NCBI GenBank assembly: GCA_002695025.1
Contig: NZNV01000001.1
Location: 248,001-312,000, forward strand
DNA: 64,000 nt
Reading direction: 5' to 3'
Source: Owenweeksia sp.
GTDB taxonomy: Bacteria > Bacteroidota > Bacteroidia > Flavobacteriales > Schleiferiaceae
In this document: positions 1 through 64,000 of the stretch, piece after piece
Layout: the number at the start of each line of letters is the position of its first letter
Position numbering within the stretch: position 1 is the stretch's first letter
The notes under the pieces: generated by a model
Told to the model about the DNA's origin: nothing
Database searches by the model: none
What the model saw: the letters and a program-made list of their open reading frames with translations, nothing else
Translations under genes and position numbers: made by a program

Positions 1-788
1 CTCTTATAAATACGGTCTTCACGCAACACCTGTGAAACGGATACTTCCAATCCATCCTGGCGGAAAATATTGCTGATGGTCAGGTCTTCCTCCTTATCGT
101 TCTTGTCTTTGGTTACAATGATCTCGGTAGTATAGTTCTTGATCTGCCCTTCGTTGCGGAGCTCCCGCACTTCTTTGTTAGAAGGCAATAGCTTCCTACT
201 CACAATTACCATATAACCGATGCCGGCCAGGAAGAAAATAAGACCCAGGGGGGCCATCTGGAACATAGAGAAGGGTTTCAGTCCGTTTTCCTCGGCAATG
301 CCACTTACCAGCAGGTTGGTACTTGTACCAATCAACGTACAGGTACCTCCCAGTATGGCTCCGAATGAAAGGGGGATAAGGTATTTGGAGGATGGGGTTT
401 TGGTTTTGAGTGAAGCGTTGGAGATAATGGGAATAAAAGTAGCTACTACAGGAGTGTTGTTGATAAACGCGGAGATACTACCCACAATAGCCATAATACC
501 AAATACCGCAAAGTGGTAGCCGGCCTTCATCATTCGTATCATCAGTGGCGCAATACTTTCCACAATGCCTGTTTGTATGAGGCAATTACTGAGAATGAAC
601 ATGGCGGCCACCGTTATGGTGGCCATATTGGCAAAACCATCCACACCCTCTTCAGGCGTTAATACTCCGCTTATCACCAGAACAGCGATAATGCTGATGG
701 CGATATGATCTACCGTAAAGTATTCGGTAGCAAATAGCACAAAGGCTATTACTACCACAGCAATGGTTACATAGGCATCAAATCCCAT
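1..788 (-). CDS. SLC13-family anion transporter (partial, cut at window start)
   Basis: This reading frame begins at ATG 788 and runs off the left edge, so only about 262 N-terminal residues are visible. It is a polytopic inner-membrane protein of the DASS/SLC13 (CitMHS-like) superfamily, which moves sulfate, dicarboxylates or similar anions with sodium. The family signs are a FINNTPVVA stretch and the GTSTNLLVSG motif, which resembles the paired SNT substrate and sodium site. After several hydrophobic segments the sequence becomes hydrophilic (NEGQIKNYTTEIIV and onward), as expected for a cytoplasmic TrkA-C (RCK_C) domain inserted in the middle of the long members of this family. It lies 42 bases downstream of the BASS transporter on the same strand and may be co-transcribed. 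The substrate cannot be told from sequence. Confidence 0.85.
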   Translation of the reverse strand, partial: MGFDAYVTIAVVVIAFVLFATEYFTVDHIAISIIAVLVISGVLTPEEGVDGFANMATITVAAMFILSNCLIQTGIVESIAPLMIRMMKAGYHFAVFGIMAIVGSISAFINNTPVVATFIPIISNASLKTKTPSSKYLIPLSFGAILGGTCTLIGTSTNLLVSGIAEENGLKPFSMFQMAPLGLIFFLAGIGYMVIVSRKLLPSNKEVRELRNEGQIKNYTTEIIVTKDKNDKEEDLTISNIFRQDGLEVSVSQVLREDRIYK

Positions 789-830
789 AATTTCATAAAG
801 CTAAGAGTTCTCATAAAGTTCAGAGCACAT

Positions 831-1712
831 TTAATCTTCCTGTAGGTATTCACCGCGCTTGCGAAGTAAAAAACCCACTAGGTAAGAGGTAATAAAGGAA
901 GTAGCACTGTATAATACCCCAACCAATGCCATTTTTGGCTGTTCCAGTATACTGGTGGCTATAAATATGGCCAGGGCCACGTTTTGCAGGCCCATTTCTA
1001 TGGCTATGGTGTAGGAACCACGGTGAGTAATTCCGGCCCTCCGGGAAATCAGGTAACCGGTGATCATGGTACTTATATTCAATAGCAGGCCGGGAAAGAC
1101 CAGTATATAATCCGTGCTCAGGTTAAAATCACGCCCTCCCTCCTCGGAAAGGGATACCAATATGAAGATGGCCAGCATAATGCCCAGCAGGATATACCTC
1201 AAAGGCCCTTTTACCGGTTCCACCCATTTTTCCGGACCCTTTTCATTCACCAGCACACCCAGTAAAACGGGGGCAATCACCGTGATCAGCATATTGCTGA
1301 ATATTTCCCAGAAGGAAAGACTGATGCCTTGGTGGCTGCCCAGGAAAATATCAGTAGCTATACTTACGATAAACGGTATGGTAAAGAGAATGAGAAAGCT
1401 GTTGAAGGCCGTGAGCGATACGGAAAGGGCAATGCGTCCGCGTAAAAGGAAAGTAAGCAGGTTAGAGGCCGTTCCTCCCGGGCAGGCAGCAATTAATATA
1501 AAACCAGCCTTGTAAATGGGCTCCATGGGCCAGAACCATACAATGGCAAAAGCCATGATCGGTAAAAGGACCATTTGCAGGCTCAGTCCGGTGATAATAG
1601 CTTTAGGATGCCTGAAAACACGGGTGAAATTAGACGCTTTGATATTGATCCCGATGCCAAACATGATCAGCGCGATGCCGGCAGGAACCATAAAATCCAA
1701 AAGCTCTGACAT
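831..1712 (-). CDS. Bile acid:sodium symporter (BASS/SBF) family transporter
   Basis: This 293-residue integral membrane protein has eight to nine predicted hydrophobic segments and almost no soluble part. The CPGGTASNLLTFL stretch (about residues 77-89) matches the crossover region of BASS transporters that forms the sodium and substrate site. Family members import organic anions such as bile acids, pantoate or pyruvate with sodium; the substrate here is unknown. It starts MSELLDFMVPAG, with the first membrane segment immediately after, which supports the ATG at 1712. It lies between the SLC13-like transporter and the glycosyltransferase, all on the minus strand, but gaps of 42 and 57 bases make tight coupling uncertain. 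Confidence 0.88.
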   Translation of the reverse strand: MSELLDFMVPAGIALIMFGIGINIKASNFTRVFRHPKAIITGLSLQMVLLPIMAFAIVWFWPMEPIYKAGFILIAACPGGTASNLLTFLLRGRIALSVSLTAFNSFLILFTIPFIVSIATDIFLGSHQGISLSFWEIFSNMLITVIAPVLLGVLVNEKGPEKWVEPVKGPLRYILLGIMLAIFILVSLSEEGGRDFNLSTDYILVFPGLLLNISTMITGYLISRRAGITHRGSYTIAIEMGLQNVALAIFIATSILEQPKMALVGVLYSATSFITSYLVGFLLRKRGEYLQED

Positions 1713-1769
1713 AGGGGAGTTAGCGATTAAACGGGAATTTAACCGCTGAAGCGAATTCTTGTTTGAGAA

Positions 1770-2822
1770 TTAGCTTAAAATAGATCTATATAGCTGTAAA
1801 TAAGCATGTATACAATTTTCCCAACTGAATTGGCGGGTATATTCCTGCAAAGCCCGCGAGGCAGCTTGACGATCCTCTTCAAAACTGGCCAGCCCTCTTT
1901 CAAGGGTTTCAGCCATAAGCTCCGGATCAAAAGAATCCCAGTAAAAAGCCTGATCACCACCAATTTCCGGCAAGCTTGCATAGCGACTTAAAAAAACGGG
2001 CGTGCCAGCCATCATCGCTTCAATTACCGGCAGTCCAAATCCTTCTGCGGTGGAAGGGAATAGTAAAGCCCGCGCATTTTTGTACAAGGTATACTTCTCT
2101 TCGTTCGAAATCTGTCCTGGTAATAATACCTGTTTGTTGAGCCCAAGCCTGCCTATGGTCTCCCTGACCTCTCTTCCATAGGCCGTACCGTTATTACCCG
2201 CCAACACCAGTTTGTGATCCGGAAAATGGTTCATTAAAGGGAGCAGCGCCTTAAAATTCTTTTTCTCTGAGAAAATGCCGATGCTGAAGAAAAAGGGTGC
2301 ATTGCCCAGGTAGGAAGGCAGCGGGGCGTCCGGGTATTCCTGCAGGTATACGCCATTATGAATAACCACGGGTTCTTTACCTCGTAATTGCAGGTGCTCT
2401 TTTATTTGTCCGGCTGTATAATGGGATATAGTACTGATATGATCTGCCTGGTTCACGTGTTTTTGCAGGCGTTGGAGGTAGCGCGCGGCCTTTCGGGTAT
2501 TCTTTTCCGTAAGAAAATTGAGGTCATGGATAGTTAGCAGCCAGGGTGTTTTGCGATTGGGTCGGTGGGAGGGAAACTGCTGCAGGCTGTGCCATAGCCT
2601 GAAGCTAGGATTAAAACGTGGTACGTAGCGCTTTTGCAGGGACACCGGCCGGTAACGGTGGCCATGTGCGGTTTCCAGCTCCATTTTACGGGGATGGAGA
2701 AAGGTAAAGTCCAGGTCATGTGGATGGGCCTGAATAAGGTGCTCATGGAACTGATGACTGAATTCCCCTAAGCCGGAATGGCGGTTCTTCAGTTTATAAA
2801 GGTCTACTAAAACGGAACTCAT
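1770..2822 (-). CDS. Glycosyltransferase family 4 (GT-B fold)
   Basis: This 350-residue cytoplasmic enzyme has the two Rossmann-like lobes of GT-B transferases. The C-terminal lobe starts near residue 175 (FFFSIGIFSEKKNF). It carries the retaining GT4 signature EGFGLPVIE, whose two glutamates are at about residues 260 and 268, followed by GTPVFLSRYASLPEIGG, the nucleotide-sugar contact region. Such enzymes transfer a sugar from a nucleotide donor to lipid or polysaccharide acceptors. No other polysaccharide genes are adjacent, so the acceptor is unknown. The downstream gene is 57 bases away and the upstream photolyase-related gene 32 bases away on the same strand. Confidence 0.85.
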   Translation of the reverse strand: MSSVLVDLYKLKNRHSGLGEFSHQFHEHLIQAHPHDLDFTFLHPRKMELETAHGHRYRPVSLQKRYVPRFNPSFRLWHSLQQFPSHRPNRKTPWLLTIHDLNFLTEKNTRKAARYLQRLQKHVNQADHISTISHYTAGQIKEHLQLRGKEPVVIHNGVYLQEYPDAPLPSYLGNAPFFFSIGIFSEKKNFKALLPLMNHFPDHKLVLAGNNGTAYGREVRETIGRLGLNKQVLLPGQISNEEKYTLYKNARALLFPSTAEGFGLPVIEAMMAGTPVFLSRYASLPEIGGDQAFYWDSFDPELMAETLERGLASFEEDRQAASRALQEYTRQFSWENCIHAYLQLYRSILS

Positions 2823-2854
2823 GAGCGTAATTCAGAGGGCCAAAATAGCTAATA

Positions 2855-4348
2855 TCAGGTATAGCTCACCCGTTCGATCCAATCTTCCGCAGCTCTGAAG
2901 ATCTTCTTTTTGCGTTCCGGGTCCATTTTTTCAAGGGTACGGATCATCATGCTCATCCGCTGGTTCTTTTCAAAGGTCTTTTGCTTGTGATCAATGAATC
3001 TCCAGTACAGGCCATCCACAATATCGCACCACTCACCTTTGGTGTAATTGCTCATCTTCAGGATGTAGTTGCTCCCGGATATGTAAGGCTTGGTGGCAAA
3101 AATACCACCTTCAGCAAACTGGCTCATACCGAAGACATTGGGAGCCATTACCCAGTCCGCACTGTCTACATACATTTCCATGAACCATTTATAGACTTCC
3201 CGGGGGTGGAGGCCGGTGGTCAGCATTATATTACCCAGTATCATCAAACGCTCTATGTGGTGCGTGTACCCGTGCTTTTGTGCTTTCCGGATACTGTCGT
3301 CCAAAGGAGGGATACCGGTAGTGCCTTCGTACCAGCAATCCTTCATTTTTCGCTCATGGTGAAAGTAATTTTTATCCAGGTCAAAATTGTGGTAAATGCC
3401 CCGCATGAACTCCCGCCATCCGATTACCTGGCGCACAAAACCTTCCACACTCGGATAATGAGTCTCTTCATCGCGGTAAAACTCCATTACACGGTCCATC
3501 AGTTCAGCAGGAGTAATAAGTCCCATGTTGAGATAGGGAGAGAGCACGGAGTGAAAAAGAAAAGTCTCTTCCGCATCAATTGCGTCTTCATACGGTCCGA
3601 AATCCTTAAAGCGTTCTTTCAGGAAACTGTTTACCCGGTAAAGGGCAGACCTCCGGGTGGTGCTCCAGTGAAAATGATGTGTTTTACCGGGATGATCCTT
3701 AAAAAGCTGGTCCACCAGCTCGATCACCTCTTTGTCATGATCCGTAAACGAATAGTACGGTTGGTCCGGAATGGATATTCCTTTGGGGAGCTTTTTCCGG
3801 TTTTCTTCGTCCAAGCTCCATTTACCGTTCAGCGGTTCACCGGCCGAATTGAGTAATATCCCCATCTCTTTGCGTTGTGCCTTGTAAAAGGTTTGCATGA
3901 AGGGTGTTTTATGTTCGTCCAGGTATTTTTTGAAGCGTTTCCGGGAAGTAATAAAAGCGGGAGAATCCACAATTTCCAGTTCCAGCTTATGGGCATGGCA
4001 AAACTCCCGTATGCGCTTATCCATAAAGGCGTCCTCAATATCGTAGGTCACCAGCTTCTCCACCTCCGAATATTTTTCAAGGGTTCTGGCGAGCTTTTCT
4101 TCGTAGGATACCTCCATGTTTTGTGAATTCAGCCTGAAGTATTCCAGTGGATATTTTTCCTTCAATTCATCGGCATGGCTGCGCATGGCGCTCAGGAAGA
4201 GGACCAGCTTATGCTTGTGATACCTGTAATGGGTGCAAAGCCCGGCATCCTCGGCCATAAAGAAAAGGGTACGTTCATCCGGTTGCAGCCGTTCATGATC
4301 TGGGAAAAGGCAGTGCCCCAGCACCAGTGCAATTTTACGATAAACCAT
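2855..4348 (-). CDS. Cryptochrome/photolyase-related protein (PhrB/DPRP type) without the iron-sulfur cysteines
   Basis: The protein belongs to the photolyase-related family that includes Agrobacterium PhrB, a (6-4) photolyase. It has the N-terminal alpha/beta domain (KIALVLGHCLFPDH) and a C-terminal FAD domain with GWREFMRGIY, HHIERLMILGN and PNVFGMSQFAEGG. I chose ATG 4348 rather than 4372 because it places the first beta strand near the N-terminus and a TTTATTTG element lies just upstream; the longer form is 505 residues. Iron-sulfur members carry four cysteines. At the equivalent positions I read proline (TGIPPLD) and threonine/glutamate (NYTKGEW), with no CxxC. The enzyme probably binds FAD and repairs UV photoproducts or senses light, but without the cluster. 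The alignment is by eye. Confidence 0.85.
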   Translation of the reverse strand: MVYRKIALVLGHCLFPDHERLQPDERTLFFMAEDAGLCTHYRYHKHKLVLFLSAMRSHADELKEKYPLEYFRLNSQNMEVSYEEKLARTLEKYSEVEKLVTYDIEDAFMDKRIREFCHAHKLELEIVDSPAFITSRKRFKKYLDEHKTPFMQTFYKAQRKEMGILLNSAGEPLNGKWSLDEENRKKLPKGISIPDQPYYSFTDHDKEVIELVDQLFKDHPGKTHHFHWSTTRRSALYRVNSFLKERFKDFGPYEDAIDAEETFLFHSVLSPYLNMGLITPAELMDRVMEFYRDEETHYPSVEGFVRQVIGWREFMRGIYHNFDLDKNYFHHERKMKDCWYEGTTGIPPLDDSIRKAQKHGYTHHIERLMILGNIMLTTGLHPREVYKWFMEMYVDSADWVMAPNVFGMSQFAEGGIFATKPYISGSNYILKMSNYTKGEWCDIVDGLYWRFIDHKQKTFEKNQRMSMMIRTLEKMDPERKKKIFRAAEDWIERVSYT

Positions 4349-4452
4349 ATCCCAAATAAACCCAGGCCCCATTGTTGTGTTTACAGGTGTTTGAAAAGTC
4401 GGCTGGCTTTTTAAAGGTTCAGTTTAGGCCTTAACCGGAGGCGGATAAATCT

Positions 4453-4460
4453 TATTTTTG
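4453..4460 (+). promoter_or_regulatory. Predicted -7 promoter element of the hybrid kinase gene
   Basis: TATTTTTG matches the Bacteroidota -7 consensus TAnnTTTG exactly and lies 14 bases before the kinase ATG. The -33 box is weak (TTAA at 4431, 18 bases upstream). Confidence 0.45.
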
Positions 4461-4474
4461 TGCTTTAAGCCTTT

Positions 4475-7012
4475 ATGAGCAAGGAAAATTCGGGGAATAC
4501 CATTACCAAGGTTATTGTAATTCTCATCATCACATTGGGTGTATTGGGAGCAATCAGCTTCTATAGCTTTAAGAGCTATAGTGAGTTTACCGCTGCGGTG
4601 GATTCCCTTTCCGGAAAATCTAGTGATGAAGGACTTTCTGAGAAGATCCTGGCCGATCTTAGTGAACTGGAAGGCCATTCCCGGGCGTATTCCCTCACGG
4701 ATAACCAGGAAGATCTTTCACTGTACCTGGAGAAGGCCGAAGAAATGATGCAGGACATTGACCGCCTGTACGTGCGTAGTGCTGGTACCAATTACCGCAG
4801 GGAGGTAGATACACTCAGGGGCCTTTTTAAGCTGAAGATCCGCAGTTTTGAAGAGCTGATCAACGTAAGGAACCGGGGTCGTTATGATGAACCTACCCGT
4901 GACGCTATTCGCCTGCTGGCTGAGACGGATAGTACTATTTTGGCCGATAGCCTGCTGATGCCCCGCCATGAGGTGGTTACCACCACGGTCACCAAACCGC
5001 TCTCTAAAAAATCAAGAAAAGAAGAAAAGAAAACTTGGCTGGGGCGTTTGTTCAGCAAGGATGATAAAGCGCGTAAGGATTCTGTACAAAACCAGGTAAC
5101 CAAGCAAACCGTGGTAAGTTATGACAGTTCCTATATAGAGAAGGTGGATACCATGCTGAACTCTGTGAAGACAGCCCTTGCAGAAGCCGAAATGATACGG
5201 CAACAACAGGTGGAGCGCCTCAATCGCCAGGAAATGGACCTGCTGGCCAATGATTTCAGGGTAATCGATAAATTGAGGACCATCATTCTTAAGATCAATC
5301 AACTGGAGCGTTTTAATGCCAACCAGAAAAAAAGTGAGGCCCTGGATATTGCCCGATCATCCTTTAGCAGTGTAATTGTATTTGCCTTATGTGGTGGGTT
5401 ATTGGCCATGCTGCTCGTGTATTTTGTGATCCATGATATACTGAGAGAGCGAAACCTGAAAGAACGTCTGGCCGCAGCCAAGGGAGAGGCGGAGAGGCTG
5501 GCAAACGTAAAAGAAGAATTTTTGGCTAATATGAGCCACGAGATCCGAACTCCGCTTAATTCCATTATAGGTTTCTCAGAACAGCTCAACGAAACGGAAC
5601 TTGACGCGGAACAGCAGGAAAAACTGCATAATGTGAGGCGCAGCAGCGACCATTTGCTGACGTTGGTCAACGATATCCTTGACTTTTCCAAAATAGAATC
5701 CGGAAAGCTGAGGTTTGAGAGCATAGGCTTTAAACTCAGGGATGTGATCAACGACAGCTTGTATACCCTGAGCCACCAGGCCAGGAACAAGGGCATTGAA
5801 CTAAGGAGTTACATAGATCCTCATTTAAAGGAAACTATCCTCAGAGGAGATCCGGCAAGACTCAAGCAGATCCTTATCAACCTGGCTGGTAATGGGGTGA
5901 AATTCACCGATACCGGCTACGTAAAGATCAGTGCTTATAAAGAACCCCTTTCTACAGAAAATTACCGCATACGTTTTGAAGTGGAAGATACAGGTAAGGG
6001 AATTGAAAAGAGTAAGCAGGAAGCTATATTTGAGGACTTTAGCCAGGAAGATAGTACTATTGCCCGTAAATTCGGGGGGACAGGGCTCGGGCTGGCTATA
6101 AGCCGCAAGTTGGTAGAACTGCAGGGCGGGAGAATCTTTGTGCAGAGTGAGCCGGGTGAAGGAGCTCTTTTCTCCTTTGTTTTGGAGTACGAACCTGCTG
6201 ATAAAGATGAATACAACGGCAAATTTAATCCTGAAGCTGTGGACATAAATCTGAGCGGTAAATCGTTATTGCTGATCGATGACGATACCATGAACCATAT
6301 CCTGCTGAAGCCGGCTTTTGAGCGCTGGAACCTAAGCCTCAGTTCTGCCTACAATGGTGAGGAAGGCCTGAGGCAAGCGTCTCAAAAAGACTACGATTAC
6401 ATATTGGTGGATCTGCAAATGCCGGGTATGGGTGGCTGGGACGTGGTGAGAAAGCTACGCACCGAGGATGGCCCTAATAAAGATTCGAAAATAGTATTGT
6501 GTACGGCCAATGCTATGGTGCAAAAGGCACCGCCAGAATTGGTGGAATTGCTGGATGCCACCTTGCTGAAACCCTTCAAGGAATTTGAAATTGCCACCTT
6601 GCTGGCAGGCTTTGCCGGTCCGGCTGAAGATAAACTGACCGGTGAAGGATCCTATCCCAATCACTACACCCTGGACAACTTCAGGACCTTTGCCAACCAG
6701 GATGAAGGCTTGCTGGTACAATTCCTGGAATCCTTCATTGAAAGCAATGAAGAAAGCCTGCAGTTGCTGGAGAATTACTTTAAGAAAGGTGATTATTCAA
6801 GGGTGGGGGACACGGCCCATAAAATGAAGAATACCTTTGGCCAGTTGGAAGCCAAGGCAGTTATGAAACATCTTGTGGAGTTGGAAAAACTGGTGGACGC
6901 CAACCAAGCTGTAAAGCTCGTGCAGGAACATATTCTTGAGACCCGCCAGCTTTCAGAGGAAATATTTGAAGCCCTGAGGCGCGATATCAGCGCCATCCGC
7001 AATGCCGATTAA
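4475..7012 (+). CDS. Hybrid sensor histidine kinase with receiver and Hpt domains
   Basis: This 845-residue inner-membrane kinase has a transmembrane helix at about residues 10-31, a mostly helical periplasmic sensor region (CHASE3-like in character), and a second membrane helix at about 297-318. A coiled linker leads to the HisKA domain with phospho-acceptor His355 in NMSHEIRTPLN. The HATPase domain shows DTGKGI and GTGLGLAIS. A receiver domain follows (LLLIDDD near 600; acceptor Asp646 in VDLQMPGMGG). A C-terminal Hpt domain has His782 in HKMKNTFG. This order predicts an internal His-Asp-His relay that hands phosphate to a separate response regulator. The NtrC-type regulator gene is convergent and overlaps by four bases, so it is the obvious candidate partner. 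The signal is unknown. Confidence 0.92.
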   Translation: MSKENSGNTITKVIVILIITLGVLGAISFYSFKSYSEFTAAVDSLSGKSSDEGLSEKILADLSELEGHSRAYSLTDNQEDLSLYLEKAEEMMQDIDRLYVRSAGTNYRREVDTLRGLFKLKIRSFEELINVRNRGRYDEPTRDAIRLLAETDSTILADSLLMPRHEVVTTTVTKPLSKKSRKEEKKTWLGRLFSKDDKARKDSVQNQVTKQTVVSYDSSYIEKVDTMLNSVKTALAEAEMIRQQQVERLNRQEMDLLANDFRVIDKLRTIILKINQLERFNANQKKSEALDIARSSFSSVIVFALCGGLLAMLLVYFVIHDILRERNLKERLAAAKGEAERLANVKEEFLANMSHEIRTPLNSIIGFSEQLNETELDAEQQEKLHNVRRSSDHLLTLVNDILDFSKIESGKLRFESIGFKLRDVINDSLYTLSHQARNKGIELRSYIDPHLKETILRGDPARLKQILINLAGNGVKFTDTGYVKISAYKEPLSTENYRIRFEVEDTGKGIEKSKQEAIFEDFSQEDSTIARKFGGTGLGLAISRKLVELQGGRIFVQSEPGEGALFSFVLEYEPADKDEYNGKFNPEAVDINLSGKSLLLIDDDTMNHILLKPAFERWNLSLSSAYNGEEGLRQASQKDYDYILVDLQMPGMGGWDVVRKLRTEDGPNKDSKIVLCTANAMVQKAPPELVELLDATLLKPFKEFEIATLLAGFAGPAEDKLTGEGSYPNHYTLDNFRTFANQDEGLLVQFLESFIESNEESLQLLENYFKKGDYSRVGDTAHKMKNTFGQLEAKAVMKHLVELEKLVDANQAVKLVQEHILETRQLSEEIFEALRRDISAIRNAD

Positions 7013-8427
7013 ACGTTGAGGTCGTACACCTTGATCTTGTTGTACAGGGTTTTACGGTCAATATTCAAGAGTTTGGCCGCCTTGGTCTTATTGTAGCGCA
7101 CCTGCTCCAGTGCTTCCATGATCTTTTGCCTTTCCAAAGCTCCTTCCAGTTGTTTCAGGTCTTTGGAGTCCTTCAGGCTTTTGAAGTTCTTTTCACCGTG
7201 CTGGTAATTGATCACTTCCCCAGGCAGGGCTTCACTGGATACCAGTTCACCCCTGGAGAGCAGTACGGAACGTTTAACCACGTTCTTCAATTCACGGAGG
7301 TTACCGGGCCAGGGGTAAGCACTTAGTAATTCCATGGTCCGTTCCTCAAAACCCTGAACTTCCTTTTCCAGCTCAGCATTGGCCTGGTTCAGAAAATGAT
7401 GGGCAAACTGAGGGATCTCTTCGGTACGCACCCGCAACGGACTGATCTCTATCTTGAATTCATTCAAACGGTGGTACAGGTCCTCACGGAAATCACGCTC
7501 TTCAATGGCATCCAACAGGTTTTCGTTGGTTGCAGCTACCAGGCGCACATCTACCGGAATATCCTCGCGCCCACCAATCCTGCGCACTACTTTTTCCTGC
7601 AGGGCACGCAGCAGTTGTACCTGTATCTCGTAACCCAGGTTCCCGATCTCATCCAGGAATAAGGTGCCTCCATCGGCATATTCAAATTGCCCCGGTTTAT
7701 CATTGCTGGCTCCGGTAAAACTACCCTTTACGTGGCCAAATAATTCACTGGCGGCCAGTTCTTTGGATAAAGCTCCGCAATCTATAGCTACAAAGGGCTT
7801 TCCTTTGCGTTTACTGTGTTCATGGATTTGCCGGGCCACGTATTCCTTTCCTGTGCCGCTTTCACCTTGTATGAGCACGCTCATACCGGTAGGTCCTACC
7901 AGTTCAACGTATTCATTTACTTTGCGGGTGGCTGCGCTTTTACCGGCTACAAAGTCATTTTTACCGGCTGATTTTCGTGTAGCCGGCTGCCCCGGGGCTT
8001 CTTTTGAGTTGGAGATAGCAGGAGACGAAGAAGAGGCATTTTCCCGAGTGGGGTTTTTAAGTACAGATTTAACCAGTTCCAACAGTTCCTCCGGGTTAAC
8101 CGGCTTGGTCAGGTAATCCGATGCCCCCAGTTTCATAGCTTTAACCGCCAGTTTAATGTCTCCGTAGCTGGTCAGCAATATCAAGGGAGTAAAAATACCT
8201 TCTGCGTGAATGTGGCTGAGCATTTCAATACCGTCCATTCCAGGCATCCGGTAATCGGAGAGGATGAGGTCAAAATTTTGCTTTTGCAGAACGGAGATGC
8301 CTTTTTCAGCAGTGGATTCGGTTTGAACCTCAAAGCCTTTCTTCTCCAGGAAAGATTTTAACATCAGTAGAAAAGTGGTGTCATCATCCACCACTAAAAT
8401 TTTCTTGGTGCCGGTAATTGTGCTCAT
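7009..8427 (-). CDS. Sigma-54-dependent response regulator, NtrC family
   Basis: The 472-residue protein has a receiver domain with Asp58 as likely acceptor (LSDYRMPGMDG). A Ser-rich linker (about 130-155) leads to an AAA+ domain with Walker A GESGTGKE (about 188-195), the sigma-54 contact loop GSFTGA (235-240, a serine variant of GAFTGA) and Walker B GGTLFLDEIG. The C-terminal Fis-type helix-turn-helix reads NKTKAAKLLNIDRKTLYNKI. It should activate sigma-54 promoters after phosphorylation. Its 3' end overlaps the hybrid kinase gene by four bases in tail-to-tail orientation, which suggests but does not prove partnership. No rpoN gene is in the window. Confidence 0.92.
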   Translation of the reverse strand: MSTITGTKKILVVDDDTTFLLMLKSFLEKKGFEVQTESTAEKGISVLQKQNFDLILSDYRMPGMDGIEMLSHIHAEGIFTPLILLTSYGDIKLAVKAMKLGASDYLTKPVNPEELLELVKSVLKNPTRENASSSSPAISNSKEAPGQPATRKSAGKNDFVAGKSAATRKVNEYVELVGPTGMSVLIQGESGTGKEYVARQIHEHSKRKGKPFVAIDCGALSKELAASELFGHVKGSFTGASNDKPGQFEYADGGTLFLDEIGNLGYEIQVQLLRALQEKVVRRIGGREDIPVDVRLVAATNENLLDAIEERDFREDLYHRLNEFKIEISPLRVRTEEIPQFAHHFLNQANAELEKEVQGFEERTMELLSAYPWPGNLRELKNVVKRSVLLSRGELVSSEALPGEVINYQHGEKNFKSLKDSKDLKQLEGALERQKIMEALEQVRYNKTKAAKLLNIDRKTLYNKIKVYDLNV

Positions 8428-8460
8428 TTTAAATGGTATTTCCTGAAACCTTTAGTAAAT

Positions 8461-8468
8461 CAAAATTA
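8461..8468 (-). promoter_or_regulatory. Predicted -7 element of the NtrC-type regulator gene
   Basis: Read on the minus strand the sequence is TAATTTTG, an exact TAnnTTTG match 33 bases before the ATG at 8427. No clear -33 TTTG lies at the usual distance. Confidence 0.4.
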
Positions 8469-8502
8469 GCTTTTTTAGTTCGTGTGCCCGTTTCTAAAGA
8501 AT

Positions 8503-8533
8503 GAAGCCATTGCGCTACTAACACAATGGCTTC
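8503..8533 (-). terminator. Hairpin downstream of the small secreted protein gene
   Basis: A perfect 10-bp inverted repeat (GAAGCCATTG / CAATGGCTTC) with an 11-base loop lies 49 bases after the stop codon at 8582. On the minus strand it is followed by ATTCTTTAG, a poor U tract, so termination is plausible but not certain. Confidence 0.5.
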
Positions 8534-8581
8534 TACTCAACTCGAACAACTAAAAACTAAACTGCTATGTATGTAGAATTT

Positions 8582-8953
8582 TTATTCTTTATCCTTTTCC
8601 AGGGTTAGCGCCTTTCCCTTCTTGTCGTATTCCAGGCGCATATCAAGACCCTGTTTATTGAGATGGACCTCATATTTTTCTATAAAGCCTTCATCATTTA
8701 CCCATTTCCAGGCTTTAATGATCTCAGCATCGCTGTAATTAGCAAGGAGATCTTCTGAAATTTCGTTGGGTAAAGTTTCCGAAGGTATCTCTACTCTACG
8801 GTCCTTTTCCTGATCCACATCCATTGAAACCGGGTTAGAAGTTTCTTCTTTTGGAGTATCCTGTGCCCTTAGAGTAGTTACATTACACATCATGAATGCA
8901 ACTACCATCAGAGCAGTGAGGGTGTTAAATGCTATTTTGTTAGTAATAATCAT
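8582..8953 (-). CDS. Small secreted protein, PepSY-like pattern (paralogue 1)
   Basis: I chose ATG 8953 because it gives a clean signal peptide (MIITNKIAFN then a hydrophobic core, cleavage near LRAQ-D); a longer frame from 8992 adds 13 residues that do not fit. The mature part has a charged linker and a domain with VEIPSETLPNEI, NYSDAEIIKAWK and RLEYDKKGKALTL. This pattern (ELPxxI, helix, paired strands ending in YDxxGxxL) is like the PepSY-like or BLIP-like periplasmic domains common in Bacteroidota. It is clearly related to the next gene upstream (9085-9423), which shares the spacing of these blocks. It is probably periplasmic or surface-exposed; its function is unknown. Confidence 0.7.
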   Translation of the reverse strand: MIITNKIAFNTLTALMVVAFMMCNVTTLRAQDTPKEETSNPVSMDVDQEKDRRVEIPSETLPNEISEDLLANYSDAEIIKAWKWVNDEGFIEKYEVHLNKQGLDMRLEYDKKGKALTLEKDKE

Positions 8954-9084
8954 GTTTTGTGTAATGAGAATAGTGTGCCGTTGGACATTCATAATGTTAA
9001 TGTTTTAAAAATCAATTATTTAAATTTTATTTGATTGAACTAAAGCGTAGAAAAATTCCTCAAAATGTTGGGCTTGGCTTCAGT

Positions 9085-9423
9085 TTAAATAGGATTGATC
9101 TTGTTTTCGGGGTTACCATCCTTATCATAGGTCACGGTCCATTCTTTAGGTCCCTTCTTAATCTCCACCACATAACCGGTGAGTTTGCCACCGTTGGTGG
9201 TTTTATAGGCCTTTACAATCTCAGCTGCGTGGTAATTATCGAGAATATCCATTTTAACCTCTTTGGGAAGCTCCTTCGCATTGATCTCAACCTTATCGTC
9301 ATCCTTCTGCTCATAGGTGGCAGGAGTTTCACTGAGGGCAAACCCCAGGGTGGTAATGGTAGCCATACCCAGGGTAAGCATAAATAGGATACTGAATGAA
9401 AATGATAGAATTGAAGATTTCAT
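9085..9423 (-). CDS. Small secreted protein, PepSY-like pattern (paralogue 2)
   Basis: Starting at ATG 9423 the 112-residue product begins with a signal peptide (MKSSILSFSFSILFML and onward, cleavage near GFALSE). The mature domain reads VEINAKELPKEVKMDIL, NYHAAEIVKAYK, GYVVEIKKGPKEWTVTYDKDGNPE. It aligns block for block with the neighbour at 8582-8953, so the two are a tandem paralogous pair. A GW-type strand pattern fits a single PepSY-like domain. No catalytic residues can be recognised. It is divergent from the TetR gene, with 134 bases between them. Confidence 0.72.
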   Translation of the reverse strand: MKSSILSFSFSILFMLTLGMATITTLGFALSETPATYEQKDDDKVEINAKELPKEVKMDILDNYHAAEIVKAYKTTNGGKLTGYVVEIKKGPKEWTVTYDKDGNPENKINPI

Positions 9424-9557
9424 GGGTTTGTAATTTTTTGTGTGCGACATTTCTTATGTAACACAAAAGATCCCAAATAGTTGAGTTATTTAACAAGCTT
9501 TTAAGAAACACAACAACTGCTTTTGACGTTATCCTAATCAACTTAATAGTAATAAGT

Positions 9558-10226
9558 ATGGACCCCAACACCACTCAACAAAACTCAGATACCAGGGATG
9601 TGACACAGAAGATTGTGAATGCCTATAAAGAATACGTTCTTTTAAATGGTACAGAACCACCCAGCATTTATGCTTTTTGCCATGAGCTGGGCATTTCGGA
9701 AGATGAGTTCTATACCCATTTCAATACGTTTGACCAAGTGGCTTCGGCCTTCTGGAGCCAGCTCTTTAAAGAAGTGCTCCGGGAGCTACGCTCAGACCAG
9801 GCGTATGTGGAATACAATACCCGTGAAAAATTGCTTGGCTTTTATTACGCCTTTTTTGAAGCCTTGAAGCCGCATCGCAGCTTTGCACTCCTGAGCTTCC
9901 GTGATTCGGTATCTCTGCTTAAGCGGGAATCACAACATCTTACGGACTTGAAAAAGGAATTTCGTTTGTGGGTATCAGAATTAGTGAATGAAGGTGTGCG
10001 ACAGGGAGAAATAGCCCAACGCTCCAGGATCACCGGTGCTTATGACAATATAATATGGATGCAATTCCTCTTTCTCCTTAATTTCTGGCGAAAGGATGGC
10101 AGTCGTGGTTTTGAACGCACTGATGCTGCCATTGAAAAATCCGTACGCTTTGGCTTTGACCTCATCGAAAAGAACGCTCTGGACAGTGCCTTTGATTTTG
10201 GTAAATTTTTGTTCCAGGGCAAATGA
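9558..10226 (+). CDS. TetR-family transcriptional regulator
   Basis: The 222-residue protein has an N-terminal helix-turn-helix of the TetR type (TQKIVNAYKEYVLLNG, SIYAFCHELGISEDEFYTHFNTFDQV) and an all-helical C-terminal domain. The usual FYYHFxSKEEL motif is altered to FYTHFNTFDQV, as in the Bacteroidota branch. Its stop overlaps the ATG of the ABC1-type kinase gene by four bases (ATGA), so the two are translationally coupled. This TetR-ABC1 pairing recurs in the phylum, which suggests a shared role, possibly in lipid or quinone homeostasis; the ligand is unknown. Confidence 0.85.
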   Translation: MDPNTTQQNSDTRDVTQKIVNAYKEYVLLNGTEPPSIYAFCHELGISEDEFYTHFNTFDQVASAFWSQLFKEVLRELRSDQAYVEYNTREKLLGFYYAFFEALKPHRSFALLSFRDSVSLLKRESQHLTDLKKEFRLWVSELVNEGVRQGEIAQRSRITGAYDNIIWMQFLFLLNFWRKDGSRGFERTDAAIEKSVRFGFDLIEKNALDSAFDFGKFLFQGK

Positions 10227-11539
10227 AAGAACAGGATCATATTCCCACTTCACGTTTTAGCCGTACCGGTAATTTTTTAAAGACCGGGGCCAAAGTAGGA
10301 GGGAACTACCTCAAATACTACAGTAAGAAGTTATTGGGTACCGATGATACAGACGCGTTGCAACGTGAAAATGCTGAGGATATTTACGATGCCCTTAGCA
10401 AGCTTAAAGGTAGCGCACTTAAAATAGCTCAGATGATGAGCATGGATGAAGGAGTGCTGCCCAAGGCTTTTACCGATAAATTTACGCAGGCACAATATTC
10501 GGCTCCTCCACTTTCCTATCCTTTGGTAGTGAAGACCTTTAAAAGCCAACTCGGTAAGTCACCATCGGAGGTTTTTGATTCCTTTTCTAAAAATGCAGTG
10601 GCTGCTGCCTCTATAGGGCAGGTACATCTCGCGGAACGGGATGGCCATAAGCTGGCGGTAAAAGTGCAGTATCCAGGGGTGGCGGACAGTATAAATTCAG
10701 ATTTACGGATTGTGAAACCACTGGTCAGCACTATGCTGAACATCAGTTCTTCAGAAATAGATCATTATCTGCAGGAAGTTCAGGCGCGGCTCATGGAGGA
10801 GACAGATTATGAACTTGAACTGAAGCGTTCCATGGTTATTGCCAAAGCCTGTGCGCCTATACAGGGCCTGGAATTTCCTTCTTATTACCCGGAATTCTCT
10901 TCCGGCCGTATCCTTACCATGGATTGGCTGGCAGGAAAACATCTTTCAGAGTTCCTTAAAACAGATCCGTCCCAGGAAACCCGCAATCAACTGGGGCAAT
11001 TGCTATGGGATTTTTATGATTTCCAGATTCACGAGTTACGACAGGTACACGCTGACCCGCACCCGGGTAATTTCCTATTCCGCGAAGACGGTACCATCGG
11101 AGTGATCGATTTTGGATGTATAAAGGAGTTTTCGGATCAATTTTATAACGATTATTTCCAATTGATGATCCCCGAGATCACCAATAATGATAAGAATTTT
11201 GAAGAGCTTCTCTTCAAGCTGGACTTTCTTTTACCCACCGATAAGCCCGAAGAAGTGGCACACTTTAAAAGAGTATACTTTGAAGTCCATCACTTGCTTT
11301 CCGAACCCTTTTTTAACGATGAATTTGACTTTGCGGACCCAGGATATTTTGCCCGTATTTATGCTTTAAGTGAAGTTTATCAGAACGATAAAATGCTCAG
11401 AAAAGCCAAGGCAGCACGTGGTCCAAGAGACAGTATTTATCTGAACCGCACGTATTTTGGGCTGTATTCATTATTACATAAGCTGGAGGCAAATATCATC
11501 ACCCGGTCAAAGGTGGGCACGTTAGCTGAACATTCGTAG
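10223..11539 (+). CDS. ABC1/UbiB (ADCK) family atypical kinase
   Basis: This 438-residue protein has the ABC1 kinase-like fold. A KIAQMM motif replaces the KxGQ motif that folds over the nucleotide site in ADCK proteins. The alanine-rich loop reads AAASIGQVHLA, followed by LAVKVQYPG (the conserved lysine), HADPHPGNFLF (catalytic-loop equivalent) and VIDFGCIKEF (DFG equivalent). Relatives such as UbiB and COQ8 support quinone synthesis. Bacteroidota make menaquinone, so the target here is open. It is coupled to the upstream TetR gene by an ATGA overlap. Confidence 0.88.
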   Translation: MKEQDHIPTSRFSRTGNFLKTGAKVGGNYLKYYSKKLLGTDDTDALQRENAEDIYDALSKLKGSALKIAQMMSMDEGVLPKAFTDKFTQAQYSAPPLSYPLVVKTFKSQLGKSPSEVFDSFSKNAVAAASIGQVHLAERDGHKLAVKVQYPGVADSINSDLRIVKPLVSTMLNISSSEIDHYLQEVQARLMEETDYELELKRSMVIAKACAPIQGLEFPSYYPEFSSGRILTMDWLAGKHLSEFLKTDPSQETRNQLGQLLWDFYDFQIHELRQVHADPHPGNFLFREDGTIGVIDFGCIKEFSDQFYNDYFQLMIPEITNNDKNFEELLFKLDFLLPTDKPEEVAHFKRVYFEVHHLLSEPFFNDEFDFADPGYFARIYALSEVYQNDKMLRKAKAARGPRDSIYLNRTYFGLYSLLHKLEANIITRSKVGTLAEHS

Positions 11540-11582
11540 TTAGGCCAAGGTTATAGTCTTGTAAACAAATAACACTATTACC

Positions 11583-12110
11583 ATGAAAAAATCAATTATT
11601 GTGGCGCTGCTTGCTCTGGCGGTAGGCGTGCCATCGGCTTTTGCTCAGAGTATTTCACCTAACGCTATTGGAGTTCGTCTGGAAGGTAACGATGGCCTGG
11701 GTCCGGAAATTTCCTATCAGCGTGCCCTGGGAGACAACAATCGTTTGGAGTTGGACCTTGGCTTTCATGACAGTCGTTACATTGATGCTTTTAAGTTCAC
11801 TGGATTATACCATTGGGTTTTTAACATCCAGGGTGGATTTAACTGGTACGCAGGACTGGGAGCAGGAGTTGGTTTTATAGATTATGATGATAAGTGGCCA
11901 GGAAGGGATCCTGATGATGATTACGAGACCGTATTTTTAACTTTCGAAGGTGATTTTGGTCTTGAGTATTCTTTTTTGGAGATGGGCGTACCTATTCAAC
12001 TGGCCTTGGATCTTAATCCTGAAATACAACTGATCAATGATGATTATGATCGGTATTACGATGATGATTTTGACCTGGACGTAGCATTTGCCATACGTTA
12101 CCAGTTCTAA
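11583..12110 (+). CDS. Exported protein, probable small outer-membrane beta-barrel
   Basis: The 175-residue product has a textbook signal peptide (MKKSIIVALLALAVGVPSAFAQS). The mature chain consists of alternating short amphipathic stretches with many aromatic and aspartate residues (LELDLGFHDSR, WYAGLGAGVGF, LALDLNPEIQL), and ends in the aromatic pattern FAIRYQF. This fits an eight-stranded outer-membrane beta-barrel of about 150 residues. It lies 43 bases after the ABC1 kinase gene and is followed by a strong terminator. No specific function can be assigned. Confidence 0.75.
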   Translation: MKKSIIVALLALAVGVPSAFAQSISPNAIGVRLEGNDGLGPEISYQRALGDNNRLELDLGFHDSRYIDAFKFTGLYHWVFNIQGGFNWYAGLGAGVGFIDYDDKWPGRDPDDDYETVFLTFEGDFGLEYSFLEMGVPIQLALDLNPEIQLINDDYDRYYDDDFDLDVAFAIRYQF

Positions 12111-12132
12111 GATCAACGAAGACTAAAATTTG

Positions 12133-12166
12133 AAGGTTTACTTCCTGTGGAGGTAAACCTTTTTTA
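12133..12166 (+). terminator. Rho-independent terminator after the small barrel gene
   Basis: Nine-base-pair stem AAGGTTTAC / GTAAACCTT with an 11-base loop, followed by TTTT. It lies 23 bases after the stop at 12110. Confidence 0.85.
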
Positions 12167-12172
12167 GTTTTG
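12165..12172 (+). promoter_or_regulatory. Predicted -7 element of the Nudix gene
   Basis: TAGTTTTG fits TAnnTTTG and overlaps the tail of the preceding terminator. It lies 26 bases before the GTG start at 12199. A TTTA at 12138-12141 is a possible weak -33 box. Confidence 0.4.
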
Positions 12173-12198
12173 TAGGATACCTGAAAATCATTACCCCG

Positions 12199-12744
12199 GT
12201 GAAGTATTGCAGCGAATGCGGACATGACATATTGGATTATCGTATCCCTAAGGGAGACCATACTCCGCGTTACGTTTGTACCTCCTGTCATATTATCCAT
12301 TACCAGAACCCCAATATGGTAGTAGGCTGTTTGATCGTTAACGATGGAAGGATCATGCTGGCCCGCAGGGGAATTGAACCGCGTAAAGGCTACTGGAATT
12401 TACCGTGTGGATTTCTGGAAAACGAAGAAACCGTGCAACAGGGCGCCAAACGTGAGGTGTTTGAGGAAACAGGTGCCAGTGTAGAACTTGGACCATTACA
12501 TACCGTTTACAACCTTCCACATGCCAATCAGGTGTACCTCATTTTCCTGGCTACAATGACCGACCCGCATTACCACTTAACGGATGAGAGTACGGAAATC
12601 GGTTTTTTTGCTCCGGATGAGATACCCTGGGATGAAATAGCTTTTTCCAGTAATGCCTTTGCCCTTAAAAAATACCTTGAGAACGGGGAGGGTAAACCGC
12701 ACCCTACCTACCTCGGGAGTTACTTTAAAGATAAGATCCGCTGA
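12199..12744 (+). CDS. Nudix hydrolase with N-terminal zinc ribbon
   Basis: The gene starts with GTG (MKYCSECG), the typical start of this family. Residues 1-40 form a zinc ribbon with CSEC and CTSC pairs. The Nudix box runs from GFLENEE to REVFEETGA and has the full GX5EX7REUXEEXGU pattern that binds the metal and the diphosphate. The enzyme hydrolyses a nucleoside diphosphate linked to another group; zinc-ribbon members are often NADH, ADP-ribose or FAD pyrophosphatases, but the exact substrate is not evident. The stop overlaps the start of the esterase gene (TGATG), so the two are co-translated. Confidence 0.9.
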   Translation: MKYCSECGHDILDYRIPKGDHTPRYVCTSCHIIHYQNPNMVVGCLIVNDGRIMLARRGIEPRKGYWNLPCGFLENEETVQQGAKREVFEETGASVELGPLHTVYNLPHANQVYLIFLATMTDPHYHLTDESTEIGFFAPDEIPWDEIAFSSNAFALKKYLENGEGKPHPTYLGSYFKDKIR

Positions 12745-13412
12745 TGCAGAAAAAGAACCTGAGCCTGGTACATGAAGTTATGGCACCGGAACAAGCTTCT
12801 GAAAAACCACCCTTACTGATCATGTTGCATGGCTTTGGCAGCCATGAGCAAGACCTGTTTTCCATGGCCCCCATGCTGAATACAAAATTCATGATTGTTA
12901 GCGCACGGGCTCCCTTGACTTTACCCTGGGGAGGCTTTGCCTGGTACGAGATCAATTTTGAAGAGTTGGGAGGAGGAAAGATGAGTAATATTCCACAGGC
13001 CAGGGATAGTGTGGGACGCATAGAAACTTTTGTGAAGGAAGCCCAGGAGGCCTACGGTGCCGATCCTGACAATACCTGGCTTATGGGTTTTAGCCAGGGA
13101 TGCATTCTCAGTTATGCGGTTGCATTGCGGTCCCCACAAAATTTTAAGGGTGTACTGGCTTTAAGCGGATACATTCTGAAGGACATTACTCCAGATCATT
13201 TTAATCCTTCCGATCTTCAAAACCTGGATTTTTTTGTGAGCCACGGAATCCAGGATGAAGTTTTACCGGTAGAGTGGGCGCGGGAATCGGTAAAAGTGTT
13301 GGAGCAATTACATATACGGCACCAGTACAATGAATATCCCATGGGCCACGGTGTGAATCCGCAGTGTTTTGATGACCTTAAAGACTGGTTGAGTGATAAA
13401 GGTATGCTCTAA
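12744..13412 (+). CDS. Carboxylesterase/phospholipase-type alpha/beta hydrolase
   Basis: The 222-residue cytoplasmic protein fits the LYPLA/YpfH family of small serine hydrolases. It has the oxyanion strand LLIMLHGFGSHEQD, the nucleophile elbow GFSQGC (GxSxG), an aspartate in SHGIQDEVLPV and a histidine in PMGHGVNPQC, giving a Ser-Asp-His triad. It hydrolyses short or medium acyl esters; the natural substrate is not known. It follows the Nudix gene with a one-base overlap. Its 3' end overlaps the convergent minus-strand gene by four bases. Confidence 0.87.
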   Translation: MQKKNLSLVHEVMAPEQASEKPPLLIMLHGFGSHEQDLFSMAPMLNTKFMIVSARAPLTLPWGGFAWYEINFEELGGGKMSNIPQARDSVGRIETFVKEAQEAYGADPDNTWLMGFSQGCILSYAVALRSPQNFKGVLALSGYILKDITPDHFNPSDLQNLDFFVSHGIQDEVLPVEWARESVKVLEQLHIRHQYNEYPMGHGVNPQCFDDLKDWLSDKGML

Positions 13413-14116
13413 TCCTCTTCAGGCGCTGGAGGGTGTTCGGATTCAGGCTCCGCTTCAGGATCAATAATAAGTCCGGTAACTATAGGTTCAAGTTGAATAG
13501 GAATGTCTCCCCTTAGTTCGTTGGTTTTGGGCTCTATTTTCACATTAATCACCATTTCTACCCGAGCATGGTTGAGATCAAGGTCCTCAATTATTGCTTT
13601 TTCATAGCCAAAAGAGGTAATCTCTACCACCAGTTTTTCCATATCCAATCCCTCTTCGCTGAATTCCAGCTTAAAAGTCCCGTCCATAACTGTGGTTACT
13701 CCCAAAATAATAGCACCGTCAGGCTCTCGTAGTATCACATTGGCATAAGGAATTGCTTCACCGGTTTTTTGGTCAGTTACCAAACCTGTTAAGCGGTAGG
13801 TCATGGGCGAAATATAGTGTTCAGTTTTTTCACCCTCGGTTTGTGCCTGCGCGTTGTGAGGAGCCAGTCCCAAAATAGCGGCTAACGAAAAAGTAGCGAT
13901 AAGACCAGGGCCCGGACGGAATTGCCGGGAAATACTGCCTACCTGGCTGAGTGAAAAACGTCCACATTCTACACCGGATACATGAGGAGACATATCTTTA
14001 CTGAAGTCACGGATTTTTTTCTGACAGTGGGTACAGAAACGTTCTTTATCTCCGGTAGAAAGCATATCGTCCCAGGGTATAGGACACGCATAGCCGAGGT
14101 GTACTTTTTTCTTCAT
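13409..14116 (-). CDS. Membrane-anchored protein with cysteine motif and CarboxypepD_reg-like domain
   Basis: Starting at ATG 14116 the protein begins MKKKVHLGYACPIPWDDM, followed by FCTHCQKKIRDFS. This CPxxW...CxxCxKxxxDF pattern is a recurring N-terminal cytoplasmic motif in Bacteroidota that could bind metal. A single hydrophobic segment follows (GLIATFSLAAILGLAP, with AQAQ after it). Residues after about 110 form a carboxypeptidase-regulatory-like beta-sandwich (LTGLVTDQKTGEAIPYANVIL, GTFKLEF, VEITSFGYEK). The C-terminus is acidic and proline-rich. It is probably inner-membrane-anchored with the beta domain in the periplasm. Its function is unknown; it lies 36 bases downstream of murQ. 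Confidence 0.7.
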   Translation of the reverse strand: MKKKVHLGYACPIPWDDMLSTGDKERFCTHCQKKIRDFSKDMSPHVSGVECGRFSLSQVGSISRQFRPGPGLIATFSLAAILGLAPHNAQAQTEGEKTEHYISPMTYRLTGLVTDQKTGEAIPYANVILREPDGAIILGVTTVMDGTFKLEFSEEGLDMEKLVVEITSFGYEKAIIEDLDLNHARVEMVINVKIEPKTNELRGDIPIQLEPIVTGLIIDPEAEPESEHPPAPEED

Positions 14117-14152
14117 ATAATTTAGAACGCTAAACAATAGAAGGTTGTATGA

Positions 14153-14956
14153 TCAATTACGGGAATTGTCAATAGCCTTGCGAACGCTGCCGTATTTTTC
14201 CAGCAGGGCCTGGGCTTCTTCTGCTTTGATCTTCAGTTCATTCATGATCATCCGGGTGCCGCGTTCCACCAGCTTGGTATTGGTCAGCTGCATGTCCACC
14301 ATTTTATTGCCTTTTACGCGGCCCAGTTGGATCATGACGGACGTAGATATCATGTTGAGGACCAGCTTTTGTGCCGTACCGGCTTTCATACGTGTACTTC
14401 CGGTCACAAACTCAGGCCCTACCACTACAACTACCGGAAAATCAGAAACGGAAATAACATCTGCCCCGGCATTACAGGTAATGCAAGCGGTGGTAATGCC
14501 GTTTTTCTGACAATCATCCAGGCCACCCACTACGTACGGAGTGCTGCCCGAAGCGGCTATACCGATCACAGTATCTTTATCATTAATAGCATGTTGCTGA
14601 AGGTCTTTCCAGGCCTGGTTACGATCATCTTCGGCAAATTCTACCGCCTTACGGATGGCGGTATCGCCACCGGCAATCAGCCCGATTACCCAGTTGGGGT
14701 CCGCGCCAAAAGTAGGAGGGAGTTCAGAAGCATCCACAATACCAAGGCGACCGCTGGTGCCAGCCCCTATGTAGAATACCCGTCCGCCATTTTTCATTTT
14801 AGGAACAATAGCTTCAACCAATGCTTTAATGGCCGGGATCTGTTTTTCAATGGCCAGCGGTACCTTTCGATCCTCTTCATTGATATGACGGAGAAGATCT
14901 TCCACCGGCATCTTTTCCAGGTCGTGGTGAAGGCTGTCGCTTTCGGTAGTCTTCAT
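14153..14956 (-). CDS. murQ: N-acetylmuramic acid 6-phosphate etherase
   Basis: The 267-residue enzyme has the SIS (sugar isomerase) fold and the MurQ signatures FYIGAGTSGRLGIVDASE, LPPTFG, LIAGGDTAI, GIAASGSTPYV and GSTRMKAGTAQK. It cleaves the D-lactyl ether of MurNAc-6-phosphate to GlcNAc-6-phosphate in peptidoglycan recycling. Its length is slightly below the usual 290-300 residues, mainly at the C-terminus. It lies two bases after the rRNA methyltransferase gene, so it is probably on the same transcript. No MurNAc kinase or transporter is next to it. Confidence 0.93.
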   Translation of the reverse strand: MKTTESDSLHHDLEKMPVEDLLRHINEEDRKVPLAIEKQIPAIKALVEAIVPKMKNGGRVFYIGAGTSGRLGIVDASELPPTFGADPNWVIGLIAGGDTAIRKAVEFAEDDRNQAWKDLQQHAINDKDTVIGIAASGSTPYVVGGLDDCQKNGITTACITCNAGADVISVSDFPVVVVVGPEFVTGSTRMKAGTAQKLVLNMISTSVMIQLGRVKGNKMVDMQLTNTKLVERGTRMIMNELKIKAEEAQALLEKYGSVRKAIDNSRN

Positions 14957-14958
14957 AC

Positions 14959-16134
14959 TTAAGCTTTTTTCTCCAACAAGGCCATGAAGAAGCCATCCGT
15001 TTCAGCGGATGGGTTGATCCTTTGCTGTTCGATGAGTTCAAATTCTGGGTGGCTTTCCAGGAAACGCTCTACCTGAGCTTCATTTTCCGAACGGAGTATG
15101 GAGCAGGTGGCGTATACCATCAGGCCACCCGTTTTCAGCATTTTAGAGTAATCATTAATGATATCCCGTTGCATGCCCTGTACCCTCTCGATATGGTCGG
15201 GCTGCAGTTTCCACTTGGTGTCGGGATTCCTCTTGATGACTCCCGTGCCGGAACAAGGTACGTCAAGTAAAAGCCGGTCAGCCGCACCATGAAGCCGCTT
15301 GATCACTTTAGTGGAATCAATAAGCCTGGTTTCAATATTATGGGCGCCATTTCGTTTAGCCCGTTTTTTCAGTTCGTTGAGTTTCCAGCTTTCCACATCC
15401 ATGGAAATGATGGAACCTTTGTTTTCCATCAGGGCAGAGAGGTGTAATGATTTACCTCCCGCTCCTGCACAGGCATCGATCACGCGCATGCCGGGCTTTA
15501 CCCTCAGATAGGGAGCAATGAGTTGTGAACCGCCATCCTGTACTTCAAAAAGACCTTGCTGAAAGCTGGGGTTGCGAAAGGTGTTCTGGCGCTCTTCAAT
15601 AACGAGGCCTACATCATTCTTGCCGAAGGCGTGGGTTTTCACACCTTCCTCCTTCAAAACAGACTTTAAGGTGTCGCGGTTGGTTTTAAGCGTATTGGCG
15701 CGTATGATGAGCTCTGCCGGCCGGTTCAGTTCTGTGGCAATTTTGGGCCATTGGTCACCCAGCTCTTTGTGAGCCAGTTCATCAAACCAGATGGGAAACG
15801 ACTGAAGGACGCCCACATCTTTGGGTAAATGTTGCTTGGCGCGCTCCACGTCAAAATCTTCTACAGACTCCATGCTCTTCCAGTCTTCCGGCAATTCGTA
15901 ACCTTCATTCAGCCACCATATACCGAAAAGGCGGTAGAGTTCCCTTCGCTTAAGCGTTGGTTCCTTGCCGTAGAGCTCCCACAGGTAACGCCACCAGCGT
16001 ACCATTTCATAGGTGGTTTCCGCAATAAAGGCACGGTCACGGGCTCCCCATTTACGGTTGGATTTGAGCAGGCGTTCAAGGACTTTATCCACGTACTGGT
16101 TCTTTCCGAAGGAAGTTTCCAAAGCCTCCATCAC
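14959..16134 (-). CDS. RsmB/NOP-type rRNA (cytosine-5) methyltransferase
   Basis: The 391-residue protein has an N-terminal RNA-binding helical domain and a C-terminal Rossmann methyltransferase. Motifs are VIDACAGAGGKSLHL (SAM loop), LLDVPCSGTGVIKRNP (release cysteine) and MVYATCSILRSENE (catalytic cysteine). It should make m5C in rRNA or tRNA. The only normal start nearby is GTG 16134 (next codon ATG). However, the frame stays open upstream and reads PRLHKNLVAAV, which looks like the conserved N-terminus of Bacteroidota homologues. An ATT (16188) or CTG (16146) codon could be the true start. The frame is the same as that of the upstream E1 gene, whose stop is at 16204. Confidence 0.88.
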   Translation of the reverse strand: MMEALETSFGKNQYVDKVLERLLKSNRKWGARDRAFIAETTYEMVRWWRYLWELYGKEPTLKRRELYRLFGIWWLNEGYELPEDWKSMESVEDFDVERAKQHLPKDVGVLQSFPIWFDELAHKELGDQWPKIATELNRPAELIIRANTLKTNRDTLKSVLKEEGVKTHAFGKNDVGLVIEERQNTFRNPSFQQGLFEVQDGGSQLIAPYLRVKPGMRVIDACAGAGGKSLHLSALMENKGSIISMDVESWKLNELKKRAKRNGAHNIETRLIDSTKVIKRLHGAADRLLLDVPCSGTGVIKRNPDTKWKLQPDHIERVQGMQRDIINDYSKMLKTGGLMVYATCSILRSENEAQVERFLESHPEFELIEQQRINPSAETDGFFMALLEKKA

Positions 16135-16203
16135 GGCTGCTACCAGGTTCTTGTGAAGCCTTGGGCTGGTTTTCTTTTGTGCTTTAATAGCTAAGGGGCT
16201 TTT

Positions 16204-18618
16204 TTAGTACAGTGCCGGGTATTGTTCCGGGTTTGCTTCGTTCATGATGCTATATATGACCTCAAAAATATCGTCAACGGAAGGTTTACTGAAGTAGTCA
16301 CCGTCCGTGCCATAAGCCGGCCTGTGCGCTTTGGCGGTAAGCGTTACCGGTTTACTGTCCAGGTAGCGGTAGGCACTTTGTTCTTCCAGGATCTGTTGGA
16401 GGATAAAAGCACTGGCTCCTCCTGGGACGTCTTCATCCAGCACCAGCAGTCGGTTGGTGTTTTGTACACTTTCCACAATGTGATGGTTCACATCAAAAGG
16501 GAGCAGGGATTGCACATCGATCACTTCTACGGAGATACCGAAGTCCATCAATTGTTCCGCGGCTTCCATGGCCAAGCGGCAATTGCTTCCGTAGGTTACC
16601 AGGGTAATATCGGTACCGGTACGGATGGTTTCCGGAATACCCAGTGGGGTGCGTAATTCTCCCAGGTTGGAAGGCATTTTTTCCTTGAGGCGATAACCAT
16701 TCAGGCATTCAATGATAAGAGCGGGATCATCAGAATCCAGCATAGTATTGTAAAAGCCGGCTGCCTTCGTCATGTTGCGTGGCACCAGGATATGAATACC
16801 GCGTAAAGCGTTGATAATGGTACCCATGGGTGAACCACTGTGCCAGATACCTTCCAGGCGGTGGCCGCGCGTACGTACGATCAACGGTGCCTTTTGCCCT
16901 CCTTTGGTACGGTATTGTACGGTAGCCAGGTCATCACTCATGATCTGCATGGCGTACAGGAGGTAATCCAGGTACTGGATCTCTGCAATAGGGCGTAAGC
17001 CACGCATGGCCATGCCAATTCCCTGACCGAGAATGGTAGCCTCCCGGATTCCGGTGTCTGAAACACGGGATTCCCCGTGCTTGGCCTGCAGGCCTTCCAG
17101 TCCCTGGTTTACATCACCAATCTTACCGCTGTCTTCACCAAAAATGAGAACGTTGCTATGCTCCGCCAGGAGGCGGTCAAAATTCTCACGGAGAATAATA
17201 CGGGCGTCTACTTCTTCAGCATCCTCATCGTAAGAAGCCTCTACAGCATTAATGTGCATAGGGCTGCTTTCAGACTGGCTGGTGAGGTAATCATTATAGC
17301 GATCCTGGTTGATAGACTTAGCATTTTCCAACCAGGCTTTAAGCTCATCTTTTTTGGAATGATCCGTTTGGATCAGGTAACGTAAGGCTTCACGGGCTGC
17401 GGAAACAGCATCCTTATGCAGCGGGTCTGTAGAAGAGCGCATTGCGGAAGCCAGTTCTTTCAACCTGTCCGGCCTGGAACTAGCTTCAGCCAGGTCTTCC
17501 AATAGGGAAGCTACTTCATTCACTTCTTCCTTTATAGGCGCCAGGAACTCTTTCCAGGCGTTGGCCTTAGCCGTACGTGCGGCTTGTTTGGCTTCTTTTT
17601 CAATATCATCCAGTTCCTCTTCTGTAAAGAGGTCATGCTGGATGATCCATTCACGCATCTTACGGATGCAGTCAAAGTCTTTTTCCCAACTCAGGCGGGC
17701 TTCATTCTTATAGCGTTCATGCGAACCGGAGGTAGAGTGCCCCTGGGGTTGGGTCATTTCACGGACGTGGATCATTACCGGCACATGCTCCTCCCGGGCT
17801 ATACGTTCCGCCTTTTCATACGCCTCAATAAGGCCGCTGTAATCCCAGCCTTTAACGCGGATGATCTCAAATCCGTTCTGATCGTCTGAACGTTGGAAAC
17901 CCTTAAGGATCTCCGAAATATTTTCTTTGGTAGTCTGGTATTTACTGTGCACCGAAATACCATAGTCATCATCCCAGATGGAGATCACCATAGGTACTTG
18001 CAGCACTCCGGCAGCATTAAAGGTTTCAAAGAAAAGGCCTTCACTGGTGGAAGCATTTCCGATGGTACCCCAGGCAATTTCATTGCCTTTTCTTGAAAAC
18101 CGGGTTTGATCGTGCAGTTCCTTAACATCCCGGTAAATCTTGGAGGCCTGTGCCAAACCCAGCAGGCGGGGCATTTGTCCGGCTGTAGGCGAGATGTCGG
18201 CCGAAGAGTTCTTTTGTGCTGTAAGGTCTTTCCAGTTACCGTTTTCGTCCAGGCTACGCGTAGCAAAGTGCCCGTTCATCTGGCGGCCCCCGGAAGCAGG
18301 TTCACGCTCCAGGTTGGTATCGGCATACAAGCTGGCAAAAAACTGTTGGGTAGTCAGTTCACCAATGGCCATCATAAAAGTCTGATCCCGGTAATAGCCG
18401 GAACGGAAATCACCATCTTTGAAAACACGGGCCCAGGCGATCTGTGCAACCTCCTTACCGTCACCGAATATTCCGAATTTGGCTTTGCCGGTTAATACTT
18501 CTCTGCGACCTATAAGACTGGCCTCACGGCTTTCCACAGCAAGGGAATAATCCTTCTGTACGTCCGCTTTAAACTTCTCCAATGTCAGTTTTTCTTCCTG
18601 TGTGCTGGTTTCACTCAT
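16204..18618 (-). CDS. 2-oxoacid dehydrogenase E1 component, fused alpha and beta subunits
   Basis: The 804-residue protein joins an E1 alpha-like half (about 1-400) and an E1 beta-like half (about 465-804), as is usual in Bacteroidota for the branched-chain-type complex. The thiamine pyrophosphate segment reads GNASTSEG (187-194) up to DDDYGIS (216-222), where stand-alone enzymes have GDG and NNGYAIS. The beta half shows IFGEDSGKIGDVNQGL, GIREATILGQGIGMA and RGHRLEGIWHSGSP. It should decarboxylate a branched-chain or similar 2-oxoacid and pass the acyl group to a lipoylated E2. No E2 or E3 gene is in the window. A large part of the alpha half (QKNSSADISPTAGQMPR) is the phosphorylation-loop region. 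Confidence 0.9.
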   Translation of the reverse strand: MSETSTQEEKLTLEKFKADVQKDYSLAVESREASLIGRREVLTGKAKFGIFGDGKEVAQIAWARVFKDGDFRSGYYRDQTFMMAIGELTTQQFFASLYADTNLEREPASGGRQMNGHFATRSLDENGNWKDLTAQKNSSADISPTAGQMPRLLGLAQASKIYRDVKELHDQTRFSRKGNEIAWGTIGNASTSEGLFFETFNAAGVLQVPMVISIWDDDYGISVHSKYQTTKENISEILKGFQRSDDQNGFEIIRVKGWDYSGLIEAYEKAERIAREEHVPVMIHVREMTQPQGHSTSGSHERYKNEARLSWEKDFDCIRKMREWIIQHDLFTEEELDDIEKEAKQAARTAKANAWKEFLAPIKEEVNEVASLLEDLAEASSRPDRLKELASAMRSSTDPLHKDAVSAAREALRYLIQTDHSKKDELKAWLENAKSINQDRYNDYLTSQSESSPMHINAVEASYDEDAEEVDARIILRENFDRLLAEHSNVLIFGEDSGKIGDVNQGLEGLQAKHGESRVSDTGIREATILGQGIGMAMRGLRPIAEIQYLDYLLYAMQIMSDDLATVQYRTKGGQKAPLIVRTRGHRLEGIWHSGSPMGTIINALRGIHILVPRNMTKAAGFYNTMLDSDDPALIIECLNGYRLKEKMPSNLGELRTPLGIPETIRTGTDITLVTYGSNCRLAMEAAEQLMDFGISVEVIDVQSLLPFDVNHHIVESVQNTNRLLVLDEDVPGGASAFILQQILEEQSAYRYLDSKPVTLTAKAHRPAYGTDGDYFSKPSVDDIFEVIYSIMNEANPEQYPALY

Positions 18619-18650
18619 ATTCTAAAGGATAATGTAAAAAAGAAGGATTG

Positions 18651-18658
18651 CAAATGTA
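18651..18658 (-). promoter_or_regulatory. Predicted -7 element of the fused E1 gene
   Basis: On the minus strand this reads TACATTTG, an exact TAnnTTTG match 32 bases before the ATG at 18618. No convincing -33 box is present. Confidence 0.4.
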
Positions 18659-18776
18659 GCCAAAAATTAGCGGAGAAGGCTTTAGGCAAGGCGACTCCGT
18701 AAACGGATCCAATGAAAATTAAAACTATTGAAAAAGAGCGATTTAGGTGAATTATTGAACCGACCTTATTTTCTTC

Positions 18777-21635
18777 TTAATAATAACCTCTTCGGATGCG
18801 TTCCATGATCTTGCCAAAATCGGCATTGAGTACAAAACGGATGGAGTTGTAATAAGCGGATTGGGTAAGGAAATTACTATCCTGGTTAGCAAAGGGAAAG
18901 TAAAACTCGAGGAAATCGGTAAAAACAGCTACCCGCACTCCGTAATCCCAGTAAGGTCCTTTGCCATCCACCAGGCCAATATCTCCGAACACACCAAAGG
19001 CTGTCCAGATGGGAACGGATAATCCGGAGGTGAGGATATACTGATCTGAGAATACGTTGGTTCCACTTTTGAAGCCTCCATCGGTAACAAAGAACTGCTG
19101 GCTCCAAATTCCACTTTGTTCGGAACGCCCTATGAAGGTATAGTCAAACAAATAATCCTGGGTGCCACTCAGGCCAAAGCTGTAATAATTACCGTTGATC
19201 CCTTTTTGTGAATATTCATTGTTCAGGAAGACGCCTGCAAACTGGCGCCAGATCAGCCAGCGTTTGTTCGGCAGCATCCAGCGCAGATCAGCTTCAGCAG
19301 AAAGCCGGCTGAACTGGTCCCCGTATTGGAAATCTACGTTGAGAGTAACGGGATTAAGAACGTTGATATCCTCATAGGTATAGTTGGTGGTAAGTACTGT
19401 ATAGCTGGCGTTGCTGATCTCGTTCTGTATACCTTCAAACAGAAGTGGGAGCTCGCGCTCTACACTAACTCCCCGCAGGCGCATCTTTTGCAGTACCGTG
19501 CTCTCTGCGTACTTTCTGCGGAAGTAAAAGCTTACGGAAGGCGATAAGCGTGTATAGGCAAGGTCTTCATCGTAGTGGTAATACCGGCCAAATATACCGG
19601 TGGAAATACGGTGGAAGGGGCCACCCTCCGGGATGAAATTATACAGGGCGCTGGCATAGCCTGTGATGGACCCGGTTCCGGTAGAATACTCCGGCCCGAT
19701 CACGTACTCAAAAGGCTTATTTACAAAGGTGTTGCTGTTATACAAAGAGATGCCCATTAGCAACTGATCGTAGGCATTATAGTTGGCCGTAGGCATCCAA
19801 TACAACTGGGTTTTGCGGGGATTTTCAAAACTGGTGAAGAACTGCAACCTAAGGGGTTCGGCTTTTTTAAAGAGCCCATGGGTGCGCATGCTGTTATTCT
19901 TCTGGCTAAACTCAGGGGTAGTCTGGTGGTAATTGATGATCACTTTATCGTAATCCTCATGGTACATCTGCACCGTTTTTTTACCCTGATGTCCGGGAAA
20001 CCACTCGGTGATCACTACTTTATCATCCTTGATACCCGTGAGGGAATAAGGCGTAGGGGCAGAACCTTTATTTTCAACGGTTACAGTGGTCACCGTAGGG
20101 CAATGGTCAACATCCAGCAGGGCATAGTCATTTTTAGGAGCCTGCTCCACCAGGGCGTCAAAAAACCAGGAAACATCCTGGTAGAAATAGTAAGAAATGC
20201 TCTTCCGGAGATCCTGAGGTTTAGATTGGGTCCCCCGGTTTTCCAGGTAATACTTCCGCATGGCGCGGTTAAAAGCACGTTCACCGGCATATTCTTTAAG
20301 ATGGCTCAGAGCCAGGTAGGTCTTCCCTTGGGCGGAGGCTTCATAATTGAGGCGGCTGAGTGAGTCTGCCGGAGTTCCCATTGGCTGATCCAGCCCCTGG
20401 CGGGCGAGGAAAAGAAAGAGTAGCTGGTTTTGAAAGGCATAATCAAACTCATCCAGCTCAAAAAAACGACCTACAAAAGAATTGCTGAAGGGAAGCCATT
20501 TCTTTTCCGGGTATTGGGTTTTGATGAACTCATATTTGTAGAAATAGGGGATACCACGAGCCAGCCACACATTTTTGAATCCATCAGGTGCCATTTGATA
20601 GCGGAATAGCTGCTCAGCCCGCGCATGGGCAAGATTGGAGGCCAGTTCAAAAGTGGAAGATGGATATTCCAGGCTTAAGACGTGGTCACTCTGGAATTCT
20701 CCTTCTTTTTCATCGAGTATCACCAGGTCATAGGATCGTGAAAAATCATCCCCGATCTGTCCGGCCAGGAAATCATTCACATTTTGATCCAGTCCTTTAA
20801 GGATAGAAGGAATATAGGGGTCACTATCGGTAATATAAAGGTCTACACTATCCCGCACCGGGAATAGATAGAACTGATCCGAAATGTAGAATTGCAATGA
20901 GGTGGTGCCAGGATGATGGAAGCTAAGGGTTTTGCGCTTTACAGGCGAGGTACTCCGTTCCTGAAAAGGACTGCTACGCATTTGCTCCAGCCTGGACAGT
21001 TCCCCGGGTGTTTGCAGGGTAGCATTGCTTACTACCACCATATCATCATCCAGAGAAAGCGTTACATGGTATTCATCAAAACTTTGGTAGAGATCATTTT
21101 GGTAAGTAACGGGATTCAGGTGCCAGCCGGCCGAGTCCAACATAGCAATACGTGGCAACCAGTTAATAATGCGGTACACTTTACCGTCATAGCCGGTACC
21201 ATTGAAATGGGCTTCAGGCAACAGGATCTGAAAATCCAGTTGAAGGGTAGCGGAATCTCCGGGCAATAAAGGATTGGCCAGAGGTATCCGTACAAATTCA
21301 CAATCGTCACAAACTTCAAATGGGCGGCCGTTAATTTCTGATCCTGAAATGGATATAGCTCCTTTCTCATTTTCATTCGCATAGTAAAGGTCTACATCCT
21401 GAAAGGCGGTGAACTGTTCCTGTAAAAGGGAACCACGCCACTCCATAGAGCGCGGAGGGAGGTGCAGGTATATATCACTTACTGCTTCGGAACTATAGTT
21501 GTGGAACAGAATATCTTGAGAGCCGCTAAGTGTTTTAAGACTATCGTTAAGGTTTAGGTTGATCTGGTAGGAGTGAGGCTGTGCGTATAATGCCAGTAAG
21601 AACCCCGAGAGGAAGAAAGAAAAGAAATAGCGCAA
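18777..21635 (-). CDS. M1-like (gluzincin) protein with degenerate zinc site and C-terminal barrel-like region
   Basis: The gene starts at TTG 21635, which gives a signal peptide (MRYFFSFFLSGFLLALYAQ). Residues about 20-560 follow the M1 aminopeptidase plan: an N-terminal beta saddle, then a catalytic-type domain with SLEYPS (320s, in the place of the GxMEN motif). The HExxHx18E zinc site appears as H337-A-R-A-E341 and, 19 residues on, R360 in WLARG where active enzymes have WLNEG. Two of three ligands and the general base are therefore lost. From about residue 630 the chain is a series of aromatic-rich amphipathic strands ending NADFGKIMERIRRGYY, like an outer-membrane beta-barrel. I infer a surface or periplasmic pseudo-peptidase. 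Confidence 0.8.
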   Translation of the reverse strand: MRYFFSFFLSGFLLALYAQPHSYQINLNLNDSLKTLSGSQDILFHNYSSEAVSDIYLHLPPRSMEWRGSLLQEQFTAFQDVDLYYANENEKGAISISGSEINGRPFEVCDDCEFVRIPLANPLLPGDSATLQLDFQILLPEAHFNGTGYDGKVYRIINWLPRIAMLDSAGWHLNPVTYQNDLYQSFDEYHVTLSLDDDMVVVSNATLQTPGELSRLEQMRSSPFQERSTSPVKRKTLSFHHPGTTSLQFYISDQFYLFPVRDSVDLYITDSDPYIPSILKGLDQNVNDFLAGQIGDDFSRSYDLVILDEKEGEFQSDHVLSLEYPSSTFELASNLAHARAEQLFRYQMAPDGFKNVWLARGIPYFYKYEFIKTQYPEKKWLPFSNSFVGRFFELDEFDYAFQNQLLFLFLARQGLDQPMGTPADSLSRLNYEASAQGKTYLALSHLKEYAGERAFNRAMRKYYLENRGTQSKPQDLRKSISYYFYQDVSWFFDALVEQAPKNDYALLDVDHCPTVTTVTVENKGSAPTPYSLTGIKDDKVVITEWFPGHQGKKTVQMYHEDYDKVIINYHQTTPEFSQKNNSMRTHGLFKKAEPLRLQFFTSFENPRKTQLYWMPTANYNAYDQLLMGISLYNSNTFVNKPFEYVIGPEYSTGTGSITGYASALYNFIPEGGPFHRISTGIFGRYYHYDEDLAYTRLSPSVSFYFRRKYAESTVLQKMRLRGVSVERELPLLFEGIQNEISNASYTVLTTNYTYEDINVLNPVTLNVDFQYGDQFSRLSAEADLRWMLPNKRWLIWRQFAGVFLNNEYSQKGINGNYYSFGLSGTQDYLFDYTFIGRSEQSGIWSQQFFVTDGGFKSGTNVFSDQYILTSGLSVPIWTAFGVFGDIGLVDGKGPYWDYGVRVAVFTDFLEFYFPFANQDSNFLTQSAYYNSIRFVLNADFGKIMERIRRGYY

Positions 21636-21651
21636 AGTCTCTGTTTTGCCA

Positions 21652-21659
21652 CAAATATA
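21652..21659 (-). promoter_or_regulatory. Possible -7 element of the M1-like gene
   Basis: On the minus strand this reads TATATTTG (TAnnTTTG), 16 bases before the TTG start at 21635, at the edge of the upstream terminator. The -33 region is occupied by the terminator stem. Confidence 0.4.
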
Positions 21660-21692
21660 AAAACAGCCTATCGCGAAACGACAGGCTGTTTT
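21660..21692 (-). terminator. Rho-independent terminator of the PspC operon
   Basis: Stem AAAACAGCCT / AGGCTGTTTT (10 bp) with a 13-base loop whose inner TCG/CGA can also pair. T runs flank both sides, so it can work in either direction. It lies 27 bases after the pspC-like stop codon at 21719. Confidence 0.8.
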
Positions 21693-21718
21693 AAAAAAAC
21701 AAGCAATGAAAGAAACGT

Positions 21719-23458
21719 TTAAAGGATTGAGTAAAACCGGTGTCCGGTTAAAGTGCTTTGATACATAGTTTTCGTTGGGGCCGCTAAAGCTTGCATTTGC
21801 TCAATTTCCGTGGTATCCGGTTCATGGCTTGGATCCGGAGCCTGAGTAGGATTTGCCGGTTCCTCAGGTTCCAGGGTTTTACGGCAATCCATACACTCCA
21901 GGCCTTCATCCGTCATTTTCCAGGTGTGGTCAATCATATCAAAATCCCACATATTACCTACGTTCTGGATATCGTAAATAATGTCTACCATATCCTGGCC
22001 CAGGTATACCGACTTACCCACCGGCAGGTAAAGCACCATAAATACTTCCTGATCACGGAAGGGTACCTCATCCGGCAGGAGATAATACGATGAGAAGCGG
22101 AGTTCATTAGACTGAGGTTGTTCTACTTCGTAAACTATGGACTCAGCATTATTACGGGCTATCCTGCGATTACCACCACGGGCCATAACCTTGGTTTTCA
22201 GGCGCATGATGCTATCGGATGACGGTTCAATATCAAAATACACTTTGGAAAAGGCATTGCCATTCTCAACCTGCATCCAGCCGGCAGCAAAACCATCTTC
22301 CTCAAAAAGGTGGTATACTTGGTCCTTCTGGATATGAAGGTTCATGAGATCATCAGGGTTTTCAATGATCTTTTCAGTAGTATAGAAAGAGCGGTCATCA
22401 AACTCAACCCCAATGCGGATACCCGCTATAAGGACCATAATAAATCCCACTATTGCGGCAAGTATCAATCCATTACGAACGGGGCTTCCCAGCCTGTCCA
22501 GCTTGAAGATGATCCTTACGCCCAGGTAAATGATGAGGGTAAGCGGTGCCAGTATAAGCAAGGCGGTACCGATCAGCACCAGGTTGAAATGAGCACTGCT
22601 CACCGTTACCAGGGAGATAAATTCAAACAGGTCACTGAAACCGTAGTTACTACCCATAAGATGGAAGCTGCCGGTAAAGAGCGCGGCTACCAGGGCAAAC
22701 AGAACAATAAAGCCAATAAAGATGAAGAAGAAGCCAATGAGTTTAAGGATGAAGCGCAATATGAGCTTCAGGGCCCTGATCACAAAATCAGCTACCTCAC
22801 GAAGGAAGTCACCAGCCTGACGGGTGGGCCTTTTATAGTCGTATTCAGACGCTCTACGGGTGAAATCCTTTACGTTCTTTCCCAGGCCGCTCATTTCATC
22901 GCGTATGGACTTTTCAATATTGGATATATTGACGGTTTCACCACGCATCTGGAGCTTTTCGGCTGTAGTGTTAGCCTTGGGAACCACCAGCCAGAGTACC
23001 AGGTAAAAAAGTACTCCAAAGCCGCTGAAAACCAAAACTATGATCAATAAGCGCATCCAGAGCGGATCGATGTTGAAATAGGCCGCCAGACCAGAAGCCA
23101 CACCACCCAGTATGCGATCATCCGGATCGCGGAAAATACGTTTCTTGGGTGTGTAAAAAGTGTCTTCGTAGGACTTACTTCCGGTATCTTCTTCAGGATC
23201 CAGGTAGTCTTCAGGTTTACCCATTATGGCAATCACCTCTTCTACATCCGCTGATGAAATAACTTCCTTAACCTTTCCGGTACGTTCACGAAAAAGTTCG
23301 GCAATGCGTACTTCGATGTCCCGAATGATCTCTTCTCCGCCTTCGGCTTTGGAGAATTGCCGCTTCAGGGTAGTAAGGTACCGCTCAAGGGTGTGATAGG
23401 CATCCTCATCTATATGAAAGATGAGTCCTCCCAGATTGATGTTCAATGTCTTATTCAT
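21719..23458 (-). CDS. PspC-domain membrane protein
   Basis: The 579-residue protein begins with a cytoplasmic region (MNKTLNINLGGLIFHIDEDAY, then EVRIAELFRER and IMGKPEDYLDPEED). A PspC domain follows at about 105-165, with DRILGGVASGLAAYFNIDP and a membrane helix ending LVVPKA. Three more hydrophobic stretches (about 228-262, 288-312, 330-350) and a large C-terminal domain that is probably extracytoplasmic (LMNLHIQKDQVYHLFEEDGF) complete it. The last part has a CMDC pair and a proline-rich tail. PspC proteins sense envelope stress. Here the gene lies two bases after a PadR repressor gene, a recurrent pair in Bacteroidota, which suggests PadR controls it. Confidence 0.88.
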   Translation of the reverse strand: MNKTLNINLGGLIFHIDEDAYHTLERYLTTLKRQFSKAEGGEEIIRDIEVRIAELFRERTGKVKEVISSADVEEVIAIMGKPEDYLDPEEDTGSKSYEDTFYTPKKRIFRDPDDRILGGVASGLAAYFNIDPLWMRLLIIVLVFSGFGVLFYLVLWLVVPKANTTAEKLQMRGETVNISNIEKSIRDEMSGLGKNVKDFTRRASEYDYKRPTRQAGDFLREVADFVIRALKLILRFILKLIGFFFIFIGFIVLFALVAALFTGSFHLMGSNYGFSDLFEFISLVTVSSAHFNLVLIGTALLILAPLTLIIYLGVRIIFKLDRLGSPVRNGLILAAIVGFIMVLIAGIRIGVEFDDRSFYTTEKIIENPDDLMNLHIQKDQVYHLFEEDGFAAGWMQVENGNAFSKVYFDIEPSSDSIMRLKTKVMARGGNRRIARNNAESIVYEVEQPQSNELRFSSYYLLPDEVPFRDQEVFMVLYLPVGKSVYLGQDMVDIIYDIQNVGNMWDFDMIDHTWKMTDEGLECMDCRKTLEPEEPANPTQAPDPSHEPDTTEIEQMQALAAPTKTMYQSTLTGHRFYSIL

Positions 23459-23460
23459 TG

Positions 23461-23790
23461 CTATTTGGTTTTTGTGGTTTTTTCTACTGCCTGTACAAGG
23501 TCGTTCCAGGTAGTATGTAATTCGTTTAGAACAGATCCGCCCTTATCAGTGAGCGAATAATATTTTCGGGGTGGGCCGGATTTGGATTCTTCCCATCGGT
23601 AGGAGAGGAGGTCGGCATTTTTAAGACGGGTGAGGAGGGGGTATAAGGTGCCTTCCACCACTATCATTTTGGCTTGCTTCAGATGCTCGATAATATCTGA
23701 AGCATAGGCATCCTCCCTCTCTAGCAGGGCCAGGATGCAAAGCTCCAACACACCTTTGCGCATCTGGGCTTTTGTATTTTCTATATTCAT
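23461..23790 (-). CDS. PadR-family transcriptional regulator
   Basis: The 109-residue protein is a short PadR of the PspC-linked type. It has the winged helix with KGVLELCILALLEREDAYASDIIEHL, the recognition part VEGTLYPLLTRLKNADLLSYRW, and the wing SGPPRKYYSLTDKG, followed by one dimerisation helix (WNDLVQAVEKT). It probably represses its own operon (lipoprotein, DUF4252, padR, pspC). A 10-bp palindrome lies in the promoter of the first gene of that operon and is a candidate operator. Confidence 0.92.
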   Translation of the reverse strand: MNIENTKAQMRKGVLELCILALLEREDAYASDIIEHLKQAKMIVVEGTLYPLLTRLKNADLLSYRWEESKSGPPRKYYSLTDKGGSVLNELHTTWNDLVQAVEKTTKTK

Positions 23791-23823
23791 AATTGTTTTC
23801 GTTAGATAATTAGAGGTCAGGGC

Positions 23824-24300
23824 TTAGGCCTCATTTACAACTTTGAGCTTACCATCCAATGAAATCAGGTAAACACCACCTTCATCATCCCGCACGAGCA
23901 GGTGTACCTGACGGTAATACTGGTTTTCCTTTTTTCCGTAAAGTTTAAACTGCTCCGCATTCTTGACTTCTCCCGGTTGGTAGGGGATAAGAGGGTATCC
24001 AAGGCTCCGTATCTCCTGGTCCAGGCGCTTCAAGATCTTATCGCCTTCATCCTCACGGTCAAAAGCAATGAAGCGTACCTGGTGGACGTCTCCCTTAACG
24101 CTCTTTACCTTGTTTTTCCAGTCAAAGTCCATATCTACAGCGTCCAGCAAGGTTTTATTGAAGGTAAAGGACAAGGCATCTTTGCGGTGGGCATATTTTT
24201 CGAATACTTCGGTAAAGCCGGTTTTATTCTGGGCGTAAACATGGGTGCTTCCTATAAGCAGGGCAGCCATGGTAAGTGTTAAAAATCCACATTTTTTCAT
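23824..24300 (-). CDS. Secreted DUF4252-like protein
   Basis: The 158-residue product has a signal peptide (MKKCGFLTLTMAALLIGSTHVYAQ). The mature part (FTEVFEKYAHRKDALSFTFNK, VRFIAFDRE, LDQEIRSLGYPLIPY, VHLLVRDDEGGVYLISLDGKL) matches the layout of DUF4252, a small periplasmic domain found near sigma factors and envelope-stress genes in Bacteroidota. Its ATG overlaps the stop of the preceding lipoprotein gene by four bases. It sits 33 bases before padR. Biochemical role unknown. Confidence 0.8.
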   Translation of the reverse strand: MKKCGFLTLTMAALLIGSTHVYAQNKTGFTEVFEKYAHRKDALSFTFNKTLLDAVDMDFDWKNKVKSVKGDVHQVRFIAFDREDEGDKILKRLDQEIRSLGYPLIPYQPGEVKNAEQFKLYGKKENQYYRQVHLLVRDDEGGVYLISLDGKLKVVNEA

Positions 24301-24716
24301 CGTATCATTTTTGTTTCGGTTCGTATTACTTCCACACCTTTTTCGGTGAGTCTCCGGGTGGTACGTTCCAGCTCAAGTCTTTTTCCGGAGAGGTTCAGGA
24401 TAGCGTATCCTTCGCTGCCAATAAAAAGTGAGTCTGCCTTAACTCTCCAGGATAGCGTTGAAGTGGTTTTACCAGGTTCCAGGATATTTACAGTATTGCC
24501 CTCGCTGAACTCTATACGGCCCCAGGCAGGACCGTCATATTCATCCACAATCTTATCGCGAAGGGTCTTAACCCTGGTCAGGTGGTCATAATTCCATGTT
24601 TCCAGACACAACAAGCTTTCCCTTGTATGGGTAACCGCTGCTTGATGATCCTCTTTTTTAGAGCAGGATGCCAATCCGGTTATCAGGATAATGGCAGCTA
24701 TAAATTTTGGTGTCAT
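24297..24716 (-). CDS. Small lipoprotein, first gene of the PadR-PspC operon
   Basis: I chose ATG 24716, which gives a lipoprotein signal (MTPKFIAAIILITGLASCSKKE, lipobox LASC with the cysteine at residue 18). A frame from 24773 adds 19 residues that contain no function. The mature part is a beta-rich domain (WGRIEFSEGNTVNILEPG, LSWRVKADSLFIGSEGYAILNLSGKRLELER) that looks like a lipocalin-type or heat-shock-HslJ-like sandwich; this is only a resemblance. Anchored to a membrane by the lipidated cysteine. Coupled to the DUF4252 gene by an ATGA overlap. Confidence 0.7.
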   Translation of the reverse strand: MTPKFIAAIILITGLASCSKKEDHQAAVTHTRESLLCLETWNYDHLTRVKTLRDKIVDEYDGPAWGRIEFSEGNTVNILEPGKTTSTLSWRVKADSLFIGSEGYAILNLSGKRLELERTTRRLTEKGVEVIRTETKMIR

Positions 24717-24741
24717 ACTAGGTTTCTTCCTTTTGGTTATA

Positions 24742-24779
24742 CAAAGATATAAACAAAAGATAGTACTATGCAATACAAA
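24742..24779 (-). promoter_or_regulatory. Promoter of the PadR-PspC operon with a candidate PadR operator
   Basis: On the minus strand 24749-24742 reads TATCTTTG, an exact TAnnTTTG -7 element 25 bases before the ATG at 24716. TTTG at 24779-24776 is a possible -33 box (spacer 26, long). Between them lies the perfect palindrome ATAGTACTAT at 24760-24769, a good place for a repressor to bind. Confidence 0.5.
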
Positions 24780-24824
24780 GTACCTTAATAAATTTTAAAA
24801 CTATGATTATTAGACAGATAAAAT

Positions 24825-25871
24825 TTAATCCAGATCGGTCATGGTGTGATTATACCGCTTCAAAAGCTGTTTGGCTTGCCTGATTAAAATGGGTTTTTCA
24901 CCCGTTTGAATCCTTTTTGCGGCCAGTTTATGCTGTAGTGCAAAGTGGTGAAGAAGTGACTTCCAGGCGTAGAAGAGCGAATGCCCGGGATCGTAAATAT
25001 GTGCGGGTTCTGAGTTGGCCCCGTTTACCTCAATGAGTGCCCAGTTCTGTAATTTTAAAAAGGTATCCCAACTGTCAAAGCGAATATCCATCCGGCCGTA
25101 TTCAAAACCGGGTAATTGGTTTGCAATTTGACTAAGGGTTGTACAGAGTTGAGTATCCCCTAAATGTGAAATGTCCCTGAAGCAGGTACCCAAACGGTGG
25201 TTGCCAATATCTTCCAGTTTAAGATATTTCCCGGCAGGGAGCACTGTTTTTAGATTGTATCGGTTGTTCTTTCGCCAGCGCTCCAATTGCAGGAATGCCC
25301 GGTCATTGGCCCGTATAAGTTGTTCGAGGTCCGAGCTTCCATCACCGGTAACTCCCAGAAATTCACGTTGCATAAGAGAACTTACTCTCCATTCCCTGTT
25401 TCCCGGGTCCCGTATTACAAAGGCCCCGATCTCCAAAGGATAGTCCAGGTAGGTTTGCAGGATAAAATCAAAATCAGGATGGGGATTCCAGTGCCTCAGA
25501 TCCTTTTCGGAGGCAATGATCTCAATACCCTTTCCCCGCATACCACGATCCGGCTTGGCTATCAAAGGGTAGGACATCCGTAGTTCCCTTATCCGCCTGG
25601 CCGTAAAGGAAGGATCGCTACCGGCCGGGTGAAACAAAGTAGCAGGCATAAAACCTTCCGGGGTTTTGGTATACATCTGCCACTTGGATTCTTCAATAAT
25701 ACCCCCGTATTCCATATAAGGGCGGTTGAGTACGGTTGGAAAGCTGAATCCTGAGCGCAGGCCATGCCAGAAATACTGGATAAAAAGTGGAATGTAAACG
25801 ATGCGCCAGGGCCAGTATTCCCAATTTAATGCCCGGATACGTAATGTACGCCAGCGGTCCCTGGCCCTCAT
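24825..25871 (-). CDS. ATP-grasp protein, D-alanine-D-alanine-ligase-like
   Basis: The 348-residue protein has ATP-grasp features: YPLIAKPDRGMRGKGIEII (lysine and glycine-rich loop), DFILQTYLDYPLEIGAFVIRD, and the metal site ALIEVNGANSEPAHIYDP (E-x-N). It probably joins an acid and an amine using ATP. The N-terminus is very basic with WPWRIVYIPLFIQYFW, which may bind the membrane. Substrates are unknown; it is not Ddl proper because the usual N-terminal lobe is missing. Its start overlaps the NRDE gene by four bases. Confidence 0.8.
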   Translation of the reverse strand: MRARDRWRTLRIRALNWEYWPWRIVYIPLFIQYFWHGLRSGFSFPTVLNRPYMEYGGIIEESKWQMYTKTPEGFMPATLFHPAGSDPSFTARRIRELRMSYPLIAKPDRGMRGKGIEIIASEKDLRHWNPHPDFDFILQTYLDYPLEIGAFVIRDPGNREWRVSSLMQREFLGVTGDGSSDLEQLIRANDRAFLQLERWRKNNRYNLKTVLPAGKYLKLEDIGNHRLGTCFRDISHLGDTQLCTTLSQIANQLPGFEYGRMDIRFDSWDTFLKLQNWALIEVNGANSEPAHIYDPGHSLFYAWKSLLHHFALQHKLAAKRIQTGEKPILIRQAKQLLKRYNHTMTDLD

Positions 25872-26578
25872 CTGGGCTTTATCTGTACTTGGTCACGGGA
25901 ATCACTTACGAAGTTGAGATAGGTCATCTCTGTATTTTCGGTAAAACCGGAAATCTGGGTAAGGCTTACAGTTTTCAGGATCCCCCAGCGACTCATGACC
26001 AGGTCGTTTTCATGGTCACCATCCCCTGCACTCAGGTGGAAACGGGTAATGTTTTCGGGGCTTAATTCCGGTTTCTTTTTCAGCCAGTTGGCAAACCATA
26101 CTTCTCTTTTATGACGTACTTCTTCTGTGTATAGAGTAGTGCTGGACCAGATATGTGGTTGATGAGGATCTTGTTTTTCCAGAAGCGTTTCTTCCTCGTT
26201 ATGAATCACCTTGAAAAGTCCTGATTTATGCTTGATGATCAGGGTGAAAGGTTCTATGTTCCTGAAATCATATTCCTGCTGGAAATCTATGGGATCACGG
26301 AAGTTAAAACTGTCCAGCACAACCAGCCCCCGGCTTTTACGGTAAGGGGGAAGGTGCTGATGTGGGAGGCTACCTCCGTTTAATATACAGGCAGAAGTAC
26401 CAGCGTCCGAATAAGCTATCCAGGTACCTTTAGCTTCAAGATCCTGTGGAAAGTAAAGGGTTTGTCCCTGGATTGTATTACGTATTATTTTTTCCGAAGA
26501 GGGGCGATCCTGGCGTTCATCCCGGTTATGGGTTAAAATATATCCCTCTTCAACGGGAATGTAGGTTAGCGTACACAT
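25868..26578 (-). CDS. NRDE (TANGO2-like) family protein
   Basis: The 236-residue protein begins MCTLTYIP and continues ILTHNRDERQDRP, the NRDE signature. Cys2 becomes the N-terminal residue after methionine removal, as in Ntn hydrolases, followed by GTWIAYSDAGTSACILNGG. The family is linked to TANGO2, whose role in heme or lipid handling is still debated. It is probably cytoplasmic. It sits two bases after a DinB-like gene and overlaps the ATP-grasp gene, so the three form one operon. Confidence 0.9.
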   Translation of the reverse strand: MCTLTYIPVEEGYILTHNRDERQDRPSSEKIIRNTIQGQTLYFPQDLEAKGTWIAYSDAGTSACILNGGSLPHQHLPPYRKSRGLVVLDSFNFRDPIDFQQEYDFRNIEPFTLIIKHKSGLFKVIHNEEETLLEKQDPHQPHIWSSTTLYTEEVRHKREVWFANWLKKKPELSPENITRFHLSAGDGDHENDLVMSRWGILKTVSLTQISGFTENTEMTYLNFVSDSRDQVQIKPR

Positions 26579-26580
26579 TT

Positions 26581-27105
26581 TCAGGAAACTTTCTGTGCCG
26601 TACGTGCTTTCTGCAGGTTTCGCCAGGTACTGCGCGCAATACCGAATTGCGCGGGCAATTCAACTGACGGAATAAAGCTTTCCACACCTATGCGTATGAT
26701 GGCCATGTGATGCACACTGTGTTCCAGGTTATAAGCCAGTTCGCGGCTTATGGAAGATGGCGAGCATGTTATAGAGGTCTCGCTTTCACCGTAATCACCC
26801 TCTATATAAACCACACGATCATTATGCAGGGAATTTATAAGCTTACAAAGCTCATCCAGACGGTCAAGGGCAGTGGTCCGTTTATTTTCCAATAAAAGGC
26901 TGCGATTACGGAGATCATAGTTTAAAGAATCACCGCTGCAAAGCAAAAGGGAATCGTAGAACTCTATAATGTGGCGTATATGTTTACCAATACTGTTATG
27001 ATGCAGGATGGGTATTTCACTCTTGTAATCCTTATCACTGACCAGTGTTAAAAAATGCCTGAGCTGTGCCAAGGTATGGACTGTTTCGTCCTGCAAGTGC
27101 TTCAT
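26581..27105 (-). CDS. DinB-like four-helix protein (first copy)
   Basis: The 174-residue protein is a four-helix bundle of the DinB/DfsB type. Candidate metal ligands are the histidines of SIGKHIRHIIEFYDSL and of NLEHSVHHMAIIRIG. Members are often thiol-dependent metalloenzymes or stress proteins, but this one has no assigned reaction. It is the first gene of the DinB-NRDE-ATP-grasp operon. A second, distantly related DinB gene lies at 29969-30481. Confidence 0.82.
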   Translation of the reverse strand: MKHLQDETVHTLAQLRHFLTLVSDKDYKSEIPILHHNSIGKHIRHIIEFYDSLLLCSGDSLNYDLRNRSLLLENKRTTALDRLDELCKLINSLHNDRVVYIEGDYGESETSITCSPSSISRELAYNLEHSVHHMAIIRIGVESFIPSVELPAQFGIARSTWRNLQKARTAQKVS

Positions 27106-27204
27106 ATAGTTCCAATGTTTCTTATAAAGTAATGGGGTGCCGGCCCACGCCTGCTTTCTGCAAATAACAAATTTTTAATGGTTTGTAAATGTCGGCTACT
27201 TGCC

Positions 27205-28545
27205 TTATTCCAGGTTTTTGGCCGATATGGCTTCTTTATTGTCGGTGGTTATCTCCTTCAGATCTTTATTGGATCGCCTCTTAACCGGCCTGATAATAAG
27301 GCGGATCTTCTTGTCATAACTGAAATAGTTGATTACCCAGTTCATGAGTACTACCATGCGATTTCGATAACCTACCAGTCCTCGCAGGTGAACCACCATC
27401 CATAACAGCCAGCCCATAAATCCCCCAAAACGCATGTGGTTAAGATCGGCCACCGCTTTGTTGCGGCCGATGGTGGCCATAGTGCCCAAATCATTATAGG
27501 AAAAGGCCTTAGGTTCTTTTTGTTGCTCCCATCGTACAAAATTACGGGCCAGGTTTACGCCCTGTTGTATAGCTACCTGGGCCAGCATGGGGTGACCTTT
27601 TGGGTTTTCCTCGCTTATCATAGCCGCCACATCACCCAGTGCAAAAACGTTTTCATAACCTTTTACCTGGTTGAACTCATTTACTATGTAACGACCTTTT
27701 TCCATCGCATCATCGGACAGGCCTTTGATGATGGTACCCTTAACACCGGCTGCCCATATCAGGGTAGAGGCCGGCAGGGCCTTTTTATTGGTGGTTACGG
27801 TGTCCCCGTCATAGGCTTTTACCATCGTGCCAAGCCAAACATGTACGCCAAGTTCTTCCAGGTACGCTTTAGCTTTTTTGGATGCATTAGTACTCATTGG
27901 GGGCAAGAGCTCACTTTCTGCTTCCACCAGGTGAATGCTCATACGCCTGAAATCCAGGTCGGGGTAATCATTGGGTAGCACGTGGGTTTTGAGTTCGGCC
28001 AGCGATCCGGCCAGTTCTACACCCGTAGGTCCACCGCCTACAATCACAAAGTTCATCAGCCGTTCTCTTTCCTGTAAGTCATTGGTAAGTGACGCAGCTT
28101 CAAAATTCTGCAGCATAATACTACGAAGGTTCAGTGCTTCCGGAACACTTTTCATGGGAACACTGCCTTCCTCCAGGTCTTTCATACCAAAGAAGTTGGT
28201 ACTGCTTCCGGTGGCAATTACCAGGTAATCATAACTGATATTGCCTATGTTGGTAACCAGTATATTTTCCTCGGTGTTAATATCCTCGGCCAGTGCCATA
28301 CGGTAAAAGAAGTTCTGCTGGCCCCTGAAAATATTGCGGATGGGATATGCAATGGAGTCTGGCTCCAGGCCGGCCGTAGCTACCTGGTAGAGAAGAGGTT
28401 GAAAAGTATGGTAGTTGTGCTTGTCTATCATGACCACCTGGAAGGGTTTGTTGCTAAGTTTCTTAACGAGATTCAATCCCGCAAAACCACAACCAACTAC
28501 CAAAATGCGGGGCAAATTGGAGGCGGGTACATTTAAGCTATTCAT
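27205..28545 (-). CDS. Type II NADH dehydrogenase-like FAD oxidoreductase (NDH-2)
   Basis: Starting at ATG 28545, the 446-residue protein begins PRILVVGCGFAGLN (FAD-binding GxGxxG) and has a second dinucleotide fold at NFVIVGGGPTGVELAGSL (NADH). VFALGDVAAM is the second FAD contact. The C-terminal part (GFMGWLLWMVVHLRGLVGYR, VLMNWVINYFSYDK) forms amphipathic helices that attach NDH-2 to the membrane. It transfers electrons from NADH to menaquinone without proton pumping. A frame starting at 28614 would add a Ser-rich stretch that overlaps the GT2 gene, so I rejected it. It is the last gene of a five-gene operon. Confidence 0.9.
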   Translation of the reverse strand: MNSLNVPASNLPRILVVGCGFAGLNLVKKLSNKPFQVVMIDKHNYHTFQPLLYQVATAGLEPDSIAYPIRNIFRGQQNFFYRMALAEDINTEENILVTNIGNISYDYLVIATGSSTNFFGMKDLEEGSVPMKSVPEALNLRSIMLQNFEAASLTNDLQERERLMNFVIVGGGPTGVELAGSLAELKTHVLPNDYPDLDFRRMSIHLVEAESELLPPMSTNASKKAKAYLEELGVHVWLGTMVKAYDGDTVTTNKKALPASTLIWAAGVKGTIIKGLSDDAMEKGRYIVNEFNQVKGYENVFALGDVAAMISEENPKGHPMLAQVAIQQGVNLARNFVRWEQQKEPKAFSYNDLGTMATIGRNKAVADLNHMRFGGFMGWLLWMVVHLRGLVGYRNRMVVLMNWVINYFSYDKKIRLIIRPVKRRSNKDLKEITTDNKEAISAKNLE

Positions 28546-28567
28546 GGTAAGTTGATTTGTTATATAA

Positions 28568-29524
28568 CTATCTGATGCGTGTGAAGTTCTTGAACTCCCC
28601 GATGCGTTTTCCACCTAAAAGGTGGTTTTCCACCCAGCTCAGCCATCGGTATTTCCATTTTTCATGTTTGGAAGGTTGCTTTTTCCGGTTTCGTTTTCCG
28701 GAATATTGCAGCTGGTCTTTCCAGTTGATCTTCTTGATCCACTCCTGCATGGTAGCGGGATGCGAACCTTTGAATGGGGCTACTTTATTCAAGGGACCGT
28801 AATCAAAAAGAGTTTCCTGTTTTGCAAACAATGCTTCCGTAGCCTCTTTACCGCGATAGGTGGAGCTGGAAATTTTCCTTTTGCGGCCCATGAGCTCCGG
28901 GGGCCGTACCCAGCCATAATGATAGATCTCCGCTTTTACCTGCGCTACATTGAGCTTTCGGGTGCCTTCCTTTTTTTGGTAATCCTCAAAGGAGTAGTGG
29001 AAGGGCTGCGTGTGGTATCGAAAGGATTGTGCATCCTTCCAGCTGTGGATTTCCGGCAGGTTCCGTATTACGCGTATCTCCCTGGAGTAAAAGGCATGGG
29101 AGGGGTTGTAATGATCAAAATCCCCCCAAAAGTGGCGGTAGCTGAAAAGGAGCCCTTCTACTTCGGTATCGTGCAGGTAATCCTTAAAGGCTTTTTTTAC
29201 AACCGGATGATATTTTTCATGAAGAGCTTCGTCACCTTGCAGGTAAAAAAGCCAATCACCTTTACAGGCTTCTTTGGCAAGGTCTGTTTGCTGCGCAAAG
29301 ATGGTGTTTCGGGGAAATCTATCACTTTCCCACTCAGTGTGTAGAATACGGATCTTGGGTGAGTTGAGCGACCGTATCTCCTGTTCGGTTGTATCATCAG
29401 GGTCGCCTTTTCCCAGGGCAATTACAAATTCATCCACCAACGGTAGTATAGAGGCTACCGATTCCTTCACTGGTATAAACAGTTTAGGAGCGTTCCGAAC
29501 AAATGTAAATCCGCTTATGGTCAT
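28568..29524 (-). CDS. Glycosyltransferase family 2
   Basis: From ATG 29524 the 318-residue protein begins MTISGFTFVRNAPKL, the usual start of GT2 enzymes of this branch. It has the GT-A fold with VDEFVIALGKGDPDDT and WLFYLQGDEAL, where GDE stands in the place of the DxD metal site. The C-terminus is basic (SGKRNRKKQPSKHEKWK). It likely adds a sugar to a cell-surface glycan or lipid. The start is two bases from the stop of the NTF2-like gene; the longer frame to 29563 overlaps that gene and is less likely. Confidence 0.85.
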   Translation of the reverse strand: MTISGFTFVRNAPKLFIPVKESVASILPLVDEFVIALGKGDPDDTTEQEIRSLNSPKIRILHTEWESDRFPRNTIFAQQTDLAKEACKGDWLFYLQGDEALHEKYHPVVKKAFKDYLHDTEVEGLLFSYRHFWGDFDHYNPSHAFYSREIRVIRNLPEIHSWKDAQSFRYHTQPFHYSFEDYQKKEGTRKLNVAQVKAEIYHYGWVRPPELMGRKRKISSSTYRGKEATEALFAKQETLFDYGPLNKVAPFKGSHPATMQEWIKKINWKDQLQYSGKRNRKKQPSKHEKWKYRWLSWVENHLLGGKRIGEFKNFTRIR

Positions 29525-29525
29525 G

Positions 29526-29972
29526 TTAACTGGAATGGTCGGCAATAATTTTCCACTCTCCATTTATCCTTTTCCAAACTAGAAGATAGCTTCCTGAAAG
29601 TGTGTCTGCCGATCGGAAAAGGTTCCAACGACCTGTTACCATGGCTGAACTGTCCTGGAGTATTTCTATGCGGTCATTATCAAATTGAAGGGTACCCATA
29701 AGCTCAGCGTTGCCGTAACTTTTACGGTAGTTTTCCAGGGTGGTCTGCCATCCGTAGGTGATGCCCCTGCTACCTATAAAGGTAAGGCTATCCGATTTCC
29801 AGTAAGCCTGCATGAAGCCTTCTAAGCTGTGCTGGTTCCAGGCTTCCTGCTGCTCTTCCATCAAGGAAGCAATGGTTTTTTCCTGCTCAACTGCTGAAAA
29901 AGCAACGGTATCCGGGCATGGTGTGGAGCAGGCGGCAAGGAGGAACCCCATACAAACAATTCCCTTTTTCAT
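29526..29972 (-). CDS. SnoaL/NTF2-like lipoprotein (DUF4440-type)
   Basis: The 148-residue product starts with a lipoprotein signal (MKKGIVCMGFLLAACS, lipobox LAAC). The mature part is an NTF2-like cone domain: QEAWNQHSLEGFMQAYW, SLTFIGSRGITYGWQ, TLQFDNDRIEILQDSSAMVTGRW and LLVWKRINGEWKIIADHSS. Such domains are often ligand-binding; no catalytic set is evident. Its ATG overlaps the DinB gene upstream by four bases. Confidence 0.83.
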   Translation of the reverse strand: MKKGIVCMGFLLAACSTPCPDTVAFSAVEQEKTIASLMEEQQEAWNQHSLEGFMQAYWKSDSLTFIGSRGITYGWQTTLENYRKSYGNAELMGTLQFDNDRIEILQDSSAMVTGRWNLFRSADTLSGSYLLVWKRINGEWKIIADHSS

Positions 29973-30481
29973 AGGTAGCGTTGTTTCAAAATCATGGTAT
30001 GATGGTAGGTGTGCCCTGCGGTTATAAAACCTTGCGCCAAAACGCTTACAGGCAAATTGTTGGCTGTTCCTTTGAAGTTTAGCGAATCCGCTGAGAAAGT
30101 GCGGTAGGTGTTGATCGTGAAGATTCGCAATAAGCGAAAATCCTCCATTAAACCTTCCAGGCTCTGGTTTTGCATGGGGGTATTTTGCGCCCAGGCATTT
30201 TCATCAAAGCCCGGCAGATTTTCCTCTCCGCCTCGTGCTACGTATAAGGCCCTGAACAAGAATACAGTATCCGTGTCAATAACATGCCGGAGCATTTGCT
30301 TAACGGTCCATTTACCTTCTGCATAAGCGTAATCACTTTTAGAAGGAGCCAGGTCTTGCAAGGTGTGTAAGAGAGAATCTCCGCTATCCTGTAAATTCTG
30401 AAGCAGGTCAGTTCCCCGGGTAAGCTCTACATAACCCTGATAAAAACTACCGTATTCTCCAGGCTCAGGTCTTCGCATCAA
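29969..30481 (-). CDS. DinB-like four-helix protein (second copy)
   Basis: The 170-residue protein is a DinB-superfamily bundle. Conserved histidines occur in WTVKQMLRHVIDTDTVF and FITAGHTYHHTMILKQRYL, the arrangement expected for a three-histidine metal site. It resembles the proteins annotated as DinB or YfiT-like metal-dependent hydrolases. It overlaps its two neighbours by four bases each, so translation is coupled with the zinc-ribbon and NTF2-like genes. Confidence 0.85.
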   Translation of the reverse strand: MMRRPEPGEYGSFYQGYVELTRGTDLLQNLQDSGDSLLHTLQDLAPSKSDYAYAEGKWTVKQMLRHVIDTDTVFLFRALYVARGGEENLPGFDENAWAQNTPMQNQSLEGLMEDFRLLRIFTINTYRTFSADSLNFKGTANNLPVSVLAQGFITAGHTYHHTMILKQRYL

Positions 30482-30786
30482 AGCTGTTCCAGTCTGCGGT
30501 TATATTCTTCCTCGCTCATATCCCTCTCTACGGCCTCGCGGTTAAGTTGGGCTAGTGGGGCCATGTCTTTGAAATCCTCGCGGATCAGCTCTTCACGAAA
30601 ATTACACACCGGGCAACTCACAAAATACTCCTGTCGGGTGGGGATCAGCGGAATAAAAAAAACGCTTATAAAATAGGTGCGCTTGTGTAGCAACCAATGC
30701 TTGCTGTTGTGACAATTGGCACACTCCCTTTCCTCCGTTGGGCCGATGCGTTTGGTTATCGGGTGGTATCCGAAAATAAAAATCAT
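30478..30786 (-). CDS. Zinc-ribbon membrane-associated protein
   Basis: The 102-residue protein has two CxxC knuckles, ECANCHNSKHW and SCPVCNFREEL, flanking a hydrophobic stretch (TYFISVFFIPLIPT). The form is that of a zinc-ribbon domain with the strands partly buried in or against the membrane. The C-terminus is charged and helical (AVERDMSEEEYNRRLEQL). It is the first gene of a five-gene operon ending with NDH-2. A possible promoter lies immediately upstream, leaving almost no leader. Confidence 0.75.
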   Translation of the reverse strand: MIFIFGYHPITKRIGPTEERECANCHNSKHWLLHKRTYFISVFFIPLIPTRQEYFVSCPVCNFREELIREDFKDMAPLAQLNREAVERDMSEEEYNRRLEQL

Positions 30787-30790
30787 GGGG

Positions 30791-30798
30791 CAAAGTTA
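30791..30798 (-). promoter_or_regulatory. Predicted -7 element of the zinc-ribbon operon
   Basis: On the minus strand this reads TAACTTTG, an exact TAnnTTTG match only four bases before the ATG at 30786. Transcription would then start at or next to the start codon (leaderless or nearly so). Confidence 0.45.
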
Positions 30799-30837
30799 CA
30801 TATTGCGGTAATGCAACCATGCCTTCCGGCATTTTTC

Positions 30838-30845
30838 TACCTTTG
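30838..30845 (+). promoter_or_regulatory. Predicted -7 element of the DUF6095-like gene
   Basis: TACCTTTG matches TAnnTTTG, with ATTG at 30812-30815 as a weak -33 box (spacer 22). It ends five bases before the ATG at 30851, so a leaderless message is likely. Confidence 0.5.
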
Positions 30846-30850
30846 TTGGT

Positions 30851-31072
30851 ATGGCAACTAATCGTGATAAGCTCATGAGCGGATTCCGCTTTTTGGCGGT
30901 CGGCTTTCCTTTTATTTTTATGGGTCCTGCTTTGCTTACCTGGCAGGGAATTCCCAAGTACCAACAGGGAAATTATATTTGGCTGATCGTGAGTATTTTA
31001 TTCATGATCATAGCTGCTTATTTTTCCGTGCGTGGTCTGCGTACTATACTGTCTGCCTTTTTTGATAAGTAG
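30851..31072 (+). CDS. Small membrane protein, DUF6095-like
   Basis: The 73-residue protein has two transmembrane helices (FLAVGFPFIFMGPALLTW and IWLIVSILFMIIAAYFSV) and a short C-terminal tail (RTILSAFFDK). The MGPxLLxW...GI pattern fits DUF6095, a small inner-membrane family of Flavobacteriia with no known function. It is divergent from the zinc-ribbon operon and convergent with uvrA, 14 bases from its end. Confidence 0.75.
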   Translation: MATNRDKLMSGFRFLAVGFPFIFMGPALLTWQGIPKYQQGNYIWLIVSILFMIIAAYFSVRGLRTILSAFFDK

Positions 31073-31086
31073 AGTTATCGCTGATT

Positions 31087-33897
31087 TCAGGATGTAACCG
31101 GTAGTTTGTCCTTGAGATAGTGGGCGGTATAGCTTTCCTTCACTTTGACAAGATCTTCCGGGCTCCCTTCAAATACCAGGTGCCCGCCATCTTCACCGGC
31201 ATCAGGCCCCAGGTCAATGATCCAGTCGGCACATTTCATTACGTCCGGGTGGTGTTCAATAATAAGGATGGAATGGCCACGCTTGATAAGCGCGTAAAAG
31301 GACTGAAGCAGTTTCTTGATATCATGGAAATGCAGTCCGGTAGTAGGCTCATCAAAGATGAAAAGGTGGTGGTCATCCGAATTTCCTTTTCCCAGGAAAG
31401 TGGCGAGCTTTATACGTTGTGCTTCACCACCGGAAAGAGTGCTGCTGGATTGTCCCAAGGTAACATAGCCCAGCCCTACATCTTGCAAGGGCTGTAATTT
31501 GGACGAAATTTTAGCTTCCTCCTGGGAATTGAAGAACTCAATGGCATCGTCTACCGTGAGCTCAAGGATATCATGGATATTTTTATCCCCGAAACGTACA
31601 TCCAGCACTTCCTGCTTAAAACGCTGTCCGTTGCATTCATCGCATTTCAGGTGTACATCCGCCATAAACTGCATTTCAATGGTAATCTCGCCTTCACCCT
31701 GACATTTGTCGCAACGTCCTCCGTCAATATTGAAGGAAAAATGACCGGCTTTCAGACTACGGGCCTTGGCCAATGGTTGCGAGGCATACAGGTTACGGAT
31801 ATCATCGTAGGCCTTAATATAGGTTACCGGGTTGCTACGGCTGCTTTTTCCAATAGGGTTCTGGTCTACAAACTCCACATCGGTAAGGCGTTTCCACTCA
31901 CCTTCAAGGGCAGTATGCTTACCGGTTTTTTCCCCGTAGCCTCCCAGACGCTTCTTGAGGGCAGGGTAGAGAACCTTTTTGATCAGGGAACTTTTACCGG
32001 AACCACTTACCCCTGTTACCACAGTAAAGCAATGTAGGGGAATGTTAATATCAATATTCTTGAGGTTATTTTCCCGCGCACCCTTTATTTCGATGAACTT
32101 ACGGGCTTCCTTGCGCTTGGCAGGCACTTCAATTTCATCCTTGCCGGATAGGTAACGCGCAGTATGCGTTTGATCATGGTCTTGGATTTCAGCCGGGGTC
32201 CCCGAAAAGATGACCTCACCACCGTGTGACCCTGCATCCGGGCCTATATCAATGATATAATCACTGGCCAGCATCATTTCTTCATCGTGTTCAACTACCA
32301 CAACGGTATTTCCAAGGTCACGGAGGTCCTGTACTACTTTGATCAGACGGCTGGTATCCCGGGGATGCAGGCCTATGCTCGGTTCATCCAGTATATAGGT
32401 GGAGCCTACCAGGGCACTACCCAAGGATGTGGCCAGGTTGATACGCTGTGATTCTCCACCCGAAAGAGTGTTGCTTACGCGGTTAAGAGTAAGGTAACCT
32501 AAACCTACATTTCTAAGGTATTGCAGGCGGTTGTTGATTTCCAGTAAAAGGCGTTTGGCAATGGTGTTTTCGTATTCCGATAATTCAAGTTCACTGAAAA
32601 AACCGGCTAGCCGGTCAATGGGCATCAGGACCAACTCAGTGATAGCTTTACCCTGAATTTTCACATAAGTTGCTTCTTTGCGCAACCGGGCCCCTTTGCA
32701 AACGTGGCAACGCGTTTTGCCGCGATAGCGAGATAGCATAACGCGGTATTGTATTTTATAACTTTTAGACTCAATATATTTAAAGAACTCATCCAGTCCC
32801 CGGAAATGTTTGGATCCTGACCAAAGCATATCCTTTTCTTTATCCGTAAGTTCAAAGTATGGCCGGTGAATGGGGAAATTGGCTTTTGATGCTCCCCTGA
32901 TAAACTGGTCTTTCCATTCCTGCATCTTTTCACCCCGCCAGGGAGCAATAGCTTCCTCGTATACGGAAAGACTCATGTCCGGTACTACGAGATCTTCATC
33001 AATGCCAATAATACTTCCAAAGCCCTCGCATTTAGGACAAGCCCCAAAAGGGTTATTAAAGCTGAAGAGATGTACGGAGGGTTCTTCAAATTCGATCCCA
33101 TCCTCCTCAAAACGGTTGGAGAAAATTGTTTCTTCTCCGGTGTCGGCATTCTCGATAACACAAATGCCGCGGCCTTCAAAAAAAGCGGTTTGTACGGAAT
33201 CGGCCAGGCGATTCTGATTTTCTTCACTATTGGTATTTGCCGTAAGCCGGTCTATTACTATCTGGAGATGGTCCTTTTGCGGATCGGTTTTGTCAAGATT
33301 TACCTGATCCATGCGCACCACCTTGTTATTGATGGCCACCCGCGAATAACCCTGTTGCTCCAGTATCCCCAACTGATCCTTCAGGGAACGATCATGAAGG
33401 AGTAAAGGGCACTTGACCATAATCCTGGTGGAAGGGTCCAGGCTTTCTACAAAGGAAATTACATCCTTGAGTTCGTTGCGTTTTATCTCTTTTCCGCTTA
33501 CAGGGCTGTATGTATGGCCTATACGGGCATACAAAACCTTCAGGTAGTCATAAATTTCCGTAGTGGTTCCTACGGTAGAACGAGGATTCCTGGAAATCAC
33601 CTTTTGCTCAATGGCAACGGCCGGTGACACACCGCGTATATAATCAACCTCCGGTTTATCCAACCTGCCCAGGAACTGTCGGGCGTAAGAGGAAAGGCTT
33701 TCAACATAGCGCCTCTGGCCTTCGGCATATAGTGTGTCAAAAGCCAGGGATGATTTTCCGGAACCACTCAAGCCCGTAATCACAGTAAGCTTTTTGTGAG
33801 GAATGGCTACATCTACATTTTTAAGATTATGAACCCTGGCACCTTTGATGATAATGTATTGTCTGGGGTCAAGTTTTTCAAGAGAAGTATCGGGCAT
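31087..33897 (-). CDS. uvrA: Excinuclease ABC subunit A
   Basis: The 936-residue protein is a full-length UvrA with two ABC ATPase modules. Motifs: GLSGSGKSSLAFDT (first Walker A), ACPKCEGFG and CHVCKGARL (zinc and insertion-domain cysteines), NTLSGGESQRI (first signature), GVSGSGKSSLI (second Walker A), CDKCQGEG with CDECNG (second zinc module) and TLSGGEAQRIKLA (second signature). It finds bulky DNA lesions and loads UvrB in nucleotide excision repair. Transcribed alone, divergent from the sigma factor gene. Confidence 0.97.
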   Translation of the reverse strand: MPDTSLEKLDPRQYIIIKGARVHNLKNVDVAIPHKKLTVITGLSGSGKSSLAFDTLYAEGQRRYVESLSSYARQFLGRLDKPEVDYIRGVSPAVAIEQKVISRNPRSTVGTTTEIYDYLKVLYARIGHTYSPVSGKEIKRNELKDVISFVESLDPSTRIMVKCPLLLHDRSLKDQLGILEQQGYSRVAINNKVVRMDQVNLDKTDPQKDHLQIVIDRLTANTNSEENQNRLADSVQTAFFEGRGICVIENADTGEETIFSNRFEEDGIEFEEPSVHLFSFNNPFGACPKCEGFGSIIGIDEDLVVPDMSLSVYEEAIAPWRGEKMQEWKDQFIRGASKANFPIHRPYFELTDKEKDMLWSGSKHFRGLDEFFKYIESKSYKIQYRVMLSRYRGKTRCHVCKGARLRKEATYVKIQGKAITELVLMPIDRLAGFFSELELSEYENTIAKRLLLEINNRLQYLRNVGLGYLTLNRVSNTLSGGESQRINLATSLGSALVGSTYILDEPSIGLHPRDTSRLIKVVQDLRDLGNTVVVVEHDEEMMLASDYIIDIGPDAGSHGGEVIFSGTPAEIQDHDQTHTARYLSGKDEIEVPAKRKEARKFIEIKGARENNLKNIDINIPLHCFTVVTGVSGSGKSSLIKKVLYPALKKRLGGYGEKTGKHTALEGEWKRLTDVEFVDQNPIGKSSRSNPVTYIKAYDDIRNLYASQPLAKARSLKAGHFSFNIDGGRCDKCQGEGEITIEMQFMADVHLKCDECNGQRFKQEVLDVRFGDKNIHDILELTVDDAIEFFNSQEEAKISSKLQPLQDVGLGYVTLGQSSSTLSGGEAQRIKLATFLGKGNSDDHHLFIFDEPTTGLHFHDIKKLLQSFYALIKRGHSILIIEHHPDVMKCADWIIDLGPDAGEDGGHLVFEGSPEDLVKVKESYTAHYLKDKLPVTS

Positions 33898-33921
33898 AAA
33901 TCATGGAAATCTGAAGATTTG

Positions 33922-33929
33922 CAAAATTA
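33922..33929 (-). promoter_or_regulatory. Predicted -7 element of uvrA
   Basis: On the minus strand this reads TAATTTTG, matching TAnnTTTG 24 bases before the ATG. No clear -33 box is seen. No SOS box was recognised. Confidence 0.4.
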
Positions 33930-33944
33930 CCAAACTCAGGGGTG

Positions 33945-33977
33945 TTTGGAGAATTGAATAAAAAAATTTTATATTTG
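33945..33977 (+). promoter_or_regulatory. Promoter of the ECF sigma factor gene
   Basis: TTTG (33945-33948), a 21-base spacer and TATATTTG (33970-33977) match both boxes of the Bacteroidota housekeeping promoter. The leader to ATG 34100 would be about 115 bases. Confidence 0.6.
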
Positions 33978-34099
33978 AATTGCGGAAAAGCATTTTTGTT
34001 CATGGTTTTTTCGCATCGAACACTAAAAACACTATTGCTTATACATACATCTACTTGACTAAATCGAATTTTTAGGTACTAACCCAAATCAGGTAGATT

Positions 34100-34684
34100 A
34101 TGGATTTCTCAAGAGCAAGTGATAGTGAGCTTATCACCAAATATCTTTCGGGGAGCGAGTCGGCTCTCGAATTTCTGATCAGGAAACATCAGCAACGCAT
34201 TTATTCCTATATCATCGTTCGTATTCAGGACGAAGATCTGGCTAATGATGTTTTCCAGGATACTTTCGTTAAAGTGATCAACACTTTAAAACGTGGTAAG
34301 TACAATGAAGAAGGTAAGTTTTTACAATGGACGATGCGTATTGCCCATAATCTGATCATTGATCATTTCCGGAAGGCCAAGAGAATGCCTACCATGTCGC
34401 CCACGGATGAATTTGATATTTTCAATATTATCAAGGATCCCTCTCTTAACGTAGAGGCCTCTATTATAAAGGAACAAATAGAAGGAGATCTCTACAAACT
34501 CATTGAGCAGTTACCCGAAGAGCAGAAGGAAGTTTTGAAGTTAAGGCATTTTTCAGAACTGAGCTTCAAGGAGATAGCGGACCAAACCGATGTAAGTATC
34601 AATACCGCTTTAGGCCGTATGCGCTATGCGCTGATCAATTTGCGTAAGCTTATGGAAAAGAACCACGTAAGCCTGTTACAATAA
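34100..34684 (+). CDS. ECF-type RNA polymerase sigma factor
   Basis: The 194-residue protein has region 2 (FLIRKHQQRIYSYIIVR, DLANDVFQDTFVKVIN, WTMRIAHNLIIDHFRK) and region 4 (LPEEQKEVLKLRHF, LSFKEIADQTDVSINTALGRMRYAL). It directs RNA polymerase to a set of promoters. No typical anti-sigma factor follows; instead a 48-residue ORF begins 68 bases downstream. A housekeeping-type promoter precedes it, so it does not look strictly autoregulated. In relatives, sigma factors of this kind are highly conserved and expressed in growing cells; this is from memory. Confidence 0.92.
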   Translation: MDFSRASDSELITKYLSGSESALEFLIRKHQQRIYSYIIVRIQDEDLANDVFQDTFVKVINTLKRGKYNEEGKFLQWTMRIAHNLIIDHFRKAKRMPTMSPTDEFDIFNIIKDPSLNVEASIIKEQIEGDLYKLIEQLPEEQKEVLKLRHFSELSFKEIADQTDVSINTALGRMRYALINLRKLMEKNHVSLLQ

Positions 34685-34752
34685 TTTTTCAATGCAGGCA
34701 ATAAGGTTTGAAAACTGTACGTTACTTAAGGGTAATATTTCAAATCTAGCCT

Positions 34753-34899
34753 ATGGGAAGTACTACTACACTCAAAAATGAACCCGGGGCGTATTGTAAA
34801 CCCCGGAAGGAGACAATTCAGTTTTTACTGAATTACTCCAAAGCTCTGGAAGTGAAAAAACTAGCTTCCGGAGAGTATGTTGAATTTATCAGGAACTGA
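34753..34899 (+). CDS. Small 48-residue conserved-looking protein after the sigma factor
   Basis: The ORF starts ATG 34753 and ends TGA 34899. The product begins MGSTTTLKNEPGAYCKPRK and continues ETIQFLLNYSKALEVKK, a likely amphipathic helix, then SGEYVEFIRN. It lies between the sigma factor gene and a strong terminator that starts four bases after the stop, with no other ORF in between. I recall similar short proteins (a pro-x-K-xTI-x-F-x-YSKSLEV block) in this position in Flavobacteriia, but could not check. It may be a small partner or regulator of the sigma factor; this is inference. Confidence 0.65.
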   Translation: MGSTTTLKNEPGAYCKPRKETIQFLLNYSKALEVKKLASGEYVEFIRN

Positions 34900-34902
34900 T
34901 TG

Positions 34903-34934
34903 AAAGCCCCCGTATCAACGGGGGCTTTTATTTT
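34903..34934 (+). terminator. Rho-independent terminator after the small ORF
   Basis: Stem AAAGCCCCCG / CGGGGGCTTT with loop TATCAA, followed by TATTTT. It ends the sigma factor and small ORF transcript. Confidence 0.9.
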
Positions 34935-34988
34935 ACAAAGGGTTTTGTGGGGTATATGGGTTACCTTTAAACCCTAAAACATACTTAC

Positions 34989-35270
34989 ATGAAAGCCATT
35001 TGGAAAGACGTGGTACTTGCCGAAAGCGATAAGACCATTGTAATTGAAAACAACCATTATTTCCCTCCGGACTCCATCCATAAAGAATATTTCAAACCCA
35101 GCGATTTGCACACTACCTGTCCCTGGAAAGGTGAAGCTTCCTACTATTCCATTGAAGTGGATGGTGAGTTGAACAAGGATGCAGCATGGTATTACCCTAA
35201 AACCAGGGAAATGGCTAGGCCCATTGAAGGCTATATAGCCTTTTGGCGTGGTGTGGAAGTAAAATCATAG
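34989..35270 (+). CDS. DUF427-family protein
   Basis: The 93-residue protein is a short DUF427 domain: MKAIWKDVVLAESDKTIVIENNHYFP, CPWKGEASYYSI and AAWYYPKTREMARPIEGYIAFW are its hallmark strands. The family forms a compact beta fold and is widespread, but its role is unknown. It is cytoplasmic and appears to be a single gene, followed by the cold shock gene 75 bases later. Confidence 0.92.
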   Translation: MKAIWKDVVLAESDKTIVIENNHYFPPDSIHKEYFKPSDLHTTCPWKGEASYYSIEVDGELNKDAAWYYPKTREMARPIEGYIAFWRGVEVKS

Positions 35271-35284
35271 GAATTAAGGGGTGC

Positions 35285-35318
35285 CTTGTCGAAGGAGTTC
35301 CTTATTCCACTACCTTTG
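35285..35318 (+). promoter_or_regulatory. Predicted promoter of the cold shock gene
   Basis: CTTG (35285-35288), spacer of 22 and TACCTTTG (35311-35318) fit the Bacteroidota promoter pattern with one mismatch in the -33 box. The leader to ATG 35346 would be about 20 bases, without the long cold-shock leader of E. coli cspA. Confidence 0.5.
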
Positions 35319-35345
35319 ATGCCTGTTTTAATTAATTTTTTTGTT

Positions 35346-35537
35346 ATGCCAAGAGGTACTGTTAAGTTTTTCAATGAGTCTAAAGGTTACGGATTCATTA
35401 AAAGCGCTGAAACCAATCAAGACATTTTCGTACACGTGTCAGGTCTCAATCACAAAGTGAATGAGGGTGACAATGTAACTTTTGAAGTGAAAGAAGGAAA
35501 AAGAGGCTTGAACGCGGTTAACGTTCAAGCTGAGTAA
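35346..35537 (+). CDS. Cold shock protein, CspA family
   Basis: The 63-residue protein reads MPRGTVKFFNESKGYGFIKSA and has the RNP1 KGYGFI and RNP2 DIFVHVSGL motifs of the OB-fold cold shock domain. It binds single-stranded RNA or DNA and melts secondary structure. ATG 35346 is the right start; an upstream in-frame ATG at 35286 would add an unrelated extension and lies inside the promoter. A terminator follows. Confidence 0.95.
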   Translation: MPRGTVKFFNESKGYGFIKSAETNQDIFVHVSGLNHKVNEGDNVTFEVKEGKRGLNAVNVQAE

Positions 35538-35564
35538 TCTTATACTTTTTGAATTTGAATTGAT

Positions 35565-35590
35565 AGCCCCCGCAATGCGGGGGCTTTTTT
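35565..35590 (+). terminator. Rho-independent terminator of the cold shock gene
   Basis: Stem AGCCCCCGC / GCGGGGGCT with loop AAT, then TTTTTATT. The T run overlaps the stop codon of the convergent gene. The same nine-base GC stem type recurs at 34903, 51423 and 57682. Confidence 0.9.
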
Positions 35591-37085
35591 ATTGTATCAA
35601 ACTGCTGGATTTTACCAATTTTTGCAAACTGCTTTGGCCGTAAGGACCGGTAACCTTTACAATATAAATCCCTTCCTGTAGCTTATCGATATGGAGTACA
35701 TGAGGCGTACTTTTTTCAAAATCATGCCTATAACTGGCCAGTACGGATCCTCTCAGGTCCATGATCGCTATTTCACTGCCTTTTTGTATTCCTGAAAGGG
35801 TAAGCAGCCCGGATGCCGGGTTGGGGTATAGCTTAAAATCATGCAGGGTAGTTGATTCCTGCAGGCCAATATTACAACGCCCGTTAATGTGTATATAGAG
35901 AATGCTATCGCTAATATCTGACCCACATACGTTGGTCAGAGAATTGCCATCCATACCGGTTTTGATAGTTAGGGCAAATACTCCTGAGTCCAGTAATGGA
36001 TTAAATAACTTAAGGTAAGCCCTGTCTGAATACACTTTTGAAGAAGTAGTGCTTACGTCAATTACCGGGACAGCAACACTGTTTGGACCGATAAGGCGAA
36101 AATCAGTTGGGTCAATGGTAGTATGTACCACAGGCTTGGTGAAAGTTATCGGAATAATGGAATCACCACAACTTATTACCAGAGTATCCTTATCAAAGCC
36201 CCAGTGCTCTGCCTCATTACTGCAATAATCTACAATGTGATGGACAAAGTCTGTTATAAAGGAACCTATTAAAACGGGCTGTCTGGTAATGGGATGAAAC
36301 CGGTATTCCTCAATAACAATACCCACACTGCTTCTTTTTTCAGAAGCAATAGGGCTGAAATCAATAACTCCGGTTGAATTATTAAGGTGGTAACCATCAT
36401 AAGACAACACCGGATCGGAAACGGAATAACCCGCATTGAAGTCCATTGGCTGACCGATACCACATTGCCCAGTGTATACCGGTGATTTATAAAAGTAGAG
36501 CGAATCGCCATCGGGCTCATTGATAAAGGCGTCATAATAGGTTACCCTGTTCCGGCAGATAGGCCGCATTAATTCAATAATACTGTACTCAGGAAGGGAG
36601 TTAGGACCGAGGGTATTGTTTAAACGGGCGGTAATTAAATTGTTGGTCCCTGAGATAGAAGCCAGATTATCAACATGGGTACGGCAGCACTCTGCTTCCC
36701 ACTCCATAGTAATGTTTGCGCAGTAAGGGCCAAGGTCTACGGTATTTTCGTAGTAATAAATATAGTAACGAACTGCAGACGAATCCGAAACACACAGGTC
36801 CGCTCCGGGAAGATACACTCCACCGTTGGAATAGGGCGTTCCCGCAACAGAAACTGAATCAAGCGTTACCTGAAAAGAGCTGACAGGGGCACAGGGGTTG
36901 GTAATACAAACAGGTACACTGGGATTTGCGGGTACCGGGCTTTTGCTATCATGTACTACATAAAGCTTTAACGTATAAAATGTATCATGATCATGCTCAT
37001 AGGTCAATTGTCCTCCAACTGTATGCGATGCAAGAATAGAATTGGCGCTTATGATCAGCAGCCCGAGTAAAAGTTTCCTCATCAT
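35589..37085 (-). CDS. Secreted beta-rich protein with T9SS C-terminal sorting domain
   Basis: The 498-residue product begins with a signal peptide (MMRKLLLGLLIISANSILA) followed by SHTVGGQLTYEHD, the start seen in a large Bacteroidota family of surface adhesin-like proteins. The body contains beta-sandwich-like segments and cysteines (CITNPCAPV, CCRTHVDN). The C-terminus is a type A sorting domain (FKLYPNPASGLLTLSG, IMDLRGSVLASYR, LQEGIYIVKVTG). It should cross the outer membrane through the type IX system and be anchored or released. It is divergent from the S46 peptidase gene. Its ligand is unknown. Confidence 0.88.
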   Translation of the reverse strand: MMRKLLLGLLIISANSILASHTVGGQLTYEHDHDTFYTLKLYVVHDSKSPVPANPSVPVCITNPCAPVSSFQVTLDSVSVAGTPYSNGGVYLPGADLCVSDSSAVRYYIYYYENTVDLGPYCANITMEWEAECCRTHVDNLASISGTNNLITARLNNTLGPNSLPEYSIIELMRPICRNRVTYYDAFINEPDGDSLYFYKSPVYTGQCGIGQPMDFNAGYSVSDPVLSYDGYHLNNSTGVIDFSPIASEKRSSVGIVIEEYRFHPITRQPVLIGSFITDFVHHIVDYCSNEAEHWGFDKDTLVISCGDSIIPITFTKPVVHTTIDPTDFRLIGPNSVAVPVIDVSTTSSKVYSDRAYLKLFNPLLDSGVFALTIKTGMDGNSLTNVCGSDISDSILYIHINGRCNIGLQESTTLHDFKLYPNPASGLLTLSGIQKGSEIAIMDLRGSVLASYRHDFEKSTPHVLHIDKLQEGIYIVKVTGPYGQSSLQKLVKSSSLIQ

Positions 37086-37109
37086 AGGTTAAAGTCTTAG
37101 ATTTATACA

Positions 37110-37117
37110 CAAATATA
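37110..37117 (-). promoter_or_regulatory. Possible -7 element of the T9SS cargo gene
   Basis: On the minus strand this reads TATATTTG (TAnnTTTG), 24 bases before ATG 37085. No -33 box is clear. Confidence 0.4.
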
Positions 37118-37175
37118 ATTTTTTGAATACGGCTTATTAAAAGGAAAGACTGTGGATTATTTAAAGACCATTTCT

Positions 37176-39389
37176 ATGAAAGGAAAGCTTAAAAATGCAA
37201 TTCTGCTTATTCTCATCACCCTTCAAATTCCCCTTCATGCCAAGGAAGGCATGTGGATACCCTATCTCATCAGCCAACTGAACCAGGATGAAATGGTGGC
37301 CATGGGTCTTGAAATAACCGCAGAAGATATTTACAGCGTTAACCAATCATCCATTAAAGACGCCATTGTTCATTTTAACGGAGGCTGCACGGCTGAGATC
37401 ATCAGCAATAAAGGGCTATTGCTGACCAATCACCACTGTGGTTATTCCCAGATACAAAAGCACAGTTCGGTAGAGAATAATTATTTAAAGAATGGATTTT
37501 GGGCCATGTCAGGTAGGGAAGAACTGAAGAATCCCGGTCTTACGGCTTCTATCATAAAATACATGGAGGATGTGACCAATGAGGTCTTACAAGATGTAAA
37601 TGACCAGATGAGCATTGCCGAACGGGAAGCAACGGTATCTGCTACCATTAAAAAGATATTGGAAGGACGAAAGAACAGTGAAGGTTATGAGCTGAAAATA
37701 AATCCGTTTTTTTATGGTAATCAGTACATTTTAATTGCTGAGGAAGTTTTCAGGGATGTACGCCTGGTAGGTGCCCCTCCATCTTCCATCGGGAAATTTG
37801 GTGCGGATACGGATAACTGGATGTGGCCCCGGCATACTGGTGATTTTTCAGTATTCAGGATCTATTCAGGTGCGGATAATAAGCCGGCAGATGTAGCGGA
37901 TGAGAATATTCCTTATAATCCCAATTACCATCTTAAGATAAATATTAGTGGGGTGCAGGAAAATGATTTCAGCATGATCTATGGTTTTCCGGGTTCTACC
38001 CAGGAATACCTTCCTTCTGCTGAAATTAAAAACACCATTGAAGTGTATGATCCAGCTCGTATTGCAGTACGTGAAAAGCTTCTCAGGATACTGGACCGTA
38101 AAATGCGTCAGAATGATGCCACCCGCATCCAGTATGCCTCTAAATATGCTTCTATAAGCAATTCCTGGAAGAAGTGGATTGGAGAAATAAAAGGTGTAAA
38201 GGAAACGGATGGGGTAGAGCGCAGGCAACAACTGGAAAACCAGTTTGAAGCTGCGTTGAATAAAGATGCGGTGCTAAGGGAGAAATACGGAGAGGTACTG
38301 GGCGAATTGAATAAGCTCTATGAGGAAAGAAAACCCCTGATGCTGGAGAGATATTACTATATAGAAATCGGCTACCTGGGTATTGAAGTGTTGCGCCACA
38401 TGCTGGGATATCGCTCTATGGTGCAGTATTACCAGGAAGATAAAGACAATGAATTACAGCAGAGAGCTTCGGAGATAGCCAATGGAATGGATAACTTTTA
38501 CAAGGATTTTGACGTGGAACTGGACCGGCAGGCCATGCAAGTCTTGTTGCCCATTTACCTGAAGGAAGTTTCTACTGAAGAAGTACCGGAATTGGTAAAA
38601 AAACTGAAGGAGATGGAGGATAAGGACCTCCGGGAGTATATTGACGAGTTGTATGAAGACCTGGTGGTTTTGGAAGACCCTTTGGAGTTCAGGGAGATGT
38701 TACAGAATAAGCCTTCCAAAGTAGCCCGGAAAATAGAAAAAAGTGATGCGTATCAACTGAGTTCCGCGATGTATGATCACTTTATTCGCGTTTTAAATCC
38801 CCGGGTTTCCGCTATTAATGATAAGATCGATTATTACCAGGGGCAGTATATTACTGCTATGCGCCAGGTATTTCCCATGAAGCGCTTTTACCCGGATGCC
38901 AACAGCACCCTTAGGGTAGCCTACGGTAAGGTGGAACCCTATGAGCCGCGTGATGCTGTTTACTATGAAACCCAGACCTACCTGGATGGGGTTATGGCCA
39001 AGTACATCCCCGGAGATTACGAATTTGACCTGCCCGTTAAACTTATAGAACTCTATAAGGATAAGGATTTTGGTCCGTACGGAGAGGATGATAAAATGCC
39101 AGTATGTTTTATTGCTTCCAACCATACCACCGGAGGTAATTCCGGCAGCCCGGCCCTTAATGGTAAAGGGGAATTGGTAGGTCTTAATTTTGACCGGGTA
39201 TGGGAAGGAACCATGAGTGACATCAATTACGATATCAGCCGTTGCCGTAACATTATGGTGGATATCCGCTACGTCCTGTTTATCATGGATAAGTTTGCAG
39301 GAGCCAAATACCTGGTGGACGAAATGGACCTGGTGTATAATCCGGTGGTCAATAAAGACGAGGAAATGAAGAAAGTACTGACGAATTAA
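37176..39389 (+). CDS. S46-family dipeptidyl peptidase, DPP11-like
   Basis: From ATG 37176 the 737-residue protein has a signal peptide (MKGKLKNAILLILITLQIPLHAK) and EGMWIP, the S46 start. The catalytic histidine is in TNHHCGY (86-87) and the nucleophile is Ser656 in GNSGSP. Arg674, 18 residues on (LNFDRVWEG), matches the arginine that sets Asp/Glu preference in DPP11, where DPP7 has glycine. It therefore probably removes dipeptides with acidic P1 residues from peptides in the periplasm. No T9SS domain is present. A longer start at GTG 37152 is less likely. Confidence 0.92.
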   Translation: MKGKLKNAILLILITLQIPLHAKEGMWIPYLISQLNQDEMVAMGLEITAEDIYSVNQSSIKDAIVHFNGGCTAEIISNKGLLLTNHHCGYSQIQKHSSVENNYLKNGFWAMSGREELKNPGLTASIIKYMEDVTNEVLQDVNDQMSIAEREATVSATIKKILEGRKNSEGYELKINPFFYGNQYILIAEEVFRDVRLVGAPPSSIGKFGADTDNWMWPRHTGDFSVFRIYSGADNKPADVADENIPYNPNYHLKINISGVQENDFSMIYGFPGSTQEYLPSAEIKNTIEVYDPARIAVREKLLRILDRKMRQNDATRIQYASKYASISNSWKKWIGEIKGVKETDGVERRQQLENQFEAALNKDAVLREKYGEVLGELNKLYEERKPLMLERYYYIEIGYLGIEVLRHMLGYRSMVQYYQEDKDNELQQRASEIANGMDNFYKDFDVELDRQAMQVLLPIYLKEVSTEEVPELVKKLKEMEDKDLREYIDELYEDLVVLEDPLEFREMLQNKPSKVARKIEKSDAYQLSSAMYDHFIRVLNPRVSAINDKIDYYQGQYITAMRQVFPMKRFYPDANSTLRVAYGKVEPYEPRDAVYYETQTYLDGVMAKYIPGDYEFDLPVKLIELYKDKDFGPYGEDDKMPVCFIASNHTTGGNSGSPALNGKGELVGLNFDRVWEGTMSDINYDISRCRNIMVDIRYVLFIMDKFAGAKYLVDEMDLVYNPVVNKDEEMKKVLTN

Positions 39390-39392
39390 ATT

Positions 39393-40130
39393 CTAGAAAC
39401 CCGCTGGAGCTGACAATATAAAGATGGTGGGTTTCTTTTCAAGGTCAGGTTTGTTCTTTTTCCACTCTGCTATAGTCTGGGTTTTGATCATTTCACTGTC
39501 CAGAGTAATATCTCGGGCAATGCACAGCAGGCTGTCCGGACTGCAGGTTGAGGTAAGGTCCTCAAACATTTTCATATTACGGTAAGGTGTTTCCATGAAT
39601 ATCTGGCTTTGCTCGCTTTTCTGGCTCAGCTTTTCCAGGGATTTGAGCTTTTTTGAACGTTGCGATTTATCAATGGGCAGGTAACCGTTAAAGGCAAAAT
39701 TTTGTCCGTTCATACCACTGGCCATCATGGCCATAAGAATAGAGGAGGGGCCTACTAAAGGAACCACCCTTATACCTTTTTGGTGGGCCAGCATCACCAC
39801 TTCTCCACCGGGATCAGCAACACCGGGAGCTCCGGCTTCAGAAATAACCCCCACATGATGTCCGTCCAGGCAGGGATTTAAGAATTCCGGTACTTCCTCA
39901 ACTTGTGTGTACTTGTTGAGAACATTGATGCGAAGGCGGTCCTGGGATTTGGAGGGTAGCACCTTTTTAATAAAAGCCCGGGCTGATTTTTCATTCTCCA
40001 CGATATAGTGCTGGGTCATATCAATCACCTTTTTAACCGCCAGTGGCAGCACCTCCAGGGGCTCAACCTCACCCATCAGCGATGGTATAAGGTATAATTT
40101 ACCGGGGGCCCGATTGCTGTTATCCTCCAT
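39393..40130 (-). CDS. Tetrapyrrole-type SAM methyltransferase, RsmI-like
   Basis: The 245-residue protein is related to RsmI (16S rRNA 2'-O-methyltransferase) and CbiF folds. GVISEAGAPGVADPGGEVVMLAHQKG and VPLVGPSSILMAMMASGMNGQNFAFNGYLP are the SAM-site segments. The N-terminal GKLYLIPSLMGE is shifted from the usual RsmI start (GTLYLVATPIGN), so it belongs to a separate Bacteroidota branch whose substrate is not certain. The start overlaps the phosphatase gene by 11 bases. Confidence 0.85.
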   Translation of the reverse strand: MEDNSNRAPGKLYLIPSLMGEVEPLEVLPLAVKKVIDMTQHYIVENEKSARAFIKKVLPSKSQDRLRINVLNKYTQVEEVPEFLNPCLDGHHVGVISEAGAPGVADPGGEVVMLAHQKGIRVVPLVGPSSILMAMMASGMNGQNFAFNGYLPIDKSQRSKKLKSLEKLSQKSEQSQIFMETPYRNMKMFEDLTSTCSPDSLLCIARDITLDSEMIKTQTIAEWKKNKPDLEKKPTIFILSAPAGF

Positions 40131-40578
40131 GCTTTACCTTTTTAGTGATCTCATCCGTGGCCTGGTCCAGCAGGCGGTATACATTTTCAAAGCCCTGGTC
40201 GCCTCCAAAGTAAGGATCAGGAACTTCGCGGTTGGAGGAAGGTTCCAGTTCGTTCAACAGGAAGTCCACTTTGTTCTTATCCGCTTCATTACGTGCCAGC
40301 TCTACAACGTTGGCATAATTGCTTTCGTCCATAACATAGATACGATCAAAACGATCAAAATCTGAAACGGTGAATTGGCGTCCTCTGAGGTCGGAGATGT
40401 TAACACCGTATTTCCTGCCAATTTTAATGGCACGCGGATCCGGTGCTTCATCAACATGATAGGAGGAAGTTCCCGCACTATCCACCTCCGCATCCGTATC
40501 TTTCAGTTTTTCGCGAAGTATACCTTCGGCAAGTGGCGATCGGCAGATGTTGCCGAGACAGACCATCAGGATTTTCAT
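40120..40578 (-). CDS. Low-molecular-weight protein tyrosine phosphatase
   Basis: The 152-residue protein starts MKILMVCLGNICRSPLAEG, with the CX5R phosphate loop (Cys7, Arg13). The acid catalyst aspartate is in VPDPYFGG near the C-terminus. It hydrolyses phosphotyrosine or arginine-phosphate in proteins, often linked to polysaccharide export or stress. It is probably co-transcribed with the RsmI-like gene. ATG 40578 is preferred over 40587. Confidence 0.93.
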   Translation of the reverse strand: MKILMVCLGNICRSPLAEGILREKLKDTDAEVDSAGTSSYHVDEAPDPRAIKIGRKYGVNISDLRGRQFTVSDFDRFDRIYVMDESNYANVVELARNEADKNKVDFLLNELEPSSNREVPDPYFGGDQGFENVYRLLDQATDEITKKVKHGG

Positions 40579-40645
40579 AAGTGACAATGGTTTGTGGTAA
40601 AAATAAAAAGAAAATAAGCGGTATCGGGCAAGCCTGCCTCATTAA

Positions 40646-40678
40646 ACGAAAAAGCCCTTCTCAAAGGAAGGGCTTTCG
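40646..40678 (-). terminator. Terminator of dnaA
   Basis: Stem AAAGCCCTTC / GAAGGGCTTT with loop TCAAAG; on the minus strand it is followed by TTTTTCG. It lies 24 bases after the dnaA stop. Confidence 0.85.
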
Positions 40679-40700
40679 TGTTTCTTTTCTTGTCCTTGTT

Positions 40701-42131
40701 TTACTGGAGGGTAAGCTTTTTACGGATGTCATCCACATAGGTTCTGAAACGCTTATCGGTATCCGCAAGGTTGTTTACAGTACGGCAGGCGTGCAATACG
40801 GTTGCATGGTCTTTATTTCCGCATTGAGCCCCGATACTGGCTAACGAATTTTTTGTGAGTTGCTTTGAAAAGTACATGGCCAATTGGCGTGCCTGGACAA
40901 TTTCCCTCTTCCTTGTGGGAGATTTCAAAAGATCAATAGGCATGTCAAAATAGTCGCATACCACTTTTTGGATATAGTCGATCGATATCTCCCTTGTCGT
41001 GTTCTTAACAAACTTGTCGATCATCTGCTTGGCTAGGTCTACGGTAATCTTCTTTTTGTTTAATGAAGATTGGGCCAGCAAAGAGATCAGTGCACCTTCC
41101 AGTTCCCGCACATTACTGTTAATACTGTAAGCCAGGTACTCGATAACATCATCCGGCATTTCCACCCCATCATTATAGAGTTTCTGGTTGAGGATGGCAA
41201 TGCGGGTTTCCAGGTCCGGTACCTGAAGGTCTGCGCTTAGGCCCCATTTAAAACGGGAAAGCAGACGTTGTTCCACTCCCTGCAAGTCAACCGGAGCGCG
41301 ATCTGAAGTAAGGATCACCTGTTTGCCATGTTGATGCAGATGGTTGAATATCTCAAAGAAAACGTCCTGGGTCTTTTCCTTACCGGCAAAGGAATGAACG
41401 TCATCCATAATCAGCACATCTATCATCTGGTAGAAGTGCACAAAGTCGTTTTTGGTATTGTTGCGGATAGAGTCAATAAATTGCTGGGTAAATTTTTCAG
41501 CAGACACATACAGTACCGTTTTTTCAGGGTACTTGTCCTTAATTTCAATACCAATGGCATGAGCAAGGTGGGTTTTTCCCAGCCCATTGCCCCCATATAT
41601 TAACAGTGGGTTAAAAGAAGTTCCTCCAGGCTTGTTGGCTACCGCAAAACCTGCTGAGCGGGCAAGGCGATTACAATCGCCTTCAACAAAATTTTCAAAA
41701 GTGTAATTGGGGTTAAGTTGCGACTCAACGTGTACCTTTCGTAAACCCGGTATGATAAAAGGATTTTTAACCCCTTTCTCCCCAATCTCGATCGGCATAT
41801 TGACCTTGGGGTTTTTGATAGGTCCACGATTGCTGCTGGGAATTTTAACCGTGTAGGGGTTGGAGTTGCCATAGGTGTTTTCCATCACTATGCTATACAC
41901 CAGTTTGGCGTCTTCACCTAATTCCCTTGTAATTGCACTTTTAAGAAGTTTGATGTAATTCTCTTCAAGCCATTCGTAGAAAAACTTACTTGGAACCTGG
42001 ATGCTCAAAACATTATCTTTGAGCTTCAGGGGCTTAATGGGCAGGAACCACGTCTTAAAACTTTGAGAAGGAATATTGTCTTTGATATAGTCAAGACAAT
42101 TCTCCCAAACTGTTTTTGCAGTTAGTTCCAT
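40701..42131 (-). CDS. dnaA: Chromosomal replication initiator protein
   Basis: The 476-residue protein has domain I (ENCLDYIKDNIPSQSFKTWF), a linker, the AAA+ domain with Walker A GGNGLGKTHLAHAIG and Walker B LIMDDVHSFAGK, and the DNA-binding domain IV with GNKDHATVLHACRTV. It binds DnaA boxes and opens oriC. No cluster of DnaA boxes is seen next to the gene, so the origin is probably elsewhere. The 228 bases upstream hold one near-match, TGTAGATAA at 42223-42231, which may be for autoregulation. Confidence 0.97.
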   Translation of the reverse strand: MELTAKTVWENCLDYIKDNIPSQSFKTWFLPIKPLKLKDNVLSIQVPSKFFYEWLEENYIKLLKSAITRELGEDAKLVYSIVMENTYGNSNPYTVKIPSSNRGPIKNPKVNMPIEIGEKGVKNPFIIPGLRKVHVESQLNPNYTFENFVEGDCNRLARSAGFAVANKPGGTSFNPLLIYGGNGLGKTHLAHAIGIEIKDKYPEKTVLYVSAEKFTQQFIDSIRNNTKNDFVHFYQMIDVLIMDDVHSFAGKEKTQDVFFEIFNHLHQHGKQVILTSDRAPVDLQGVEQRLLSRFKWGLSADLQVPDLETRIAILNQKLYNDGVEMPDDVIEYLAYSINSNVRELEGALISLLAQSSLNKKKITVDLAKQMIDKFVKNTTREISIDYIQKVVCDYFDMPIDLLKSPTRKREIVQARQLAMYFSKQLTKNSLASIGAQCGNKDHATVLHACRTVNNLADTDKRFRTYVDDIRKKLTLQ

Positions 42132-42359
42132 TGATCGTTAAGCGTTTAAAAAAAATTAGTTTTACACCCTGTCTCAGGAGGGGAAACAAGGTGCGCTTGA
42201 TTCTGATTTCTGAGGGCAAATGTGTAGATAAAAAAATGATAAAAAAAATGGAAATAGGGTTGAATTTCCGGTTTTTTTTGTCAATATTAAGCGAGTGTTA
42301 ACCGCTCTGAATCCCGCATTCTACGGTTGAAGTTGGTTAATTATCAGATAGAAAAGTAA

Positions 42360-42773
42360 ATGTTTGTAAAGAGAACCGCCATACGGGTTCGTTATGCCGA
42401 AACCGACCAAATGGGGGTAGTATATTACGGTAACTATCCACAGTATTTTGAGGTGGGTAGAGTGGAAGCCCTGAGAACCCTGGGAATGAGCTACCGGGAA
42501 ATGGAAGAAGGGGGTATTATGTTGCCGGTGGTGAAACTGGAGATACAATACATCCGCCCCGCTTTATACGATGACCTCTTAACCATAGATACCCGGATTA
42601 CCGAAATGCCTTCAACCAGGATCACTTTCCACCATGAGGTGTTTAATGAGGAAAAGGTGCTCTTAACCAAAGGCCTGGTTCAACTGGTGTTCTTAAACCG
42701 TTCCAACCGAAGGCCCTGCAAAGCCCCGGAGGACTTTCTGAGTAAAATTGAACCTTACTTTAGCGGAGGCTAA
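42360..42773 (+). CDS. Acyl-CoA thioesterase, 4HBT/YbgC type
   Basis: The 137-residue hot-dog-fold protein has the signature RVRYAETDQMGVVYYGNYPQYFEVGRVE, in which the aspartate is the likely general base. It hydrolyses acyl-CoA or similar thioesters in the cytoplasm. The ATG at 42360 is directly before the first strand. Its end overlaps the convergent M4-like peptidase gene by four bases. The 228-base gap from dnaA carries no other gene. Confidence 0.9.
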   Translation: MFVKRTAIRVRYAETDQMGVVYYGNYPQYFEVGRVEALRTLGMSYREMEEGGIMLPVVKLEIQYIRPALYDDLLTIDTRITEMPSTRITFHHEVFNEEKVLLTKGLVQLVFLNRSNRRPCKAPEDFLSKIEPYFSGG

Positions 42774-44572
42774 AAACGGGAAACCTTATAAGTTGTTGAT
42801 AATCCGTTTTCTAAATAAACTTTAACCAGGTACAGCCCCGATACCAGTTTGTCAGATGAAATGGAAATCCCTGATACGGACTCGCTTAAGTTTTTGTTTT
42901 CTAAAGGTTTACCGCTAAGATTGTAGATAGAATACCCGGAAATATTAACCTCTGGAGAGCTTATCCTTAATTGGCCACCATGAGCAAATTCGTAGGTTCC
43001 GCTAATAGCAAGTTCACCACTATTTACTTCATCCAGGCCAATGGAGATGTCCAAAATGTTTCGCCTTGCAAAGGCGTCTACTATAATCTTACGGTTTACT
43101 CCGCCATTCAATGCCTGGTCCGCTTCTACTACAAACATGGCCATCTGAGGCATGGTAGTGTTCTGGCTAAGGCTGAAGATGGCCTCCATTACCATTTCGT
43201 CCGTGGTATTTCTGCCCAGCAGCCCGTAGATCTCCATGAGGGCGGAAGCAAAAATGTCCGTATGCGCATATATGTTGGATGAAAAATTCAGTTGAGTGTA
43301 ATTCTTGGTGCTTTCCACCATCCGGCCATTCCAGTACTCATTATGGCCATCCCAGGAAAAGACCTGTTCCTTGTTAAAATTATTAATACTCCTGGAGTAA
43401 GATGCCGCAAAATAGTCGCCCAGTGATTCTTCGATGGTGTTACGCTCTATGGACCCGTTATTATTGCCTGTGGCAGCCAATACATACGCATGCATATACT
43501 CATGAACGATTACATCCGCATCTTCGGCATCATCAACGCCTCCTTCACCCATTAATATGCGGTAGGGCTGGGATGAGGTGTTAAAATACGAGTTGTCACC
43601 GCCATTTAAGGCATGTGGATCCACATGAATAGTATAGCCGGGAAGGTTGGCGAAACCCAGTGCATCAAGGTGCTGTTTATGGTTGGAGATGTGGTAGATC
43701 ACGTTTACATCTTCAAAACCGGCCTGGCTGCGGGTGTAATTGAACTGGCCGGTAGTACTGGTCACCGGAGCCAGATTAGGGCTATCCATATCCGAGATCT
43801 CCACAAAGTCATTTTTTAAGATAAACATCCCATTCTCATAGGTGGCCGTAAACGATTTCAATTTGCGCTGGGTGTTCAACGCTAAGATATCAGCATCATT
43901 ATTATCAATAAAAGGCGGGCCGTAATTAACCTGGGCGGTTGTTAAGGGATCGGGTTCAAAAACATATCCGGTAACGGTGGTATCGTTCGATCCGGCCATG
44001 TGATGCCTTTTGATCTTATCTATAGTATAAAGGGGGCCATTATCCGTATAAATAACTTCCTCGTGTAATTTGTTTTCTGTAGCTATTTCCACCTTGCGGG
44101 CAGGTATCAGCCGGTTCTCGGATATTACCCATACCTTTTCATCTGTTTGCACCTGATCGGCTCCCTGTTGGGTTCGTATCCTGTCAGCTATAGGAGCGGG
44201 AAAACTTTCTTCTGTTGCAAGGAGGGAGGGAAGCTGGGTACGGATTATCCGATTCACCTGTTGGCCGTTCCGGGAAACAATGGTGTGTACATCACTGCCG
44301 TAAACAGCGGTACCCTTATAGGTAATGGTATAATGATAATGGGTGGCGGTTTTACTCTCTATAACCAAACCGGCCTTCAGGTCAAAGCCTGCAGGTAGTT
44401 GCAGCTGCTGAAGCGTAAAATCCAACGGACTATCCTCAAAAAGAGGAGATTCAAGTTGCAAGACCTGGTCAGGTGCTGAAGGGAACTGATCCTGGGTGAG
44501 ATCCATATCCTTTTGAGCGTAAAGCGCAGAGGAGATCAGAAAGCTAAGGAAGGTTGATAATACTTCTTTCAT
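42770..44572 (-). CDS. Secreted thermolysin-like (M4-type) metallopeptidase with T9SS domain
   Basis: From ATG 44572 the 600-residue protein has a signal peptide (MKEVLSTFLSFLISSALYAQK) and a propeptide of about 230 residues. The zinc site is HEYMH at 357-361 with Glu381 in IEESLGDYF, an HExxHx19E spacing that matches thermolysin. The C-terminus is a type A sorting domain (YSIYNLSGKPLENKN, LVSGLYLVKVY). It should be exported by T9SS and degrade proteins outside the cell. The frame extends upstream to 44671, but that part overlaps the YigZ-like gene. It is the last gene of an operon with ribD, eamA-like and yigZ-like genes. Confidence 0.9.
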   Translation of the reverse strand: MKEVLSTFLSFLISSALYAQKDMDLTQDQFPSAPDQVLQLESPLFEDSPLDFTLQQLQLPAGFDLKAGLVIESKTATHYHYTITYKGTAVYGSDVHTIVSRNGQQVNRIIRTQLPSLLATEESFPAPIADRIRTQQGADQVQTDEKVWVISENRLIPARKVEIATENKLHEEVIYTDNGPLYTIDKIKRHHMAGSNDTTVTGYVFEPDPLTTAQVNYGPPFIDNNDADILALNTQRKLKSFTATYENGMFILKNDFVEISDMDSPNLAPVTSTTGQFNYTRSQAGFEDVNVIYHISNHKQHLDALGFANLPGYTIHVDPHALNGGDNSYFNTSSQPYRILMGEGGVDDAEDADVIVHEYMHAYVLAATGNNNGSIERNTIEESLGDYFAASYSRSINNFNKEQVFSWDGHNEYWNGRMVESTKNYTQLNFSSNIYAHTDIFASALMEIYGLLGRNTTDEMVMEAIFSLSQNTTMPQMAMFVVEADQALNGGVNRKIIVDAFARRNILDISIGLDEVNSGELAISGTYEFAHGGQLRISSPEVNISGYSIYNLSGKPLENKNLSESVSGISISSDKLVSGLYLVKVYLENGLSTTYKVSRF

Positions 44573-44582
44573 ACCAGTAAAA

Positions 44583-45191
44583 TTACAAAATAACCACTTC
44601 ATGATAAGATTCAATCCGATCCATAACCTCCCGGGCCTTGCTCTTGCGCACACCCAGTGTATAACCGGCATCGGCTTTCATATCCTCTCCCACTATGTCA
44701 AGTTCGTGATCCTTTATCAATCGCATAATATCATTGGTGAGCTTGTAGGGGAATCGTATACGGATGGTTTCAGTTATATATACGGTACGTTTTACAGCAT
44801 TGTCTAAAGCCAGGGCTGCAGCATTTTTATAGGCATTGATGAGACCGGAAACGCCCAGTTTGGTTCCCCCAAAGTAACGCACCACCACTACCATTACGTT
44901 CCAGACCTCGCAGGACTGTATCTGGTTGAAAATAGGCATACCCGCTGAATTGTTGGGTTCGCCATCATCATTGGCCCTTATCTGAGGGTCTTCTGGATTA
45001 ATGCGGTAGGCAAAACAATGGTGGCGAGCATCGTGGAACTCCTTTTTTAGCTGATCCAGCTTCTCCTTGCTTTCCTCTACCGTTTGCACCGGAAAAGCAA
45101 ATCCCAGGAATTTACTGCCACGGTCTTTAAACTCCCCGCGGCCTGCGGAATGCAAAGCGGTAAAAAAGTCTTCTTTAAGTGGTTCGTGCAT
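44583..45191 (-). CDS. IMPACT/YigZ family protein
   Basis: The 202-residue protein has the UPF0029 N-terminal domain: DRGSKFLGFAFPVQTVEES, HDARHHCFAYRI, DDGEPNNSAGMPIFNQI and YFGGTKLGVSGLI are hallmark segments. The C-terminal ferredoxin-like part (RFPYKLTNDIMRLIKDH) follows. The family is linked to translation control (IMPACT) and proline peptide handling, but the bacterial role is not settled. It lies three bases after the DMT exporter gene. Confidence 0.93.
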   Translation of the reverse strand: MHEPLKEDFFTALHSAGRGEFKDRGSKFLGFAFPVQTVEESKEKLDQLKKEFHDARHHCFAYRINPEDPQIRANDDGEPNNSAGMPIFNQIQSCEVWNVMVVVVRYFGGTKLGVSGLINAYKNAAALALDNAVKRTVYITETIRIRFPYKLTNDIMRLIKDHELDIVGEDMKADAGYTLGVRKSKAREVMDRIESYHEVVIL

Positions 45192-45194
45192 GGA

Positions 45195-46067
45195 CTAAGC
45201 AGAATTGCCAAAAGCTATCAGGATAATGGCAATAAAGGAGAGCAAGATACCCACAATATTCCGGGTGCTCAAATGCTCACGAAAGCCGAAATATGCCGCC
45301 AGGGTGGACAAGGCCACTATTCCCACGTTATTCACCGGAAATACCACTGAGCTTTCCAAGCCGTTGAATTCCAAAGCCCGGAGCAGAAAATAGATGGAAC
45401 CATAGTTAGGCACGCCCAGTAGAATACCACCCCATACGTTTTTCCATTGCCAGTGTAGGTTTCCCCGTACCAGGCGGAAGATGATGAACAGGATGCCGAT
45501 AACTGCCGCCATGCCGAATACAGAGGAGGCAAAGAGGCTGTTTTCGGCCATCGGTACTTTTTCCTGTTGGTTGAACTTTAGGAAAGCATCCATACATCCA
45601 CTGGCTACAAATAACAGGATGGGCAACCAGGCCAGGGTGGGATGTTTTTTGACTTTTTCTTTTTTTCGGGTAGCGAGATACACCGCCAGCAGGGCCAATA
45701 GTATTCCCGTTACTTTGGAAATATTCAAAGCTTCATTATAGTAATATAAACCGAAGAGAACGGGAATGATGAGTGACATTTTCACCGCTACGGATGCCAC
45801 AGATACACCGATCTTCTGCGAAACAAAGGCTATGATCTGGAACAGGGTAATGAAGAGAAAACCGAGTATGACCACACTGGTAAACCACTTATAGTGGATG
45901 ATATCCCAGGGCATGGTGATCGAACCCTGTTGCAGTGTACCCACGCTATAGGCTATAAAGTAATTGATGACAATGGCCTGTAAGTTGTCTATTTTCCAGC
46001 GGTCGAAAAGCTTGAAAATAACAAAGATGAGGGTAGAGCAGAAGATGCTTAGCGCCAACCAGATCAT
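45195..46067 (-). CDS. EamA/DMT-family transporter
   Basis: The 290-residue protein has ten predicted transmembrane helices in two five-helix repeats. The signatures of the second repeat (SSVVFPVNNVGIVALSTLAAYFGFREHLS) and the lysine-rich loop after helix 5 (RKKEKVKKHP) fit the drug/metabolite transporter superfamily. The substrate is unknown. Start overlaps ribD by four bases, so the two are coupled. Confidence 0.9.
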   Translation of the reverse strand: MIWLALSIFCSTLIFVIFKLFDRWKIDNLQAIVINYFIAYSVGTLQQGSITMPWDIIHYKWFTSVVILGFLFITLFQIIAFVSQKIGVSVASVAVKMSLIIPVLFGLYYYNEALNISKVTGILLALLAVYLATRKKEKVKKHPTLAWLPILLFVASGCMDAFLKFNQQEKVPMAENSLFASSVFGMAAVIGILFIIFRLVRGNLHWQWKNVWGGILLGVPNYGSIYFLLRALEFNGLESSVVFPVNNVGIVALSTLAAYFGFREHLSTRNIVGILLSFIAIILIAFGNSA

Positions 46068-47101
46068 TCCCGGAAAAGTATTTGCAAGTGATCATTTCCA
46101 ATGATTGAACTATCCATGGGTAAACCTTGGATTGAAGGGGCCAGCAATCCGCTGCCAAAGCTAACTGTTCCGGTAAATATTCGGGCTTCATCCCAGTTTC
46201 CGGATAGTATAAAGTGATGCAAGGTTTCGGCTCCTCCTTCTACGAGTATGGAAGTTATGTTCCGTTGATAGCATGCTTCCAACAGGCTGCTCATAACCAA
46301 TGCGCGATCAGTAACCCGGATAAACTCCACCGTGTTTTCGGTTCCTTCTTTTTGAAGGTTTAGAATGATGGTCTTGCTTTGTTGGTCGTAAAGATTACGG
46401 TCTTTGGCAACGCGCAAATCAGGATCAATGAGCAGGCGTACCGGGTTTTTACCCTTTGTTTCACGAACGGTCAGGGACGGGTTATCCGTGATAGCCGTTT
46501 GAGCTCCTACCAGAATAGCATCTTCCTGGACCCGCCAATGGTGTACGAGTATCTTTGCTTCCTTTCCAGTGATCCAGTTGGGGCCTTTTTCATCATCACC
46601 CCGTTCCCAGTCCAGAAAGCCATCCCGGCTTTGTGCCCACTTGAGGATGATATAAGGCCTTTTTTGAGTATGAAAAGTAAAGAAGCGTTTATTGATCTGT
46701 TGGCATTGATCGGGCAGTATCCCTTCCGTTACTTCTATGCCAGCCTTGCGCATACGTGCAATGCCCTTTCCGCTCACTTCCACAAAGGGGTCACCGGTAC
46801 CCACTACCACGCGCGGTATTTTCTTTTCAATAATGAGGTCGGAACAGGGAGGAGTACGGCCGTGGTGCGCACAGGGTTCCAGGTTTACGTATAATGTTGC
46901 TTCTCTAAGCAGGCTTTCATCTGCTACCGAACGTATGGCCATCACTTCGGCATGAGGCTCGCCTGCCTTGTGGTGCCAGCCTTCTCCTATGATCTTTCCT
47001 TGTCTTACGATCACGCTTCCCACCAAAGGATTGGGCGAGGTGGTGCCCAGTCCGTTCAAAGCCAGTTGAAGGCATCGCTGCATATATTCCTCATGCCTCA
47101 T
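46064..47101 (-). CDS. ribD: Bifunctional diaminohydroxyphosphoribosylaminopyrimidine deaminase / reductase
   Basis: The 345-residue protein has an N-terminal deaminase domain with the zinc motif HAEVMAI and EPCAHHGRTPPCSDLI, and a C-terminal reductase domain (RPYIILKWAQSRDGFLD, SILVEGGAETLHHFI). It performs two consecutive steps of riboflavin synthesis after GTP cyclohydrolase II. No other rib gene or FMN riboswitch is in the window. It follows the MFS gene by 16 bases and precedes the DMT gene with a four-base overlap. Confidence 0.96.
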   Translation of the reverse strand: MRHEEYMQRCLQLALNGLGTTSPNPLVGSVIVRQGKIIGEGWHHKAGEPHAEVMAIRSVADESLLREATLYVNLEPCAHHGRTPPCSDLIIEKKIPRVVVGTGDPFVEVSGKGIARMRKAGIEVTEGILPDQCQQINKRFFTFHTQKRPYIILKWAQSRDGFLDWERGDDEKGPNWITGKEAKILVHHWRVQEDAILVGAQTAITDNPSLTVRETKGKNPVRLLIDPDLRVAKDRNLYDQQSKTIILNLQKEGTENTVEFIRVTDRALVMSSLLEACYQRNITSILVEGGAETLHHFILSGNWDEARIFTGTVSFGSGLLAPSIQGLPMDSSIIGNDHLQILFRE

Positions 47102-47117
47102 GCGGCAAAAATAGGCT

Positions 47118-48659
47118 TTAATTTATACGGATAGTCCGGGGTTTACGGCTTATCATCAACCAGGAGATCAATGCTCCTGAAAAACACAACAATGCGCCAG
47201 TAAGGGCTACATAATTAAAGGTGCGGATAAAACTTTCTCTCACTTGTTCGGATACTTCCAGCCGCTTGCTTTCCGGCCAGTCTGCGGGAGCCGAAGTTTC
47301 CGCCAAGCGGGAGGAGCGTTCCTTTAGAGTCGTTGTTTCCTGCTCACTTAAGGAAAGGTCTGTGAGGTTGTCGGCAAAATTACCCTGGAAATACAATAAG
47401 GCAAAAGCTCCTACAATAGCCAGTACCAGTACATTGGCCAGGCGCGATACCGTATTGTTTACACCACTGGCAATACCGGCATTGGTATCGGTTACACAGT
47501 TCATCACGGCCGTGGTAAGCGGTACTACGGTAATACCCATGCCAATACCTCCCAGGGCGAGAGCAGGGAAAAAAGTGACCCAAAAATCACGGAAGCCCTC
47601 CGTTATCCCAATCCAGCTCATGGAGAGAAAGGAAATACCCGTAATAACCGGTCCTATGATAAGCGGTTTTTTAGGGCCTGCCTTATCCGTCCAGGCGCCT
47701 GCCGTACGGGACAGTACGGCTATTAGGATACCGAAAGGTAATATGGCCAGGCCAGCTTTGGTCTCGCTATAAGCTTGCACCTGTATCAGGTTAAGAGGGA
47801 TGAAGAACAGTACCAGCCCCAGGGCGCCATACACAAAAAGAGTCATGATATTGGCTCCGGTGAAGGTTTTAGAGCTAAAGAGTTCTAAAGGAAGCATGGG
47901 GTTGGAGGCCGTCTTTTCGGTCCGTATAAAAACAATAGTGAGTACTATGCCTATAGCAATGCTTAACCATATCCACCAGGCGTCAAACCCTTTTTCCGAG
48001 GCTTCTATAAAGCCAAGGGTAATAAGGCTAAGGCCCAGAACGGAGAGGATACCACCTTTCCAATCCGGGCGTATATCCTGAACCCTGGAGGGTTCTTTTA
48101 CCATCAGCAACATCAGGATACTGATAATACCCAGGGGTGCGTTGATGAAGAAGATTACGCGCCAGAGGCCAGCCTCTGCGAGGTATCCTCCCAGTACCGG
48201 CCCGAAAATAGTGGTAAACGCACTGAACATGCTCCAGGTGCCAATGGCCTTACCTCTTTCATCCTGTGGAAAGGAAGCAGTGATAATAGCAAGACTGCCG
48301 GGAACCATAAGCGCGCCACCCACACCTTGCAAACAGCGTGAGATGATCAGGAAATTACCGGAAGGAGCCAGCCCGCACACCATGCTGAAAACCGTAAACA
48401 GCACAATACCAATTATAAAGATCTTTTTCTTGCCGTATACATCACCGAGCGAACCTCCAATAAGAATAAGGGAAGCCAGGAAAAGAGTGTAACCATTTAC
48501 GATCCAAAGCAATTGGGAGCCATCCAGCTTGAGGCTGCGTTGCAATACCGGCAGAGCTACATTAAGAGCTGTACCGTCAATAAAGGCCATGCTGGAAGCG
48601 AGTATTGCCGCCACAAGGATGAGTTTCTGGTTGGATCTTGAAGGATAGGTACCTGTCAC
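47118..48659 (-). CDS. MFS transporter, DHA2 (EmrB/QacA) family
   Basis: The 513-residue protein has 14 predicted membrane helices. Typical signatures are SSMAFIDGTALNVALPVL (motif D1), GSLGDVYGKKKIFIIG (motif A) and GIGMGITVVPLTTAVMN (later helices). It exports drugs or other toxic amphiphiles with protons. The DHA2 group is defined by the 14-helix count and the conserved D. It may be the first gene of the ribD operon. A terminator precedes it. Confidence 0.92.
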   Translation of the reverse strand: MTGTYPSRSNQKLILVAAILASSMAFIDGTALNVALPVLQRSLKLDGSQLLWIVNGYTLFLASLILIGGSLGDVYGKKKIFIIGIVLFTVFSMVCGLAPSGNFLIISRCLQGVGGALMVPGSLAIITASFPQDERGKAIGTWSMFSAFTTIFGPVLGGYLAEAGLWRVIFFINAPLGIISILMLLMVKEPSRVQDIRPDWKGGILSVLGLSLITLGFIEASEKGFDAWWIWLSIAIGIVLTIVFIRTEKTASNPMLPLELFSSKTFTGANIMTLFVYGALGLVLFFIPLNLIQVQAYSETKAGLAILPFGILIAVLSRTAGAWTDKAGPKKPLIIGPVITGISFLSMSWIGITEGFRDFWVTFFPALALGGIGMGITVVPLTTAVMNCVTDTNAGIASGVNNTVSRLANVLVLAIVGAFALLYFQGNFADNLTDLSLSEQETTTLKERSSRLAETSAPADWPESKRLEVSEQVRESFIRTFNYVALTGALLCFSGALISWLMISRKPRTIRIN

Positions 48660-48700
48660 TGTATAAAGATAGAAATTAGAAGGCTAGGTACTAAAATTGG

Positions 48701-48724
48701 AAAACCCCGGGGAGACCGGGGCTT
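48701..48724 (-). terminator. Terminator between the carboxypeptidase-regulatory gene and the MFS gene
   Basis: Stem AAAGCCCCGG / CCGGGGTTTT (minus strand) with loop TCTCC. It lies 155 bases after the stop at 48880 and 41 bases before the MFS start. On the minus strand it is followed by TTTTCC. Confidence 0.7.
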
Positions 48725-48879
48725 TCACTAACACATCAAGGGAGGAAAACGTGTATATTATTAATCTTAAATAGACAGTTCAAAAAATCCGACTTGGAAT
48801 AATTTTCAACAATGTTAAGCAGAGCCGGGTGTTCCGGCAAGAGATCATCCTCAACTTTTTAGTGAACGGGCGTTTTTTT

Positions 48880-49608
48880 TTAGTCAAACTGATTAAGGAA
48901 GTTCTCCAGCTCTCTTTCTTTGATGAATTCCTGGTAGCAGCGCTGCACGGAACGCAGAAATTCATAATCGTTCATAGAGCGCATTTGCACAGGAGCATAC
49001 TTACAGTAGAACATGAAGGCCTCCATTTCTTCAAGGCTAAGGCCGGTTAACTGCACTACATTTTCACGGTTGTTGTTTTCCTCCAGTTTTTTACGGTAGG
49101 CTTCCTCGGCTTTAAGCTGGGCCAGCATGCGCAGCTGGCGGGGCTTGGAGCCAAAGAGGTTGTACAGGAATTCGGCAGGATTCTGAGGTCCGGCTTCTAT
49201 GATCCGTCCATCCTTACCCTCCAGGTCCCCGGCCTGTGGGTCACGTGGGGGTGAAAGTTCAATAGCCTTGTCTTCATTGCTGGTAAGCTTATAGGCGAAA
49301 ATACTTACCTCACTAAGCAGGTAGTTTTGTTCCTTCATACGGATCAAAACCTCCGTAAGAGCGGTGGTGGAATCGCTGTAAACGAAATAGAGGTACTGGT
49401 AGGCCATATTGGAAAACACGATGGTGTCGCCCCAATTGAGCTGTATGCTGAAATGTCCGGTCTTATCCGTTATGGTACCTTTCAGGCTGCGTTTGTTCAC
49501 CACGTGTACATCCGTGAGGGATGACTTGTTGGCATCATCAATTACCCATCCGGAAAGTTGCTGTGCGGATAATGGGAGTACCAGGGTGCAAAAAAGTAAA
49601 ACACGCAT
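48880..49608 (-). CDS. Secreted protein with CarboxypepD_reg-like N-terminal domain
   Basis: Starting at ATG 49608 the protein has a signal peptide (MRVLLFCTLVLPLSAQQ). A carboxypeptidase regulatory-like domain follows (LSGWVIDDANKSSLTDVHVV, GHFSIQLNWGDTIVFSNMAY). The rest is charged and helical (LRMLAQLKAEEAYRKKLEENNNRENV), with a helix-rich C-terminal domain (LSLEEMEAFMFYCKYAP). It is probably periplasmic. Similar proteins of about 250 residues occur in Bacteroidota with unknown role. It is divergent from ettA. Confidence 0.78.
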   Translation of the reverse strand: MRVLLFCTLVLPLSAQQLSGWVIDDANKSSLTDVHVVNKRSLKGTITDKTGHFSIQLNWGDTIVFSNMAYQYLYFVYSDSTTALTEVLIRMKEQNYLLSEVSIFAYKLTSNEDKAIELSPPRDPQAGDLEGKDGRIIEAGPQNPAEFLYNLFGSKPRQLRMLAQLKAEEAYRKKLEENNNRENVVQLTGLSLEEMEAFMFYCKYAPVQMRSMNDYEFLRSVQRCYQEFIKERELENFLNQFD

Positions 49609-49629
49609 AAACAGTTGCCCCATCTCAAT

Positions 49630-49637
49630 TATCTTTG
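49630..49637 (+). promoter_or_regulatory. Possible -7 element of ettA
   Basis: TATCTTTG matches TAnnTTTG, 66 bases before ATG 49704. The -33 box is not clear. Confidence 0.35.
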
Positions 49638-49703
49638 ATGCCGCAAAATAAACGACTTTGCCTTACAAATATTGAAACAAGAACCTCAGATTAGTTTAAA
49701 ACT

Positions 49704-51398
49704 ATGTCAGACGATAAGAAAGTGATTTTTTCCATGAGTGGTGTAAGCAAGACTTACCCCGCTTCCAATAAGACCATTCTCAAGGATATTTACCTGAGCT
49801 TTTTCTATGGTGCCAAGATCGGTATCCTGGGTTTGAACGGCTCCGGAAAGTCCACCTTGCTTAAGATCATTGCAGGAGTAGAGAAAAACTACCAGGGCAA
49901 CGTGGTCTTTTCACCCGGTTATTCGGTAGGGTACCTGGAGCAGGAGCCTCAGCTGGATGAGTCCAAAACGGTGATGGATATAGTAAAGGAAGGAGCGCAG
50001 GATATTGTGGATATCCTGGATGAGTACAATAAGATCAACGATGATTTTGGCTTGCCGGAAGTATATGAAAACCCGGATAGGATGGAAAAACTGATGGCCC
50101 GGCAGGCGGAACTGCAAGACCGTATTGATGCGACCAACGCCTGGGAACTGGAAACCACCCTTAACCGGGCTATGGATGCGCTGCGTTGCCCTGAACCCGA
50201 AACACCGATTAAAGTATTGAGCGGTGGCGAAAGAAGACGCGTAGCTCTGTGCCGCCTGCTTATCCAACAGCCTGATATTCTCTTGCTCGATGAGCCTACC
50301 AACCACCTGGATGCCGAATCGGTATTATGGCTGGAACAACATCTTCAGCAATACAAGGGAACCGTTATAGCCGTAACACACGACCGTTATTTCCTGGATA
50401 ACGTAGCCGGTTGGATACTGGAACTGGACCGTGGGGAAGGTATTCCCTGGAAAGGGAACTACTCCAGTTGGCTGGATCAGAAAACCAAACGTTTGGAACA
50501 GGAAGAAAAGCAGGCCAGTAAGCGCAGGAAAACCCTGGAGCGGGAGTTGGAGTGGGTACGTATGGGTGCCAAAGGCCGCCAGGCAAAAGGTAAAGCACGT
50601 TTGAACAATTACCAGGCTATGCTGAACCAGGAGCAGAAGGAAAAAGAAGAAAAACTGGAAATATTTATTCCCAATGGCCCACGCCTGGGAACCAACGTAA
50701 TTGAAGCCAAAGGCGTGAAGAAGGCTTTTGGTGACAAACTATTGTATGAAGATCTGAACTTTAGCCTGCCCCCGGCTGGTATTGTAGGTATCATTGGCCC
50801 CAACGGTGCCGGAAAAACTACCATCTTCCGGATGGTCATGGGGTTGGAACAACCCGATGCGGGAAGTTTTGAAGTAGGTGAGACCGTTAAGATCTCCTAC
50901 GTGGATCAATCCCATGAAAAGCTGAAGGCCGAAAAATCTATTTACGAGATCATCAGCGATGGTAACGAAGAGATTGACCTGGGTGGACGTAAGATCAATT
51001 CACGGGCCTACCTGAGCCGTTTCAACTTTGCCGGTGGCGACCAGCAGAAGAAAGTAGGCGTGCTTTCCGGTGGAGAGCGTAACCGGTTACACCTGGCCAT
51101 GGCCCTGAAGGAAGGAGGTAACGTGCTGCTGCTGGATGAACCTACCAATGACCTGGACGTAAACACTTTACGCGCCCTGGAAGAAGCTTTGGAAAATTTT
51201 GCCGGTTGTGCGGTGATCATCTCGCACGACCGTTGGTTCCTGGACCGTGTGTGTACCCATATCCTGGCTTTTGAAGGCGATTCTCAAGTGTATTACTTTG
51301 AAGGTGGCTTCTCTGATTATGAAGAGAACAAGCGTAAACGCCTGGGTGATGTGGAACCCACCAGGGTGCGGTATAAGAAGCTCCTTAAAAACGATTAG
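49704..51398 (+). CDS. ettA: Energy-dependent translational throttle protein EttA (ABC-F)
   Basis: The 564-residue soluble ABC-F protein has two ATPase domains: GLNGSGKSTLLKII and VLSGGERRRVALCRLL in the first, GPNGAGKTTIFRM and VLSGGERNRLHLA in the second. Between them is the P-site tRNA interaction arm (EQEEKQASKRRKTLERELEW). It binds the ribosomal E site and controls entry into elongation according to energy state. The two Walker B strands end LLLDEPTNHLD and LLLDEPTNDLD. It is followed by a strong terminator. Length is slightly above the E. coli form. Confidence 0.95.
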   Translation: MSDDKKVIFSMSGVSKTYPASNKTILKDIYLSFFYGAKIGILGLNGSGKSTLLKIIAGVEKNYQGNVVFSPGYSVGYLEQEPQLDESKTVMDIVKEGAQDIVDILDEYNKINDDFGLPEVYENPDRMEKLMARQAELQDRIDATNAWELETTLNRAMDALRCPEPETPIKVLSGGERRRVALCRLLIQQPDILLLDEPTNHLDAESVLWLEQHLQQYKGTVIAVTHDRYFLDNVAGWILELDRGEGIPWKGNYSSWLDQKTKRLEQEEKQASKRRKTLERELEWVRMGAKGRQAKGKARLNNYQAMLNQEQKEKEEKLEIFIPNGPRLGTNVIEAKGVKKAFGDKLLYEDLNFSLPPAGIVGIIGPNGAGKTTIFRMVMGLEQPDAGSFEVGETVKISYVDQSHEKLKAEKSIYEIISDGNEEIDLGGRKINSRAYLSRFNFAGGDQQKKVGVLSGGERNRLHLAMALKEGGNVLLLDEPTNDLDVNTLRALEEALENFAGCAVIISHDRWFLDRVCTHILAFEGDSQVYYFEGGFSDYEENKRKRLGDVEPTRVRYKKLLKND

Positions 51399-51422
51399 AA
51401 TTTGGTGAAATACCAGATCACG

Positions 51423-51447
51423 AAACCCCGCATTGCGGGGTTTTTTT
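51423..51447 (+). terminator. Rho-independent terminator of ettA
   Basis: Stem AAACCCCGC / GCGGGGTTT with loop ATT, followed by TTTT, 24 bases after the stop. Confidence 0.92.
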
Positions 51448-51454
51448 ATGCTTC

Positions 51455-51498
51455 AAGGTTTTAAAGTTGAAGGTTGAAAGTTTAAAGTTGGAGGATTG
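51455..51498. repeat. Degenerate 7-bp tandem repeat
   Basis: Four consecutive 7-mers, AAAGTTG, AAGGTTG, AAAGTTT, AAAGTTG (51463-51490), flanked by two more degenerate copies. Low-complexity runs of this kind occur between genes in Bacteroidota. No function is evident. Confidence 0.65.
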
Positions 51499-51563
51499 AA
51501 ATTAAAAGCTGGATGTAAGAAGAGTAAACTCAGCAGGTAGCGTCATGTATAATAAACTGCTAG

Positions 51564-51591
51564 CCAAAATGGTTAATAATATCCATTTTGG
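51564..51591. promoter_or_regulatory. Palindrome upstream of the AT-rich lipoprotein gene
   Basis: Perfect 9-bp inverted repeat CCAAAATGG / CCATTTTGG with a 10-base loop, followed by ATAATTTTTATATA. It ends 55 bases before the ATG at 51647. It can act as an operator or as a terminator with a weak U tract. Confidence 0.5.
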
Positions 51592-51646
51592 ATAATTTTT
51601 ATATATTGGCTCCGATTGAAAGTTAGGATACTTAACAAAAATATCA

Positions 51647-52267
51647 ATGAATGGTAATAGAGTTTTTTGGACCTTTATTTTTATAGCTGGACTAACCTTA
51701 ACTAATTGTGAAAAGGATAGGATTATTAGTAGTTGCCCACCATTTAGGGGTTCCTATTTTGATATTAAAGGAATCGCCAGTATAATACACCATTATAAAT
51801 ATACCGAGACGGCATCCCCACCCCTGGATAACAATGCTAAACTGAACTTTAGAGATTATAACGGCTTTATTCTGCGCCATTCTGTAGACTATCTGAGTTC
51901 AGTTGATAAGCAATTAGTTGCAACTGGATTTGGACAATTGTATGCGCTTAGCTGTAAGGATAATGGTAAATATGGATCTAAATCAGAAGTATATAGGGTT
52001 ATAACAATTATAACTTTAAACGATTTTAATGTAAATTATAAAAGTGGAGATACCATAAATGAATTGTTAACTCTTGCTGGCTATGATCTATCTATAGATA
52101 CATTTCTTAAATCTCGTGATACTATTAGTAATAATACCAGAGATCTGCATTTTAAGTTGAGTGAAGCACCTTCGTTAAATCCAAAATTCAAGGTTAAGGC
52201 TTTTATCGAATTAAGTACAGGTGAAAATTATTCTAAAGAATCCAATACTGTGGAGTTTTTGGATTAA
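51647..52267 (+). CDS. AT-rich orphan lipoprotein
   Basis: The 206-residue protein has a lipoprotein signal (MNGNRVFWTFIFIAGLTLTNCEKD, lipobox LTNC). The mature part contains PPFRGSYFDIKGIASI, HYKYTE and VYRVITIITLND, which may be a beta-sandwich. Its codons are AT-rich compared with its neighbours. I do not recognise a family with confidence; it has some likeness to the small Bacteroidota lipoproteins that begin CP-x-F-x-G-x-YFDI-x-GI. It stands alone between ettA and the tandem lipoproteins and may have been acquired. Confidence 0.7.
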   Translation: MNGNRVFWTFIFIAGLTLTNCEKDRIISSCPPFRGSYFDIKGIASIIHHYKYTETASPPLDNNAKLNFRDYNGFILRHSVDYLSSVDKQLVATGFGQLYALSCKDNGKYGSKSEVYRVITIITLNDFNVNYKSGDTINELLTLAGYDLSIDTFLKSRDTISNNTRDLHFKLSEAPSLNPKFKVKAFIELSTGENYSKESNTVEFLD

Positions 52268-52642
52268 TGAAGGCTCTCTTTACAATCAAACTATTCCCTG
52301 AATAGTTTGATGTATGGTATAAATGAAGAGGATAAAAGCCCATCAAGGTAATCTGGATATAAATCCTTACTTATGTTGCTATATAAGTTTTTTAAATTAT
52401 GGAAACTTGTAGTATAAATTCAAACCCAGATATAATTTGCTGAGAACAGTATCAAGCAGGCTTATTTAATAAGCTCAATAGGTAATAAATTAAGTTAATA
52501 ATGTTATGCATATGGAAGATTGGGAAATGAATAGGCTTGTTTGGTAAGTTGCTAGTTTTGATTCGGAAAGAGATCAATAGGATTTAAATAAAAATAAACT
52601 AAATTTAAACTTCAATAAGGGGAGGTTTGAATAACCAAACTC
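52268..52642. other. 375-base gap without a gene, AT-rich
   Basis: This stretch holds one strong hairpin (52285-52311, listed separately) and otherwise only short broken frames of fewer than 30 codons. It has no convincing TAnnTTTG promoter in front of the gene at 52643. The AGGGGAGG run near 52620 is more than 15 bases from the ATG and is probably not a ribosome-binding site. Confidence 0.6.
52285..52311 (+). terminator. Long hairpin after the AT-rich lipoprotein gene
   Basis: Perfect 12-bp inverted repeat ATCAAACTATTC / GAATAGTTTGAT with a loop of three bases, 17 bases after the stop. It has no U tract. It may be a terminator or an RNA 3' end stabiliser. Confidence 0.6.
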
Positions 52643-53116
52643 ATGAAACATTTAAAAACAGTTACGCTGCTGGGGCTAAGCATTCTACTGCTTAGTATAG
52701 CCTGCAGCAAAAAAGATCCTTCGGAAAGCCCTCCGGATATTTTAAATAGTGTAACCTTCAGAATGGGCCTGGTAGACCGGGATACCAATAATTTGCTTCT
52801 GTGTCCTCCTGGCCTAGTGGATTACCTGGATAGTGTGCATTTGATGGAAGTGGACAGTAGTCTGGTTTGCCTAAGGAAACATTGCTGTTCACCTCAATAT
52901 GCTCGCACCGGGGAATTACGGATGCAAGTAACCAATGCCGGTTTACGAACTATGCCGCATACCTTTTATCTCTACTTTAACCATGAGCGGATTGATACCG
53001 TTTCTATACGCGGAGAGTTGCCTTACCTGGACCTTATGGTGAACGGTAAGCGTCAGGATACCTGCTCTGACTGCCGGGATATCGCTTATAAAGGCTACCT
53101 GTTTTTTCTCGATTAG
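52643..53116 (+). CDS. Tandem lipoprotein, copy 1
   Basis: The 157-residue protein has the lipoprotein signal MKHLKTVTLLGLSILLLSIACSKKD (lipobox SIAC). The mature part has SPPDILNSVTFRMGLVDRDTNN, LLLCPPGLVDYLDS, NAGLRTMPHTFYLYFNHERIDTV and CSDCRDIAYKG near the end. It is almost the same as copy 2 that starts 525 bases downstream. The cysteines CSDC and CCS are not all conserved between copies. No known family is recognised. It is probably on the outer membrane or periplasmic side. Confidence 0.75.
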   Translation: MKHLKTVTLLGLSILLLSIACSKKDPSESPPDILNSVTFRMGLVDRDTNNLLLCPPGLVDYLDSVHLMEVDSSLVCLRKHCCSPQYARTGELRMQVTNAGLRTMPHTFYLYFNHERIDTVSIRGELPYLDLMVNGKRQDTCSDCRDIAYKGYLFFLD

Positions 53117-53167
53117 CAAGGTATTATTCTATGCACATAGAGCTTTAGGACAACCAAACCCATACTC

Positions 53168-53641
53168 ATGAAACAGTTAAAAATAATTACACTGCTGGGG
53201 CTAAGTACTCTACTGCTTAGTATATCCTGCAGCAAAAAAGATTCTTCGGAAAGCCCTCCGGATATTTTAAATAGTGTAACCTTCAGAATGGGCCTGGTAG
53301 ACCGGGATACCAATAATTTATTGTGGTGTCCTCCCGGCCCCGTAGATTACCTGGATAGTGTACACTTACTGGAAGTGGATAGTAATCTGGTTTATCTTAA
53401 GAAAAATCGCTGTTCTCCTAAATATGCCCATACTGGCGAGTTATACATGCAAGTAACCAATGCCGGTTTACGGACTATGCCGCATACCTTTTACCTCTAC
53501 TTTAACCATAGGCGGATTGATACCGTTTCTATACGGGGTGAACCGCCTTACCTGGATCTTATGGTGAACGGTGAGCATAAAGATACCTGCTCTAACTGTA
53601 TAGATTTTGCTTACAAGGGGCGCCTGTTTTTTCTTGATTAG
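53168..53641 (+). CDS. Tandem lipoprotein, copy 2
   Basis: This 157-residue protein is a near copy of the preceding one with the same signal (MKQLKIITLLGLSTLLLSISCSKKD, lipobox SISC) and the same length. Changes are scattered, e.g. LWCPPGPVDYLDS in place of LLCPPGLVDYLDS and CSNCIDFAYKG for CSDCRDIAYKG. The leader also matches (ACCAAACCCATACTC against ACCAAACTC before the ATG), so the duplicated unit is about 525 bases. It comes 41 bases before the metzincin gene. Confidence 0.78.
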   Translation: MKQLKIITLLGLSTLLLSISCSKKDSSESPPDILNSVTFRMGLVDRDTNNLLWCPPGPVDYLDSVHLLEVDSNLVYLKKNRCSPKYAHTGELYMQVTNAGLRTMPHTFYLYFNHRRIDTVSIRGEPPYLDLMVNGEHKDTCSNCIDFAYKGRLFFLD

Positions 53642-53682
53642 AATTATGTAGGATCATTAGTCCAACCCTTTATTTTTTTATT

Positions 53683-56600
53683 ATGGCCAACCATACTTTG
53701 CTGCTGTTGCTGCGCAACAGTGGCCTGACCTTCCTTTGTGTTTTTATACTGTTTAACGAAGCTTTTGCCCAGCCGCTGGACGGCAATGATCAGGTGGATT
53801 CCACTGATTTTTACCGCCAGCCCTGGATTGGGAACAACCAGTATTTGTTCGATTACCGCGACTGGCTGGAGGGCTCTAAAAGTAAGACTTCAACCATTGC
53901 TCCTTATGGTGTGGATCAACAGGTTTATATACCGGTTAAAGCCTGGGTATATAGAAGCAATACAGGTTTGGGGGGATTGAGCTATGCCGATGTGGAATGG
54001 TATCTCCGGAAGCTGAACGAGATGTTTACCACCTACAATTCTACCGGCATCTATTTTTACCTAGTCTGTGAGCCTTACTACATCAATGATGAAGAGATCA
54101 GGAACGGTGCTGGTCCGGGAAAACGTGGCTGGGTATACTCAAATTACCGCGATCCCTACGTTTTGAATGTACATTTTGTAAATGATTTACCCGACCTGGC
54201 CGGGGAGGCCGTCTGGCCGTGGGGATCATCCAATATGGGCACCTTTGTCGAAACCGGAGAATCTCGCTCCACACAACATGCCAATACCCTGGCGCATGAA
54301 GCGGGCCATTGTTTGGGTTTGTTGCATACCCACCATGGAACCGGTACTACCTTTAATAAAGACGCTGAAAAGTGTAAACAGGAGTTTGTAAGCCGGCCCG
54401 CCCTTAACTCTTTTTTGTGGTGTGGCAACAATAAAAAGAAGTGTGAAGAATACGGGGACGGGCTATGCGATACAGAGGCGGATCCCGGCCTGGGGTTGGT
54501 TCGCTTAGGAGATCAGGTTAACAATGGGATATATGCAGGTGTTGGTACGGATAAGGATAGCCCGGGCCAGACCTGGGACCCTGATGTTGATTTAATCATG
54601 TCCTATTCTGAGTGGGATTTGCGGAACAGGTTTACCCCCATGCAGCAGGCGGTTATGTTATTCTACAGCACCATAAATACTCAGCCTTTTGCCACCGCAG
54701 AAGGTTTGGTGAACAACCAGAACCCGGACATTGATATTTATGAACCCAACAATACGGTTGATTTTGCAGAACGCCTTACGCTGAATAATGCCTTACAAGC
54801 CACCCTTCACGCTTCCAGGTACGGGCAGCCCACCTCAAACCTGGAGTCTAATTGTGACCAGGACTGGTATTGGTTTGCACCTGAGTATACGGCTAAATAT
54901 TCCATGAATACCCGTGCTATTGCCGGTGCACCACAACCTGATACCCGCATTTCAGTTTTTCACCCTTCAGATCTCACCACCCCCATAGCTTTTAATGACG
55001 ATATTAACGGTACCAACCAATTCTCACAGATCTCAGAAATTCAACTAAATAAGCATGTGGGATATCTTATACTGGTGGAGTCCAATAATACCAAGGGCCA
55101 TTACGAGATCAGTATTGAGGATTGTGGAGCGGATTGCTGCTATAACTCCCTTTTAGGCACCACTGATCAGATCAATAGTGCCACCGGTTCCTTCAATGTG
55201 GCAGTAAGGGTTTTAGGGGTAGAGGAGTATTTGGGAAACAGTATTACGGTAACGGATAAGTTATACTTCAATAACAGTTCTCCTTTAGGTTTTGGAGGAG
55301 GCGGAACCCCGCTTAGTTCATCTCACCTGGAAGCTGTTATTTGTAATAATTCAGAGATTGTGGTTGAAAATGGTGGGGAAATAATAGTAGGTTCTCCTCC
55401 CAGTTCTCAAACGGCTAAGGTTGCTTTTCAGTCGGGTACCAGCCTGCGCCTGAAGCAAGGTGGTAAACTTAAAATTGAGGATGGTTCGCAATTGATCGTA
55501 GCGGACGGTGCCAATCTCATACTGGAAGAAGGGGCCATTATAGAACTGCCTGACGATAATTCTGTATTGGAGATACAAGGCAAGCTGAGCGTAGCAGCCA
55601 ATGCGGATTTTACCTTTTCCGGCAATGGTCACCTGGTTTTTGATCAATCCGTTCCCTGGTCTGCCCAGGGCCCTGACCTGAGTGCCTATATGGACATTGG
55701 GCCGGGAGCCGGTTTTAGCGTACAAGGCCCGGTGGCCGATGATGACCATCATTTAGTGATGGAAGTGCGTCAGCCCCTGTATTTGCGGGATGGCCATAAT
55801 AACAGCTTTTCCCAGTTGCGGCTGGAGGATGGCACCATTGCAGTTTCGCCCGGAGCGCTGGTATATAGCTACAGCCCTACTACCATGCGGCATTGCAAAA
55901 TTACCACGCCAAACGGCAACGGTTGGCACGGAGGCTTCAGGATGTGGCACAACTACGGGCCTAACATTATAGAGGACAACCGTTTTGAACGTGGCTCCCC
56001 GGCTTTCCTGGCTCAATGGCCAGGGGGAGGGGACCCTATAAAACTGAAGCGTTGTGATTTTAACAATAACGTATACGGTGCCAAGGTGCTGGGTGGTAAT
56101 TTTACCGTACAGGATTGTAATTTTTACGATCACAGCCAGGAGGCCATCGTAGGATCGCAGTTGAGCGGTAATTCGGTGATCACCGGTTCAGACCTCAATA
56201 ATTATACGGATTATGGAACGGGTATCATTCTCTCCAGTCAGAGTGGTGCTGTGGTGACCGTATCCAAAACCAACGTCCGTAATTTTCATGAGGGGATGAG
56301 CATTACCAATTCGGTGAACGTGAAAAGTTTGTGCTCGGTATACGAGAGCAACGGTGAAAATGGTGTCCTGGTGGACTATGCCCACCTGTACCTTGACAAT
56401 TATGCCGGAAACCAGTTCCTGGATAACGGAACCATTCATATCAGGGTCAATACCGATGAACAGTTGTCAGCCGGCTTATACCTGAAGGATGGTTACAATA
56501 GTTTCTATTCCACTTCACCCACTTGCCGCAACTATATTTATTCCGGTACACCTGATGCTACTTTCGAGTCGGAATATACGGCCGGTGGAGATCTCAACTG

Positions 56601-57663
56601 CAACAACAATGAAATGCCGTTATGCAATCAGGGTTCGCCCTATGGTAACAGCATCCCGGTTTATATCCAGAATAATACGGTGGGGGTTCACATTCCCAAT
56701 AACCTTACGGACCCTCACTTGGTGGCCTGTAACAATTTTGCCCAGTCACCTCTGGAACATCCGTATAGCCAACTGATGATGAGTATCTCCACCAGCGGAG
56801 GTTCTGTAAATACGGGAGGAGGTTACGGTCCGCTCCATTCTGCGGTGAGTGATGCCCTTCAAAACCTTTCGTACGGTGAATATGAAGGAGAGGATCTCCA
56901 TGCCGTCAATGATCTTCAGAATATATTGAACACGAGCATCAGTAATGCGGATGTAAACACCCCGCAGATACTGGACCTGGCGTATAAAGGAATGATACAG
57001 GGGCTCAACAATGCCTACCAATACCGGCTGCTGGAACACAATGCCGGTAATCCCGAAGGGGAGTTGCCCGAAGAAATGACCGTTGCTATAGGGATAGCTG
57101 ACGGGCTTATCAGTGACCTGGGCAGTATTGACTCTTTAGAGATGTACCCGCATTTCCGTTATCAGCTGGATAAGACACATCTGTACAGGCTGGGCGGTTA
57201 TTATACGCAGGCCCTGGGTTTATTGGACGTTTCGGATAGTTGGGCACATACCTATGCACAGCAGGAACGGGCTTCCTATTGGAGTTGCGTGTGTACCGCT
57301 GAAAACGATTATTATACCGGTGTAATAGGGGCCGAAGCATTTTCCGAAGCCATCCAGACCTGCAACCTCACACATGCAGGTTATAATTATAAACGTCAGT
57401 CCCAGGGGAGCGATGAACAAGCTCCTGTATTTGATTATTACCCTCAGCCGGCAGGATACGCTTTAACGCTCTTCATGGAGCCCAGCCCTGGAAGGAACGT
57501 TAGCTACCATATATACAATGTAAGCGGACAGCTTGTGCAGGAAGGGAAATTAGCCTGGTCTTCCCGGGAACAGGAGGTTCTGGTTCATTCCTTAACGCCC
57601 GGTTTATATATCCTTTCCCTGGACCTGGATGAGCCCAGGAGACTCCGGTTTATGAAAAATTAA
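53683..57663 (+). CDS. Secreted metzincin protease (M43-like) with PPC, beta-helix-like region and T9SS domain
   Basis: The 1326-residue protein has a signal peptide (residues 1-29, cut at AFA-Q). The zinc site HEAGHCLGLLH (205-215) is the full metzincin HExxHxxGxxH motif. The Met-turn is IMSYSEWD (Met306), with many cysteines between, as in PAPP-A-like M43 peptidases. Residues about 348-482 match a pre-peptidase C-terminal domain (DIDIYEPNNTVDFAERL, DQDWYWFAPE). A long central region has a rhythm of strands (VEVENGGEI, KLKIEDGSQLIVADGAN, RHCKITTPNGNGWHGG), like a right-handed beta-helix. The C-terminus is a type A sorting domain (YNVSGQLVQEGKLAW, LTPGLYILSLDL). It is probably surface-bound. 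The gene follows the tandem lipoproteins. Confidence 0.9.
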   Translation: MANHTLLLLLRNSGLTFLCVFILFNEAFAQPLDGNDQVDSTDFYRQPWIGNNQYLFDYRDWLEGSKSKTSTIAPYGVDQQVYIPVKAWVYRSNTGLGGLSYADVEWYLRKLNEMFTTYNSTGIYFYLVCEPYYINDEEIRNGAGPGKRGWVYSNYRDPYVLNVHFVNDLPDLAGEAVWPWGSSNMGTFVETGESRSTQHANTLAHEAGHCLGLLHTHHGTGTTFNKDAEKCKQEFVSRPALNSFLWCGNNKKKCEEYGDGLCDTEADPGLGLVRLGDQVNNGIYAGVGTDKDSPGQTWDPDVDLIMSYSEWDLRNRFTPMQQAVMLFYSTINTQPFATAEGLVNNQNPDIDIYEPNNTVDFAERLTLNNALQATLHASRYGQPTSNLESNCDQDWYWFAPEYTAKYSMNTRAIAGAPQPDTRISVFHPSDLTTPIAFNDDINGTNQFSQISEIQLNKHVGYLILVESNNTKGHYEISIEDCGADCCYNSLLGTTDQINSATGSFNVAVRVLGVEEYLGNSITVTDKLYFNNSSPLGFGGGGTPLSSSHLEAVICNNSEIVVENGGEIIVGSPPSSQTAKVAFQSGTSLRLKQGGKLKIEDGSQLIVADGANLILEEGAIIELPDDNSVLEIQGKLSVAANADFTFSGNGHLVFDQSVPWSAQGPDLSAYMDIGPGAGFSVQGPVADDDHHLVMEVRQPLYLRDGHNNSFSQLRLEDGTIAVSPGALVYSYSPTTMRHCKITTPNGNGWHGGFRMWHNYGPNIIEDNRFERGSPAFLAQWPGGGDPIKLKRCDFNNNVYGAKVLGGNFTVQDCNFYDHSQEAIVGSQLSGNSVITGSDLNNYTDYGTGIILSSQSGAVVTVSKTNVRNFHEGMSITNSVNVKSLCSVYESNGENGVLVDYAHLYLDNYAGNQFLDNGTIHIRVNTDEQLSAGLYLKDGYNSFYSTSPTCRNYIYSGTPDATFESEYTAGGDLNCNNNEMPLCNQGSPYGNSIPVYIQNNTVGVHIPNNLTDPHLVACNNFAQSPLEHPYSQLMMSISTSGGSVNTGGGYGPLHSAVSDALQNLSYGEYEGEDLHAVNDLQNILNTSISNADVNTPQILDLAYKGMIQGLNNAYQYRLLEHNAGNPEGELPEEMTVAIGIADGLISDLGSIDSLEMYPHFRYQLDKTHLYRLGGYYTQALGLLDVSDSWAHTYAQQERASYWSCVCTAENDYYTGVIGAEAFSEAIQTCNLTHAGYNYKRQSQGSDEQAPVFDYYPQPAGYALTLFMEPSPGRNVSYHIYNVSGQLVQEGKLAWSSREQEVLVHSLTPGLYILSLDLDEPRRLRFMKN

Positions 57664-57681
57664 TTAATTGGTGATCCATAA

Positions 57682-57712
57682 AAAATCCCCCGTGAATTGC
57701 GGGGGATTTTTT
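57682..57712. terminator. Bidirectional terminator between the metzincin gene and rho
   Basis: Stem AAAATCCCCCG / CGGGGGATTTT with loop TGAATTG. It is flanked by T runs on both strands, and lies 18 bases after the metzincin stop and 62 bases after the rho stop. Confidence 0.92.
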
Positions 57713-57773
57713 TATCTGTTAAGCTGAATTCATTGCCCGGGTTCTTAAACTCCCCGCTTTGAATTCCAGTGGT

Positions 57774-59420
57774 CTAGCCATTCATGCTCACCAGGAACTC
57801 GGCATTGTCCTGGGTGCGGTGCATGCGGTCATGCAGGAATTCCATAGCTTCTACCGAGTTCATATCGGCCAGGTGGCGTCTTAAGATCCACATCCGTTGC
57901 AGAACGTCTTTGTCCAACAACAGGTCTTCCTTACGTGTGCCAGAAGCCATAAGGTCAATGGCGGGCCATATCCTGCGGTTGGCGATCTTACGATCCAGTT
58001 GCATTTCCATGTTACCGGTTCCCTTGAATTCTTCAAAGATCACTTCGTCCATCTTGGAGCCGGTATCAATAAGAGCGGTAGCCAAAATGGTAAGTGAACC
58101 ACCGTTCTCAATGTTACGGGCGGCACCAAAGAAACGCTTCGGTTTGTGCAGGGCGTTGGCGTCCACACCACCGGAAAGTACCTTGCCGGAGGCTGGAGAA
58201 ACGGTGTTGTAAGCACGGGCCAGGCGGGTAATACTATCCAGCAATATGATCACATCGTGGCCACATTCGGTAAGACGTTTCGCTTTTTCCAGTACAATAT
58301 TGGCCACTTTTACGTGACGGTCCGCGGGCTCGTCAAAGGTAGAGGCTACCACTTCAGCATTTACGCTGCGTTGCATGTCCGTTACTTCTTCCGGGCGCTC
58401 ATCGATCAGCAGGATGATCATATAAGCTTCAGGGTGGTTGGCCGCAATGGCGTTGGCCACCTCTTTCAATAATGTTGTTTTACCGGTTTTGGGCTGTGCT
58501 ACGATCAGTCCACGCTGGCCTTTACCGATAGGGGAGAAAAGGTCAATGATGCGGGTGCTGAGAGTTGCGCGCTTATTGGTAATGTTGAATTTTTCTTGTG
58601 GGAAAAGGGGAGTAAGGTGTTCAAAAGCCACCCGGTCCCGGATCCAATCCGGTTCACGACCGTTAATCTTTTCCACTTTAACCAGGGGAAAATACTTTTC
58701 ACCTTCCTTGGGTGGGCGGATCTGTCCGCGCACATTATCACCGGTTTTAAGGCCAAATAATTTTATCTGTGATTGGGAAAGGTAAATATCATCAGGAGAG
58801 TTCAGGTAGTTATAATCACTCGAACGCAGGAAGCCGTAACCATCAGGCATAATTTCCAGTACACCTTCACTTATAATGATGCCATCAAACTCGTACTCAC
58901 GGTTTTTCTGGTGGTGCTGACGATTCTGCTGGCCGGAATTATGATCCTTGCGTGAATCGTTGGAGTTGTTATTCTGATTTTGGTTCTGATGCTGGTTTTG
59001 GTTGTTGTCTTTACGGTTTTGATTCCGTGGATGTCCACCACTGTTTTTCTGATCCTGGTTGCGGGGATTGTTGTCTTTATTGTCTTTGACAGGTTTATCT
59101 TCCCTTTTGGATTCCGTTACCTCCTTTTTGGAGTGGTCGGAACCCTCACTGCCCCTCTTACGGGGCTGGCGCTGAGGCTTTTTGTCTTTAAGCTGTTGAT
59201 CATCTGAAGTACTTTTGGGAGTTTCCTTTGGTGGAGTTTCTTCCTTTTCGGGAGAGGCTGAAACGCCCTTTACCGATTCAGGATTAACAGCTTGATGATC
59301 AAGTATTTTATAGACGAGTTCTTGTTTCTTGAGAGTCTTGAACTTAGGGACATTAGCCTTTTCAGCTACCTCCTTAAGCTCGGGTAGCTTCATGGCTTTT
59401 AATTGATTGATGTCGTACAT
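57774..59420 (-). CDS. rho: Transcription termination factor Rho with long N-terminal insertion
   Basis: The 548-residue protein has the Rho N-terminal helical domain ([21 protein letters not shown]) and an RNA-binding cold-shock-like domain ([21 protein letters not shown]). Between them, at about residues 50-175, is a low-complexity insertion rich in N, Q, K, D and R ([16 protein letters not shown]). The ATPase domain shows [16 protein letters not shown] (Walker A), [15 protein letters not shown] and [10 protein letters not shown], with the LSGGVD Q loop. It is a hexameric RNA translocase that ends transcription. Insertions like this are typical of Bacteroidota Rho. No promoter or transcription attenuator is recognised. 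Confidence 0.96.
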
Positions 59421-59636
59421 CGAAACTAATGTATTAAATAAATAAGATTAGATTATTGAGAACTAGGGGTTTAATTCCAGAAGGATAAAAAATGTAGTGC
59501 TAATTAAATGCTTCTTGATAGTTTACTAAAGAAGCGGGGGTTGCAGATGATGCTCAGCAATATTACGAATTATTCAATAATCCGAATAATTTTCACCGAA
59601 ATTTTCCCAATTTTGAAGCCAAACTAAAATCAGGAA

Positions 59637-60041
59637 ATGATTCAGCGTATACAATCCGTGTATCTTTTTATAGCAGCCGTTCTTTCCGGCATTATTATTT
59701 TTATGGTTCCCGTATTCCAAAAAGGAGAGGAAGAGCAACTAATTATGCAATACCCTATATTCTTTGCACTGTTTGTTCTCTCTACCCTGGTTTCGCTGTT
59801 CAGTATTTTCAGGTATAAGAACCGCCAGCAGCAGGTGGTTTCGGGTCGTATTAATGTGATCCTGAATTTTGTGCTTTTCGGCCTGATCCTGTACCACTAT
59901 TTTGGGAGTATGGACACCGAGGCATCCAAGCTGGCTTTCGGGTCGTTTGTACCCATTCTTACCGTGGTATTTATAACCCTGGCCAACCGCGCTATTATGC
60001 GTGATGAGGCCTTGGTACGTGCTGCGGACCGCTTGCGTTAA
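59637..60041 (+). CDS. DUF4293-family membrane protein
   Basis: The 134-residue protein starts MIQRIQSVYLFIAAVLSG, the usual start of DUF4293. It has four transmembrane helices (about 7-25, 40-60, 75-93, 103-122) and a short C-terminal cytoplasmic tail (RAIMRDEALVRAADRLR). It is a common Bacteroidota inner-membrane protein, function unknown, that is often next to rho. The 216-base gap upstream is AT-rich and holds a weak inverted repeat (59568-59591). Confidence 0.9.
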   Translation: MIQRIQSVYLFIAAVLSGIIIFMVPVFQKGEEEQLIMQYPIFFALFVLSTLVSLFSIFRYKNRQQQVVSGRINVILNFVLFGLILYHYFGSMDTEASKLAFGSFVPILTVVFITLANRAIMRDEALVRAADRLR

Positions 60042-60529
60042 CGGGGAAGCTCCACTACTTCCAGGTCTTTAATACGATCACCGTCTATAGCAAAGCGCAA
60101 TAGCGTACGGACTTTATGAAAACCATGTTTGCCAATGGCTCCCGGGTTCATGTGTAGCAGTCCCAGTTTCTTGTCGTTCATCACCTTGAGGATATGGCTG
60201 TGGCCACATATAAATAATTTAGGCGGTTTCGTGTAGATCTCGGGTTTTACATGAAAGGAATAACGGCCCGGGTAACCCCCGATATGGGTAATCCATACAT
60301 CCACCTGTTCTGCGTAAAACCTGGCGTGTTTGGGCCAATGAGCTCTTATATGATGATCGTCAATATTTCCGTATACCGCTCTTACAGGGGCTACACCCGA
60401 AAGGGCTTCGGTTACCTTCAGATTGCCTATGTCACCGGCATGCCATATTTCATCGCTGCCACCGCAAAGTTTCAGCACCTGATCGTCTATATGGGAATGT
60501 GTATCGCTTAATAAGGAAATCCTAATCAA
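60038..60529 (-). CDS. Metallophosphoesterase, YfcE/MJ0936 type
   Basis: The protein has the calcineurin-like motifs SLLSDTHSHID (first metal ligand), HAGDIGN, YGNIDDHH and FICGHSHILK, so it should hydrolyse phosphodiesters with two metals. I chose TTG 60529, which gives MIRISLLSDTHSH like homologues. The frame extends to an ATG at 60598, but that longer form overlaps the start and predicted promoter of truA. The exact substrate is unknown. The end overlaps the DUF4293 gene by four bases. Confidence 0.88.
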   Translation of the reverse strand: MIRISLLSDTHSHIDDQVLKLCGGSDEIWHAGDIGNLKVTEALSGVAPVRAVYGNIDDHHIRAHWPKHARFYAEQVDVWITHIGGYPGRYSFHVKPEIYTKPPKLFICGHSHILKVMNDKKLGLLHMNPGAIGKHGFHKVRTLLRFAIDGDRIKDLEVVELPR

Positions 60530-60547
60530 TGGTCGCAGTGTTTCAAT

Positions 60548-60555
60548 TACCTTTG
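60548..60555 (+). promoter_or_regulatory. Predicted -7 element of truA
   Basis: TACCTTTG matches TAnnTTTG, 29 bases before the TTG start of truA at 60585. No clear -33 box. It falls inside the longer alternative frame of the opposite gene. Confidence 0.45.
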
Positions 60556-60584
60556 TCGCAAGTTTAGTAATAATCCTCTGGCCC

Positions 60585-61328
60585 TTGCGGTATTTCATGC
60601 AACTTTCTTATTTCGGTAAACCATTTCACGGCTGGCAGATACAGCCTAATGCTATTAGCGTGCAGGAAAGTTTGAATAAGGCGGCATCTACCATACTGGG
60701 AGAGGATATTTATACGGTAGGGGCAGGCCGCACGGATACCGGGGTACATGCCCGGGATATGTGGGCCCATTTTGATGGTGGTGAACTACCGGACAACTTT
60801 TTACACCGGATGAATAGTCTGCTGGGGCCGCATATAGCGCTGCGGGCTTTATACCCTGTGAAAGATGAAGCACATACCCGTTTTGATGCTCTGAGTCGCA
60901 CTTATGAGTATCATTTTGTGTTTCGCAAGAATCCCTTCCTTACGAATTATGCCTGGCTGGTATACCCACGCCCGGAATTGGAAAGGATGAAAGAAGCGGC
61001 TGATGCTCTTTTTCGGTTTGAGGATTTTTCGTCATTCTCGAGGAGCAGGACTCAAACCATGACCAACAATTGCAAGATCATGAAGGTAGAATGGGAAGAG
61101 CGCGATGATAAGCTGATCTTTACCATTCAGGCCGATCGTTTTTTACGTAATATGGTACGCGCTATTGTGGGTACCCTGGTAGAAATAGGGCAGGGAAAAC
61201 GGGAAGTGGGAGATTTTGCGGACATTATTGCTGCCCGCGATCGTAAAAAGGCCGGGGAGTCAGCTCCGGCACACGGCTTATATTTAACAAAAGTGGAATA
61301 TCCAAAAGACATTATAAATGGCCAGTAG
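60585..61328 (+). CDS. truA: tRNA pseudouridine(38-40) synthase
   Basis: The 247-residue protein starts with TTG (MRYFMQLSYFGKPFHGWQIQP), which is the conserved start of Bacteroidota TruA. The catalytic aspartate is Asp51 in GAGRTDTGVHARD. Further family segments are YEYHFVFRKNPFL and ADRFLRNMVRAIVG. It makes pseudouridine at positions 38-40 of the tRNA anticodon arm. The last codons overlap the ABC exporter gene by 11 bases, so both are probably on one transcript. Confidence 0.94.
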   Translation: MRYFMQLSYFGKPFHGWQIQPNAISVQESLNKAASTILGEDIYTVGAGRTDTGVHARDMWAHFDGGELPDNFLHRMNSLLGPHIALRALYPVKDEAHTRFDALSRTYEYHFVFRKNPFLTNYAWLVYPRPELERMKEAADALFRFEDFSSFSRSRTQTMTNNCKIMKVEWEERDDKLIFTIQADRFLRNMVRAIVGTLVEIGQGKREVGDFADIIAARDRKKAGESAPAHGLYLTKVEYPKDIINGQ

Positions 61329-63087
61329 TATCAGTGGCAAGGCCTTTGACCTGGGCTTGCTCAGAAAGATCATGCGTTATGTAGCACCCTACCGTTGGGT
61401 GTTTTACACAGCATTGTTCCTTACCATGTTGCTTTCCGTTCTGGCTACAGCGCGCCCATTGCTTATACAGTACGTTATTGATCATTTTGTGATCACTCCG
61501 GATCCTGAGGGCTTGCTCAATTATACACTCTTGTTGCTTGGCTTGCTGGTAGTGGAATCATTTGTGCAATTCCTGTTCACCTACGGAGCCAATCATCTAG
61601 GACAAAATATTATCCGCGACCTGCGGGTTCAGCTCTACGAACATATTCTCTCCTTTAAACTGCGTTATTTTGATAAAACGCCCATTGGCACGCTGGTAAC
61701 CCGTGCGGTTTCGGATATTGAGACCATTGCCAACATCTTTGCGGAAGGTATTCTGGTTATCTACGGTGACCTCTTCAAGATCGTTGTGATGGTTGGGGCC
61801 ATGTTTTACTTTTTTGATTACCGCCTGGTGCTGATCTCTTTATCCGTAGTACCTGTGCTGTACTATGCCACACGTATCTTCCAGATCAAGATCAAATCAT
61901 CCTTCCAGGATGTGCGTACTCAGGTAGCGGCACTCAATGCGTTTGTGCAAGAGCACCTTACCGGGATGAACATCGTGCAGATCTTCAATCGTGAGGATGC
62001 TGAAATGGAGAAATTCCAGGCCATCAATGAAAAGCATAAGCAGGCCAACATCCGTTCCATATGGTATTTCTCCATATTTCTTCCGGTAATTGAGATCATG
62101 AGCGCTATTTCCATTGGTTTGGCCGTTTGGTTTGGTGGTTTGCAGGCCGCCACCGGAGGCTACGTAACCCTGGGTGACCTTACCGCATTGATCATTTTCA
62201 TCAACATGCTCTTTCGTCCTTTGAGGCAACTGGCGGATCGTTTTAATACCCTGCAAATGGGTATGGTGGCCAGTGAGAGGGTCTTCAAAATACTGGAAAC
62301 CTCAGAACATATTGCTGATACTGGTCACCGCGACCTGGAGAGTGTAAAAGGTGATATAGAGTTCAAGAATGTGAAATTCGGTTATAAGGAGGACGAGATC
62401 ATCCTCAAAGGAGTTTCATTTAGTGTAAATAAAGGGCAAACACTGGCTATTGTAGGAGCCACGGGAGCTGGTAAGTCTACTATTATTAATCTCCTAAGCC
62501 GCTTTTACGAAATATGGGAAGGCGAGATACTGGTGGATGGTCAGAATATAAAGGACATCACCCTTTCTTCCCTACGTGAGAATATTGCCGTGGTTTTACA
62601 GGATGTATTCCTTTTCTCCGATTCTATTTACAACAACATTACCCTTAACAAGGAGATCCCCCTGGACGAAGTACAGGCCGCTGCCGCTTTTATAGGTGTG
62701 GATGAGTTTATCGGAAATTTACCCGATCAATACGATTATAATGTTCGGGAGCGAGGCAATATGTTGTCGGTAGGACAGAGGCAGTTACTGGCCTTCCTGA
62801 GGGCCTATGTGTCCAATCCTTCGGTATTGGTACTGGATGAAGCTACCAGTTCCATTGATACACAAAGTGAAGCTCTCATTCAAAAGGCCATAGATAAGCT
62901 TACCGAAGGCCGTACTTCTATTATTATTGCCCACCGCCTGGCTACCATCAAAAAAGCGGATAAGATACTGGTAATGGATAAAGGGCAGGTAGTGGAGCAG
63001 GGGAATCACAACGAACTTCTGGCAAAAGGCGGTTATTATACACGCCTGTACGAAATGCAATTCAAGGCCGAAGAGGAAGCAATCTGA
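61318..63087 (+). CDS. ABC exporter with fused membrane and ATPase domains (MsbA/LmrA type)
   Basis: The 589-residue protein has six membrane helices in its first 315 residues (for example WVFYTALFLTMLLSVLATA) and an ATPase domain with Walker A VGATGAGKST, Q loop AVVLQDVFLF, signature MLSVGQRQLL (SVGQ in place of SGGQ) and Walker B SVLVLDEATSS. It works as a dimer that exports lipids, drugs or peptides. The substrate is unknown, though MsbA-like lipid export is common. It is coupled with truA. Confidence 0.93.
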   Translation: MASSISGKAFDLGLLRKIMRYVAPYRWVFYTALFLTMLLSVLATARPLLIQYVIDHFVITPDPEGLLNYTLLLLGLLVVESFVQFLFTYGANHLGQNIIRDLRVQLYEHILSFKLRYFDKTPIGTLVTRAVSDIETIANIFAEGILVIYGDLFKIVVMVGAMFYFFDYRLVLISLSVVPVLYYATRIFQIKIKSSFQDVRTQVAALNAFVQEHLTGMNIVQIFNREDAEMEKFQAINEKHKQANIRSIWYFSIFLPVIEIMSAISIGLAVWFGGLQAATGGYVTLGDLTALIIFINMLFRPLRQLADRFNTLQMGMVASERVFKILETSEHIADTGHRDLESVKGDIEFKNVKFGYKEDEIILKGVSFSVNKGQTLAIVGATGAGKSTIINLLSRFYEIWEGEILVDGQNIKDITLSSLRENIAVVLQDVFLFSDSIYNNITLNKEIPLDEVQAAAAFIGVDEFIGNLPDQYDYNVRERGNMLSVGQRQLLAFLRAYVSNPSVLVLDEATSSIDTQSEALIQKAIDKLTEGRTSIIIAHRLATIKKADKILVMDKGQVVEQGNHNELLAKGGYYTRLYEMQFKAEEEAI

Positions 63088-63128
63088 GATGTAGTGAAAA
63101 ACAACAGCAGGAAATAAATCTCGACAAA

Positions 63129-63160
63129 CTTGTTTATTTTGTAAACTAAATTTACATTTG
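63129..63160 (+). promoter_or_regulatory. Promoter of the membrane protein/regulator pair
   Basis: CTTG (63129-63132), 20-base spacer and TACATTTG (63153-63160) match the Bacteroidota promoter with one mismatch in the -33 box. The ATG follows at 63182. Confidence 0.55.
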
Positions 63161-63181
63161 ATTATCTTAAAGCCTACAAAC

Positions 63182-63781
63182 ATGGAAAATCAAATTACCG
63201 AGCAGGAGAGTCTGCAGATTATACGTGGCATGATCAACCGAGCCAAAATCAACCTCAGTGAAGGAAGTATATTTTATCTGATCTGGGGTTGGGCGGTATT
63301 ACTGGCCGTAGTAGCTCAATATCTTATGCTTACAATATTCGTAACCGAATACCACTGGGTGGTTTGGCCGGCCTTAATGACCCTGGGGGCCGTGGTAAGT
63401 ATATTAGCGGGAAGAAAACAATCCAAAAAGCAGAAGTATGTGACTTTTGTTGACCATACCATGGGTTTTCTTTGGGGAGGTTTTGTCATCTTCCTTTTCG
63501 CCATACTTCTCCTGAGCTCACAAATAGGTTGGGTCAATACCTATCTGCTCATTATCGGACTATATGGCCTGGGCACTTTTGTTTCCGGGGGAGTTTTACG
63601 GTTCAGGCCCTTGATCATTGGCGGGGTGGTAAGCCTGATCCTGGCCTTTGGTGGAATCCTGGCTCATAATTCCATTACCGATTTTACCCAGGTATTGCTG
63701 ATGCTGGGTGCGAGTATAATCTGCAGTTACCTGATCCCGGGTTATTTGCTGCGCGCCAAAGGTAATGCCCATGCTGCCTGA
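63182..63781 (+). CDS. Polytopic membrane protein of unknown function
   Basis: From ATG 63182 the 199-residue protein has an acidic N-terminus (ENQITEQESLQIIRGMINRAK) and about five transmembrane segments in two groups (FYLIWGWAVLLAVVAQYLML, WPALMTLGAVVSILAG, FLWGGFVIFLFAILLL, TYLLIIGLYGLGTFV, PLIIGGVVSLILAFGGIL). The loop RKQSKKQKY is cytoplasmic. It overlaps the regulator gene by 11 bases, so the two form one unit. It may be a sensor or target of that regulator; not recognised as a named family. Confidence 0.78.
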   Translation: MENQITEQESLQIIRGMINRAKINLSEGSIFYLIWGWAVLLAVVAQYLMLTIFVTEYHWVVWPALMTLGAVVSILAGRKQSKKQKYVTFVDHTMGFLWGGFVIFLFAILLLSSQIGWVNTYLLIIGLYGLGTFVSGGVLRFRPLIIGGVVSLILAFGGILAHNSITDFTQVLLMLGASIICSYLIPGYLLRAKGNAHAA

Positions 63782-64000
63782 ACTGGATCCATTATTACAT
63801 TCACAACTCCGTTTGCAGATCATGTCACTTTTGGCGGGGATTTCCTCGGCAGAATTTAATTTTCTCCTGGAGGAAACCGGTGCTACACGGGGTAATGTAT
63901 CGGTACAGATCAAAAAATTATCGGAAGCAGGTTACATCAAGGTCTCCAAATCCTTTGGTGAAAGTTACCCTTTAACCACCTGTAATATAACAGATAAAGG
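63771..64000 (+). CDS. Winged-helix transcriptional regulator (partial at window end)
   Basis: The frame starts at ATG 63771 and runs off the window after 76 codons. The visible part is MLPELDPLLHSQLRLQIMSLL, then SSAEFNFLLEETGATRGNVSVQI and KKLSEAGYIKVSKSF, which is a winged-helix domain of the MarR/ArsR-like branch (helix, helix-turn-helix, wing ESYPLTTCNITDK). It is likely a repressor for its own operon with the membrane protein upstream. The overlap of 11 bases indicates translational coupling. Confidence 0.85.
   Translation, partial: MLPELDPLLHSQLRLQIMSLLAGISSAEFNFLLEETGATRGNVSVQIKKLSEAGYIKVSKSFGESYPLTTCNITDK

Follow-up and report, generated by a model that had tools for sequence, protein, structure and literature searches.

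The window analysed here, a stretch of 64 000 nucleotides, carries at 18777..21635 (-) a gene of 952 codons with a TTG start, the product of which joins an M1 metallopeptidase fold to a membrane barrel (open reading frame and AlphaFold2 model). Coordinates are those of the window, and all features of this gene and its neighbours lie on the (-) strand. A signal peptide was assigned to residues 1-18 (21582..21635) from the sequence and from a helix at residues 2-17 of the AlphaFold2 model, with the cleavage site as our own reading. The mature protein, as read from the sequence, is predicted to start at Gln19 in a Q-rule-like manner; this rule of the Bacteroidetes, an N-terminal Gln after signal peptide cleavage, is described in PMC5837995. 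The neighbours were identified with Pfam and by locus comparison as a PspC-type envelope protein (21719..23458), a PadR regulator (23461..23790) and a fused E1 2-oxoacid dehydrogenase (16204..18618). Between the PspC gene and the M1-barrel gene, a consensus scan located a terminator-like hairpin of 15 pairs (21660..21692), which has the longest stem of the seven found (6.6 were expected in shuffles). It is accompanied by TATATTTG (21652..21659), which resembles the -7 box of Bacteroidota (consensus TAnnTTTG). Since the hairpin and the -7-like box separate the two genes, the M1-barrel gene probably has a promoter of its own, and the idea of a PspC operon, with its link to envelope stress, is weakened by the same two elements. 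The nearest named relative (L033, 75% identity) is from an uncultured Cryomorphaceae genome, and the second (L034) from a Flavobacteriales genome, which makes Flavobacteriales the most likely order of the host. A search for defence systems gave no match.

The AlphaFold2 model of the window protein (52 sequences; pLDDT 90.6, pTM 0.88) consists of an M1 fold followed by a barrel of 16 strands. The M1 fold, which an earlier note had proposed from the sequence, was supported by three comparisons: residues 19-610 matched tricorn factor F3 with a VIA Z of 30.8 (rmsd 3.1, 454 residues), Foldseek matched the protein to ERAP1 (E 1.4e-20), and a family profile that included intact members found an M1 enzyme in the PDB (E 1.9e-17). 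Further VIA scores were obtained for E. coli aminopeptidase N (Z 28.1), ERAP1 (27.7) and LTA4 hydrolase (27.1). Taken alone, the window protein scored 18 bits against Pfam PF01433, below the gathering score of 27.7; 32 of the 52 members matched Pfam M1 at E <= 0.01. Generic NCBIfam models for aminopeptidase N or LTA4 hydrolase were found for up to 16 of the 52 (curated cut-offs unchecked), and none of these models matched the window protein.

From the N terminus, the layout comprises an M1 N-terminal beta domain (residues 20-268, 20832..21578), an M1 thermolysin-like domain with a dead site (residues 269-500, 20136..20831; both from AlphaFold2 and VIA, with boundaries as we read them), a small beta-rich linker domain (residues 501-590, 19866..20135; AlphaFold2), an outer-membrane-type barrel (residues 606-936, 18828..19820; AlphaFold2, 16 strands by our count) and a C-terminal helix (residues 940-948, 18792..18818; AlphaFold2). 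The barrel strands that the same note had seen in the C-terminal 300 residues were thus borne out and extend over about 350 residues of the model. A loop of 60 residues between strands 11 and 12 (DYLFDY..GRS..SQQ..DGGFKS; 19041..19217) was delimited with the model and the alignment. When the intact homologue L082 was modelled (pLDDT 88.9, pTM 0.86), the same layout and barrel topology were obtained, and the last barrel strand is short in the secondary structure of both models. An even number of strands, together with the placement of the longest loops (three of them) at turns of the odd-even kind, suggests that the M1 domain is periplasmic.

The active site was compared over 136 aligned rows, of which 67 have an intact site, 68 have a dead one and 1 is unreadable (L198). 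As had been read from the sequence, H337-A-R-A-E341 (20613..20627) and R360 (20556..20558) of the window protein occupy the HExxHx18E columns of the intact homologues, R360 in the column of the third zinc ligand Glu, so that H337 is kept and E338, H341 and E360 are absent. Q436 (20328..20330) stands in the column of the catalytic Tyr of M1 enzymes. Two zinc ligands, the catalytic Glu (A338 here) and the catalytic Tyr are thereby replaced in the window protein. The Tyr column holds Tyr in 67/67 intact and 0/68 dead homologues; a Tyr one residue further on occurs in 26/68 dead rows, and the window protein has Gly there. The GGMEYP strand of the intact homologues (the GxMEN type) fared similarly, its Glu being present in 66/67 intact vs 9/68 dead rows. 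In the window protein these columns hold E313-F-Q, with E313 (20697..20699) in the Glu column and the remaining motif lost, and the substrate strand is degraded in this gap-rich alignment. The LEYP that had been taken for a surviving strand next to the site is present at residues 322-325; it is not, however, aligned with the GxMEN-type strand, because GGMEYP aligns to E313-F-Q (an assignment of which we are moderately sure, given the gaps). Across the 68 dead homologues no HExxH was found anywhere, one zinc ligand is kept in 11 rows and two of the three in none, and the dead site columns of the alignment are without any shared replacement. The loss of catalytic features in the window protein and throughout its clade supports the reading as a pseudo-peptidase; the proposed role in peptide binding or envelope biogenesis is plausible for the window protein.

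In the class, 198 genomes were sampled, and the barrel profile matched 142 of them at E <= 0.01, with a single match in 135 of the 142 and matched frames mostly near 1000 amino acids. Within the host order, 110 of 148 genomes matched the whole M1-barrel protein or part of it, a count that takes in an M1 paralogue lacking the barrel (about 600 amino acids). The genome of the window also carries this paralogue, with its site intact, and no second barrel gene was found in it with the barrel profile at E up to 10. How often the ligands are lost had been left by the earlier note to a survey of homologues: 68 of the 135 readable sites are dead and 67 intact. Outside the host order, 51 of 52 rows are intact (12 tree rows plus 40 loci, each from a different further family and chosen by us from the barrel-profile matches), and the 83 rows from within the order divide into 67 dead and 16 intact. 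The 40 further families gave 39 intact sites and one dead (L266 of family f89), with R-M-V-A-N for HExxH, the third-ligand Glu kept and Arg in the Tyr column. Among the rows read, families f2, f3, f4, f6, f12 and f13 are dead only and f5, f7, f11 and f14 intact only (several of these families being a single row), and both states occur within f1 and f15. The sample is weighted to f3 and f6, which supply 44 of the 68 dead rows. The dead frames are of full length (891-1028 amino acids). Two loci were left out of trees and counts: L112, a piece of 383 amino acids with an in-frame stop and part of the site missing, and L113, the site of which reads intact and for which there was no strong reason. 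Three versions occur side by side in genome G098, namely a dead one (L078), an intact one (L125) and an intact-type one broken over two frames (L126). Unusual lengths were seen in L259 (family f80), an M1-barrel frame of 1433 amino acids with an intact site, about 400 longer than the others, and in L127 and L128, frames of 1080 amino acids with an M1 part and HEIGH sites, in which the match to the query stops at residue 559.

Intact and dead forms share their surroundings. The order PadR-PspC-M1-barrel gene is found at five intact loci (L071, L081, L082, L093, L104) and at three dead ones (the window, L033, L065), and an E1 dehydrogenase gene comes next both at the intact L071 and at the dead window locus; among the 61 loci compared, the PspC cluster is near in 11 and the E1 cluster in 21. 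Because the neighbours are shared, the comparison supports orthology of the intact and dead forms. On the full-length tree (61 rows, site columns excluded) one change explains the site states. An outgroup-rooted tree, built from 35 of the 61 rows and two M1 proteins without a barrel match, with the site columns kept and under a long-branch warning, places the 18 dead rows in one supported clade among 17 intact rows. The active site was thus apparently lost once, in place, in the lineage of the host. Against one clean loss stand the barrel-only tree, which needs two changes (its well-supported, starred branches are compatible with one origin), the dead L266 outside the order and the mixed families f1 and f15. 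Separate losses could have been falsely grouped by the fast M1 branches of the dead rows.

Constraint was compared between the two domains as the ratio of M1 to barrel tree length on the fixed full-length topology within each clade. This ratio was 0.63 for the intact and 1.84 for the dead rows, and column resampling (30 resamples each) gave 0.64 (0.56-0.79) and 1.87 (1.65-2.20), respectively. Sub-clades (15 resamples each) were consistent with this, at 0.44 for intact f7 + f11, 0.57 for intact rows of other orders, 2.44 for dead f1 and 1.36 for dead f3. Positions conserved to at least 85% numbered 127/481 in M1 and 15/358 in the barrel of the intact rows, and 11/481 and 47/358 in those of the dead rows. 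The loop between strands 11 and 12 is the most conserved part among the dead rows; it holds 14 of the 47 conserved barrel positions, and R837 of its GRS is nearly invariant. After loss of the site, constraint is reversed, with a roughly threefold shift from M1 to the barrel and its loop. Purifying selection still acts on both domains in 18 closely related dead pairs, at dN/dS values of 0.04-0.11 in M1 and 0.004-0.05 in the barrel. The 22 closest pairs included 21 dead ones, and these 18 are those among them with a usable dS; they come from families f3 and f6 only, and several dS values exceed 1. With dN/dS this low in these pairs, neither domain is freely decaying. The window protein and L033 were too distant for dS.

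In its layout the barrel is Omp85-like in the model, with 16 strands and a long loop 6 between strands 11 and 12, features that other families can share. DUF5686 and Omp85 barrels have the same strand number and the same long loop, and hhalign gave in-register global alignments of the barrel profile with DUF5686 (P 1.9e-6, prob 79%) and with PF01103 proteins of 680-740 amino acids (P 1e-5, prob 62%). The PF01103 proteins were grouped by length, on which any BamA or TamL label rests (TamL for the group of 680-740). Those below 600 amino acids matched weakly (P 0.0011), and those of 780-880 amino acids (P 0.027, 10 columns) and Omp85_2 (P 0.7) did not match; reversed-sequence controls gave P 0.017-0.53, and other set cuts a prob of 0.0-41%. 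In the same test the Omp85 groups found one another at 84-100%, and DUF5686 did not. A search of solved structures with the barrel profile returned one match (E 1.3), and the VIA list for the full-length model is filled by M1 matches, so that the barrel does not appear in it. A PF01103 search of the own genome (E up to 0.1) gave five hits, with the M1-barrel gene not among them; in the Pfam scan of 52 barrels PF01103 matched 0/52, and DUF5686 matched 1/52 at E 0.065. The loop 6 motif of Omp85 is VRGF/Y; it is absent from the 60-residue loop, which has GRS instead. With weak sequence support and with PF01103 and VRGF/Y absent, the barrel was not assigned to the Omp85 superfamily. The window protein further differs from Omp85 proteins in carrying M1 and linker domains in place of the POTRA domains.

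Large M1 enzymes carry a C-terminal helical domain. The window protein shares the N-terminal beta and thermolysin-like domains with tricorn factor F3, E. coli aminopeptidase N, ERAP1 and LTA4 hydrolase, but it has lost the catalytic base and Tyr and all but one of the three zinc ligands, and its C-terminal half is a membrane barrel. Closest to it in architecture (as modelled for L082) are the intact M1-barrel orthologues of the class, several of which have the same neighbourhood; they differ in having a site of the HEVGHNWFYG...WMDEG type plus Tyr, and in that M1, not the barrel, is their conserved part. TAF2 of TFIID, which has an M1 fold and is said to be inactive as a peptidase, resembles the window protein in this respect but is eukaryotic, nuclear and without a barrel; the literature search returned no paper on it. 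A further comparison involves PF00149, a metallophosphatase family. In the 'Metallo' subfamily of Omp85, for which Heinz and Lithgow (2014) describe a metalloprotease domain before an outer-membrane barrel, a domain likewise precedes the barrel, but it is PF00149 and not M1 (PMC4104836). For M1 peptidases with a barrel or Omp85 in Bacteroidetes, neither a description nor a function was found in the open-licence literature, in agreement with the earlier note, which knew of no function for such a form. 'Peptidase' occurs nowhere in the main text of a paper on the F. johnsoniae BAM (PMC12611786), and twice in the accessible text of a TamL paper, both times as signal peptidase (PMC12045153).

The best explanation, to which we give about an even chance, is that of a protein combining an M1 metallopeptidase with an outer-membrane barrel, in which the site was lost, the conserved function rests with the barrel and its loop, and the M1 domain is a non-catalytic binding or docking module. 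The ancestor would most likely have been a periplasmic M1 peptidase anchored by its barrel, and the relatives across the class are predicted from their intact sites to be active, membrane-anchored M1 peptidases. In the host lineage, loss of the active site, apparently once and in place, would have left the job of the barrel, with the barrel and the 60-residue loop as the conserved working part. The periplasmic M1 domain may then capture or dock a polypeptide or a partner without cutting it, and the barrel with its loop may act as a gated conduit or help in export or in assembling the outer membrane; these roles in transport, assembly and binding are all inferred. The few M1 positions conserved in the dead rows (11/481) fit a mere scaffold better than a specific ligand shared by all of them. 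That the peptidase site was lost while the barrel stayed well conserved suggests that the protein changed jobs in the lineage of the host.

Several other readings use the same observations. The barrel might be a pore for peptide uptake or efflux, at the periplasmic mouth of which the ancestral M1 domain trimmed peptides, with the dead lineage keeping the pore and the domain as its gate. Fusion of an intact M1 domain to a barrel would suit such trimming and the move of constraint to the barrel after site loss agrees with it, but the long conserved loop between strands 11 and 12 may close the lumen; we hold this as possible, though on the unlikely side. Were the M1 domain a structural remnant that binds nothing and serves folding or stability, with the barrel as the functional part, a dead M1 tree 1.87 times the length of that of the barrel and so few conserved M1 positions would be expected; the low M1 dN/dS in the 18 close dead pairs and the full-length dead frames speak against such a remnant, and we regard it as doubtful. 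Migrated residues are said to occur in some pseudo-enzymes (PMC10211241), so that the protein might still be an enzyme, either with a metal site rebuilt by other residues or with a fold that catalyses another reaction. Residues rebuilding a zinc site, the finding that the earlier note had named as contrary to its reading, were not seen in the aligned sequences. With 0/68 dead proteins keeping two of the three ligands, no HExxH, no Tyr in its column and no shared replacement, a surviving enzyme is highly improbable.

The preferred reading, an M1-derived barrel protein with a non-catalytic M1 module, may be taken further. It is conceivable, as a tentative proposal, that the barrel belongs to an unrecognised family, present in most sampled genomes of the class, that serves export or the assembly of the outer membrane, with a periplasmic M1 peptidase in the position of POTRA domains, and that one large lineage went from peptidase to non-cutting polypeptide receptor. 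If so, what had been a protease would in that lineage have become a component of the envelope machinery that works like a chaperone. New here are the spread of the barrel, the split into intact and dead forms, the history of the site loss and the reversal of constraint. In a widespread protein a peptidase is joined to an outer-membrane barrel, and one large lineage lost the enzyme and kept the protein, with constraint shifting to the barrel. This natural experiment indicates that the barrel serves a purpose independent of the peptidase, one that can be tested in a laboratory strain.

Three other genes of the window were noted. The gene at 24825-25871 (-) has a weak tubulin-tyrosine-ligase-like match below the cut-off and a weak cyanophycin-synthetase-like match. 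The gene at 53683-57663 (+) encodes a protein of 1326 amino acids that carries a type IX secretion C-terminal domain, beyond which Pfam gave nothing at E <= 0.001, and that at 37152-39389 (+) encodes a Peptidase S46 (E 2.6e-230).
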